Positions 1 through 43,660 of a stretch of DNA of 43,660 bases are shown piece by piece. The notes below the pieces were generated by a model. That model ran no database searches, was not told the origin of the DNA, and saw only the letters and a list, made by a program, of their open reading frames with translations. The DNA is taken from NCBI GenBank assembly GCA_033762255.1, contig JANRLT010000052.1, positions 1 to 43,660 of the forward strand, given 5' to 3'. The stretch's first letter is position 1; the number at the start of each line of letters is the position of its first letter. Position numbers and translations under genes: made by a program. The DNA is from Pirellulales bacterium (lineage in GTDB: Bacteria; Planctomycetota; Planctomycetia; Pirellulales; JALHPA01).

Positions 1-53
1 TCTACAATCTTCCATTGCACGTCCGTCAAATCCGTAGGATAATGCGTGTCCAT
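1..53 (-). CDS. IS5-family transposase, N-terminus only (partial)
   Basis: An ATG at 53 opens a reading frame running to the window edge: MDTHYPTDLTDVQWKIV. The pattern YPTDLTDxQW is the typical N-terminus of IS5-family DDE transposases (the DUF4096-like leading domain). Only 17 complete codons are visible, so the DDE catalytic domain cannot be seen. The frame overlaps, in a different phase, the open frame of the interrupted host gene. Confidence 0.7.
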   Translation of the reverse strand, partial: MDTHYPTDLTDVQWKIV

Positions 54-137
54 CGCTATGGCTCCGTCCTTGAAGTGAGATTCCAAGAGACGGAGTCATA
101 GCGATTCTGCTCATTTCAGGCAATTGAAGACAGGCTC
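1..137 (-). mobile_element. Left end of an IS5-family insertion sequence (partial, runs off the window)
   Basis: Reading leftwards on the minus strand, the stretch from 137 starts GAGCCTGTCTTC, which resembles the terminal inverted repeats of IS5-family elements (IS427/IS1031 type). It is preceded by TTA (140-138), matching the 3-bp TNA/TTA target duplications known for those groups. An 84-nt leader follows, then the transposase start at 53. The leader contains a near-perfect 15-nt inverted repeat (54-68 against 89-103, one mismatch). The boundary is inferred from one end only, because the other end and the second target copy lie outside the window. Confidence 0.6.
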
Positions 138-516
138 TAAATGCCGCACCAAGAAACATAAGCACCTTATTCATCTTTTTTAATTGTATAATATCATTTT
201 CGGTGTACGAGACTTTGTGATTATCGGGATTCACGTAGATATTTAAATGAGCCCACTCTTTGACCTCATCATTGATGTAACTAGAATTGGACTTTCCACT
301 GTATTTCATGCTACCAATTTCGTAATTATAGAGTAATGTATATTCCTTGTAATCATATTTATTGCATACGATATTGCAAATGCGTGCAGCAACAATTAAA
401 TATTTGGAAGGAATTTCATGATAACGACGATCCATGAATGCGATTGCGAATACAACCGCACCAAAGACAACAAAGCATCCAGATAGTGAAGTAACCCAAT
501 CAAATTGAATAGGCAT
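138..516 (-). pseudogene. DUF3592-like membrane protein interrupted by the IS
   Basis: An ATG at 516 opens a frame with no stop down to the window edge. The first 126 codons (516 to about 138) look like a real protein: a hydrophobic segment near residues 9-28, then a hydrophilic part containing LLYNYEIGSMKYSGKSN and YVNPDNHKVSY, then the start of a second hydrophobic segment (KVLMFLGAAF). One helix, a 'Y-Y--G--Y-G' region, a 'YVNP-N' turn and a second helix is the layout of DUF3592 proteins. From 137 on, the frame runs through the transposon end and leader, so the second helix is cut off. The region is visibly more AT-rich than the rest of the window. Family assignment is by eye and moderate. 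Confidence 0.55.
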
Positions 517-594
517 ATAGCTTCCGTGGGTCGGCTCATGATCCGACAATACATGCGGTACATAACGACCGAGGCTGAAACCCCGCGTGGTGAT

Positions 595-648
595 GGCGGA
601 ACTCGTTCCGCCCTACGCTACTTAATTCACGGCGACTAAAATTCGCCG
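595..648. repeat. Two short palindromes downstream of hslU
   Basis: 595-612 is a perfect inverted repeat with 8-nt arms (GGCGGAAC) and a 2-nt loop. 630-648 is a second one with 6-nt arms (CGGCGA) around an AT-rich 7-nt loop. They lie 10-60 nt beyond the hslU stop codon and could end the hslVU transcript, but neither is followed by a clear U-run. They may equally be dispersed palindromic repeats. Confidence 0.5.
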
Positions 649-657
649 CTACTGGTC

Positions 658-2144
<1,487 letters not shown>

Positions 2145-2157
<13 letters not shown>

Positions 2158-2699
2158 GCCAATTCCTCAACCACAATGTGGGTGTTGGTGTAAATGTCGA
2201 TCCCGGCGGCAATGGTTAGGGCCTCGCGCACGATTTGGCTGGCATCCAGCGTGGAATGCGCGATGAGCGCGCGGGCGGCGGCGACGGCAAAATTTCCGCC
2301 GGAACCGATCCCCAGGACGCCGTCGGTCGGTTGGATGACATCGCCATTGCCGGTGAGTAGCAGAGTATGCGTGGCATCCACCACCGCGACCAGCGCCTCG
2401 AGCCGCCGCAACGCCCGGTCGGTGCGCCATTCCTTGGCCAGTTCGATCGCCGCGCGGGGAATATTTGCCGGGTAATCCAATAGTTTGGCTTCAAACCGCT
2501 CCAGCAGGGCAAAGGCGTCAGCGCTGGCCCCGGCAAAACCGGTCAGCACCTTGCCATCCAACAGCGGGCGGATCTTCATCGCGTCCGCCTTCATAATGCT
2601 GGTACCGAGCGAGACCTGCCCGTCACCTCCCAGCGCGACTTTACCCTTGTGCCGCACGGACAATATCGTGGTCGAATGGGTGGGAGGAAGTCGGCTCAT
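2145..2699 (-). CDS. hslV: ATP-dependent protease peptidase subunit HslV
   Basis: Threonine peptidase of the HslUV (ClpQY) proteasome-like complex. The ATG at 2699 gives [17 protein letters not shown]. Removal of a nine-residue propeptide would expose Thr10 of TTILSV as the N-terminal nucleophile. GGDGQVSLG and [14 protein letters not shown] are typical of the family. A TTG 33 nt upstream would also be in frame, but it adds a propeptide rich in His and Asp unlike the family, so the ATG is preferred (184 aa, normal length is about 175-185). The stop codon overlaps the start of hslU. Confidence 0.95.
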
Positions 2700-2755
2700 A
2701 GGTGGATCATGAATGTGTCTGTTAGCCCGCAACGTATGTCAGCCCGCCGCGAATG

Positions 2756-2903
2756 TCAGCCCGCAGCGTAAGCAAGGGAGTCATCTAGTCCGCAAGTCTG
2801 TTAGCCCGCAAGTCTGTCAGCCCGCAGCGTGAGCAAGGGATTGTTGCAGGTATGATATTTCCCTGGCTGACGCAGCGGGCTGCGGTTCCCTGGCTGACGC
2901 TGA
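2756..2903. repeat. Cluster of dispersed repeat units (core AGCCCGCAGCG)
   Basis: The gap between hslV and the next gene holds two direct copies of a 24-nt unit beginning TCAGCCCGCAGCG and ending AGCAAGGGA (2756-2779 and 2817-2840). Partial copies (GTTAGCCCGCAA, TCTAGTCCGCAA) are also present. Two inverted copies follow (2861-2882 and 2888-2903, CCCTGGCTGACGC). A further direct copy lies 24 kb away at 27321-27344. No coding potential is apparent. Confidence 0.75.
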
Positions 2904-3011
2904 ATTAAATATGGCCGATTTGCCAGGTGATTCAAAGGGGGCGGGGCGAATGACGGTCGCACCTGCCAAACAGGCTTATTATATATCAGTTGAAATCAAC
3001 GTGTTTCCAGA

Positions 3012-3761
3012 CTATCCCCGCGCCAGTTCCCGTAATTCGTTGCGGATTGGCCCGGTGAGCTCCCTCTCTAAATCCGCCAGGGCCAAGGAGGCTGGCAGGC
3101 CATCCAGTACGCGATGATCGCAAATCAGCGTGACACAAGCGTTGCCTTGTTCATCCAGCGGTCCATAGGTCAGGCTGGTCGTCAACATTGTCGGATGAAA
3201 GCGATTTGTGCATCCCTGCGCGGCCAGCGTGGACAAGGTGAAAGTGCCAAACCGTTTGGCCCATTTTTCACCTGAAAAATTGAGCTGCCACCACCACAGC
3301 CATTGCCGCAACCAGCGCGGAAACCTGCCCAGCGTGACTTGCTTGCGATACACTTTTTCGACCGGTTCCGTTTGGTAAAGTTCGAGCTGTCGTTGTAATT
3401 CCCTTAAGGGCTGCATTTGGGGCTGGCGAAACGCCCCCCAACCGAGCAGTTCTCCGGCGGGCGTGGATCGATTTACAACCAGTTGGGCGGTGACATCCTC
3501 GGTTTCCAGTAAATGCGGCCAGGGCCAGCGCTGATAAACTTGCCGTAATTGCGGCGTGCGGGCGCAGACCGCGGCGTAGGCCTTGAGAAAGATCACCGCC
3601 CAAGAGATGCGGACGGCGGTGGGAGTGTTTTTTGCGTTGTCGCGGGCGGTGGCGACGCTGGCGAGGGGCATTTGGCGGTCAAGCGGGTAGTAATGCTGCC
3701 GCTGGGCCAGGTCCAAGCCATCCAAAACAAGCATGCGGGCGGGGGGAAGTGGACGGCGCAT
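3012..3761 (-). CDS. Stand-alone 2-oxoacid dehydrogenase E2-type acyltransferase domain
   Basis: The 249-residue product matches only the catalytic domain of dihydrolipoamide acyltransferases (CAT-like fold). The decisive motif is DHRVLDG (215-221), with catalytic His216 and Asp220, followed by the usual helix and LEREL end. There is no lipoyl domain or E1/E3-binding domain, and no E1 or E3 gene is nearby, so it is not an ordinary E2 subunit. A tryptophan-rich insert (RWLRQWLWWWQLNF, about 149-162) is unusual. The substrate is unknown. The start is placed at the ATG at 3761; the frame stays open further upstream, but that part is low-complexity Ser/Pro sequence crossing a dispersed palindrome. 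Confidence 0.75.
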   Translation of the reverse strand: MRRPLPPARMLVLDGLDLAQRQHYYPLDRQMPLASVATARDNAKNTPTAVRISWAVIFLKAYAAVCARTPQLRQVYQRWPWPHLLETEDVTAQLVVNRSTPAGELLGWGAFRQPQMQPLRELQRQLELYQTEPVEKVYRKQVTLGRFPRWLRQWLWWWQLNFSGEKWAKRFGTFTLSTLAAQGCTNRFHPTMLTTSLTYGPLDEQGNACVTLICDHRVLDGLPASLALADLERELTGPIRNELRELARG

Positions 3762-3793
3762 AGCGAGAAGAGAGACGGGAAGTGGAGGAGTAG

Positions 3794-3814
3794 GTCCCGT
3801 CCGCCGGACGGGAC
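3794..3814. repeat. Dispersed 21-nt palindrome, copy 1
   Basis: Perfect inverted repeat: 10-nt arm GTCCCGTCCG, one central base, then the complementary arm. Identical arms occur at 8145-8165 and 24675-24695. It sits between the divergent acyltransferase and isochorismatase-like genes. Confidence 0.85.
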
Positions 3815-4002
3815 TGGAGATGGGAGAAGAGAGGATGGAGGTGGGGGTGTGAAATCGTAGCACGGACGTTGGTCCGTAGTTGGTATGTGTAGTGATTGTC
3901 TGGTTCTAGCAAGCCAAGTACTAGGGTTTTTGCCCCCAATTGGCTATCTTGAATCCAGTCAACTTAGATGAAAATCCCATTTTTGTCAGGACATCTTTAA
4001 CA

Positions 4003-4581
4003 ATGCGAAATCCCGAAGCCCTCGATTACCGGCAAGCCGCGGTGGTCGTGATCGATGCGCAGGCCAAGTTGGTCCCGTTGGTCATGGACAGTGGACCTAT
4101 ACTGGCGAATTTGCAAAAATTGATTCGTGGTGCGGCGATCTTGCAGGTGCCGGTCCTGGCGACGGAGCAATATCCCTCCGGATTGGGGCCCACGGTGCCG
4201 GAACTAGCCGCGGCCTTGATCCCCGCGACCTCGCAGTTGACGCCGCCGGGAATACCCAGCAAACTCAGTTTTAGCTGCTGTGGCTGCGAGACCTTTTTGC
4301 GGCAGTTGGCCGCCACGGGGCGCACCCAAGTCATTTTAGTCGGTATCGAAACGCATGTCTGCGTATTGCAGACCGCGCTGGACCTGCTGGGGGCGGGTTT
4401 GCGGGTGTATGTGGCGGTGGATGCCGTGAGTGCCCGGCACCGCCTGGATCACGAGTTTGCCCTGCGGCGAATGGAAACCAACGGCGTCACCCTTACCACG
4501 GTGGAAAGCACGCTGTTTGAATTGTGCGAAACCGCCGATCGGCCCGAGTTTAAACCACTGGCGGCATTAATTAAAAATTAA
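4003..4581 (+). CDS. Isochorismatase-family cysteine hydrolase
   Basis: A 192-aa protein with the family's Asp-Lys-Cys triad: Asp18 (VVVIDAQ), Lys87 (IPSKLSF) and Cys120 (VGIETHVCVLQTA, with the non-prolyl cis-peptide region). TEQYPSGLGPTVPEL (54-68) and VDAVSAR are also typical, and the closest known type is the YcaC/hydrolase subgroup acting on small amides or of unknown substrate. A TTG start 63 nt upstream is possible, but the ATG at 4003 begins right at the domain. It precedes the aminotransferase gene by 155 nt of C/T-rich spacer. Substrate unknown. Confidence 0.85.
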   Translation: MRNPEALDYRQAAVVVIDAQAKLVPLVMDSGPILANLQKLIRGAAILQVPVLATEQYPSGLGPTVPELAAALIPATSQLTPPGIPSKLSFSCCGCETFLRQLAATGRTQVILVGIETHVCVLQTALDLLGAGLRVYVAVDAVSARHRLDHEFALRRMETNGVTLTTVESTLFELCETADRPEFKPLAALIKN

Positions 4582-4618
4582 GAATGAAGAATTAAAAAAT
4601 TAAGAATTAGTTTACATT

Positions 4619-4736
4619 ATGCCCTGCACCCCCTGCACCTCCGCACCCCTACTCCTACGCTCCCCTGCACCCCAGCTCCCTAACTCCCCTGCTCCCTCCC
4701 GCTTCCCGTCTCACCCCTCTCCCCTCATCCCTAAGC
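4619..4736. repeat. C/T-rich low-complexity spacer
   Basis: About 118 nt made of imperfect repeats of CCCCTGCACC / CTCCC-type words between two plus-strand genes. A similar stretch lies at 8096-8196. No gene or structure is supported. Confidence 0.6.
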
Positions 4737-5900
4737 ATGTCTCCCCACCGCATCCTCATGGGTCCCGGACCCAGCGACACACATCCCCGCGTGTTGGCCG
4801 CGCTTGCGCAGCCGACAGTGGGGCATTTGGATCCGTACTACTTGCAACTGATGAATCAAATGCAAGAGCGGCTACGGCAGGTCTTGGAAACGACCAATGA
4901 ATTGACATTGGCTGTCAGCGGGACGGGTTCCGCGGGAATGGAGGCGGCTGTTGTTAATCTGGTTGAGCCAGGGACCAAAATGCTTGTCTGTGTCAACGGT
5001 GTCTTTGGTGCCCGGATGGCCGATGTCGCCCAGCGCGTGGGAGCGACGGTTTTTCAACTAGAAAAGCCGTGGGGGGAAGTTTTTTCCCCAGAGGAAATTG
5101 AGGCGGCATTGCGGCAACACCAACCGGACGTGACCGGGATTATCCTGGCCGAAACCTCGACCGGGGCATGGCAACCCGTGGAAGAGATTGCCCGCAGGGT
5201 GCATGACCACGGGGGGGTAATCATCGTGGATGCGGTAACCGGGCTGGGGGGCGTGCCGGTCCGGACGGATGCTTGGGAATTGGATTGTGTTTATTCCGGC
5301 ACTCAAAAGTGCCTGGGGTGCCCGCCGGGATTGGCCCCGATCACGTTTGGTCCCCGGGCGCGGCAGCGGATCGCCGCGCGGCGGACAAAAGTCCAAAGCT
5401 GGTACCTGGATATGACCATGATCGCGCAATATTGGGGACAGGACCGCGTGTATCACCATACGGCCCCCATCAACATGACTTATGCGCTCAACGAGTCATT
5501 GGCCGTGTTACTGGAAGAGGGACTCTCCGCCGCGCATACCCGCCACCTACGGCAACATCGGGCACTGGCGGCGGGACTAGCCGCGCTAGGCATCGATTAT
5601 GTCGCCGCGGTGGAGCACCGGCTGCCGATGCTGAACGCGGTTCGTATCCCCCCTGGTGTGGATGACGCCACGGTCCGGCGTGAACTGCTGGCCCGCTTTG
5701 GCATTGAAATTGGCGGGGGGCTGGGACCGTTCAAGGGGAAAGTATGGCGCATTGGCCTGATGGGTTACGGAGCAGATAGCAAACATGTCCTGTTATTTCT
5801 GGCGGCGTTAGAACAAATTTTATTGGACCAGGGTTTAAAGTTTGCACCGGGCTCTTCCATTGCCGCGGCGAATGACGTGTATCGATTTGAAACTGAATGA
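4737..5900 (+). CDS. Class V pyridoxal-phosphate aminotransferase (alanine-glyoxylate / serine-glyoxylate type)
   Basis: The 387-aa product begins [18 protein letters not shown], the typical start of alanine-glyoxylate aminotransferases, and carries [11 protein letters not shown] (61-71), VDAVTGLGG (164-172) with the PLP-binding Asp, and Lys191 in [14 protein letters not shown] as the Schiff-base lysine. The C-terminal [17 protein letters not shown] is also canonical. The likely reaction is transamination between an amino acid (Ala or Ser) and glyoxylate in the cytosol. Ala versus Ser specificity cannot be read from sequence alone. Length is normal and the ATG at 4737 is well placed. Confidence 0.92.
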
Positions 5901-5916
5901 TTATCCGTGAAAAACG

Positions 5917-6112
5917 GTGCTGATCCGTGGCTCCGATTTGTATTTAAAACCACGGATTGGGCGAATTTTTAGCCACGGATATTCACCGATGAAACACGGA
6001 TGAATTTGAGATTCTTAAATCTGAAATCTCAGATTTGAAATTTTGGATTAGAAGATTGAAATCTGAGATTTACATTTTCAAATTGAATAATCATCCGTGC
6101 TGATCCGTGGCT
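5917..6112. repeat. Intergenic direct and inverted repeats
   Basis: The 252-nt gap after the aminotransferase gene contains the word GTGCTGATCCGTGGCT twice (5917-5932 and 6097-6112), with inverted copies of its core, AGCCACGGAT at 5971-5980 and CCACGGAT near 5950. It also holds an AT-rich inverted pair built on AAATCTGAGATT. Folding could pair the two ends. No reading frame is supported. Confidence 0.65.
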
Positions 6113-6152
6113 AAGATTTCTCCGTGGCTCAAATTTTACATACATCGCACAA

Positions 6153-6752
6153 ATGCCCACCGACCGACTTACCTCCGCGATTGCCGCGATTGACCGCTTG
6201 CACGCCCAAGACCCGGCCACGATCCTGCTGGATGGCGTTTCCCAGCCCGCGGAGTTGGTCTATGCGAGGCGGATGACGGACTGGCTTTTGCGGCTGGAGC
6301 CAACAGCTAGCGAGGCTCTGCAACTGGCGGTGCGGGCCCAACACCTGCAACGCTGGCAAATTCCACGCGAGTCCTATCCGGCGGATAGGATTGGCTATTT
6401 GCAATGGCGCACCGACTTGAAAAATCGGCATGCCGCGCAGTTAGGCGAGGTGCTGGCGGCGGAGGGTTATGACGCGGCGATCGTCCGCCAAGCGCAGAGT
6501 GTGGTTAAAAAAGAACAATTAAAGCACAATCCCGACTCGCAATTGCTCGAGGACGCGGCTTGCCTGGTGTTTCTGGAATTTGAGTTCGCGGACTTTGCCG
6601 CCCGGCATGACCGGGAAAAAATCATTAATATTTTGCAAAAGACTTGGCAAAAAATGTCCCCCGCGGCGCAGGGGGCCGCGCTAGCGCTGCCATTATCCGA
6701 TTATTGCCGGGAATTGGTCGGCGCGGCGCTGACCCGTCGCGAACCCCACTAA
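6153..6752 (+). CDS. DUF4202 family protein
   Basis: A 199-aa protein recognised as DUF4202 from end to end: AIAAIDRLHAQDP (9-21), ELVYARRMTDWLLRL (34-48), ALQLAVRAQHLQRWQIPRESYP (55-76), GYLQWRTDLK (81-90), VVKKEQLK (121-128), EDAACLVFLEFEFADFA (136-152) and a C-terminal KTWQKMSPAAQ. The conserved His, Glu and Asp residues in AQHLQRW and LEDAACLVFLE suggest an all-helical, HD-like metal-binding protein, but no activity is established for the family. The ATG at 6153 matches the family start. Confidence 0.9.
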   Translation: MPTDRLTSAIAAIDRLHAQDPATILLDGVSQPAELVYARRMTDWLLRLEPTASEALQLAVRAQHLQRWQIPRESYPADRIGYLQWRTDLKNRHAAQLGEVLAAEGYDAAIVRQAQSVVKKEQLKHNPDSQLLEDAACLVFLEFEFADFAARHDREKIINILQKTWQKMSPAAQGAALALPLSDYCRELVGAALTRREPH

Positions 6753-6904
6753 TCCGCGACAAAATTTGCTGTTTAAGACGGCGAGAGTTTGCGGTAATTT
6801 AAGGGTGTTGCCTTGAGGACGGGCGTGGTTGGGATTTGTTGCCCCCATGATCGCCTGCGAGTTTTTTCCTCCCCAGATTTCCTGTTTTTTGCGATTTTTT
6901 CACG

Positions 6905-8068
6905 ATGGAACTTCCCCGCAATCCCACCCGCGCGGTTAAAATTGGGACGGTCACGATCGGCGCTGGACAGCCGATTGCCGTGCAAAGCATGACCGCGACA
7001 GCGACGCAGGACATAACCGCGACAGTCGCCCAGGTGCGGGATTTGCAGTCCGCCGGCGCGGATGTGGTGCGGATCGCCGTGGATAGCCGTAAAGATGCCG
7101 ACGCCTTGGCGGAGATTCGCCGCCAAACTACGGCTAATCTGGCTGTTGATTTGCAAGAAAACTATCGGTTGGCCGCGGTGGTGGCCCCCTCCGTTGATAA
7201 AATTCGCTACAATCCTGGCCACTTGTACCATCACGAGCCGGAAAAGCCGTGGCAGGATAAAGTTAAATATATCGCTGAAATCGCCGCCGCCAACGACTGC
7301 GCGATTCGGGTCGGCGTGAACTGCGGCAGCGTTGACCCGGCAAAAAAAGAAAAATACGATCCCCGCGATTCCCTTTCGCCCATGTTGGAAAGCGCGCTGG
7401 ATCATTGTGAATTGCTGGATAGACTCGGTTTTACCCGCTACAACGTCTCGCTCAAGGATTCCGACCCGCTCCATGTCATCGAGGTCAACAAGCGCTTTGC
7501 CGCGGTTCGGCCCGATGTCCCATTGCACTTGGGCGTCACCGAAGCAGGCCTCCCCCCGGATGGGATCATTAAGACCCGGATCGCCTTTGAGCAGCTGATT
7601 AGTCGGGGCATTGGCGATACGATTCGCGTCTCATTGACTGTCCCCAACGCCCGCAAAGGGGAGGAAATCGCGGCGGGGCGGCAAATTTTGGCCGATATCG
7701 CCGCGGGAAGGGTGCGCAGCGTGGTCGATTTTGGCCGCAATACGCTTAATATCATTAGTTGCCCCAGTTGCTCGCGGGTAGAGAACGAGGCCTTTATCGA
7801 ACTCGCCCAAGATGTCAAGGAAATGACCCGTTACGCCGCCGAACACGCGATCACGATTGCCGTGATGGGTTGCCGGGTGAATGGCCCGGGCGAGACGGAC
7901 GACGCCGACCTGGGTTTGTGGTGCGGGCCAAATTTTGTGAACTTAAAAAAGGGGAGCCAGGAATTGGGAGCGTATCCGTACGACCAGATCCTGGGCAAGC
8001 TGCGGACGGAATTGGATGCGATTATTGCCGGTCGGAAGGGAAATAGATCATTGAAGAACGGTAGTTAA
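6905..8068 (+). CDS. ispG: 4-hydroxy-3-methylbut-2-en-1-yl diphosphate synthase IspG (GcpE)
   Basis: Iron-sulfur enzyme of the MEP isoprenoid pathway, converting the cyclic diphosphate MEcPP to HMBPP. The TIM-barrel part begins with [20 protein letters not shown] and includes [11 protein letters not shown] and VSLKDSD. The C-terminal [4Fe-4S] domain carries Cys286, Cys289 (CPSC), Cys323 and Glu330 ([10 protein letters not shown]), the three-Cys-plus-Glu ligand set of the family. At 387 aa it is the normal bacterial form without the extra domain of the plant/Chlamydia type. No other MEP pathway gene is in the window. Confidence 0.96.
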
Positions 8069-8144
8069 TAAATACATTTGTAAGTCTACTCAGCCCTAGC
8101 ACCGCCGCACCCCTAGCAACTCGCACCCCTGCTCTGTCACTCCA

Positions 8145-8165
8145 GTCCCGTCCGGCGGACGGGAC
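8145..8165. repeat. Dispersed 21-nt palindrome, copy 2
   Basis: Same perfect palindrome (arms GTCCCGTCCG) as at 3794-3814 and 24675-24695. It is embedded in a C/T-rich spacer (8096-8196) just upstream of the Rieske gene. Confidence 0.85.
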
Positions 8166-8196
8166 CTACTACTCGCTTCCCGTCTCCCATCTACCT

Positions 8197-8502
8197 ATGT
8201 GGCACACGATCGCGACCTTAGCCGAGTGTCCCCCTGGCACCAACTGCGAGCGCGTGGTGGCCGAGCGGATCATTGGGCTCTGTAATATCAACGGCGTGTT
8301 TTATGCCCTGGATGGCGTCTGCCCGCATCAGGGGGGACCGCTGGGCCAGGGGCGTGTTACCGATTGTTGGGTTACCTGCCCGTGGCATGGCTGGCAGTTT
8401 GATGTGCGGGATGGCCAGCACCGGTTGAATGCCAAGTTGCGGCAAACAACGTATCCTACTCGGGTGGTGGGGGAGGAAATTCAGGTGGAGATTGTGGGAT
8501 AG
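8197..8502 (+). CDS. Small Rieske [2Fe-2S] protein
   Basis: A 101-aa soluble Rieske domain with both cluster-binding motifs: CPHQGGPL (Cys42, His44) and CPWHGWQFD (Cys61, His64). It has no signal peptide or membrane helix, so it resembles the ferredoxin components of aromatic dioxygenases or the NirD subunit of nitrite reductase. No oxygenase or reductase partner is adjacent, so its electron-transfer partner is unknown. The C-terminal TYPTRVVGEEIQVEIVG is the usual last strand of the fold. Confidence 0.92.
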   Translation: MWHTIATLAECPPGTNCERVVAERIIGLCNINGVFYALDGVCPHQGGPLGQGRVTDCWVTCPWHGWQFDVRDGQHRLNAKLRQTTYPTRVVGEEIQVEIVG

Positions 8503-8527
8503 TAGAGGTGTTTGAGGCATTGCACAC

Positions 8528-8686
8528 GGGGTCGGGAGTCTGACGCGATGAAAGCATATTTCGCAAACAGGCTAGTTCGCGAAAGACTCCCGTCCCCCTG
8601 GTGCCTTACCCGCAAGGGGACGGGAGTCCTGGGCGAGTCAGGCTGCTTAGCCAAACGAGCCTACGCCGTCCACGACTCCCGACCCC
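8528..8686. repeat. Nested inverted repeats in a 620-nt gap
   Basis: Two perfect 13-nt inverted repeats are nested. The outer pair is 8528-8540 (GGGGTCGGGAGTC) with 8674-8686; the inner pair is 8585-8597 (GACTCCCGTCCCC) with 8616-8628. All four arms share the word GGGAGTC or its complement. The remaining gap (8503-9123) holds no supported gene. The reading frame spanning the repeats has no family-like features. Confidence 0.75.
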
Positions 8687-9123
8687 TGGGGCCAGCAGTG
8701 CACGTCATGAATCGGACCGTTGTCCCTTCCCCTTGTATTGCACAATTAATTTAGGGCGACGCTGCGCTTGCCTAGGCTGGGAGAGGTCGGCCCCTTGACC
8801 CGCAGAGAATCAAATGCCTTTGGCCCGCAAAGAATTAAACGTCCTTGGCCCACAAATGCTGGGGCAGTGAATAATCTTCGCGCGTTACGAAGATTTGAAA
8901 GGTAAGTAGCACGGACTCCACTCCCCTGCGGAAAAACCACTGGTTGCTGGCAAGTCCGTGCCAGTATTTCTTCTAGCTCTCAACTAACACTTGTAAACCC
9001 CCAGTATCCACTTTTTGCTAGCACGCCCAGAATATAAATCGCCCTGCCGTAACTGGGCGGTTCAGGCTAAAATTGCCCCTCCTTTGACGATTGTGGATGA
9101 GCAATTTTCTGGCTTAAGTAGTG

Positions 9124-10038
9124 ATGCAGTATCATCGCGTTATTTTGAATGCTTGGAGCTTTGGGCAAAAGCGAATTGCTGTGGGCTGGGATAGTTGCTT
9201 TCTTATACTTTTGCTAGTTAGCGCTGGTTGTGCCGGTTTGCCCCGCCCCGTGACACCAGGTCTGCCGCAGCATCAAATTCTATTAGATCAATTGGTGGTG
9301 CACACCGCGGAACCACTTGCCGCCGATCATCGGCTGCTCGTGGAATTAAAAGACTTGGGACGCGATATGAATTTGCGTTTGGGATTGGCTGCCACTTCCG
9401 AACCGATCCATGTTCATTTGTTTCAACATGAATCCGCCTATCAGGATTTTTTGCGGGCGTATTTTCCGGGATTTCCCTACCGGCGGGCCTTTTTTTTAGA
9501 GACCGACACCCGCTTGGCCGTGTATGCCTATTGGGGAGACAGGGTGGCGGAGGATTTGCGGCATGAGGTGGCGCATGGCTACCTGCATGCCGCGGTGCCA
9601 AATTTGCCATTGTGGCTGGATGAGGGCTTGGCGGAATATTTTGAAGTGGCCCGCAATCAAAGCGGGGTCAACGCGCCCCATGTCCGCGAACTGCGGGAAG
9701 CCCTGGTCACGGGCCGCTGGAAGCCGGACCTGGTCCGGATGGAGCAACTCACCAGTGCCAGCGAACTGTCGCAACGCGACTATGCGGAGGCCTGGCTGTG
9801 GGTGCACTGGATGTTGCATCATGCCGACAATGTCGCGGGTACCGCCGATCCACGCACTGCCGCAAAACGGACCGCCGACAATCAACCAGACAAGAAAATT
9901 CAAGTGCTCCAAAAGTATTTAGCTCGGTTAAAATCATCCACAGAGCCCGTTCCGCCCCTGTCGCAGATTTTGCCAGGTTCTGCAGGGGATTGGAATACGC
10001 AGGTTTTAAGGCACTTGCAGGGGATGATGGAGGAGTAA
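9124..10038 (+). CDS. Putative lipoprotein metallopeptidase (HExxH, DUF1570-like)
   Basis: A 304-aa product with a hydrophobic N-terminal segment (about 24-35) ending in the lipobox LVSAGC (Cys36), so it is probably a membrane-anchored lipoprotein. The second half carries HEVAH (147-151) and, 16 residues on, a Glu in WLDEGLAEYFE (Glu167). This is the gluzincin arrangement seen in peptidase MA-like/DUF1570 proteins, which are common in planctomycetes. Substrate unknown. A GTG immediately before the ATG is also in frame. The gene converges on the next one with a 6-nt gap. Confidence 0.8.
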   Translation: MQYHRVILNAWSFGQKRIAVGWDSCFLILLLVSAGCAGLPRPVTPGLPQHQILLDQLVVHTAEPLAADHRLLVELKDLGRDMNLRLGLAATSEPIHVHLFQHESAYQDFLRAYFPGFPYRRAFFLETDTRLAVYAYWGDRVAEDLRHEVAHGYLHAAVPNLPLWLDEGLAEYFEVARNQSGVNAPHVRELREALVTGRWKPDLVRMEQLTSASELSQRDYAEAWLWVHWMLHHADNVAGTADPRTAAKRTADNQPDKKIQVLQKYLARLKSSTEPVPPLSQILPGSAGDWNTQVLRHLQGMMEE

Positions 10039-10044
10039 GCTGTT

Positions 10045-10995
10045 CTATCCCTCCTTGCGAAAGACCGATCCCTCGGCTGTTAGTTCAAATCCGTTTTTCT
10101 CATAAAAGCTGATTCCCACCGTGTTGCGTTCCATGGTTTGGGCCTCGAGATACCCAAAACCAGAATCTTGAAGATACTTAAAAATCTCATTCAATAGGTA
10201 GCTTCCCAACCCTTGGCGGTGTTGGGTCTCATCCACCCAAAACTCCACCAGCCCCGAGCCGCCGGTGGCGATTCCCGCGCTGGGGGGATCCAGATTGCGC
10301 AACGTGGCAATCGCCAGGGTGTTTCCCATTTGATTATCCAAAAGTTGAAACTGCCGGCGTTCAAATTCACCCTGGGTGTTCGCTTCCCACCAGGAACGTA
10401 GCGGGGGTTCCTCGACAATGGCCACTTGCGTCCGGCGGCGAACTTGCATCAACTTGCGGTCCATTAGCGGTCGTGCTCCGGCTAGCGCTTTGCGGTAAAT
10501 CCGCACGTGATCCACCGCCCGGTAATGATGCGCACGGTAAAAATCCTGACACACCACGTGTGCGTCCAAGATCCCGGGCAACTCGCTCCCCCCGTACAAT
10601 CCCAAATAAAATGGATTCAGCGGCGCCAAACTGCCTCCATACAGCACCTGGGCTCCTTTTTTCCGCAAATAGGACTCGCTACGGGTCAGCAATTCCCCGG
10701 CAACCGTTTGCCAGTCTTGTCGGGGATGTACCAACAGTAAGCAGGTCGCCCCCAGGTCGGTATCCAGCGAACTTTCGTCCGACGTCGGGCCAAATCCCGC
10801 ATGCGCCAGACCCACCAGTCCCTGCTCGTCTTCCGCCAGAATTAGCCCCTGGGGATCAAAATAAGTCTTGTTGATTACATAAGTCTCTAGCAGGCCCGTG
10901 GTCATGGGCTGTAGCAGCCCAGGCTGTTGCGTGCATTCGCGCCATAGCTGGGCAATCAGGGGCGGATCGGGATTGCGATAAGAGCGAAATTCCAT
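10045..10995 (-). CDS. GNAT-family N-acetyltransferase, two-domain
   Basis: The 316-aa protein looks like two GNAT domains in tandem. The N-terminal copy starts EFRSYRNPDPPLIAQLWREC and includes LILAEDEQGLVGLAHAGF. The C-terminal copy includes GLVEFWVDETQHRQGLGSYLLNEIFKYLQ (acetyl-CoA loop Q-RQGLGS), then AQTMERNTVGISFYEKNGFELTAEG, the classic last motif. Only the second copy keeps a good acetyl-CoA binding loop. The acceptor substrate cannot be predicted. The ATG at 10995 begins directly at the first domain. Confidence 0.85.
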   Translation of the reverse strand: MEFRSYRNPDPPLIAQLWRECTQQPGLLQPMTTGLLETYVINKTYFDPQGLILAEDEQGLVGLAHAGFGPTSDESSLDTDLGATCLLLVHPRQDWQTVAGELLTRSESYLRKKGAQVLYGGSLAPLNPFYLGLYGGSELPGILDAHVVCQDFYRAHHYRAVDHVRIYRKALAGARPLMDRKLMQVRRRTQVAIVEEPPLRSWWEANTQGEFERRQFQLLDNQMGNTLAIATLRNLDPPSAGIATGGSGLVEFWVDETQHRQGLGSYLLNEIFKYLQDSGFGYLEAQTMERNTVGISFYEKNGFELTAEGSVFRKEG

Positions 10996-11126
10996 CTCAC
11001 GCCATGCATTGACTGTACATGTCCCCCCACGAGCGGGGACCTGGCAGAGAATTTTTCCCGGGGAGGGAAAGATACAACGTACTTTAGCTTTCCTAGCGTA
11101 CGCTAGATTGGCGCATTTATCCAGGG

Positions 11127-11807
11127 TTATTCACCAGAGCGGGGCCTGGCTGCGGGTTTTGACGGGCGATTTGCGGTACGAACGGATTTCTTGCGGGAGG
11201 GAGTTTTACCGGTGGATGCGCGAGTTACCGTAGCGCTGCGGCGATCTGGAACTGGCTTTGCCGCGGCTTTTTTCCGGCGGGATGTCGAATGACCGCGGGC
11301 GGTGGCAAGAATGGATTGGCCGGGTAACAGCGGCGCAAGGCTGTTTTGATAATCCGCCACAAACTGGCGTTTACCCCGCGTGACGATGGTGTGCCCCTCG
11401 GCGGCGAGCAACTGGGCTTGGCGTTCCAGCCCACCCGGAAACTTGGGATTTAGCTCGCCATACGTCTTGAGCGTGCGCCAATACGGCGTCACCCGCGTTT
11501 TTCCGGCTTCCCTCTCTTCCTGGGCGGCATGGGCTGCAATCCAGCTAAAAATGCCGGTTGTTAGCGGGCAGCCCACATCGGCGGCATGTTGGCGGGCCAC
11601 GGCCGCGCGCAGCTCTTGGGTGGTGACCAATTGGCCCCGTTTGACGGTTTTCATCAGGGCGTCGATATCCCGCGGGGCGGGGATGGCCATCGTCAGTTGG
11701 GTGGCTTTTTTACCCCCCCACTGACGGGCGGCCGCGTCGGTCAGGGTCACAACCTTGGGCAGGTCCTTGGAATTGGCTAGTTTTTCTTGCCATGACTTGG
11801 CGGCCAT
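11127..11807 (-). CDS. MGMT-like protein lacking the acceptor cysteine, with basic tail
   Basis: Residues 48-140 resemble the DNA-binding half of O6-alkylguanine-DNA alkyltransferases: DALMKTVKRGQLVTTQEL corresponds to the VPxGxVTTYGxIA helix-turn region, and TPYWRTLKTYGELNPKFPGGLERQAQLLAAEG to the active-site loop and the 'GG---K--LL--EG' end. Where true enzymes have PCHR this protein has PYWR (108-111), so it cannot accept alkyl groups. Alkyltransferase-like proteins with a changed Cys are known to bind damaged DNA. The last ~60 residues are Lys/Arg/Ser-rich and disordered, suggesting DNA binding. The assignment is by motif and moderately sure. Confidence 0.65.
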   Translation of the reverse strand: MAAKSWQEKLANSKDLPKVVTLTDAAARQWGGKKATQLTMAIPAPRDIDALMKTVKRGQLVTTQELRAAVARQHAADVGCPLTTGIFSWIAAHAAQEEREAGKTRVTPYWRTLKTYGELNPKFPGGLERQAQLLAAEGHTIVTRGKRQFVADYQNSLAPLLPGQSILATARGHSTSRRKKAAAKPVPDRRSATVTRASTGKTPSRKKSVRTANRPSKPAARPRSGE

Positions 11808-12005
11808 TGGTACATTCCGCTAGCGTGATAACGGGGAAAGGCAGATCGTTTTTGGAAATAAAATGAGGCAAAAGCCGATTCCAGAGGACGATTTTCGCCG
11901 TAAATCAGCACTCCTCCGGAAGTGGATGCCTTTTGGAAGCTGATCTAAAGGATTATCATACAAACTTGTTGATCATTGTCACGAAATTTCCGCTGAAAGC
12001 TTCCC

Positions 12006-13481
12006 GTGCCCCTATTTTCCCTGCCAATTGTGACTTCTCCCGGCGATTGTGCCACCGAGGGGGGGTGCGCCGCCGATGGTTCCACCGCGACCAGCGCCCA
12101 AATCCGGGCCGCGGCGGCGGAAGATGCCTCCACCGCCAAGGGAACATACTCGTTTATCAGCCTGGGCTGCCCAAAAAATCTGGTCGATAGCGAACGGATG
12201 CTGGGCCGGTTGCAACTGGACGGCTATCGCCTGGTCCCCGAGCCCGCGGGTACGGACTTTGTCATTATCAATACATGCGGATTTATCGAGCGGGCGCGGG
12301 ACGAGTCCTTTGCCACGATTGAGGAAATGTTAGAACTCAAACGCACGGGCCAAACGCGGGGCGTGATCGTCTCGGGCTGCCTGGCCGAGCGGGAAAAGGA
12401 ACTGTTGCTGGAAAAATGTCCCCAAGTCGACCATTTGGTCGGGGTCTTTGGCCGGGAAGAAGTCACGCGCGTCGCGGATCGGCTGGTGGGGGGATTGCTA
12501 GAACAACAGACCGTGTTTCGGCCCGCGCCGGCGGTCGCGCTTTCCGATCGGGCGCGGTTGCGAATCACGCCCCGGCACTTTGCCTTTTTAAAAATCAGCG
12601 AGGGGTGCGACCGGCTGTGCACCTTTTGTGCTATTCCCAAAATGCGGGGCAAGCACGCCACCAAGCCAATGGAAGAAATCCTGGCCGAGGCCCGCGAGCT
12701 AGTCGAGGATGGCGTTCGCGAGCTTAACATTGTCGCCCAGGATACGACGTACTATGGCATTGACCTGTACGGACGGCCGCGTCTGCCAGAACTGTTGCGG
12801 GAACTGAATCAAATTGACGGACTGGATTGGATCCGGGTGATGTATCTGTACCCGATGTACTTTTCAGATGAATTGATCGAGGTGTTGGCCACCAGCGATA
12901 AAATTTTACCTTACCTGGATATGCCCCTGCAGCATATTAATGACACCATGCTGCGGCGGATGCAGCGCCGCGTCAATCGCCAGGGGACGGAACAACTGAT
13001 TGGCAAATTACGGGCCGCCATTCCCGATTTAGTCCTGCGGACCACGTTTATTACGGGTTTTCCCGGCGAAACCGAGGAACAATTTGCCGAGTTGGCGGAC
13101 TTTGTCCATGAGCAGCGGTTTGAACGTCTGGGCGTGTTCACGTATTCGTATGAAGCCGACACGCCAGCCGCAAAATTGCCGGATCATTTGCCCGACGAGG
13201 TCAAGGAAGAACGCCGCGCGCACATCATGGCAATCCAGCAGGAAATTGCGCTGGATTGGAACCAAGCCCAAGTAGGAAAACAAATGGATGTGCTGTTGGA
13301 TACGCCGGTGCCGGAGGAGAAAAATGTCTGGATTGGCCGGGGATTTGCCGACGCCCCGGATGTGGATGGGGTGGTCATCGTGAATGGCAAAAAGCTGCGG
13401 GCGGGGCAGATAGTGCCGTGTGAAATTGTGCAGGTGCACGATTATGACCTGATCGGCGTGGCCGTGGGAAAGGGGAGGTAG
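12006..13481 (+). CDS. rimO: Ribosomal protein S12 methylthiotransferase RimO
   Basis: Radical SAM enzyme that methylthiolates the conserved Asp of ribosomal protein S12. Visible are the N-terminal UPF0004 domain with cluster ligands Cys55 (SLGCPKNLVDSE), Cys91 (NTCGFI) and Cys125 (SGCLAER), the radical SAM motif CDRLCTFC (Cys201, 205, 208), and a C-terminal TRAM-like domain ending DYDLIGVAVG. SLGCPKNxVDSE is the RimO rather than the MiaB signature. The start is a GTG at 12006; a second in-frame GTG is at 12030. There is a 45-residue Ala/Gly-rich extension before the domain that most family members lack. Confidence 0.95.
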   Translation: MPLFSLPIVTSPGDCATEGGCAADGSTATSAQIRAAAAEDASTAKGTYSFISLGCPKNLVDSERMLGRLQLDGYRLVPEPAGTDFVIINTCGFIERARDESFATIEEMLELKRTGQTRGVIVSGCLAEREKELLLEKCPQVDHLVGVFGREEVTRVADRLVGGLLEQQTVFRPAPAVALSDRARLRITPRHFAFLKISEGCDRLCTFCAIPKMRGKHATKPMEEILAEARELVEDGVRELNIVAQDTTYYGIDLYGRPRLPELLRELNQIDGLDWIRVMYLYPMYFSDELIEVLATSDKILPYLDMPLQHINDTMLRRMQRRVNRQGTEQLIGKLRAAIPDLVLRTTFITGFPGETEEQFAELADFVHEQRFERLGVFTYSYEADTPAAKLPDHLPDEVKEERRAHIMAIQQEIALDWNQAQVGKQMDVLLDTPVPEEKNVWIGRGFADAPDVDGVVIVNGKKLRAGQIVPCEIVQVHDYDLIGVAVGKGR

Positions 13482-13629
13482 GGGGCGGGGGCGAGGGGTC
13501 AGGGGAAAGGGGGCAGAGGCTGGCGGGGAACTAGCCTTGGCGAGAACCCCGTGGGTGAAGTAAGAATTAGGAACGAGGAAGGCGGAAGTGCTGGTATTCA
13601 ATTCGTAATTTTTAATTCGTAATTTGTAA

Positions 13630-14184
13630 TTGATCGCCGCCGTGTGGAATCTGCCTAATCAACTGACGATCGCCCGCCTCATCCTGGCGATTCTTTTATT
13701 TTGCTTGATTCCATGGGGGCATTATCTAGCCGCCAATGTGATTTTTTGCCTGGCCGCCGGAACCGATTGGCTCGATGGCTATCTCGCCCGCAAGTGGGGC
13801 CAAGTCACGGTGTTTGGCCGCATCCTGGATCCCTTTGTGGATAAAGTCCTGATCTGCGGCGCCTTTATCATGCTCGCCGCGATTGCCGGATCGGGAATCG
13901 CCTCTTGGATGGCGGTGCTGGTCACGGGGCGGGAACTGCTAGTCACCACGATTCGCAGTTTTTTAGAGGCTGCCGGCAAGGATTTTTCCGCCAAGTGGTC
14001 CGGCAAGATTAAAATGGGCCTGCAATGCGCCGCAGTGATTGCCAGTCTGGTGGCGTTGCAATATGGCGCGCAAACGCTCCCTCCCTGGTTGGCGCTCTCG
14101 CTGCCGGTGCTGGTCTGGGGGGCGGTGCTATCGACGGTCTATTCGGGCGTCATCTATATTTTTGCCGCGGGGCGGCTGGTCTAG
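13630..14184 (+). CDS. pgsA: CDP-diacylglycerol-glycerol-3-phosphate 3-phosphatidyltransferase
   Basis: Integral membrane enzyme making phosphatidylglycerol phosphate. The CDP-alcohol phosphotransferase motif D-G-x2-A-R-x8-G-x3-D-x3-D is complete in DWLDGYLARKWGQVTVFG followed by RILDPFVDK. NLPNQLTIARLILA at the N-terminus is typical of PgsA, and several hydrophobic helices follow. The start is either the TTG at 13630 or the GTG at 13642; no ATG is available. The next gene follows after 48 nt and may be co-transcribed. Confidence 0.9.
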   Translation: MIAAVWNLPNQLTIARLILAILLFCLIPWGHYLAANVIFCLAAGTDWLDGYLARKWGQVTVFGRILDPFVDKVLICGAFIMLAAIAGSGIASWMAVLVTGRELLVTTIRSFLEAAGKDFSAKWSGKIKMGLQCAAVIASLVALQYGAQTLPPWLALSLPVLVWGAVLSTVYSGVIYIFAAGRLV

Positions 14185-14232
14185 TCCCCATCCCCACTCC
14201 TGTCCGCTCGACGCTGTTTCAGTGCTTTTCCC

Positions 14233-15234
14233 ATGCCCGACATTCCCCAGCAGTATTGGTTCATCGCGGGCTTGGTGGCGTTTACCTGTCTGGTCAGTCT
14301 GCCATTGGGGATTGCCCTGTTGTGGAACATGCCAAGGGCCTGGCCTTACCAAGCGGAATATGATTCGCTGCCGCGACAGAGAAATTTGGCGAGTCTCCGC
14401 GCGTTGGGTTGGTGCCTCTTGGCCGCGGTCGTATGGCAATTCCTGCTAGACATGCTGACGGTGAGGTATCTTTTGCCGCGCGACATGGGGGCGGATTGGC
14501 TAGCGAAAGCCACTGTTGAACAGGCCACCATTTTGATCCGGGGCATGGTTGTGGAAAAGGTGATTTGGCTTGCCGGTGTCGGGGCCATGCTTTTGGTTTG
14601 GCTGGTCGCGGCGGAAGACGCTGCTTTCGTGCCGCTTTACCGTTTGGTGGGATTGGGTGTTCCCCGTTTTTACGAAGTAATCTGGGGCATCTTGTTTTGG
14701 TTGATTCTTTGTCCGCCGCTATTGCTGTTGCAAAGTTTACTGATTCAATTTTTTCCCCAGTTGCATCCGTTGATGGAATTACTGAAGCGGCTGAAAACAA
14801 CCGCGGCGCCGGGGGCGTTTTTGGGATTATTCACCTGGATTAGCCTGTCGGTGGTGATCATGGCTCCCTTGACAGAGGAACTGCTGTTTCGCGGCCTACT
14901 GCAAAATTGGCTGCGGCGGCGGTTGGCTGTTTGGTCTCCGCCCTCCCCGGCAATCGACCCCAACATGGAACAGACAGAACAGGCCCCCCGGCAATTTTTT
15001 GGCTGGGAACGACGACTCAACCAGGCGGCTCCCGCCATTGTGCTCACCAGTTTGGTCTTTGCACTCATGCACCTGGGCCAAGGCCCCGCTCCGATTCCTA
15101 TCTTTTTTTTGTCGCTGGGCCTGGGTTTATTATTTGAATTAACGGGCCGATTATGGCCGGGCATCGTGGTGCATCTTATGTTAAATTTGACGTCCACGAT
15201 TCTGCTTTGGCTCGAGCTACAATCACTTAAGTAA
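14233..15234 (+). CDS. CPBP-family intramembrane metalloprotease
   Basis: The 333-aa polytopic membrane protein carries the CPBP (CAAX protease/bacteriocin-processing) motifs: Glu215-Glu216 and Arg220 in TEELLFRGLLQNWL, a second-motif His in FALMHLGQGP, and a third in VHLMLNLTST. About six to eight hydrophobic helices are visible. The family includes Rce1-like prenyl-protein proteases and bacteriocin immunity proteins; the target here is unknown. It lies 48 nt after pgsA on the same strand. Confidence 0.9.
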   Translation: MPDIPQQYWFIAGLVAFTCLVSLPLGIALLWNMPRAWPYQAEYDSLPRQRNLASLRALGWCLLAAVVWQFLLDMLTVRYLLPRDMGADWLAKATVEQATILIRGMVVEKVIWLAGVGAMLLVWLVAAEDAAFVPLYRLVGLGVPRFYEVIWGILFWLILCPPLLLLQSLLIQFFPQLHPLMELLKRLKTTAAPGAFLGLFTWISLSVVIMAPLTEELLFRGLLQNWLRRRLAVWSPPSPAIDPNMEQTEQAPRQFFGWERRLNQAAPAIVLTSLVFALMHLGQGPAPIPIFFLSLGLGLLFELTGRLWPGIVVHLMLNLTSTILLWLELQSLK

Positions 15235-15380
15235 GGTTGTTGCGGATTTTCCCCGGCTAATTTATGTTTCAGGCTAAGCTTGTTAATGACCGCCTGATTC
15301 AGGGGATCATTAGCAAACAATCCGCGCGGCCTTGATAACACCCAATTCACAGACTTTACATCATTACCCTAGAAAAAATC

Positions 15381-16466
15381 ATGCCCACCGGATTTGGCGT
15401 TATTGGTTGCGGGGTCATCGCCCGGTTTCATGCGCGGGCGATTGCGGATACGGCGGGAGCGCGGCTGATTGGCTGTTGGGACCATAAATTTGCCAACGCT
15501 CAAAAGTTTGCCGCCGAATCCAATTGCGCCGCCTACGAGGGTTTGGACCAACTTTTGGCCGACCCGCGAATTTCCGTGGTGGTAGTGGGCACGCCCAGCG
15601 GGGCCCATGCCGAGCCGGCGGTCGCGGCCGCGCGGACGGGCAAACACGTCTTGGTCGAAAAGCCGCTGGAGATCACGCTCAAACGCTGCGATGCCATCAT
15701 CCGGGCGTGTGCCGATAACGCCGTAAAGCTGGCCACGATATTTCCCTCGCGTTTTCATGCAGTAGCCCGGGAACTGCGGCGGGCCGTACTGGCCAAGCGT
15801 TTTGGCCGGATCACCCTGGCCGATGCCTACGTCAAATGGTTTCGCAGCCAAGAGTATTATGATAGCGGCCGCTGGCGAGGGACGTGGGAGCTGGACGGCG
15901 GCGGCGCGCTCATGAACCAGGGGATTCATAGCGTGGATCTGCTCTTGTGGGTGATGGGGGATGTGGCGTCCGTCACCGCGCAGTGGGGGATGCTGGCCCA
16001 CCAGCGGATTGCTGTCGAAGATACCGTGGTCGCCACACTACGGTTTACCAACGGCTCCTTGGGCGTGATCGAGGCGGGAACCGCCGTTTATCCCGGTTTT
16101 GTCAAGCGGATCGACATTTGCGGCAGCCAAGGGACCGCCGTCATGGAAGAGGAATCCCTGCGGGTGTGGGAGTTTGCGAAGGCGCATAAGGAGGACGCCG
16201 CAATCCGAGAGAAATTTGCCCTACAGACAAGTGGCGGCGGGGCCAGCGATCCCAAGGCAATTGGCCATCACGCACATGCGTTGCAGTTTGCGGATTTTTT
16301 AGCGGCGATCAAGCGTGATCGTCCGCCGAAAGCGGGGGGAGCGGAAGGTCGGCGAGCGGTGGAGGTGATTTTAGCAATTTACCAGGCGGCGGAGTCGGGC
16401 AAAGTAGTCAAGCTGCCGTTAACCACTGATCCGCGATTGCGGGCGCGGAGGGGGAGCGTGAAATGA
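15381..16466 (+). CDS. Gfo/Idh/MocA-family oxidoreductase
   Basis: NAD(P)-dependent sugar-type dehydrogenase, 361 aa. The Rossmann start is FGVIGCGVIARFHARAI, the catalytic lysine is in LVEKPLEIT (about 91-99), and the substrate-binding part has GGGALMNQGIHSVDLLLWVMG with the active-site His. There is no Tat signal, so it is cytoplasmic. Substrate unknown, as this family is greatly expanded in planctomycetes. Followed immediately by a repeat block. Confidence 0.93.
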   Translation: MPTGFGVIGCGVIARFHARAIADTAGARLIGCWDHKFANAQKFAAESNCAAYEGLDQLLADPRISVVVVGTPSGAHAEPAVAAARTGKHVLVEKPLEITLKRCDAIIRACADNAVKLATIFPSRFHAVARELRRAVLAKRFGRITLADAYVKWFRSQEYYDSGRWRGTWELDGGGALMNQGIHSVDLLLWVMGDVASVTAQWGMLAHQRIAVEDTVVATLRFTNGSLGVIEAGTAVYPGFVKRIDICGSQGTAVMEEESLRVWEFAKAHKEDAAIREKFALQTSGGGASDPKAIGHHAHALQFADFLAAIKRDRPPKAGGAEGRRAVEVILAIYQAAESGKVVKLPLTTDPRLRARRGSVK

Positions 16467-16472
16467 TTATTT

Positions 16473-16706
16473 CCCTTCTCCCCCCGGGAGAAGGTGGCGA
16501 GGAACGAGCCGGATGCGGGGCGATTGGGAAAGGCAGAATTATGAATGCAGAATGCAGAATAAAAGGGGTTTTAACTCCACTCCTCCACTCCTCCAAACTC
16601 CACTCCTCCAAACTCCACTCCTCCAGCGTCCAGCAGCCCTCACCCCGGCCCTCTCCCAGAATCAGGTTGGAATAGAATAGAAGATCGCTACTGGGAGAGG
16701 GAGAAA
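16473..16706. repeat. Duplicated ~190-230-nt unit, copy 1
   Basis: Starts CCCTTCTCCCCCCGGGAGAA (7-nt-arm hairpin), then GGTGGCGAGGAACGAGCC, a run of GAATGCAGAAT words, CTCCACTCCT repeats, and an 11-nt inverted repeat CCCTCTCCCAG / CTGGGAGAGGG. Copy 2 follows at 16712. The copies differ mostly in the number of CTCCACTCCT words in the middle. Confidence 0.8.
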
Positions 16707-16711
16707 AATAC

Positions 16712-16902
16712 CCCTTCTCCCCCCGGGAGAAGGTGGCGAGGAACGAGCCGGATGAGGGGATTGGGAAAGGCAGAATTATGAATGCAGAATGCAGAATGAA
16801 TGGGGTTTTTTCTAGCTCCTCTCCTCAAGCAGCCCTCACCCCGGCCCTCTCCCAGAATCAGGTTGAAATAGAATAGAGGATCGCTACTGGGAGAGGGAGA
16901 AA
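16712..16902. repeat. Duplicated ~190-230-nt unit, copy 2
   Basis: Repeats the order of copy 1 with near-identical ends: the CCCTTCTCCC hairpin, GGTGGCGAGGAACGAGCC, the GAATGCAGAAT run, and the CCCTCTCCCAG / CTGGGAGAGGG inverted repeat. It is shorter in the middle. Confidence 0.8.
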
Positions 16903-16932
16903 GTCAAAAACCAAATACCACTCCTCCACCCC

Positions 16933-16996
16933 TCCATTACTCCATTACTCCATTACTCCATTACTCCATTACTCCATTACTCCATTACTCCATTAC
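16933..16996 (+). repeat. Eight tandem copies of TCCATTAC
   Basis: A perfect 8 x 8-nt tandem array, ending 32 nt before the cinA start codon. The period is not a multiple of three, and the tract lies in the cinA leader. Such tracts often change copy number by slippage. Confidence 0.9.
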
Positions 16997-17028
16997 TCCA
17001 CTCCTCCAGTCTCCAACCTCCCCCACCC

Positions 17029-18315
17029 ATGCACGCCGAAATTATTTCCATTGGCGATGAACTGACCAGCGGCCAGCGACTTGATACCAACTCCCAATGG
17101 CTTGCGTTGCAATTGGGGGATTTGGGCGTGCGGACGCTGTACCATACGACCGTGGCGGACGATATGGACGCCAACGTGCGGGTCTTTCAGACAGCGCTTG
17201 CGCGGGCGGAAATTATTGTCGCGACGGGAGGATTAGGCCCCACCGCCGACGACCTGACGCGGCAATCACTGGCCGCCGCCACTGGTCGCGAATTGAAGCT
17301 CGATCACGCGGCCTTGGCCGATATCGAGGCTCTTTTTACCAAGCGTGGGCGGGAAATGCCCCAACGCAACCGCGTGCAGGCCGAATTTCCCGCTGGTAGC
17401 CGCGTCATCCCCAATCCCCACGGTACCGCTCCCGGGATTGACCTGTTGCACACACGCGCTGATGGCACGCACAGTCGCATCTTTTGCCTGCCAGGGGTAC
17501 CGGCCGAGATGCGCGAGATGTGGGCCGCGACAGTCGTCCCCTCGATCCGGGAATTTACTGGCGAAAATGGTGTGATTCAGCACCGGGTCATTAGGTGCTT
17601 TGGCGTGGGAGAAAGCGACCTTGAGGCGATGCTGCCCGATCTGATTCGCCGGGGACGTGATCCGCAGGTCGGAATCACCGTCAGCAAAGCCACGATCAGC
17701 CTCCGGATCACCGCCAAGGGTGCCGACGCGCTGGCGTGCGACCAGCTTATTGCCCCCACGACGCAAATTGTGCGCGACTGCCTGGGAGAGTTGATTTTTG
17801 GCCAGGGGGATGAAGAGTTGGAGCACGCCGTGCTCAAACTGTTGGGAACGCACAGCGCTAGCCTGGCAACCGCCGAATGGGGGAGTGAAGGTCAGATCGC
17901 CCGTTGGCTGCGCGCGGTGCCAGGAAACGAAATCAGTTATGCGGGGGGAGCGGTACTGGGGGGCCTGCATTCTGTCGGTCAATTTTTGGCAATGAAGGGG
18001 AGCGCCGCGGAATTGACCAAAGAGGAATTGACGCGTCGATTAGCCGAGCGTTGCCGGGAATTGTGGCATACCGATTATGGGCTGGCCGTTGGCCCCGCGC
18101 CGGCCAGTTCCACCAATCTAACCCAGGGGACCGCAGATACCGCGCAGCCTCCTAAGATATGGCTCTCCTTGGCAGGACCGGAAAAGACCATCAGTCTGTC
18201 GCAGCTTTTTGCGGGGCATCCCGACTTGCTCATCATCCGCGCGGCCAAGCAAGCGTTGAATATGTTAAGGCTGGCTTTGGTAAAGCGGGCCAATCGCGAA
18301 GGCAATGCGGAATAA
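17029..18315 (+). CDS. cinA: CinA-like protein (competence/damage-inducible)
   Basis: The first 170 residues are a clear CinA/MoaB-Mog domain: AEIISIGDELTSGQRLDTNSQWLA (3-26), VATGGLGPTADDLTR (64-78) and FCLPGVPAEM (152-161), the COG1058 part that hydrolyses ADP-ribose and similar pyrophosphates. The C-terminal part (about 262-428) corresponds to the NMN amidohydrolase (PncC) domain, but the usual AESCTGG motif reads AEWGSEG (282-288), so that activity is probably lost. Length is normal (about 410-430). The ATG at 17029 follows a repeat-filled leader. Converges on ppa with a 14-nt gap. Confidence 0.9.
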   Translation: MHAEIISIGDELTSGQRLDTNSQWLALQLGDLGVRTLYHTTVADDMDANVRVFQTALARAEIIVATGGLGPTADDLTRQSLAAATGRELKLDHAALADIEALFTKRGREMPQRNRVQAEFPAGSRVIPNPHGTAPGIDLLHTRADGTHSRIFCLPGVPAEMREMWAATVVPSIREFTGENGVIQHRVIRCFGVGESDLEAMLPDLIRRGRDPQVGITVSKATISLRITAKGADALACDQLIAPTTQIVRDCLGELIFGQGDEELEHAVLKLLGTHSASLATAEWGSEGQIARWLRAVPGNEISYAGGAVLGGLHSVGQFLAMKGSAAELTKEELTRRLAERCRELWHTDYGLAVGPAPASSTNLTQGTADTAQPPKIWLSLAGPEKTISLSQLFAGHPDLLIIRAAKQALNMLRLALVKRANREGNAE

Positions 18316-18329
18316 CCCGCATAACGATT

Positions 18330-18905
18330 TTATTTTTTAACGGTTCCTTTTCCCGCACCATTGACGTGAAAGCCACGCCGCCGTTCCAGGCTATATCGCT
18401 GCAGGGCTTCTTCGATGGTGGGATGGGCGGCGGTGGCGGGCTGCATTTGGTCGACTTCCACGGCCTTCCCCTCTAGTTGCTTATAATCCTGAAAAAACCG
18501 CCGCAGCATGGTTAGTTTGTGCACCGGCAGTTCGCTGGCGTCGCGCACGCCGCTATATTCGGGGTCATTCAGCGCCACGGCCAAAATTTTGTGGTCCCGC
18601 TTGCCGCTATCAATCATCGTCATTAACCCAATCGCCCGCGCTTGGACCATGGTCAGGGGGGCGACCGCCTCCTGGCATAATACCAGCACGTCCAGCGGGT
18701 CGTCATCCTCGGCAAAGGTTTGCGGGATGAACCCGTAATTCGCGGGGTAATACACCGCCGAATACAGCACCCGGTCCATCCGCAACAGGCCGGTTTCCTT
18801 GTCAAGTTCGTACTTGACGCTCGAACCCATGGGAATCTCGATGATCGCCGTAAATTCCATAGGCAGGTTCTCGCCAGGAGTTACATCGTGCCAAGCATGG
18901 GTCAT
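18330..18905 (-). CDS. ppa: Inorganic pyrophosphatase (family I)
   Basis: Soluble cytoplasmic enzyme splitting pyrophosphate to phosphate. Motifs are EIPMGSSVKYELDKETGLLRMDR (substrate-binding Lys and Glu), YPANYGFIPQT, and the metal-binding DDDPLDVLVL (D-x-D-P-x-D). At 191 aa it has normal bacterial length. The N-terminus MTHAWHDVTPG fits the family, with the ATG at 18905. The last ~12 residues (GKGTVKK) are a short basic tail. Confidence 0.95.
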   Translation of the reverse strand: MTHAWHDVTPGENLPMEFTAIIEIPMGSSVKYELDKETGLLRMDRVLYSAVYYPANYGFIPQTFAEDDDPLDVLVLCQEAVAPLTMVQARAIGLMTMIDSGKRDHKILAVALNDPEYSGVRDASELPVHKLTMLRRFFQDYKQLEGKAVEVDQMQPATAAHPTIEEALQRYSLERRRGFHVNGAGKGTVKK

Positions 18906-19204
18906 GGAAATACCAGGAAATAGGTGGCAAATCAGAAAGGCCAGTGTAATAAAGCCTTAATTTGCGCACTCAGGCGTTAATCCGCAAGTGACAATCACGT
19001 GCGGGGCAAAAATTGCCCAAAAAACCCGAAAAATTCGCCATTTTACACCAGGATGTCACCGAGGCTAAAGAGTTTTAGCTCAAGACGACCGAAGTAGTCG
19101 AAAATTAGGCTAGAACTAAACTATGGAATTGAGTTTTAGAAAAGATGCGTCTAAGATTGTTCAGACGACAGTTGTTTGAACATTCAATAAGTCCGTTCTT
19201 AACA

Positions 19205-20503
19205 ATGAATCCCAACGATAACCTCCACCTCGCTGTCCAATTCTTTTTGCAATTGGCAATTATTCTGGTTTTTTGCCAAATTGTGGGCGCGATTGCGGCA
19301 AAACTGGGCCAGCCCCAGGTTGTAGCCGAAATGATCGCCGGCGTGCTGCTAGGCCCATCACTGTTTGGATTATTCTGGCCGGAACTACAACAGTCGTTGT
19401 TCCCGTGGGATAAATCACAGACCATACGCGACACCCAGAGTTATCTTTTTCCCGCGTCGCAGTTGGGATTGGCGTTGTATATGTTCATCGTGGGTTTGGA
19501 ATTTCGGGTGGACATTATTAAAAATCAATGGCGCAGTTCGCTGGCGGTATCGCTGGCCGGGATGATCGCGCCGTTTGCGCTGGGGGCGTTATTAGCGTGG
19601 TATTTTTATCATTATACCAATCTCTTTCCCCCGCGGACCAATCTGACAGAGGCGATGCTGTTTTTGGGGGCGTCAATGTGCATCACCGCGTTTCCCATGT
19701 TAGCGCGGATTATTGTGTACAAGGGGTTAAATGGCACCACCATGGGGACCGTGGCGATCGGGGCGGGAGCTATTGACGATGCCACGGCCTGGTGCCTCTT
19801 GGCGTTGGTATTGGCTAGCTTTGATGATAACTATCAACATGCCATCAATAGCATCGGCGGTGGCATGGCGTTTGTCCTGTTGGCCACGCTGGTGCTAAGG
19901 CCACTCTTTAAGTGGATCGAGCCGTGGCTAGTTAGAAAAGACCGCCTGACGGAAGCGGGCCTGGTGTTATGCCTGGCGGCCATGTGCCTGGGAGCCTGGT
20001 ATACCGATATGTTGCATCTGCACGCGGTGTTTGGCGCGTTTATTGTCGGCTCGATCTTGCCACGGGGGCCGGTTACCCGCGATATAATCGCCCGCGTGCA
20101 GCCGCTAACGGTGGCCTTGCTGTTACCGCTGTTTTTTACGTATTCCGGCTTAAATACCCAGATCGGACTGCTCAATTCCGCTTATTTGTGGTGGATGTGC
20201 CTCTTGGTGCTAATTGTGGCCAATCTGGGGAAGGGGGTCGCCTGTTGGCTGGCGGCGCTGGCCACGGGACTTCCCAACCGCGAGGCGATGGGGATCGGCA
20301 CGCTGATGAACGCGCGGGGCTTGATGGAGCTGATTATTATCAATATCGGGTTATCACGCGGAGTTATCAGCGCGGAACTGTTTGCCATTTTGGTGATTAT
20401 GGCCGTCATGACCACGCTGATCGCGTCTCCCCTTTTTGAATGGCTGGTCGGCAGCGATGTCAAACCCGACCCCGATCAATCCGCGGCTACGGCGTTTGAG
20501 TGA
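19205..20503 (+). CDS. CPA2-family cation:proton antiporter (Kef/NhaS-like)
   Basis: Polytopic membrane protein with 12 or so hydrophobic helices. Typical elements are QFFLQLAIILVFCQIVGAIAAKLGQPQVVAEMIAGVLLGPSLFG, GLEFRVD, and GAIDDATAWCLLALV with the conserved Asp pair of the ion site. The C-terminal NARGLMELIIINIGL is the typical NxRGxxEL motif. There is no cytoplasmic TrkA-N domain, so it is the membrane-only form. The ATG at 19205 begins at the family start; an ATG at 19145 would add 20 basic residues. Transported ion (Na+ or K+) not predictable. Confidence 0.92.
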   Translation: MNPNDNLHLAVQFFLQLAIILVFCQIVGAIAAKLGQPQVVAEMIAGVLLGPSLFGLFWPELQQSLFPWDKSQTIRDTQSYLFPASQLGLALYMFIVGLEFRVDIIKNQWRSSLAVSLAGMIAPFALGALLAWYFYHYTNLFPPRTNLTEAMLFLGASMCITAFPMLARIIVYKGLNGTTMGTVAIGAGAIDDATAWCLLALVLASFDDNYQHAINSIGGGMAFVLLATLVLRPLFKWIEPWLVRKDRLTEAGLVLCLAAMCLGAWYTDMLHLHAVFGAFIVGSILPRGPVTRDIIARVQPLTVALLLPLFFTYSGLNTQIGLLNSAYLWWMCLLVLIVANLGKGVACWLAALATGLPNREAMGIGTLMNARGLMELIIINIGLSRGVISAELFAILVIMAVMTTLIASPLFEWLVGSDVKPDPDQSAATAFE

Positions 20504-20525
20504 TCTGTCACTGGAACACTCGTTC

Positions 20526-20551
20526 CACAAAGCCGCCGATGGCATCGGCGG
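20526..20551. repeat. Dispersed repeat CACAAAGCCGCC..., copy 1
   Basis: A 26-nt unit with an inner palindrome (CCGCCGAT-GGC-ATCGGCGG). It lies in the short gap between the convergent antiporter and acyltransferase genes. Inverse copies occur at 24621-24646 and 24726-24752. Confidence 0.75.
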
Positions 20552-20576
20552 TTAGAGCGCATCATTCTTACCGATT

Positions 20577-21512
20577 TCAATTCGTAATTGATTTACTCCG
20601 TCGCCGCGGTGGTTCCCCTTTCCAGCGATTATGCAGCCACCAGTATTGCGATGGCTCCACGCGGATCATGGATTCTAATTCGCTGGTGAACCACTGCGTC
20701 AGTTCCTGCGTGGAAAGTTCCGCAGTCGCGGGATCATACGTCGCTAACAGCGACATCTCGTAATGCAGCGGTGGGCCTATCCGCCTACCGCAACTAACGC
20801 CCAAGGGGGCCTGATTAGCCAAAACAAACAGCGCGATCGCCTTGTGCGTGCTGGCGGGCTTGCCAAAAAAGTCCACCCAACATCCCTTGGGTCCGGCGTT
20901 TTGATCCGCCAAGAGCAGCAGCGTCGCCCGTCGTTCCAGCAGTTGGGCAATTTCGGGCGCGCTTCCATCCTTGGGGAGTAAATGCTGCCCCTTGGCCGAG
21001 CGGAATGAATTGAGATATTCATGCAAATAAGGGTTATCCAGTTTGCGGGCCACCGCGTAGGTTTCAAAGCCAAACAGCCCAAAGGTGTACGCCGCTAGCT
21101 CAAAATTGCCATAATGGGCGGAAATGAGCACCTTGGGCCGATCCTGCCACAACAGCCGCATCAGGCCCGCCATATCGGCAAAATCCAGATAATCCCGCCA
21201 GTTCGTCAGGTGAATTTTACGCCGCGCGTGGGCGATTTCAGCCAGCATCAGTATCAAATGCGCCCACATCCGCCGCGCGCAAATCGCCCGTTGTTCGTCG
21301 GACCAGTGGGGAAAGGCGGTCCGGAGATTTTCCACTAAAACGCGCCTGCGAATGTGAAAAAGATCATGGCAGAGCCACGCCAACCAATTCGCAAGATCCA
21401 CGCAAGCGGCCAGCGACCACGATTGCAGCACGCACACGATCAAACGCACCGCCAGATAAACAGCGTAATCCCGCGCGCGGGTTGGCCAAGAGGAGATGGA
21501 CTTTAGTATCAT
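20577..21512 (-). CDS. Lysophospholipid/lipid A acyltransferase (LpxL/HtrB-like)
   Basis: The 311-aa membrane-associated protein has the HX4E catalytic motif in SAHYGNFEL (His133, Glu138), the substrate motif KDGSAPEIAQLLERRATLLLLADQNAGPKGCWVDFFGKPA, and the C-terminal YWWLHNRWK common to LpxL/LpxM acyltransferases. One N-terminal hydrophobic helix anchors it in the inner membrane. The likely role is adding a secondary acyl chain to lipid A or an analogous lipid, consistent with a Gram-negative envelope. Chain specificity unknown. Confidence 0.87.
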   Translation of the reverse strand: MILKSISSWPTRARDYAVYLAVRLIVCVLQSWSLAACVDLANWLAWLCHDLFHIRRRVLVENLRTAFPHWSDEQRAICARRMWAHLILMLAEIAHARRKIHLTNWRDYLDFADMAGLMRLLWQDRPKVLISAHYGNFELAAYTFGLFGFETYAVARKLDNPYLHEYLNSFRSAKGQHLLPKDGSAPEIAQLLERRATLLLLADQNAGPKGCWVDFFGKPASTHKAIALFVLANQAPLGVSCGRRIGPPLHYEMSLLATYDPATAELSTQELTQWFTSELESMIRVEPSQYWWLHNRWKGEPPRRRSKSITN

Positions 21513-21800
21513 GGGCCTTTATCGACCAAAGGACCAGCATATCTCAGCAGTGCTCTTTGGAATAGTGACAAGCGCAGCGTCGTCTAAAAGGGGATGAAAA
21601 TTGAATCAATAAGTCCAACGCCCTGATTGATTATCCAAGACCAATATAAGTTTAGCCGCAGATGCAAAGCGCGTGACAGTGGCTCTGATTTACAGACAGA
21701 ATTCCCAAGTACATTATCTTAAGCGGGAAATGGCATTTTTGACAATGCAATCCTTTAATTCGCCGTCACTCCAGAGTTGTAAATACACTACCGCTAAAGG

Positions 21801-22211
21801 TCATTGTACTGAAACATAATCCCGCGATTCAAAGACCGGCCGTGTGGGGACGGGATGATACCTCGGCCAAGGGGGTTGGACACCGTGGGGTGTAAATTCG
21901 GGGGGCGGCGGGGGTACGGCGTTCAGGGGGGCATTATTTGCGGATGTGTATCCCGGCGGATGTTGCGCGCAGTCCGCGCAACGAGCTTTTCGGTTTCGTA
22001 TTTGACAGTCGCCCGTCATGCGGTTGGGTTCGCCGGGCGCATCGGCCAACCCTGCCTGACTGTCGGGGAGTGGACCAACCGGCGGAGCTTGCCGCCAACT
22101 GCGCCACCACGGGACGGGACTGATCGGCCCGCGCGGCAGTTCGCAACCGCAAATCCACAGACTTGCGCCGCATAAACAGAGCGATAGTATTTGGCGAATC
22201 CCGCGCGGCAT
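21801..22211 (-). CDS. Small proline-rich putative lipoprotein
   Basis: A 136-aa product starting MPRGIRQILSLCLCGASLWICGC, a short signal peptide ending in a lipobox-like ICGC (Cys23). The mature part is rich in Pro and Trp (PPPPPEFTPHGVQPPWPRYHP) with no recognised domain; four further Cys lie in DCQIRNRKARCADCAQ. No homolog recognised. It could be a planctomycete-specific surface lipoprotein. Frame length and signal make it probably real. Confidence 0.55.
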   Translation of the reverse strand: MPRGIRQILSLCLCGASLWICGCELPRGPISPVPWWRSWRQAPPVGPLPDSQAGLADAPGEPNRMTGDCQIRNRKARCADCAQHPPGYTSANNAPLNAVPPPPPEFTPHGVQPPWPRYHPVPTRPVFESRDYVSVQ

Positions 22212-22360
22212 GTTGCTAGCAAGGGGAATTGCAAATAAGAGGGGTTGCTAGTGGCTATATCGGCATTTATTGCCGTCAAAGTTCACCTAACCGGCAAAGT
22301 TACGCCAATGCGGGGCGTTAGTTGCCGCTAGCGTGGTGGATAGGCGTCGGTTAGATGGGC

Positions 22361-23740
22361 TTATCGCTTGGGCTCGGTATGGGATGGATCCGCCGGCCGC
22401 ATGATATATTTGCCCCCTAACTGAATTAACAAAAAGACCACCGCGGGTATTAGCAACGCCCAGACCCAAATATTGTCCGGCCACCAGCGGGGAGGTTGCC
22501 ATCCCGCGGTATGTAATAGTCGCAACACGACCGCGACGAATAACAAATAAAACGGAATTAATAGCAAAAACAGGCAGCCGACCGAGGCCATGATCCCCTT
22601 AAAATTTTCCTCCTCGGCGGCCTCCTCCACGCGGACCTCGATACGGCGGCCGCGCTTGAGACTCCGTTCAAGTGTCTCGGTAAGTTCAATCGCCCGCGAG
22701 GCGTCATTCCATCGGGGGACGGGGGCGTCATGGCGGGAAAGTAGACGCAAGACTTGCTCATAAGCCGCACCGCCGACACTCCACGTGACAGGGGGTAACG
22801 TAGACACCGCTGGGGGAGCTTGACCGCCGTATTGGGCCACGTTTAAGCCCCGCGGCACGGGTGGAGGATTGAACCGCAGCAAGCATTCACCGGGCGGGTC
22901 CCAATCTGGCAGGGTCCATTCCGCGGTTCCCAAATTCCCGCGCAAAAGTAGTCGCACGCCGCGGGGGCCCAAGCCGGGGCTAACCGTCCAGCGAACCCCC
23001 GTCCCCCCCACGCAGTCAAGTTGCACGCTCAGATTCCCTAGATCCATTTCTCGCGCATCACCAGGATTGGTATTGGACGCCAGACTGGGTGGGGATGTTT
23101 GACTCTTATTCGCGGGTAAATTAACCAGGTTGGGTTTGCCGCCGTGCCCCCCCGCCAATCCCTGAACCGCGCTCACCTCGCCGCATAGCGCGCGGATCAG
23201 ATCCAGATCGCGGCTAAACTGCCGCAACACGTCATCCGCGGCGCCGGGGGGTAGCTCGCGGTGAAGTTCCACAGCGGTAATCGGGCCAAGGGGCGAGTCC
23301 GCCGGAACGCCCAGCCATTGGGCCATTTCGCTGATATGGGGATGCGTCCGCCAGGGTAAAAAGGGCCATAAGGCGCTAGCACCGTTGCGCTGCTGCAATT
23401 CCAATTCATACGCCAGTAAGAGAGAATTGCACGCCGGGTGAGCGACAACCAACGGCACTTGCAGCATCAACAACTGCCGCAAGCGGGCCTCGGCCTCGTC
23501 CTGGGTGGGGGATATGCCAAGAATGATCGCATCCATCGCGGTCGCATAGCGGCCATCTTCCACGATATCCCGCCAGTCCAAAAGAATTTGGCAATCGGGC
23601 TGCTCCGCCAACAATGGGGCGTGATCGGGGGTGGCATTGGCCAACAGGCGCAGCTCGGCCCGATCTTCGTCCAGCAAATACTGGACAAAATTGCAAATGT
23701 CCGTGTCATGACCAATCAAACCCAGACGTAGTTTTTGCAA
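22361..23740 (-). CDS. Membrane-anchored degenerate Gfo/Idh-like protein
   Basis: The 459-aa protein begins with a Rossmann-like half (KLRLGLIGHDTDICNFVQYLLDE), and its order of strands and AIILGISPTQDEAEARLRQLLMLQVPLVVAHPAC fits Gfo/Idh/MocA N-domains. The glycine loop is changed and the EKP lysine is replaced (AHPAC), so it is unlikely to be a working dehydrogenase. The middle (230-330) is strand-rich with a proline-rich linker. Residues 384-409 and 424-442 are two transmembrane helices near the C-terminus. The start is a TTG at 23740, right at the Rossmann strand; no ATG is near. Function unknown. Confidence 0.65.
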   Translation of the reverse strand: MQKLRLGLIGHDTDICNFVQYLLDEDRAELRLLANATPDHAPLLAEQPDCQILLDWRDIVEDGRYATAMDAIILGISPTQDEAEARLRQLLMLQVPLVVAHPACNSLLLAYELELQQRNGASALWPFLPWRTHPHISEMAQWLGVPADSPLGPITAVELHRELPPGAADDVLRQFSRDLDLIRALCGEVSAVQGLAGGHGGKPNLVNLPANKSQTSPPSLASNTNPGDAREMDLGNLSVQLDCVGGTGVRWTVSPGLGPRGVRLLLRGNLGTAEWTLPDWDPPGECLLRFNPPPVPRGLNVAQYGGQAPPAVSTLPPVTWSVGGAAYEQVLRLLSRHDAPVPRWNDASRAIELTETLERSLKRGRRIEVRVEEAAEEENFKGIMASVGCLFLLLIPFYLLFVAVVLRLLHTAGWQPPRWWPDNIWVWALLIPAVVFLLIQLGGKYIMRPADPSHTEPKR

Positions 23741-23901
23741 AGGGGATGTTCCGGTAGGCGACGACGGTAACCTTAAAATACACGTATGACGAGGTACTAT
23801 TTTTCTATCTTAGCAAATTATGATAAATCGCGTAGTGGAGCGACAAATTGTGGGTGATAATGTTTGCTGGCAATTCCAACTAACTTTTTTGGGGTTAAAT
23901 T

Positions 23902-24369
23902 ATGCTTGAAGGGGGTCAAGAGCCGGTTACTGAAAGTGTGGAAAAATATTCCACTCGCAAGCTTATTATAAAATTCTGCGCCGGGATATTTTTGGGTTTG
24001 GTTGGTCTGGTCTTTGCGGTATTGACCATTGCGATCTTGATTGCTTGCTTGGCCCAGCCGCTAAAGATTAAACAAGAGGGTTTATTTTTATTAGCGGTTA
24101 TGGGTTTATTGGCAATCATATGCCTGCAGTTTTGTTATGGTTTTTTGTTCAATCGTAAGTCAGCGGATGGAAATTATCTTTCGCCCTGGACGATAGGGGT
24201 TTTTGGAATCTTGCTTTTTTCGGTACAGCTGGCGATGACGCTAAATGATCAAGACTGGAAATCTTTTATAAGGACAGTGCCGATTAGCTTGTTAATGATT
24301 ATAAGCTGGTTGGTGCCACTGATAAGAAAATTAACGCAACAGCCAGTAGATCCGCCAGCATCCCAGTAA
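23902..24369 (+). CDS. Four-helix membrane protein, unknown function
   Basis: The 155-aa protein has four predicted helices (about 22-50, 60-85, 96-113, 125-141) between short charged ends (N-terminal MLEGGQEPVTESVEKYSTRK, C-terminal RKLTQQPVDPPASQ). Loops are short, and no catalytic or binding motif is visible. No family recognised. Codon use is more AT-rich than in the neighbours. Start ATG at 23902. Confidence 0.6.
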   Translation: MLEGGQEPVTESVEKYSTRKLIIKFCAGIFLGLVGLVFAVLTIAILIACLAQPLKIKQEGLFLLAVMGLLAIICLQFCYGFLFNRKSADGNYLSPWTIGVFGILLFSVQLAMTLNDQDWKSFIRTVPISLLMIISWLVPLIRKLTQQPVDPPASQ

Positions 24370-24437
24370 CGGGGCTGTTGAATTAATGTGGGCAAATGCT
24401 TTTTTGCCTGCGACCAATATTAGACGTTACTCAGTAT

Positions 24438-24462
24438 GCCGCGCGGCGCGTCGCGGCGCGGC
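24438..24462. repeat. GC-rich imperfect palindrome
   Basis: A 25-nt stretch with outer arms GCCGCGC / GCGCGGC inside the 404-nt gap between two convergent genes. No T-run follows, so it is not a classical terminator. Confidence 0.45.
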
Positions 24463-24620
24463 TAAACATGGTAAACATTTTGACCCCCGGCCAAAACGAC
24501 AAATTCGCCATCTGCTATGGTGGGACTGCGCCGGTATTGTCTTTGTAAAATTACCAAACCGCTAGCGGCTTGTCGCCACCCTACGGCACTAAACAGAATC
24601 TCCCGTCTCCCGCCTCCCGC

Positions 24621-24752
24621 CTCCGATACCATGGGCGGCTTTGTGGCTCTATCCAGTTCTATCCCATATCGCTAGTCCCGTCCGGCGGACGGGACCTACC
24701 CTTTTCCCCCGACCTCCGCCTCCCACCGCCGATACCATCGGCGGCTTTGTGG
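24621..24752. repeat. Pair of dispersed repeats flanking a palindrome
   Basis: Two copies of a 26-27-nt unit ending GGCGGCTTTGTGG (24621-24646 and 24726-24752) flank a third copy of the 21-nt palindrome (24675-24695). The unit is the reverse complement of the repeat at 20526-20551. The rest of the 24370-24773 gap is C/T-rich and shows no gene. Confidence 0.75.
24675..24695. repeat. Dispersed 21-nt palindrome, copy 3
   Basis: Arms GTCCCGTCCG around one base, identical in arms to the copies at 3794-3814 and 8145-8165. Confidence 0.85.
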
Positions 24753-24773
24753 CTCTATCCTCTATCCCCTAAT

Positions 24774-25883
24774 TCATCCGCACACGGAGTGTGCGGACGA
24801 CACTCTCCGCCGTCGCCATACCAGCCACGTCATACCAGCGATGCCTACCATAATGGTTCCCGGCTCAGGGATGCTGGCCACGGCCAGGGCCACCGCCGCG
24901 CCGGCGTCGATCCGTCCATGGCCAAAGAATTGGTCCCGGCCCGGGGCACCCAGATCGACCGCGCTGTCGCGGAGGATTTGCTCGACTTGATCGGGGGTTA
25001 GGTTGGGGTTGACCGACCAGATCAGGCCCGCCACGCCCGCGGCCAGCGGTGTGGAAAAACTGGTTCCCCCGCTGAGCAGGGCGTAGCCGTTGGGGGCCAG
25101 GGGCGGGTCCGCCGCCACGATGTTTTGGGCCGGGGCGACAAAGTCCACAAAGTTGCCAAAGGAACTGCCATTATTAGTTGATTGCACCCAACGTTCGTCG
25201 TTGGGGTTGGTTCCACCAATAAAGATTAGCGAGGGATAATCGGCGATTGTTTCTAAGCGGTTGCTGTTTCCCGCTCCCACAAAGACCAAACTTCCCTTGG
25301 AACGGGCGTAATCGGCGGCGTCCGCCACGATGCCGGGATCCCCCAACGTGTAAGACACGTTAATGATTTTGCACCCCTGGTCGGCCGCCAGGCGGATGCC
25401 ATTGGCGATGGATTGCGCGTTCGTTTGGGCCGTATCATTGGTAATGCGGATCGGTTGGATCAAAAAGTTTCCCACTCCCGCGCCGCCGATGTTGTTGTTA
25501 ATTTGCATGGCCAGAACGCTAGCCACGTACGTTCCGTGGCGAATGGAGGTGTTCCCCGCTGCCAACTGCGCATCGGTAAATGGTGGAAAGATGGTGGGAC
25601 TGCCCAGTCCCGCCACCGCCGTGCTGAGCGCCGGCAACACGCGACTGGTCAGATCGGGCGTGGTGCTTATGACTCCGGTGTCCAGGATCGCCACTTTGAG
25701 CGTGGGATCCCCCAGAGTCACGCTCCAGGCGTCCTCCAAGTGCATCTTGGTTGAATACCACTGCAAATTTTGCGGCGCGCGGTAGTAAAAGTCGTTGGGC
25801 AAAAAAGGAACCGCCCACGCCTGACTGAGGATTCCGCCAAAGAAAGCGCAACACACGAATAAACTGCGAACGGGCAAAGGCAT
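24774..25883 (-). CDS. Secreted subtilisin-like (S8) serine protease with PEP-CTERM tail
   Basis: The 369-aa product has a signal peptide (1-24, FGGILSQAWA), an S8 domain with Asp68 (VAILDTG), His116 (RHGTYVAS), Asn206 (GAGNSN, oxyanion) and Ser275 (SGGTSFSTP), and a C-terminal sorting tail. The tail is PEP at 339-341, a hydrophobic helix (GTIMVGIAGMTWLVW), and a basic cluster RRRR (357-360). PEP-CTERM tails are handled by exosortase/archaeosortase-type enzymes and are linked to exopolysaccharide-rich surfaces. No exosortase gene is in the window. An in-frame extension upstream of the ATG at 25883 lacks the signal-peptide pattern. Confidence 0.92.
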   Translation of the reverse strand: MPLPVRSLFVCCAFFGGILSQAWAVPFLPNDFYYRAPQNLQWYSTKMHLEDAWSVTLGDPTLKVAILDTGVISTTPDLTSRVLPALSTAVAGLGSPTIFPPFTDAQLAAGNTSIRHGTYVASVLAMQINNNIGGAGVGNFLIQPIRITNDTAQTNAQSIANGIRLAADQGCKIINVSYTLGDPGIVADAADYARSKGSLVFVGAGNSNRLETIADYPSLIFIGGTNPNDERWVQSTNNGSSFGNFVDFVAPAQNIVAADPPLAPNGYALLSGGTSFSTPLAAGVAGLIWSVNPNLTPDQVEQILRDSAVDLGAPGRDQFFGHGRIDAGAAVALAVASIPEPGTIMVGIAGMTWLVWRRRRVSSAHSVCG

Positions 25884-26144
25884 CACAAATGTCTCTTCAA
25901 GGGTGTATGGGTTGAGCGTGCAAAGCGGGCAATTGTGCAAAAATTGCCTATTGATACCAGCGAGCATGCCGCCGCGTCGCAATAAGGGCGTCGCGCGAAC
26001 AGTGGACCGCCGGGCTAGCGAATCAAAGGATAGAAAGCGTTCGTTAGCGTGCTCTGCTGAAAAGAATGTTCCTCACACACCTGTATTGTAACTTCCAGGA
26101 ACGGTTATCGCGAGAGTTTGGCGGGTCCAGCACCAAAAAAGTGC

Positions 26145-26181
26145 TTGACTTTTGTCGCTGTATAGTGTATATGTATACACT
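26145..26181 (+). promoter_or_regulatory. Promoter with overlapping palindromic operator
   Basis: TTGACT (26145-26150) as -35, then 17 nt and TATATG (26168-26173) as -10. The -10 is buried in a perfect palindrome, arms AGTGTATA and TATACACT around TG (26164-26181). Such a site is typical of dimeric repressor binding (HTH-XRE or LexA type). It lies 108 nt upstream of the ImmA-like gene, which it most likely controls. Sequence-based; not tested. Confidence 0.65.
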
Positions 26182-26289
26182 TATCGGGGCGGGGGAGCGG
26201 TGTTTTGTCGATTTTAACAATAAAACCGCGATTCCCCAGCAAGAACCGTAGGTAGAGGCAAAACGCAGATAAATCAGAAAGGCCCGGGC

Positions 26290-27036
26290 ATGTCCACCGA
26301 AATCCAAACTGACGAACTGGCCGCGGTGTTGGACCGGATCGCGGGGGAAATTTTGCGGCAGGCGGGGGTGATCGGCCCGCCGGTGAATGTGTTGCAGTTG
26401 GCAATTCGTCTGGGCTTTCAGATCGCTTGGGACGAACGGCAGACCGCCCGTGCGCGCTTGGCTCGTCCGCCCCGACCGGGGAATGGGTCGGCGGGGGGCG
26501 GATTGATTTTATTGCGCCACGAACCACGGCCCGAGCGTCGCCAATGGGCGGTGGCGCATGAACTGGGGGAGGCATGGTCCTGGCGGGTGTTTGAGATGTT
26601 GGATCAAGATCCCCGTACCACGCGGCCCGCCCTGCGCGAGCAAATTGCCAATTGGCTGGCGGGACGCATTTTGGTTCCGGGGGCTTGGTTGACAGCGTCG
26701 GGGGAGGAATGGGACTGGGATTTATTGCGGCTAAAACAGCGATTTAGCACCGCCAGCCATGAATTGATCGCGCGGCGGATGCTGGATTGCGAACCGCCGG
26801 TCGTCATTACCGTTTTTGACCAGGGAAGCATCGTGTTGAGACAAGGGAATTTACGGCAACGCCCGCCGCGCTGGTCGGAAAGGGAAGAAGCGTGCCGCCA
26901 AACCGCCATTGTCGAGGCCCGGCCCGAGGAAGTAACCGGCAATCCCCGCATTCGCTGTTGGCCATTGACCGAGCCGGGCTGGCTGCGGGAAATTATCCGC
27001 ACCGAATATTCCGCTAAGATGGTGGAATGGGACTAG
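26290..27036 (+). CDS. ImmA/IrrE-family-like protein with variant metal site
   Basis: A 248-aa protein. Residues 86-94 read WAVAHELGE, the ImmA/IrrE (COG2856) position of HExxH, but the second His is Glu (His90, Glu91, Glu94). The downstream EQIANWLAGRILVP (117-130) matches the family's ExxAN-FA--LLMP helix with the third ligand Glu117. ImmA-type peptidases cleave repressors of mobile elements or stress regulons. Here the zinc site is altered, so activity is uncertain. There is no HTH partner gene next to it. The C-terminal third is a strand-rich extension, as in family members. Confidence 0.7.
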   Translation: MSTEIQTDELAAVLDRIAGEILRQAGVIGPPVNVLQLAIRLGFQIAWDERQTARARLARPPRPGNGSAGGGLILLRHEPRPERRQWAVAHELGEAWSWRVFEMLDQDPRTTRPALREQIANWLAGRILVPGAWLTASGEEWDWDLLRLKQRFSTASHELIARRMLDCEPPVVITVFDQGSIVLRQGNLRQRPPRWSEREEACRQTAIVEARPEEVTGNPRIRCWPLTEPGWLREIIRTEYSAKMVEWD

Positions 27037-27403
27037 GGGGACACAAAAGGATCCCGTGGCGGTAATTAACCAGCATCATCCCGTCGCGGCTATGAACCTG
27101 CATCACATTTTGCCACGTTTTCAGTGCGGAATGTTGTGTTTTGGCATCATACTTCTTCAACTGAAAACTCCCCGGCGGTAATTTCTAAGTAATTGCTATT
27201 TATGGCTTTAGGGTGGTTTTTGTGGGTTTTGCAGGGGGCTGGCATTAGCCTTGCAATTGAGGTGTCGCAGGACGTTGCCCACCAGGGTGGCGTGACACGA
27301 CCTTGTGCCTGCTCGGGAATTCAGCCCGCAGCGTCAGCAAGGGACTTTTTGCCTTTGCTATTCACGGAATTCTGGCGAATTCCGCTACTGAGAAAGCCTG
27401 CCC
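27037..27403. other. Intergenic region with one dispersed repeat
   Basis: No supported gene. It contains a single copy of the AGCCCGCAGCG-type 24-nt repeat (27321-27344), matching those upstream of hslV. Frames that cross this gap continue out of phase through the next gene and look random. Confidence 0.5.
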
Positions 27404-28783
27404 ATGCCAGCCGTCGCTTGTACCCCCGCCAACTTACCCGCCAAGGCCGCGCGATATCAGTCCCTGGATATGTGGCGCGGGATCGCGTGTCTGCTCATGG
27501 TGGTGTTTCATACCACCATGCAGGTCACCCTCCCCACCGAGCAGGCCGCGCCCGCCAGTGATTGGCTAGGCCGCCTGGGCCAAACCTTAATCTTGGCCAC
27601 CGCCCGGATGTGGGTGGGGGTGCCGGTTTTCTTTGTGATTAGCGGTTATTGCATCATGGCCACGCTGGATTCGCGGCGACGCGGTAAAGGCGGATTGGGG
27701 GATTATATTTTGCGGCGCGTGCGGCGAATTTATCCCCCGTACTGGATAGCGCTGGCCGTGGCGGTGATTGGCATCTGGGCGGTGGAGGCCGCTGGTTGGC
27801 ACGGTCTATTTAGCGAGGGACGGTTTACCATTCCCCTGCCGTGGGAGATGACCGCCGCGCAGTGGATTGGCAATTTGACATTAACCGAGACCTGGCGGCC
27901 GCTTATCACGACCGATCCCATGTCGCACTTGCTGCCAAACACCTGGACCCTGTGCTATGAGGAGCAGTTTTATCTGGTGGCGGGTGTGTTGTTATGGATG
28001 GCCCCGCGCAAGATTTTTACCGCTGCGGCGATCTTTACCGCGCTCAGTTTTGTGGTCAAGGTGGTCGCGCATAAACTGAATGTGCCGCTGTTTGGCACGT
28101 TTTTGGATGGGCGGTGGCTGCTCATCGCGGCGGGGATCATGGTGTACTACCGGATCAATTATGCCACCTTATGGCAAGGCCGCGCGATCGAGGCGCTATT
28201 GCTGATCGGCGTGCTGACCAGCGATTTAGGCCCGGCCAGCTTGTTTGATGTGGAACCGACGAACGACCTAGAGCGGCTGGCGGGTTTTGGCTTTGCCTTG
28301 TTGATTTCGCTGCTCTACAAGTTTGACGCGCGGATCATGGGAACGGCGGTGGCGCAGACGTTTGCCCGCGTGGGGACGATGAGCTACAGCGTGTACTTGA
28401 TCCATCCGCTGGTTGCCAAGGGGATCAGTTATGGCCTGTATCGCAACGGTTTTACAGCACCCTGGTTCACGCTGCTGGTGGTGATTCCCGCGTGTTTGGC
28501 CGCTTCACTGATGTGCGGCTGGGTCTTTTATCAATTGGTCGAGCGTTGGTTTTTGAATCAACCGCTGGCTGCCCGGCAGTCGAACGTCGCGGAAAAAATG
28601 ACGGCGGAAGCAAGCGGGAATATCGTCCAGCCCGTCGAATTGTCAACCGCTTTGACCGCCTCCGTGACCGGCCCGGCATTTCAAACAACTCTTGGTCCGA
28701 TTTGGCCGGATATTGACCAGCGGTTGGCAGCCTCAACAACTGTCACAGGGACATCGTCAACAACGACCACTTCGATCACTTGA
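27404..28783 (+). CDS. Acyltransferase-3 family membrane protein (OafA/YrhL-like)
   Basis: The 459-aa polytopic protein starts SLDMWRGIACLLMVVFHTTM, the usual N-terminus of acyltransferase-3 proteins with the catalytic His in the first helix. VPVFFVISGYCIMATL, LRRVRRIYPPYWIAL and NTWTLCYEEQFYLV follow, all typical family motifs. About ten helices are visible. The family O-acylates polysaccharides, lipids or glycans at the membrane. The C-terminal 80 residues are Thr/Ser-rich and probably outside the fold. Substrate unknown; no glycan cluster adjoins. Confidence 0.92.
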   Translation: MPAVACTPANLPAKAARYQSLDMWRGIACLLMVVFHTTMQVTLPTEQAAPASDWLGRLGQTLILATARMWVGVPVFFVISGYCIMATLDSRRRGKGGLGDYILRRVRRIYPPYWIALAVAVIGIWAVEAAGWHGLFSEGRFTIPLPWEMTAAQWIGNLTLTETWRPLITTDPMSHLLPNTWTLCYEEQFYLVAGVLLWMAPRKIFTAAAIFTALSFVVKVVAHKLNVPLFGTFLDGRWLLIAAGIMVYYRINYATLWQGRAIEALLLIGVLTSDLGPASLFDVEPTNDLERLAGFGFALLISLLYKFDARIMGTAVAQTFARVGTMSYSVYLIHPLVAKGISYGLYRNGFTAPWFTLLVVIPACLAASLMCGWVFYQLVERWFLNQPLAARQSNVAEKMTAEASGNIVQPVELSTALTASVTGPAFQTTLGPIWPDIDQRLAASTTVTGTSSTTTTSIT

Positions 28784-28852
28784 TTTCCTTCCTCTGGGCA
28801 AGCAGGCTAAAGATTTGCAATTGTCAGTTACACACAACCAGGAACGACAACC

Positions 28853-29479
28853 ATGCGACAAATGTGGATCAATATAAAATCAACTTGTTTCCCGAGCTGC
28901 TTGCGGGCAATGCTGGTTTGGGCCGCGGTGCTCATGGTACAGTTTGACACACACGCCGCCCCGCCAGCCCCGCTCCCCTGTTTTCATCCCGGTGCCTATC
29001 ACCTCCGGGCGTTGCCGGGTCCCGCGCCGCAAATTATTTTGTCCCAGCAAGTCACTTACTCCGACGTGCCGCCGCCAGTTTGGCAACTTTCGCCCCAACA
29101 GCGGGATTATGAAATCGCCCGTGTGCGGGGAATCCTGGCCCAACGGCTCGATCGCGACCGGACGCAGCTTCTCTTGGAAAGCCAAATCCGCATCGCCCGT
29201 GGCGAGGTCGAGGCTTTTCGTCGCTTGCAGCAAGAGTATGCGGGCTTTAACCGCTTTGTCGGTGGGGGAAATCCGTTCCCCGTTTCAGAAGAGCAAATGC
29301 GTTTGAATTTAACCGCCGCCCAGGAAAAACTGCGAATTTTAGAATGGGAACAAGGCCGCTTTGATCAATTTGGTCAGTTGCAGGGTTATTTGCGGGATTT
29401 GGAAGCAGCGCAAATTCCAGCAGCGCAAATTCCCCTGCCGAACGACTTGCAGCTCAAGGAGGAGAAACCGTTGCGGTAA
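28853..29479 (+). CDS. Secreted coiled-coil protein, unknown function
   Basis: A 208-aa product with a likely signal peptide (1-36, LVWAAVLMVQFDTHA) and a mature part dominated by long charged helices (YEIARVRGILAQRLDRDRTQLLLESQIRIARGEVEAFRRLQQEY). These probably form a coiled coil at about 85-130 and 147-185. No family recognised. It lies 69 nt after the acyltransferase gene and 62 nt before the M48 protease gene, so the three may be co-transcribed. Confidence 0.65.
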   Translation: MRQMWINIKSTCFPSCLRAMLVWAAVLMVQFDTHAAPPAPLPCFHPGAYHLRALPGPAPQIILSQQVTYSDVPPPVWQLSPQQRDYEIARVRGILAQRLDRDRTQLLLESQIRIARGEVEAFRRLQQEYAGFNRFVGGGNPFPVSEEQMRLNLTAAQEKLRILEWEQGRFDQFGQLQGYLRDLEAAQIPAAQIPLPNDLQLKEEKPLR

Positions 29480-29541
29480 AATAAGGGATATGGGTATATT
29501 GATGGTCGGCATTTCTTTTCGCATCTAGGGAACGACTTATC

Positions 29542-30483
29542 ATGGACCCGTTTGGCATGCAATCACGCTCGGCCCCGCAGGGGCGGCGCTCTGTTCCGTT
29601 TGTCGCCCGCCTTTTGCCAATCATGATTGGGCTGGGGGGGGTGATGGTTTTTTTGGCGACCAATTGCAAGCCCGGGCCATTTGGGCGCAATCAGGTGCTG
29701 GCTTTGTCGCTGGATGACGAGAAAAACCTGGGGAAGCAAGCCTTTGTCCAGGCGCTAAGCAGCGAAAAGGTCCTTGACGAACGCGTCCAGCGTATTAGCC
29801 AGGTAGAAAAGGACTTGGTGACGCGGGTCGAATACATTACCGCCCGCTTGATCGCCGCCGCGCGCGATCCCAATGTGCTCAAGCTAGCCAAAGTGCCCGA
29901 GGACACGTTTGAATGGGAAGTCCGCGTGGTGGAAAATGACACACCCAACGCGTATTGCCTGCCCGGGGGGAAAATGGTCGTGTACACGGGAATTATTCCG
30001 GTGGCGTATAATGACGCCGCGCTCGCGGCGGTGATCGGCCATGAGATCTCGCATGCGTTGTTTCGGCATGGGAATGAGCGAATGTCCACCGAGAAAGCCC
30101 AGCAAATGGCGGCGATGGCCGCTGCGGGGGCGTTTAGCGACGATGTCCGCCAGCAGCAGTTTGTGATGGCGGCGTTTGGCATCGGGACCAAGGTGGGCAT
30201 CACGCTCCCCTTTAACCGCAGCCACGAGCTAGAGGCCGATCGTATGGGCGTGGTGCTGATGGCGGCCGCGGGCTATCCGCCAGAGGAATCGATTCGCTTT
30301 TGGGAGCGTATGGGCAAACTGGCCGGGGGGGCCAAACCGCCGGAATACCTTTCGACACATCCGTCGGACTCCACCCGCATGAGTGAATTAACCGAGTGGA
30401 TGCCCACCGCGCAGCCCTACTATGATTCATCACAAAAGCAGCGGGTGCAGGTCTTGCCGGGATTGCGGGCGGAACGCCAATAG
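29542..30483 (+). CDS. M48-family zinc metalloprotease
   Basis: The 313-aa protein has one N-terminal helix (about 20-40) and an M48 domain facing the periplasm. HEISH (167-171) supplies His167, Glu168 and His171, and Glu229 in HELEADRMG is the third ligand. VVENDTPNAYCLPGGKMVVYTGI is the typical strand before the site. This is the Oma1/LoiP/BepA type, involved in quality control of envelope proteins. A Cys at 42 follows the helix but the preceding residues do not make a good lipobox. Confidence 0.92.
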   Translation: MDPFGMQSRSAPQGRRSVPFVARLLPIMIGLGGVMVFLATNCKPGPFGRNQVLALSLDDEKNLGKQAFVQALSSEKVLDERVQRISQVEKDLVTRVEYITARLIAAARDPNVLKLAKVPEDTFEWEVRVVENDTPNAYCLPGGKMVVYTGIIPVAYNDAALAAVIGHEISHALFRHGNERMSTEKAQQMAAMAAAGAFSDDVRQQQFVMAAFGIGTKVGITLPFNRSHELEADRMGVVLMAAAGYPPEESIRFWERMGKLAGGAKPPEYLSTHPSDSTRMSELTEWMPTAQPYYDSSQKQRVQVLPGLRAERQ

Positions 30484-30725
30484 CGCATGTCCAGCCTCGC
30501 TTGTGGGATATAATTCCCTAAAATGGCAAGGTACGCCCAGGGGGCCGTGGTTGGCGGGATAGGCCCCAAAGCGGCAAGATCGTTATAAAAACTAGACTTT
30601 TCTGGATATTTCCGGCGTTGAGGATTGATTTGGGGACTTGACCCGTCCCCGTCTTGGCCGAAAAATATTCAGTGGTCGGACGCTTGCCCCTCTCTTTACC
30701 TATTCCCCTCCGCCATGAGTCACTA

Positions 30726-32147
30726 ATGTCACAATTGGCGCGACTTGCGATTGGCCGTTTGCAATGCGACGCGGATTTACGTCCGCTGTTGTGGGGGATG
30801 TGGGATGCCATTGACCGCGAAGGCTTGCGCCTGCAAACCTTTCAAAGTCGCGCCAGTTATGAGCCGGTCGACGCCGCGACATCCATCACGGGGCTTTGCC
30901 CGCGGCATTTGGATAGCTGGCTGATGGATCCCGCGCGGGTACGGCAGCTCTTTGCCCGCGCCGCCAAACAGAGCGACTTGTCAATTTTGTGGGGCGATTT
31001 ATTTGCTCCCGGCGTCGAATGTCCCGTGGCCGGCTCGCGGGATGCCCTTGGCCCGGGCAAGCCAGGCTGCCTTGCCAATTATTCCGCGCCCGAACGGAGC
31101 CGCTGCAGCGATTTGGCAAATTGGCTGCAAATGCCAACCTTGGGCGTGGTGCATGTCGCCCGCTTGCAGAACTGCCGCTGGCCCGCGCGGCCGGCCAATA
31201 TCAGCGGACTGATCCTGGATGGACTGGCCGATGACCGCGATTTTTACTATTGGAAAACACAATTCGAAGCCTTATGGAATGTGCCGGTGTTGGGGGGGAT
31301 GGCTTTGTGCCCCCCACTGCGGGAACAAGTGATCCGCTTGCAACCGGGCGAAGAACCCCCCCGTGAACTTTGCCGCCTTCTGGGACATGAATTACTGCGG
31401 CATACTTCGGCACAATTGCTCATCAGCCTGGGACAACAAGCCCTGTCGTGGGTGCTCGATGACGCGGGCGCTGCCGTTGTGCAAATCGAGCCCCCCGCGT
31501 CGGGCTATGGCCTGCGCCCGCGCATCGCCGTGGCCTATGATGACGCGTTTCATTGCTACTTTCCCGATGTCCTGGAAGAGTGTGAATTAGCCGGGGCGGA
31601 GGTTGTCGATTTTTCGCCGCTGCGGGATGAATCCCTGCCCGCCGATACGGATTTGGTCTATATCGGCTGCGGGCATCCTTACCGATTTGCCAGCCAGCTT
31701 GGCTCCAACACCTGTTTGCAATCCGCGTTAAAAGAGCATGTTTGCCAGGGAAAGCGAATCTACGCCGAAGGAGGGGGACTGGCGTATTTGGCGCGAGAAC
31801 TGGTTTTGCCCGATCAGACGCGTTTGCCCATGCTGGGCATTCTACCGGCGATTGTGGAGTTAGGTCCCAGTTTGCAGCGAGCGCGCGGATTTGAGCAAGC
31901 CCTGGAGGCCAAATCCTGGTTGGGAGAAGCGGGGCAGTTTTTGCGCGGGTATCACAATTGCAATTGGTCGATTCGCCCGCTGGATCGGGTGCAAATGCTC
32001 CTCAAATCCCCCGCCGGCGAGCCACTCATGATTGCCCGGCACCACGCCATTGGCAGCACGGTGCATTTGCACTTTGCGGCGGCGGGGCAGTTAATCCAAA
32101 ATCTGTTGCGCCCCTGCCCCGCGTCGTTGGATTGGGCGGGACGGTGA
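30726..32147 (+). CDS. CbiA/CobB-like protein with both catalytic sites altered
   Basis: The 473-aa product lines up along its length with cobyrinate a,c-diamide synthases. The N-terminal part has GLRLQTFQ-(x)-EPVDAATSITG-(x)-HLDSWLM in the place of 'G--V--FK-GPDYIDP--H---G----NLD-WM'. The C-terminal type-1 amidotransferase part has IAVAYDDAFHCYFPDVLEECELAGAEVVDFSPLRDESLP. However, the P-loop GSGKTT position reads QCDADL (13-18) and the nucleophile Cys of AECGG is Gly349 (AEGGG). HLHF near the end is kept. So neither ATP binding nor glutamine hydrolysis is expected. The ATG at 30726 is preferred over a TTG 72 nt upstream. Confidence 0.75.
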   Translation: MSQLARLAIGRLQCDADLRPLLWGMWDAIDREGLRLQTFQSRASYEPVDAATSITGLCPRHLDSWLMDPARVRQLFARAAKQSDLSILWGDLFAPGVECPVAGSRDALGPGKPGCLANYSAPERSRCSDLANWLQMPTLGVVHVARLQNCRWPARPANISGLILDGLADDRDFYYWKTQFEALWNVPVLGGMALCPPLREQVIRLQPGEEPPRELCRLLGHELLRHTSAQLLISLGQQALSWVLDDAGAAVVQIEPPASGYGLRPRIAVAYDDAFHCYFPDVLEECELAGAEVVDFSPLRDESLPADTDLVYIGCGHPYRFASQLGSNTCLQSALKEHVCQGKRIYAEGGGLAYLARELVLPDQTRLPMLGILPAIVELGPSLQRARGFEQALEAKSWLGEAGQFLRGYHNCNWSIRPLDRVQMLLKSPAGEPLMIARHHAIGSTVHLHFAAAGQLIQNLLRPCPASLDWAGR

Positions 32148-32166
32148 TCCCCCCTGGCTGGGCGTG

Positions 32167-32502
32167 TTACACGTCCACCGTCGGCAAGCCGACATATAGC
32201 TGCAAAATTTGGCTTTGCACCTTGATCGCGCGCAGCAGCACCCAGATCTGTTCGGGCGAGAATTTATCCGGGTCCGTGCTAGCCAAACGTTCCAGGTCTT
32301 CGGCCATGGCGGCATGCTGGTCGGTCGCTTGTTGCAACCGCAAACCCATTTCTTGCCAGGCCTGGGCCAGCAAGGATTCGTCACGCAGTTCGTCTAATTC
32401 TTCCACCTGATTGGTCAATAACAGGCACAGGCGGGCCACATCCCGCGGGGGAGCCTGGGGCTCCAGGCGTTCAATCAATAAGGCCAAGTCGTGGCATCGC
32501 AT
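32167..32502 (-). CDS. Small helical protein, unknown function
   Basis: The 111-aa product from the ATG at 32502 is all-helical by composition (CHDLALLIERLEPQ, VARLCLLLTNQVEELDELRDESLLAQAWQEMGLRLQQATDQHAAMAEDLERLA), with a likely coiled coil at 28-80. No family recognised and no signal peptide. It converges on the CbiA/CobB-like gene with a 19-nt gap. Codon pattern and lack of rare codons suggest it is real. Confidence 0.6.
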   Translation of the reverse strand: MRCHDLALLIERLEPQAPPRDVARLCLLLTNQVEELDELRDESLLAQAWQEMGLRLQQATDQHAAMAEDLERLASTDPDKFSPEQIWVLLRAIKVQSQILQLYVGLPTVDV

Positions 32503-32858
32503 ACGCGCACCTAAAAAGTGGAAAAAGTGACTGGCATTGCGTGGCTGACAGCCTGGCAATACCCCTGCAAATCTTGGCCGCGCCGGATAAGTAAAGCGCG
32601 GTCCCACCCGGGAAAAGGGGCGGGGCAGGTTTTAACAAAAGTCGCCAGGCCAGGACTGAGGCCCCGTCGTCAATGGCCCAGGCGGGCACTTCCTTTTGAA
32701 ACCTGACAAATCGTAGCTTGCAAAAGAACGCAAATCTGGGAAATTAGGGAGAGAAAATTCAATCTTTTTGCCAAAAATGCCACCGGAATTTACCCCCGCG
32801 GCGCACTTGGCAACGGTTTTTCCGATCGTAACGGCATTTTTTACCAATGGAACTTTAA
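32503..32858. other. Gap between divergent genes, nothing supported
   Basis: The 356 nt separate the small minus-strand gene and pdxJ, so promoters for both must lie here, but no convincing -35/-10 pair or structured element was found. Confidence 0.4.
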
Positions 32859-33578
32859 ATGGCGGAATTGGGTGTAAATATCGATCATGTCGCCACACTG
32901 CGGCAAGCCCGCCGCACCTACGAGCCGGACCCCGTGTGGGCGGCGGTGTTGGCGGAATTGGGGGGGGCGGATGGCATCACCATTCACCTGCGCGAAGATC
33001 GCCGCCATATCCAAGACCGCGATCTAGAGGTCTTGCGGCGAACCGTGACGGTCAAGCTCAATTTAGAACTGGCGTGCAGCCGCGAAATTGTCGATGTGGC
33101 GTGTCGGGTGCACTGTGATCAAGCGACCCTCGTCCCTGAAAAACGGGAGGAAATCACGACCGAGGGGGGGCTGGATGTCATTGGGCATCGGTCCGCAGTC
33201 GCCCAGGCCGTGGCGCAACTGCGGGAAAATGGCATTATTGTCAGTTTATTTATCGACCCCGACGAAGAGCAAATTCGCGCCAGTCGCGATCTGGGAGTGG
33301 AGGCGGTGGAGTTGCATACCGGCTCTTACGCCCACGCGCGGGTTGGTTCGGCCCGGGAATTGGAGTTGTGCAAATTGGCCAATGCCGGCCGTTTGGTAAG
33401 GGAATTGGGCCTGACCCTGCACGCGGGGCATGGTTTGAATTATCATAATGTGCGGCCAGTGGCGCAAATCCCCGGCATGTCCGAGTTAAACATCGGCCAT
33501 GCCATCATGGCCCGGGCCATGTATGTGGGGATGACCGCCGCCGTGCGAGAAATGAAGTCGCTCATATCCCCGGTTTAG
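32859..33578 (+). CDS. pdxJ: Pyridoxine 5'-phosphate synthase
   Basis: Enzyme of the DXP-dependent vitamin B6 route that joins 3-amino-2-oxopropyl phosphate and deoxyxylulose phosphate. TIM-barrel motifs are [15 protein letters not shown] (4-18), [16 protein letters not shown] with the active-site His and Arg, [17 protein letters not shown], and [11 protein letters not shown] near the end. At 239 aa it has the normal length. The ATG at 32859 begins at the family start. No other B6 genes are present. Confidence 0.96.
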
Positions 33579-33724
33579 GCTGAAACGCCGCGAACGACGG
33601 TGCGCATCAATTTATGCCCCTCCACGCCGCCAGCCTATTTTGTGATGCCTAGCTTTTCATTTGGCAAGTAGCCAAAGTTGTAGCGGGCCTTGAGTTTTCT
33701 TTTACCCCCCTCCCCCGTGCCGTT

Positions 33725-34993
33725 ATGACTCCATCCCGCCATGTGCTAATCACTGGCCTGGGAATTGTCTGCCCTTGGGGAATTGGCAAAGAGGCCCTGT
33801 GGAGTCAATGGCAAGCGGGCCGCGGCGGCATCCGGCGAATCACTCAATTCGACCCCACGGGATTGCCCGTGGAATACGGCGGCGAAGTCCCGGACTTTGA
33901 GCCTAAGGAACATGTTCGCCCCCGCAAAAGCCTGAAAGTAATGTCGCGGGAAATCCAGTTTGCCTTTACCGCGGCGGACCTGGCTATGCGCGATGCCCGG
34001 TTGCGCGTGGGGACATTTCCACCAGAGCGGCTGGGGGTGGTCTTTGGCGCGGATATGATTTATTGCGATGCCTGGGAATTGATCGAACCGATTCAGGCCT
34101 GCATGCCTACTGGAAAATTTGAGTTTAACCGCTGGGCAACAGAAGGTTTACCGCGGATCATGCCGCTCTGGCTGCTAAAATACTTGCCCAATATGCCCGC
34201 CAGCCATGTGGCCATTGCCAACGACGCGCGGGGGCCCTGCAACAGCATTATTTTGAACGATGTCAGCGGGTTGACCGCCCTGGCGGAAGGGGTGCGCCTG
34301 ATAGAGCGGAATTTAGTGGATCTGGTGATTGTGGGCGGAGTAGGGGCGCGGCTGCATCCCACGACGATTACCTTTCGCGTCGAGCAGTATTTAGCCCGTG
34401 GGACGGATGATCCCGCGACAGTCTGTCGGCCTTTTGGATTGCAGCGGGCGGGACAGGCCCTCGGGGAAGGGGCTGGCGCGCTGATTTTGGAATCCGCTGA
34501 ACATGCCGCCGCCCGGCAAGCAACCAGCTACGGTCGGGTGGCCGGTTACGCCCTACGGCACGAGCCCCGCCGCGCTGGCCAGCCCCCCCGCGGCATCGCC
34601 GTGGCCGCCGCGCTGCGGGCCTGTCTGGAGGCGGCGCGAATCGATCCCGCGGAACTTAGCCATGTAAATTGCCAGGGGTTGGGGACGGAGCCGCATGATC
34701 AAGCGGAAGCCGACGTCCTGGCCCGAACGGTGGGGCGGGTGCCGGTATGCGCGCTCAAAGGGGCGTGGGGCAACATCGGGGCGGGAAGCGGACCTTTAGA
34801 GTTGGCCGCGTCCCTGTTGGCCCAGCAAACGGGTGTATTACCTCCCAATATCAACACGCGTCCACGCGATCCAGCCTGTCCGGTCTGGTCCGATGCCGCT
34901 GAACCTATACCCTTGGAACGGCGGGCCTTTGTCAAGTATAACTTTTCGATGACGGGACAAGCGGCGGCGGTCTGCGTCCAGACAGAGGGGTAG
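33725..34993 (+). CDS. Beta-ketoacyl synthase-like protein without the catalytic triad
   Basis: The 422-aa product has a thiolase/KAS fold from end to end: VLITGLGIVCPWGIG at the start, RPFGLQRAGQALGEGAGALILE (235-256), and a KS-type C-terminal GNIGAGSGPLELAASLLA. The triad of FabF-type enzymes is replaced. The nucleophile Cys position (ACSS-like, 'GPCNSIILNDVSG') is Asp179, the first His (HGTGT) is Gln317 in NCQGLGTEPHDQAEA, and the second His (GHxxGAAG) is Asn350; Lys345 is kept. Cys172 is seven residues before the normal Cys. It may be a decarboxylase, chain-length-factor-like partner or pseudoenzyme. No ACP or reductase gene adjoins. Confidence 0.8.
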   Translation: MTPSRHVLITGLGIVCPWGIGKEALWSQWQAGRGGIRRITQFDPTGLPVEYGGEVPDFEPKEHVRPRKSLKVMSREIQFAFTAADLAMRDARLRVGTFPPERLGVVFGADMIYCDAWELIEPIQACMPTGKFEFNRWATEGLPRIMPLWLLKYLPNMPASHVAIANDARGPCNSIILNDVSGLTALAEGVRLIERNLVDLVIVGGVGARLHPTTITFRVEQYLARGTDDPATVCRPFGLQRAGQALGEGAGALILESAEHAAARQATSYGRVAGYALRHEPRRAGQPPRGIAVAAALRACLEAARIDPAELSHVNCQGLGTEPHDQAEADVLARTVGRVPVCALKGAWGNIGAGSGPLELAASLLAQQTGVLPPNINTRPRDPACPVWSDAAEPIPLERRAFVKYNFSMTGQAAAVCVQTEG

Positions 34994-35003
34994 TGCTACG
35001 TCA

Positions 35004-35038
35004 CCATGGCTGATTTGAGTTGGACGGATCAGCCATGG
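35004..35038. terminator. Perfect hairpin after the ketosynthase-like gene
   Basis: Inverted repeat with 11-nt arms (CCATGGCTGAT) and a 13-nt loop, starting 11 nt after the stop codon. No U-run follows, so its role as terminator is uncertain; it could also be a protein-binding site. Confidence 0.4.
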
Positions 35039-35171
35039 AACGCTAATTCAGCTTTGCAGCGGAAAATCCTTTGGGCTAGCGCCCACCGGCTGTTCCCAAA
35101 CTAAAAATTGACACAGCAACTTATTCGTTAATCAATGATACGACACCTTGCCTGGGGGGTCGTTAAAGTAT

Positions 35172-36092
35172 CTACATTGTGGTTACTGGCTTAATAATTG
35201 TTCGCAAGGCGCCAGCGAGCATCGGCAGAGCAAACGGCTGTGCCAGGACCGCGGCCAGCCCGGCAAGCAACAACTGTCGGCGTTCGTAATCGCGGGGAAA
35301 GTCCACGAGCGCGATGCCGGGGACGCCGGGATATGTCTGTTGATAATTAACCCAAGCGGACAAAATTGAATCCAGCGCGCCTGCTCCGCAGAGTACAACG
35401 GCCGCCGGTGTGGTCATCATAGGAGGTGTGGCATTTCCATGCGTCTGGTGGTCACTAGTGAATTGGCGCGCTTGATAACCCAGCGTGGAGATAGCTTGGC
35501 AAACACTATCGCGCAGGGAAGCCGCTCTCCCCCATACTTCGATCACTTCCAAAGGTCGATGTGAGGGCAACAAGCCCCCACTGGCCGCGGATTGTTCCCC
35601 TGAAGTGAATTCGGCGGTCAGCAAAATTTGCTCAGCGAGGCTTTGCGTTGGAAAGGGGTGCGGAAGCCGCGTCGCCCCGTTCAGTTGGTGTTTTTCGGGG
35701 GAAAAGCTCCGTTGCCGCCACCACAGCGGAAACTCGGCGCAGGGGATGCGCTGCGCTAGCGGCCAAGGGATGCCGCTACGGTTTTCGCCTTCGTGCCAGG
35801 CTGTTGTGAGATGACACCACGGGACAAGCGGCCACGCCGCGGCGATAATCCCCTGGTCCGCCCGATTTAACTCTCCGGGATAATTCTCAAACAGTAATAT
35901 CGCCGCTGGCGGTGGCAACTGGCGTCCCACCCATAACCACAGCGTGGCCAAGTCTGGGCAACAACGGACGCGGGCGGAATTGCTTATATGCGAAAGGGCG
36001 GTTTGTGCCTCGGACGCGGCGGTGGATCCCACCCAAATCAATTCCGGCGGGTGAAAATCATTGTGGTCAAAATAAGAGTTGAGGGGAATCAC
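35172..36092 (-). CDS. Receiver-like protein of unknown function
   Basis: The 306-aa protein has a C-terminal region (ALDSILSAWVNYQQTYPGVPGIALVDFPRDYERRQLLLAGLAAVLAQPFALPMLAGALRTII) whose strand-helix pattern and '-AGA--VL-KPF----L---L' ending resemble a response-regulator receiver domain. The phosphoacceptor Asp is not clear and the usual KP is QP. The first 110 residues may be a second, more distant receiver-like fold. The start is a GTG (36092) overlapping the upstream stop in GTGA, so it is translationally coupled to the EIIA-like gene. Family assignment is tentative. Confidence 0.6.
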   Translation of the reverse strand: MIPLNSYFDHNDFHPPELIWVGSTAASEAQTALSHISNSARVRCCPDLATLWLWVGRQLPPPAAILLFENYPGELNRADQGIIAAAWPLVPWCHLTTAWHEGENRSGIPWPLAQRIPCAEFPLWWRQRSFSPEKHQLNGATRLPHPFPTQSLAEQILLTAEFTSGEQSAASGGLLPSHRPLEVIEVWGRAASLRDSVCQAISTLGYQARQFTSDHQTHGNATPPMMTTPAAVVLCGAGALDSILSAWVNYQQTYPGVPGIALVDFPRDYERRQLLLAGLAAVLAQPFALPMLAGALRTIIKPVTTM

Positions 36093-36814
36093 GATGCGTC
36101 CGCCAGAAAAGTGGTTTCAGCGTCGCGGATGATAGCGAGGACGTTTTGCGGTGAATCCGCGGCGCGCAGGCCTTCCAACACGTTTGGTGCCACGATTAAG
36201 CGGCTGATGCGTGCCAGGATTTGCAGGTGGGATTTATCCTCCAGCATGCAAATCAAAAAAAACAGATCCGTGGGAATATTGCGGCTATTGCCAAAGGGGA
36301 TGCCGCTAGGCAATCGCCCCAAGGCCACAAAGGCATCCCCCAAGATATGTGTTTGCGGGCGCCGCGCGTGCAACAGCGCGACCCCCTGCTCGAGCGCGGT
36401 GCTTTGCAGTTCTTCGCGGGCCTTAAGCGCGGCGGCCAATTTATCGTTATCCCACACTAGCCCGGTGCGGGCGGCCACCGCCACAATTGCCGGAAAAACC
36501 GCGGGACGGGTGCGGGCGTCCAAATTCAGTTCAATCGCCGCTGGCAGCAGCAACTCCGATAGCGTTAATTGAGCGCCGGCAGTCTGGCTTTGCGGCCCGC
36601 GTAAGACGGTTTCCATATCAGCCAGGTCTTCGGGATTTGAGCCGCCGATTCGCTGTTCGAGCCACTGATGAATTTCTTGTTCGGAAAAACGCCATTCGCC
36701 CCGCAGTCGGCGCGCCGGAATTTGACCCCGCTCGGCGAGGCGCAGCAGTTTATCCGGCGATAAATGCAGATAATCGGCCAAACGCGACAGGTCAAATTCG
36801 GTGCCGGACATCAT
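36089..36814 (-). CDS. HTH plus PTS EIIA (PtsN-like) protein
   Basis: A 241-aa fusion. Residues 6-54 are an excisionase/MerR-type helix-turn-helix (LSRLADYLHLSPDKLLRLAERGQIPARRLRGEWRFSEQEIHQWL). Residues 84-235 are a PTS EIIA type-2 domain with phosphorylatable His149 in GVALLHARRP and LGRLPSGIPFGN. Such EIIA domains act in nitrogen-PTS-type signalling. No EI or HPr is nearby. The ATG at 36814 or the adjacent 36811 is likely; an ATG at 36847 would add 11 residues. Its stop overlaps the receiver-like gene. Confidence 0.82.
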   Translation of the reverse strand: MMSGTEFDLSRLADYLHLSPDKLLRLAERGQIPARRLRGEWRFSEQEIHQWLEQRIGGSNPEDLADMETVLRGPQSQTAGAQLTLSELLLPAAIELNLDARTRPAVFPAIVAVAARTGLVWDNDKLAAALKAREELQSTALEQGVALLHARRPQTHILGDAFVALGRLPSGIPFGNSRNIPTDLFFLICMLEDKSHLQILARISRLIVAPNVLEGLRAADSPQNVLAIIRDAETTFLADAS

Positions 36815-37044
36815 CGACCCGGGGGCAAAAGGGAAAAACACCACCATTTCCTACTGTAACGCCTGCGGGCTTTTTAAGCTAGCAAAGCTGGTCTTTTGCT
36901 AGCATGGCGCGGTCGGCGGCGTTTTATAAAAATGCCCAAAACCAGTCTTGACCCAATTGGTGAAATCTTGAAAATCCCTCCCTCAGTGGACAGATCAGCA
37001 AACCCAGTTGATCGGTCTGTTCCCACCAGGCCTGTCCGTCGGGC

Positions 37045-37051
37045 AAGGAGG
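37045..37051 (+). promoter_or_regulatory. Strong Shine-Dalgarno setting the MurE-like start
   Basis: AAGGAGG, six nt before the ATG at 37058. Most genes in this window have no recognisable ribosome-binding site, so this one strongly favours 37058 over upstream in-frame starts (TTG 36896, ATG 36932). Confidence 0.8.
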
Positions 37052-37057
37052 TCCCGC

Positions 37058-38578
37058 ATGGCACGCTCGCATAAAAAATCCCACCCAGAGATATCGCTGC
37101 GGACGTTGTTTCCGCGGGCGGGTTGGCAGCATTGCCAGGATATCGTCTGCCGCCGCGCGGTTCGTCGCCCGGCGGAGATTCGTTCCGGTGACCTGTATGC
37201 CGTCTTTGAAACCGAAGATGTCGATAGCCTGGCCGGCGCGGTGCAGGCCCGGCAGTTTGGCGCGACAGCGCTGTTGGTGGAGCAGCTTTTGCCCCTTGAT
37301 GTGCCGCAGTGCATTGTGCCCAATGTTCCCGCCGCCTATGCCCGTGTGAGGCAGGCGTTGGCCGGTGATCCGGCGGAAGTTCTCTCCCCGATCGCGGTGG
37401 TCGGTTCCCTGGGTAAGACCGTCGCCTCTTGGTTGATTTCCGGTGTCTTGGGTGAATCCGCCGTGTGTGGATTTCGCGGTACGTTGGGGTGCTCAGATGG
37501 AACCGAGTTTGTTCCGGGCGCGGGGGATGGCGACTGGCCCGCGGATACCGCCCTGTGGCTGGCCGCCTGTGTCAAGGCCAAGGCGACGCATGCGGTCATG
37601 GAGGTTCCTTTTGCGGCACTTGCCCGTCAAGAGTTGGCGGGGTTGGGTTTTTCCGCGATTTGCTTGACGAATCTGTTTCGTCACGCCGGGGAAGACCATG
37701 CCGCCTGGGCGCGCTCGCGCGAAAATTTTACCGCTATCATGAATTTTTTGCGGGCCGGCGGGACTTGTGTCGCCAATATTGATGATCCCTTCTGTCGTGA
37801 ATTGTCCCAGACTCGCGGCGTGCCAGTGTTGACGGTCGCCTTGGGGCGCACCGCGGATGTCACCGCCAGGTTGTTAGAGCGTAGTCTGGCCGAGCAAACG
37901 TTTTTGTTGACCGCCGGAGCGGAAACCGTCCCCGTGCGCACCCGGTTGACGGGGGACGCCCACCTAGAGGCCTGTCTGCTGGCCGCGGGGGTGGGGTTGT
38001 TGCGGGGGTTAAGTTTAGTGGAGATCGCGCGCGGCCTGGAAACGGTGGAGCAGATACCCGGCCGCTGGGAGCGAATCGAGGCGGGACAGCCGTTTGGCGT
38101 GTTTGTGGATGCGGCAAATAACGCCGAGTCGCTTAACTCCACGCTGGAATCGCTGCGCGGCGTGACGGCGGGACGTCTGATTACGGTCTTTGGCACCAAT
38201 GGCGGGGTTCCACTCCGGCAACGCGCCCGGATTGGCCAAACCCTGGAGGCGATGTCGGATCTGGTGGTCATGACCGATGGTTGGCACCCCACGGACGACA
38301 GCGCGGCTTTGGTGCTGGATTTGTTAAAAGGGTGCGAAAGTCTGGAGCAAGTGGTGCGCAAGCCCGATCGGGCCCATGCGATCCGCTGGGCTTTGGCCGA
38401 GGCTCGACCGGGGGATGTTGTGCTGGTCGCGGGTCCCGATAACGGGCCTTTTCCCGGTGTGGAAGGGGGTGACTTATCCCGCGATGACCGAGAGGTAATT
38501 CACAGTTGGTTGGCCGAATATAACCGACATTTTCCCCTGGTCGCAACCAATCGGCAGTCCGCCGCCAAAAATCGTTAG
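37058..38578 (+). CDS. Divergent Mur ligase (MurE-like) with altered catalytic motifs
   Basis: The 506-aa product has MurE layout: an N-domain with IRSGDLYAVFETEDVDSLAGAVQARQFGATALLV (41-74), a P-loop GSLGKT (116-121), a central domain with TNLFRHAGEDHAAWARSRENFTAIMNFL (204-231), and a C-domain with GRWERIEAGQPFGVFVDAANNAESLN (335-360). It has kept the P-loop, but the EVSSHAL His (now EVPFAAL, 182-188), the Lys after the DHLDYH region, DYAHTP (now DAANNA) and the DNPRxE motif (now DGWHPTDD) are lost. It is unlikely to add diaminopimelate or Lys as MurE does. It leads an envelope cluster. Confidence 0.8.
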   Translation: MARSHKKSHPEISLRTLFPRAGWQHCQDIVCRRAVRRPAEIRSGDLYAVFETEDVDSLAGAVQARQFGATALLVEQLLPLDVPQCIVPNVPAAYARVRQALAGDPAEVLSPIAVVGSLGKTVASWLISGVLGESAVCGFRGTLGCSDGTEFVPGAGDGDWPADTALWLAACVKAKATHAVMEVPFAALARQELAGLGFSAICLTNLFRHAGEDHAAWARSRENFTAIMNFLRAGGTCVANIDDPFCRELSQTRGVPVLTVALGRTADVTARLLERSLAEQTFLLTAGAETVPVRTRLTGDAHLEACLLAAGVGLLRGLSLVEIARGLETVEQIPGRWERIEAGQPFGVFVDAANNAESLNSTLESLRGVTAGRLITVFGTNGGVPLRQRARIGQTLEAMSDLVVMTDGWHPTDDSAALVLDLLKGCESLEQVVRKPDRAHAIRWALAEARPGDVVLVAGPDNGPFPGVEGGDLSRDDREVIHSWLAEYNRHFPLVATNRQSAAKNR

Positions 38579-38618
38579 CGGTAAATGGCAAACGCCTGAC
38601 GTACATAGGGATATTTGA

Positions 38619-39104
38619 GTGGAAAGCTGGGTGACCATCGGCGATTTGGAGTTGGCTGTGGGTGGCCGGATGCGCTGGGGGGATTTGCCTCCGCTCCGGG
38701 GTGAGCATACGCCCTTGGGAATGATTCGCGGCAAATTGTCAGAAGTCCTGCCCGGTGATGTTTATTGGCCCTGCGAGTCCTTGGGCGAACGCCCAAATTT
38801 ACTCGCGGAAGAGGCCTACACCCAGGGTGCCCTGGGGGTGGTTATTGCCGGGCGGCGGGTTGTACCCTGGGCTGGTTGCTGGTCCTTGGAGGTGGACTGC
38901 GCGGCGCGGGCGTGGCGGGATTGGCAAGGTTGGCTGGTCCGGCATGCGGCTGCAAACCTAGGAAAAGCCAACAACGCATCCACCCTATATCGATTGGATG
39001 CCGGTCACCGGGCGGAAACTTCGTTTTTTGAAGGGGAGACCGCGCGGCGCGTGGTCTGGAGCCTGGCGCGTCAGGTTGAAGAACTCAAAGAGGCTTGGGA
39101 TTGA
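38619..39104 (+). CDS. Stand-alone MurF N-terminal-domain-like protein
   Basis: The 161-aa product matches only the UDP-sugar-binding N-domain of MurF: WVTIGDLELAVGGRMRWGDLP (4-24), then RGKLSEVLPGDVYWPCESLGERPNLLAEEAYTQGALGVVIAGRRVV for 'SR-V-PGDLFVAL-G---DGH-F---A---GA--VV', and a helix at the end. The ATPase and C-terminal ligase domains are absent, and nothing downstream restores them. The start is a GTG at 38619 (or 38631), 40 nt after the MurE-like gene. It may be a regulatory or scaffold partner of that protein. Confidence 0.65.
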   Translation: MESWVTIGDLELAVGGRMRWGDLPPLRGEHTPLGMIRGKLSEVLPGDVYWPCESLGERPNLLAEEAYTQGALGVVIAGRRVVPWAGCWSLEVDCAARAWRDWQGWLVRHAAANLGKANNASTLYRLDAGHRAETSFFEGETARRVVWSLARQVEELKEAWD

Positions 39105-39315
39105 AATTTGGCCGACATGAATGCTAGCCGCCGGATGGAAATGAGGGCGGGACATTAAAAAATATATTTCGACCATGTGTGTGGATTCCGTTGCTAGCGC
39201 CAAAAGTTTGCGGGAACTTGCGGTGCTCCCCTCCCTCCTGGGTGGAAGTGCACACTGCCGTGCCAGGGTTACTGGGTCAATCCTGTCACGGCGGACTTCG
39301 CAGCGGAATCCAAGA

Positions 39316-39349
39316 CTGAGGCCGGAAAGGCTTGCCTTTCCGGCCTCAG
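39316..39349. repeat. Perfect 16-bp-arm hairpin
   Basis: Arms CTGAGGCCGGAAAGGC and its complement with a 2-nt loop. No T-run follows. Confidence 0.85.
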
Positions 39350-39363
39350 GGGACCACGGTGTC

Positions 39364-39390
39364 GGGGTGCGGCGGGCTGCGCCGCACCCC
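39364..39390. repeat. Perfect 10-bp-arm hairpin
   Basis: Arms GGGGTGCGGC and its complement around a 7-nt loop, 14 nt after the preceding hairpin. Confidence 0.8.
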
Positions 39391-39619
39391 ACAGCCGATA
39401 TCTCTTCATCAGCTTGCGGGTATTTGGACAGAGGGATCTGCGGTCTGAATTACCCGGCCGCCAAGCCGGAAAACAACCCGCCAATCCCCCTGCGGGAGAC
39501 CGATCCCTGGACGGCACTGGCCAAAATGTTCAAAATTGGTCATAACTGGGGATTACTGTTCCTCGGTTTTAGGTGTCCAACGTTCCCACATTACGCAACC
39601 ACTTTTGCCGTTATTTCGC

Positions 39620-40498
39620 ATGCCGTTGCTTACCGGTTTTGAAAAAATCGTCCGCCAGCAAGAACTGCTCGCCCCGCATACGTGGTTTGGGTTAGGCGGA
39701 AATGCGGAATTTTTCGCCGAACCAAATTCACTCGAGGAATTAGCCGCACTGGTGCGCCGTGCCCAGGATGAGCAACTTCCGGTCCGAATTCTGGGGGGCG
39801 GGTCAAACATTCTTGTCCGTGATGAAGGGGTAAAGGGAGTCGTGGTGCGGCTTTCGGCCCCCGCTTTTTTACAATTGCGCGCATTCAAACATGGCGTTTC
39901 GGCGGGTGGGGGGGTAAAGCTGGGGCAACTCATCTCACTGGCGGTGCGCGAGGGCTTTGGCGGATTGGAATCGCTGGTGGGAATACCCGGCACGGTGGGA
40001 GGGGCTTTGCATGGCAATGCGGGGGGGCAATCGGGCGATATTGGCCAATTTACCCAACGCGCCACGGTTTTGACCCGCCGGGGGGAGATTTTAGTTCGTG
40101 AACGAAAGGACTTGGTGTTTGCCTCGCGCCAAAGCAGCCTCGACGAACTGGTGATCCTGGATGCTGAATTTGTCATGGAGCGAGAAAATCCCGAAGAACT
40201 TACCAAGCGGATGCAAAAACAGTGGATCATGAAAAAAGCGGTCCAACCGATGGGCCATCAAAACACCGGTCAGATCTTTAAGAATCCCCGCGGGGTGGAT
40301 GCCGGGCAATTGATCGAACAAGCCGGCTTAAAGGGAGCCCGCGTGGGAAATGTCGAGGTCAATGACCGCCACGCCAATTTTTTTGTCGCGGAGCCAGCGG
40401 CCACCACGGCCGAGGTATTGCGTTTAATCGATTTTGTGCGGGATAAGGTGCTGGAAAGAGTGGGGGTCGAGTTGGAATTGGAAATTGAAATTTGGTAA
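39620..40498 (+). CDS. murB: UDP-N-acetylenolpyruvoylglucosamine reductase MurB
   Basis: FAD enzyme that reduces UDP-GlcNAc-enolpyruvate to UDP-MurNAc in peptidoglycan synthesis. Motifs are NTWFGLGG-like HTWFGLGGNAEFFAEP (20-35), FAD-binding ILGGGSNILV (57-66), GIPGTVGGALHGNAGG (121-136), ASRQSSLD (the 'YR-S' region) and FKNPRGVDAGQLIEQAGLKG (220-239). At 292 aa it is the shorter form. The proton-donor Ser/Cys before FKNP (GSFFKNP in E. coli) is Gln218. The ATG at 39620 begins at the family start. Confidence 0.92.
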   Translation: MPLLTGFEKIVRQQELLAPHTWFGLGGNAEFFAEPNSLEELAALVRRAQDEQLPVRILGGGSNILVRDEGVKGVVVRLSAPAFLQLRAFKHGVSAGGGVKLGQLISLAVREGFGGLESLVGIPGTVGGALHGNAGGQSGDIGQFTQRATVLTRRGEILVRERKDLVFASRQSSLDELVILDAEFVMERENPEELTKRMQKQWIMKKAVQPMGHQNTGQIFKNPRGVDAGQLIEQAGLKGARVGNVEVNDRHANFFVAEPAATTAEVLRLIDFVRDKVLERVGVELELEIEIW

Positions 40499-40528
40499 CG
40501 GCGGACACTGGCAACTTTTGGGCGGCGC

Positions 40529-40535
40529 AAGGAGG
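40529..40535 (+). promoter_or_regulatory. Shine-Dalgarno setting a TTG start
   Basis: AAGGAGG with a 6-nt spacer before TTG 40542, the same motif and spacing as for the MurE-like gene. It decides the start of the FtsQ-like gene, for which no ATG is in frame near the membrane helix. Confidence 0.75.
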
Positions 40536-40541
40536 CGGGCC

Positions 40542-41462
40542 TTGGCAAAAGCAAAAATAACAAATTCAGATCCACCGCCCGCTGGCCCAGGTATCCTTTC
40601 CCGCGCGAAAGGTTGGTTGTCCGCCAGTGGCGGAACGCTGTTGGTGTTTCTGTTGGCGGGTGGTGCGGTTTGGGCCTTGTGGCAAAATGTGCGGCACTCT
40701 GTGCTGGCCAGGCAAGATTACTTGCTAGAACCGCGGGAAGTGCGGATTACCCCCCTGCCCCCCTGGATTCGGACCGATATCAAGTCCGAGGCGCTGCGCG
40801 CGGCGAGTTTGGACCCCCCGCTGTCCCTCTTGGACGAAAAATTGCCGCAACGACTCGAACGGGCGTTGGCGTTACATCCTTGGGTGGAACGGGTGAATCG
40901 GGTGCAGTTGCGTTATCCAGCGGCGGTGGAAATTGAGCTGATCTACCGCCAACCCGTGGCCATGCTGGAGGTGTCAGAGGGCTTGTTGCCTGTGGATAAA
41001 AATTGCGTTATTTTGCCCACCGCCGATTTTACGCCGCTGGACACCAAAAATTATCTGCGGTTAGCCGGATTACCCTTTACCCAAACGGTGACCGCCGGCA
41101 GTGTCTGGAACGAGCCGTTGGCCAAAAGCGCGGTGCAACTAGCCGTCCGCTTGCAAGATGTGCGAATACCCGCCAAACTAAGCAAAATATCCTGGGTGCC
41201 GGCCCCCCATGCGGCGCGCGATTGGGAGCGGCAGTTCGTTCTGGAGACCCAAACGGGCAAACAACTTATTTGGGGCGAGCCAATCGGCCGCGAGCAACCA
41301 GGTGAACCGGATGCCACGGCTAAACTGGCGGCACTGCAAAAAATCCTCTCCGCTCCGGCGGGATTAGAGGGACTGCTGGAGCTAATGAATTTGGACCTGA
41401 GCCAACCCCAAAACTGGCCCGCGGAGCTGCGCCTGTCCACTAATTCCCGTCGCCTGCCTTAA
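40542..41462 (+). CDS. ftsQ: FtsQ-like cell-division/POTRA protein
   Basis: The 306-aa protein has a short basic cytoplasmic tail, one transmembrane helix (about 29-47, GGTLLVFLLAGGAVWALW), and a POTRA-like region (70-140) with LDEKLPQRLERALALHPWVERVNRVQLRYPAAVEIELIYRQPVAMLEV, the FtsQ/DivIB pattern 'L---HPWV---V-R--P--L-I-----P-A'. Its place directly after murB is the classical one. The start is TTG 40542, set by a consensus ribosome-binding site. Overall similarity is moderate, as is usual for FtsQ. Confidence 0.75.
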   Translation: MAKAKITNSDPPPAGPGILSRAKGWLSASGGTLLVFLLAGGAVWALWQNVRHSVLARQDYLLEPREVRITPLPPWIRTDIKSEALRAASLDPPLSLLDEKLPQRLERALALHPWVERVNRVQLRYPAAVEIELIYRQPVAMLEVSEGLLPVDKNCVILPTADFTPLDTKNYLRLAGLPFTQTVTAGSVWNEPLAKSAVQLAVRLQDVRIPAKLSKISWVPAPHAARDWERQFVLETQTGKQLIWGEPIGREQPGEPDATAKLAALQKILSAPAGLEGLLELMNLDLSQPQNWPAELRLSTNSRRLP

Positions 41463-41507
41463 TTATTCATAAATAATGATGCGCTAAACATAAATTCATG
41501 GCCCCCG

Positions 41508-42041
41508 ATGTCCGTAGATACCTCTCCACGCAATCCCACCCCCCAATACCAGCCGATCCTGCATGTCGCGCTGTACCATCCCGAGATCCCCTACAACACG
41601 GGTAATATCGGCCGGAGTTGCGTGGCCGTGGGGGCCAAGCTGTGGTTGATCGAACCGCTGGGATTTCAGATCAATGACTATTACTTGCGCCGCGCGGGAT
41701 TGGATTATTGGGAACTGCTAGAGTGGGAAATCGTCCCCTCGTGGGAGGCCTTGGTCCAAAAACTGCCTGCCGCTCGATATTGGCTGCTAACCAAATATGG
41801 CACGCGGCATTATACAGAAGTTAGCTACCAGCCGGGGGACGTGCTAGTCTTTGGTAGCGAATCCAGTGGTTTGCCCCCGGAACTGGTGCGGGAACGCGCG
41901 GACAGCGCCTTGCGTATTCCCATGCGGCCAGAGATGCGCAGCCTGAACCTTAGCAACACCGCCGCCATATTGATGTACGAAGCGCTCCGCCAGTGGTCGG
42001 TGGAGGATACGGACAGCCTGCCGCGAATGGGGATTCGCTGA
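41508..42041 (+). CDS. trmL: tRNA (cytidine(34)-2'-O)-methyltransferase TrmL
   Basis: SPOUT methyltransferase acting on the wobble base of tRNA-Leu. Motifs are HVALYHPEIPYNTGNIGRSCVAVGAKLWLIEPLGF (19-53), VFGSESSGLPPELV (113-126, SAM knot) and IPMRPEMRSLNLSNTAAILMYEALRQW (137-163). At 177 aa it has slightly above normal length owing to a short N-terminal extension. It follows the envelope cluster by 45 nt. Confidence 0.94.
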   Translation: MSVDTSPRNPTPQYQPILHVALYHPEIPYNTGNIGRSCVAVGAKLWLIEPLGFQINDYYLRRAGLDYWELLEWEIVPSWEALVQKLPAARYWLLTKYGTRHYTEVSYQPGDVLVFGSESSGLPPELVRERADSALRIPMRPEMRSLNLSNTAAILMYEALRQWSVEDTDSLPRMGIR

Positions 42042-42059
42042 GCAAGCGGCGCGTTGGTT

Positions 42060-43418
42060 TTAATTCTTCGCTGGCTGAATGAGCAGATCAATCTTGCCCG
42101 GCTGGCAAAGCTTGTTCATTTCCACGGTAAGTGACTGGCATTTTTCCCGCATTTCCGACAGGGAAAGTCCCGCGGCAATTCCCGGACGCTGATGACCCAC
42201 TTCGCTGAGCCAAGCCAGTTTTTGCAACTCGCTAGATTGCCTACAGATCTTCAAAAGTTCGCGCGCGGTTTGTTGGCGCGGCGTGTCTAAATAAGTGTCC
42301 AGATTAATCCCCGCGGCCAGTTCCTCATGGGTGACCATGGATAAGATTTGCTCGTTCCAGCAGAGATTGTACTTGCCAGGTTCCAGTCCGGTGATCTTTA
42401 TGATCTGCGCATTCCAGCGGGCGGCGCGAGCGACGGGTACTAACTCTTTGGACCAGGTAGTCTCCTGGGGAAAAGGAGGGTGGGCGGTATAAAGGATCCG
42501 CAGCGCCGGGCCGGTGTGCTGAATGTCCAGATCGGCGGGCATGGTGGCGCGGGGCGCATTGTCAGGTTGGGCAACTTCCCGCCGCGAGGCGTCGTATTCC
42601 ACCCGCGTTGTGAGCGGCACGATCCGTAATGTCTCCAGCACGTTTTCCGCCACCAGCCAATGACCAGCGGAATCAAAGTGTATGCCATCCCCCGCCAGAT
42701 TCACGGTGGCTTTCTTTTGCCGCGCTTCCCGCCAGGCACGGGTCAGGCTTTGATGCAGATCCACCACCGGCAAGTCCGGTCGTGCCCGGTTTTGCAGCCA
42801 CGTGGAATAACCTTGCAAGACCTGGTCGTAATCCCGATACGGCGTCTTGTAGCCGTAATCGGCGGCCCCCGCCGGTAGCGCGCTGGGAAGTTCCTGGCCG
42901 GTAAAAGGGGGTGGTGTCATTAAAATGAGCTTGGCTCCGCTTTGCTGCACGACATGAATCAACTGTTCCATTCCTTGCTCGTACGCTCGTTGCCGATCCT
43001 TCCCAGGAGGCCAATAAATCCCGTCATTCATTCCATAACATGCAAAGACCACGTCCGGCTTGATTTTTTGCAGCGCGCGTTCCAACCGTTCATGCACATT
43101 AGGACGTGGAAATGGATGATCCCGCTCGGTCAGGCCGGTTACCCCCTCGCTGGGGAGACCATGATTGATAAATTGCCAGGTGTTATCCGGATGACGAATT
43201 TTCAGACACGTTTGCAACATCGCCACGTAATCCCCGGAAAACGTATTGCTATCTCCTAAAAATAAGAGGATGGCTCCCGGTTTGAGGTCCGGTTCCGCGG
43301 CGACGGCTTTAATAGCCGGACTCCACACGGCCCCGATGATGCTAATCATCAAAGCTAGACATGCCGAAAGAATGCGACTGCGAACGGCGAACGGCAGGGG
43401 GGTTGGCTGGTGCATCAT
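42060..43418 (-). CDS. Secreted SGNH/GDSL-family hydrolase
   Basis: The 452-aa product has a signal peptide (1-41, cut after AVA) and an SGNH domain: Ser57 in LGDSNTFSG, Gly in NHGLPSEGV, Asn131 in YGMNDGIYW, and the Asp-His pair in GDGIHFDSAGHWL. This is the layout of lipases and carbohydrate esterases in planctomycetes, often found with sulfatases. The C-terminal 200 residues have no recognised catalytic motifs and are probably an accessory region. Substrate unknown. Converges on trmL with an 18-nt gap. Confidence 0.9.
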   Translation of the reverse strand: MMHQPTPLPFAVRSRILSACLALMISIIGAVWSPAIKAVAAEPDLKPGAILLFLGDSNTFSGDYVAMLQTCLKIRHPDNTWQFINHGLPSEGVTGLTERDHPFPRPNVHERLERALQKIKPDVVFACYGMNDGIYWPPGKDRQRAYEQGMEQLIHVVQQSGAKLILMTPPPFTGQELPSALPAGAADYGYKTPYRDYDQVLQGYSTWLQNRARPDLPVVDLHQSLTRAWREARQKKATVNLAGDGIHFDSAGHWLVAENVLETLRIVPLTTRVEYDASRREVAQPDNAPRATMPADLDIQHTGPALRILYTAHPPFPQETTWSKELVPVARAARWNAQIIKITGLEPGKYNLCWNEQILSMVTHEELAAGINLDTYLDTPRQQTARELLKICRQSSELQKLAWLSEVGHQRPGIAAGLSLSEMREKCQSLTVEMNKLCQPGKIDLLIQPAKN

Positions 43419-43579
43419 GGCTGCTTGAGTGGCGGAAAGGGGGGTGGTGGGAGTACCGGAGCTTTATCATAAACGATTGCCAGTCATAAGTTTACAGATT
43501 TTCCACTCCTTTTGTGGCGAGAAAGGATTAAGATACATATGAACGAGGCATGTTCAGCAGATTTTTCCTGGAAAAACTT

Positions 43580-43660
43580 ATGAAAACTGTTGTCACGGGG
43601 GGAACGGGTTTTGTCGGGCCGCGGTTATTGCGATTGTTGGAGCAGCCAACAGTTTTAACC
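43580..43660 (+). CDS. NAD-dependent epimerase/dehydratase, N-terminus only (partial)
   Basis: The 27 visible codons read MKTVVTGGTGFVGPRLLRLLEQPTVLT. TGGTGFVG is the extended-SDR nucleotide-binding motif (TGxxGxxG), as in sugar epimerases and TIGR01777-type proteins. An in-frame ATG at 43550 would add ten residues; GGAAA lies 8 nt before 43580. The rest runs off the window, so the subfamily cannot be determined. Confidence 0.8.
   Translation, partial: MKTVVTGGTGFVGPRLLRLLEQPTVLT

Follow-up and report, generated by a model that had tools for sequence, protein, structure and literature searches.

What does a planctomycete retain in a locus where a gene for a divergent MurE-like ligase is followed by a piece of MurF, by murB and by an ftsQ-like gene? 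The window, i.e., the whole stretch of 43,660 nucleotides that we analyzed, is contig C52 of a genome (G000) of the order Pirellulales (assembly of 5.47 Mb in 72 contigs, 96.6% complete). The original prediction viewed the first two genes as a remodelled Mur ligase pair of planctomycetes, possibly regulating or modifying peptidoglycan precursors. The order of the four genes on the plus strand and their coordinates were confirmed, and murB and the ftsQ-like gene were found to be real based on NCBIfam and synteny. The features of the locus are the following:

36089..36847, minus strand: gene with HTH_17 and PTS EIIA type 2 domains (Pfam, synteny), divergent neighbor of murE
37058..38578, plus strand: MurE-like protein, 506 aa from the ATG at 37058 (Pfam/NCBIfam, motif alignment, model)
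38619..39104, plus strand: N-terminal (UDP-sugar binding) domain of MurF only, 161 aa, GTG start (similarity to the MurF of G033)
39105..39619: gap of 515 bp without recognizable mur remnant (six-frame comparison, synteny)
39316..39349: perfect 16-bp inverted repeat; another GC-rich hairpin follows at ~39364-39390
39620..40498, plus strand: murB (NCBIfam PRK13905, 275 bits)
40434..41462, plus strand: ORF of the ftsQ-like gene, whose true start lies inside the ORF (weak NCBIfam FtsQ match; same position as the ftsQ of full clusters)
41508-42041, plus strand: SpoU-type methylase

The MurE-like ORF, for which the ATG at 37058 is the preferred start, matched Mur_ligase_M (1.4e-12) and Mur_ligase_C (2.4e-19), and these are the sole Pfam domains in 36896-38575. 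A cyanophycin synthetase was considered and rejected: no N-terminal ATP-grasp domain was found next to these two domains. The protein scored 161.5 bits on the murE model TIGR01085, which is under the curated cut-off of 257.3 bits. The P-loop had been predicted to be the only key motif to survive, which slightly overstates the loss. The Lys and Thr of GxxGK(T/S) are indeed present (GSLGKT in place of GTNGKT), but the protein also retains the Glu of MEV, the N-x-DD-P motif, PGR and the Asp of VD. In contrast, the carbamyl-Lys (replaced by Phe), SSH, YAH, GDRD/KRP, DNPR (DGWHP at this position) and GKGHE (GPDNG at this position) are lost. Of the 26 aligned rows that represent walled genomes, 24 have a Lys at the carbamylated position; the exceptions, G002 and G028, are other Mur ligases. 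The protein is divergent, as originally proposed. A Lys-type rather than DAP-type MurE was rejected as the sole cause of these losses, because the lost carbamyl-Lys, SSH and YAH do not choose the amino acid. Judging from its residues, the MurE of G000 is very unlikely to be catalytically active.

Despite the loss of these motifs, the predicted structure is intact. The AlphaFold2 model (24 sequences; pLDDT 88, pTM 0.87) presents the three-domain Mur ligase fold of the MurE type. VIA-align ranked bacterial MurE first (T. maritima 4bub, Z 38.1, rmsd 2.9 over 468; 2xja, Z 37.4) with PAP11 at Z 34.4, and Foldseek ranked PAP11, as present in the plastid RNA polymerase structure 8r6s, at the top, followed by bacterial MurEs. 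We do not interpret these rankings as a preference for PAP11 or bacterial MurE; both indicate that the model has a complete MurE fold. The protein shares with the MurE ligases (TIGR01085; PDB 1e8c, 2wtz, 4bub) this fold, its locus in walled relatives, the P-loop and the ATP/Mg residues. It differs from a UDP-MurNAc-L-Ala-D-Glu:meso-DAP ligase by the lack of the carbamyl-Lys, SSH, YAH, DNPR and GKGHE and of the surrounding pathway.

We then searched the whole genome of G000 for the other peptidoglycan genes. Three Mur_ligase_M proteins were found: the MurE-like protein, FolC and a cyanophycin synthetase-like protein (963 aa; contig C44, L001). MurC, MurD, a second MurE and a full MurF were not found in the genome, nor was any PF00905 transpeptidase (PBP), and MraY and MurG yielded weak partial matches only, far below the cut-off. 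The incompleteness of the assembly (~3%) probably does not account for this many simultaneous absences, and the sequence runs uninterrupted across the gap in the cluster. It had been reasoned that, if no other murE or murF existed in the genome, the two genes would have to be the working copies. Our search revealed no others, but the rest of the pathway is absent too, and this deduction does not stand. One could still propose that G000 has an unusual, reduced peptidoglycan pathway in which these two genes function as murE and murF, considering that they are the only copies in the genome and that peptidoglycan was reported in R. baltica (PMC4432640). This is very improbable, since MurC, MurD, MraY, MurG and PBP were not found and since the catalytic residues of MurE, the ATPase domain of MurF and the catalytic residue of MurB are all absent. 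As for the proposed regulation or modification of peptidoglycan precursors, with the pathway genes absent there is no precursor that G000 can be seen to make.

The gene following MurE encodes, as anticipated, the N-terminal domain of MurF alone. ORF 38619-39104 is similar to the MurF found after murE in G033 (3.3e-19; 41% identity over residues 5-114) and this homology ends where the ATPase domain would start. The ORF shares its N-terminal domain and the gene order with MurF, the UDP-MurNAc-tripeptide:D-Ala-D-Ala ligase, but the central ATPase and C-terminal domains are missing and the DSR motif (UDP-sugar) is replaced by GKL. The homology search with its tail of ~48 aa revealed no known relation; a BLAST hint that this tail might be a piece of the MurE C-terminus was rejected, as the HMM of MurE C-termini scored no better than with shuffles. 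Modeled without alignment, the 161-aa ORF presented a pLDDT of 32, too low for a fold to be assigned. Up to residue 114, the MurF fragment is similar in codon-position composition to other genes of the window, as is the MurE gene. The codon-position identities of the fragment relative to G033 (0.57, 0.62 and 0.32) point to constraint during most of the history that the two share, without dating the truncation. We interpret the ORF as a leftover, possibly still produced, rather than as an established component. Six-frame comparison revealed no remnant of murF, mraY, murG or murC in the 515-bp gap preceding murB. Two very stable GC-rich hairpins (39316-39390; RNA fold z = -5.7) are located in this gap of missing mur genes and form a single-copy element in the window, possibly a terminator or a repeat element tied to the deletion.

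The comparison with related genomes reveals what the locus derives from. In walled relatives, the genes are ordered murE-murF-mraY-murG-murC-murB-(ddl)-ftsQ (G014, G019, G020, G035, G036, G037, G044, G051 and G054), and a divergently oriented EIIA gene frequently flanks murE. The HTH_17/EIIA gene was observed beside or divergent from murE in many Pirellulales, whether the wall genes are present or absent, and a shared promoter or a functional link with murE is possible. The leftovers of the PBP-lacking genomes are murE-murB-ftsQ, murE-murG, murE-murF or murE alone. G000 is of the murE-murB-ftsQ type and additionally retains the MurF N-domain. murB adjoins MurE in G000, G008, G013, G025, G039, G041, G048 and G050, and other genomes carry it at a different site. 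The locus is a collapsed wall cluster and the two genes are not a working Mur pair. The remodelling inferred by the original prediction is real, but it represents the remains of a lost pathway and not a module that modifies precursors.

Conservation of the pair next to murB had been proposed as a check. MurE was found throughout the order, but the MurE-MurF pair is rare in PBP-lacking genomes: it was found in G010, G017, G026 and G286 (L228 for the latter), and a MurF lies at the start of a contig in G009. The MurFs of G026, G017, G010 and G009 (L066, L057, L050 and L094) are full-length, with an altered P-loop or carbamyl-Lys, and could represent an intermediate state preceding the truncation that occurred in the window. 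These data bear on the idea of a functional complex between the MurE-like protein and the MurF N-domain, possibly sensing UDP-sugars. MurE and MurF adjoin and can form one complex (PDB 8f5d), motif-poor MurFs of full length are found beside MurE in G010, G017 and G026, and the codon-position identities of the fragment indicate past constraint. Yet the N-domain-only form was seen in G000 alone among the Pirellulales genomes compared, most PBP-lacking genomes have no MurF beside MurE, the DSR of the fragment became GKL, and the DSR Ser was also lost in 83% of the PBP-lacking MurEs, all of which make such a complex quite unlikely.

We further analyzed the distribution of MurE across 297 Pirellulales genomes, each at least 90% complete, using a threshold of E < 1e-40. 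PF00905 was detected in 33 of them, a few of these matches being weak, and a MurE homologue in 289. The eight genomes without MurE homologue (G009, G042, G049, G060, G167, G175, G257 and G284) all lack PF00905; MurE was thus kept in 256 of the 264 PBP-lacking genomes. Thirty-three single-contig genomes were found to encode one clear MurE homologue each, in addition to FolC and to a small number of further Mur_ligase_M matches. Genomes with and without PF00905 coexist within the GTDB families f2, f3, f13, f17 and f18, and the MurB tree requires eight changes of wall state, three of which are forced by well-supported branches. Based on these mixed-state families and these eight changes, the wall genes are inferred to have been lost repeatedly, assuming no regain. 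G017, sister to the walled G033, has lost few motifs, a pattern that appears as expected of a recent loss. A murE-murG pair was observed in PBP-lacking genomes of families f2, f3, f6 and f7 without true MraY (L044, L047, L048, L064, L077, L083, L085 and L093); in MurGs without MraY, the glycine-rich motif is altered in G003, G007, G024, G038 and G047 and unaltered in G006 and G045. An apparently decayed MraY in G046 was discarded because it is a contig end.

To determine which residues were kept, we aligned 24 MurEs from PBP-containing genomes with 64 from PBP-lacking genomes (numbering of the G033 protein), leaving out G002 and G028. We compared the 136 columns that are near-invariant in the first set. 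The best-kept columns in the 64 PBP-lacking MurEs include the P-loop (Gly157, 100%; Gly160, 95%; Lys161, 89%; Thr162, 84%) as well as Glu224 (91%), Asp393 (88%), Asp284 (84%) and Arg378 (83%). At the other extreme, His228 of SSH was kept in none of the 64 proteins, followed by Lys430 (9%), the Arg453 of DNPR (11%), His504 (11%), the His396 of YAH (12%), the Ser78 of DSR (17%) and the Glu505 of GKGHE (20%); the carbamyl-Lys (266) was kept in 36% (23/64). The residues were assigned to an ATP/Mg group and a ligation/substrate group from general knowledge of Mur ligases, with the exception of DNPR. The role of DNPR was checked in the literature (PMC3681970). Mean retention was 0.88 for the ATP/Mg group (9 columns), 0.17 for the ligation/substrate group (13) and 0.59 for the others (114). 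Both groups differ from the other columns (P = 7e-5 and P = 1e-7, respectively; rank tests). As the grouping was fixed after the ranked retention list was seen, these P values are descriptive; related genomes are also not independent. The loss is therefore selective, with retention of the ATP site. Exceptions exist in both directions: the carbamyl-Lys, DNPR and GKGHE were all kept in three PBP-lacking genomes (G017, G026 and G248), and the P-loop was also lost in a few lineages (G027, G040, G053, G073 and G077). In the R. baltica-like G244, for which no PF00905 was found, the positions of the carbamyl-Lys, the DNPR Arg and the GKGHE Glu are occupied by Ile, Asp and Arg. In the R. baltica-like G244 (L216) and G293 (L230), the MurE ORF was also observed to carry ~150 additional N-terminal amino acids, with no Pfam match (checked in G244), which may reflect a wrong start or a real extension.

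This pattern could be compatible with a ligase that has adopted a new substrate, where ATP-dependent formation of the amide bond would be kept and the acceptor and amino acid changed. The ATP/Mg residues are indeed the best kept, enzymes that perform other amide ligations share the Mur ligase fold (cyanophycin synthetase, FolC and MurT were among the matches obtained) and the carbamyl-Lys is still present in 23 of the 64 proteins. However, this Lys is absent in the remaining 64%, including G000, the SSH His was lost in 64/64, and the YAH His and the KRP Lys in ~90%. Moreover, a single new substrate predicts a single new consensus, but the replacements present none across families. We consider a change of substrate unlikely.

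We next estimated the selection acting on MurE. Pairwise dN/dS ranged from 0.027 (G015/G031) to 0.39 among related PBP-lacking genomes and from 0.05 to 0.12 in walled pairs, although several dS values are saturated and these ratios are rough. Third codon positions differ more than first and second positions in every pair. The MurE family is under relaxed but real purifying selection. Relative to G033, the codon-position identities of the MurE of G000 (0.52, 0.59 and 0.35) likewise point to constraint during most of their common history. No close relative of G000 with the MurE gene was found (the same-family G001, 73% complete, yielded no match) and the case for selection on G000's own MurE consequently rests on the wider family and on this codon-position pattern. 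A decaying remnant of a recent loss, with no present function, would account for dN/dS values above those of walled relatives, for the graded loss of motifs and for the truncation of the adjoining murF. But dN/dS is well under 1, the ATP-site residues were preferentially kept, homologues persist in 256 of 264 PBP-lacking genomes, and the 64 ORFs examined are mostly ~500 codons long. Decay is improbable, and it is largely excluded for the MurE family as a whole. Low dN/dS, an intact predicted fold and the disappearance of the ligation residues together argue that selection maintains the family, though not in its role as MurE.

MurB was likewise retained, mostly without its catalytic residue. 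PF02873 (MurB) was detected in 54 of 57 relatives. The catalytic Cys/Ser of MurB is the proton donor; this position is a Cys in all 21 walled genomes and in 11 of 33 wall-less genomes, and it is replaced by Gln in G000. Across the 33 wall-less MurBs, 124 near-invariant columns were kept at 84% on average. MurB thus keeps its FAD-binding core and tends to lose the proton donor.

Overall, we favor as the likely interpretation that the locus is a collapsed wall cluster whose MurE was kept by selection as a non-ligating, probably ATP/Mg-binding, structural or regulatory partner elsewhere. One or several deletions would have eliminated mraY, murG, murC and the ATPase domain of murF, so that murE and the MurF N-domain came to adjoin murB and ftsQ. 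The MurE that remains would no longer be a UDP-MurNAc-tripeptide synthetase; it would most likely bind ATP and Mg and could act as a scaffold or regulator in another complex, as does the plant MurE-like protein PAP11, a subunit at the periphery of the plastid RNA polymerase (PMC12681378). PAP11 is the closest parallel, since it too is a MurE retained for another function where no complete peptidoglycan pathway is present, but it retains many catalytic residues, and DNPR in most plants (PMC12681378), whereas the planctomycete protein retains fewer. The two are of independent origin. More tentatively, once the wall had been lost repeatedly in Pirellulales, MurE, together with the altered FAD-binding MurB, might have become a core, ATP-responsive and non-enzymatic part of another machine, an independent bacterial counterpart of PAP11; we regard this as possible, at somewhat less than even chances.

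The presence and absence of mur genes observed here match published patterns. In the available text of two surveys, murA, murC, murD, murF, murG, murJ and ftsW are described as lost in Pirellulales, murB as conserved throughout the superphylum (PMC12283558), and murE as "semi-conserved" in Planctomycetia (PMC10632474); the same loss, with murB and partly murE kept, extends over Pirellulales, Gemmatales and Isosphaerales. Within that text, these surveys count genes and do not address the catalytic capacity of the retained proteins. The loss of mur genes with retention of murB and partly murE was thus already known. No report of lost catalysis in these retained Mur proteins was found in the open-access literature that was searched.

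These results bear on the disputed peptidoglycan of Pirellulales, for which the chemistry of R. baltica and gene-loss surveys (PMC12283558) disagree. A 2015 study found peptidoglycan sugars and DAP in R. baltica, a member of Pirellulales, and argued that all species analyzed harbor essential peptidoglycan synthesis genes (PMC4432640). If the remaining homologues, MurE and MurB, are devoid of their catalytic residues, finding a mur gene in Pirellulales is not evidence of a wall, and the question would become testable protein by protein. Our results suggest that MurE was retained in G000, and throughout the order, for a different job. If MurE is indeed selected without catalysis in hundreds of species, this would constitute a natural experiment in the conversion of a biosynthetic enzyme into a structural or regulatory protein, parallel to the one that occurred in plastids.
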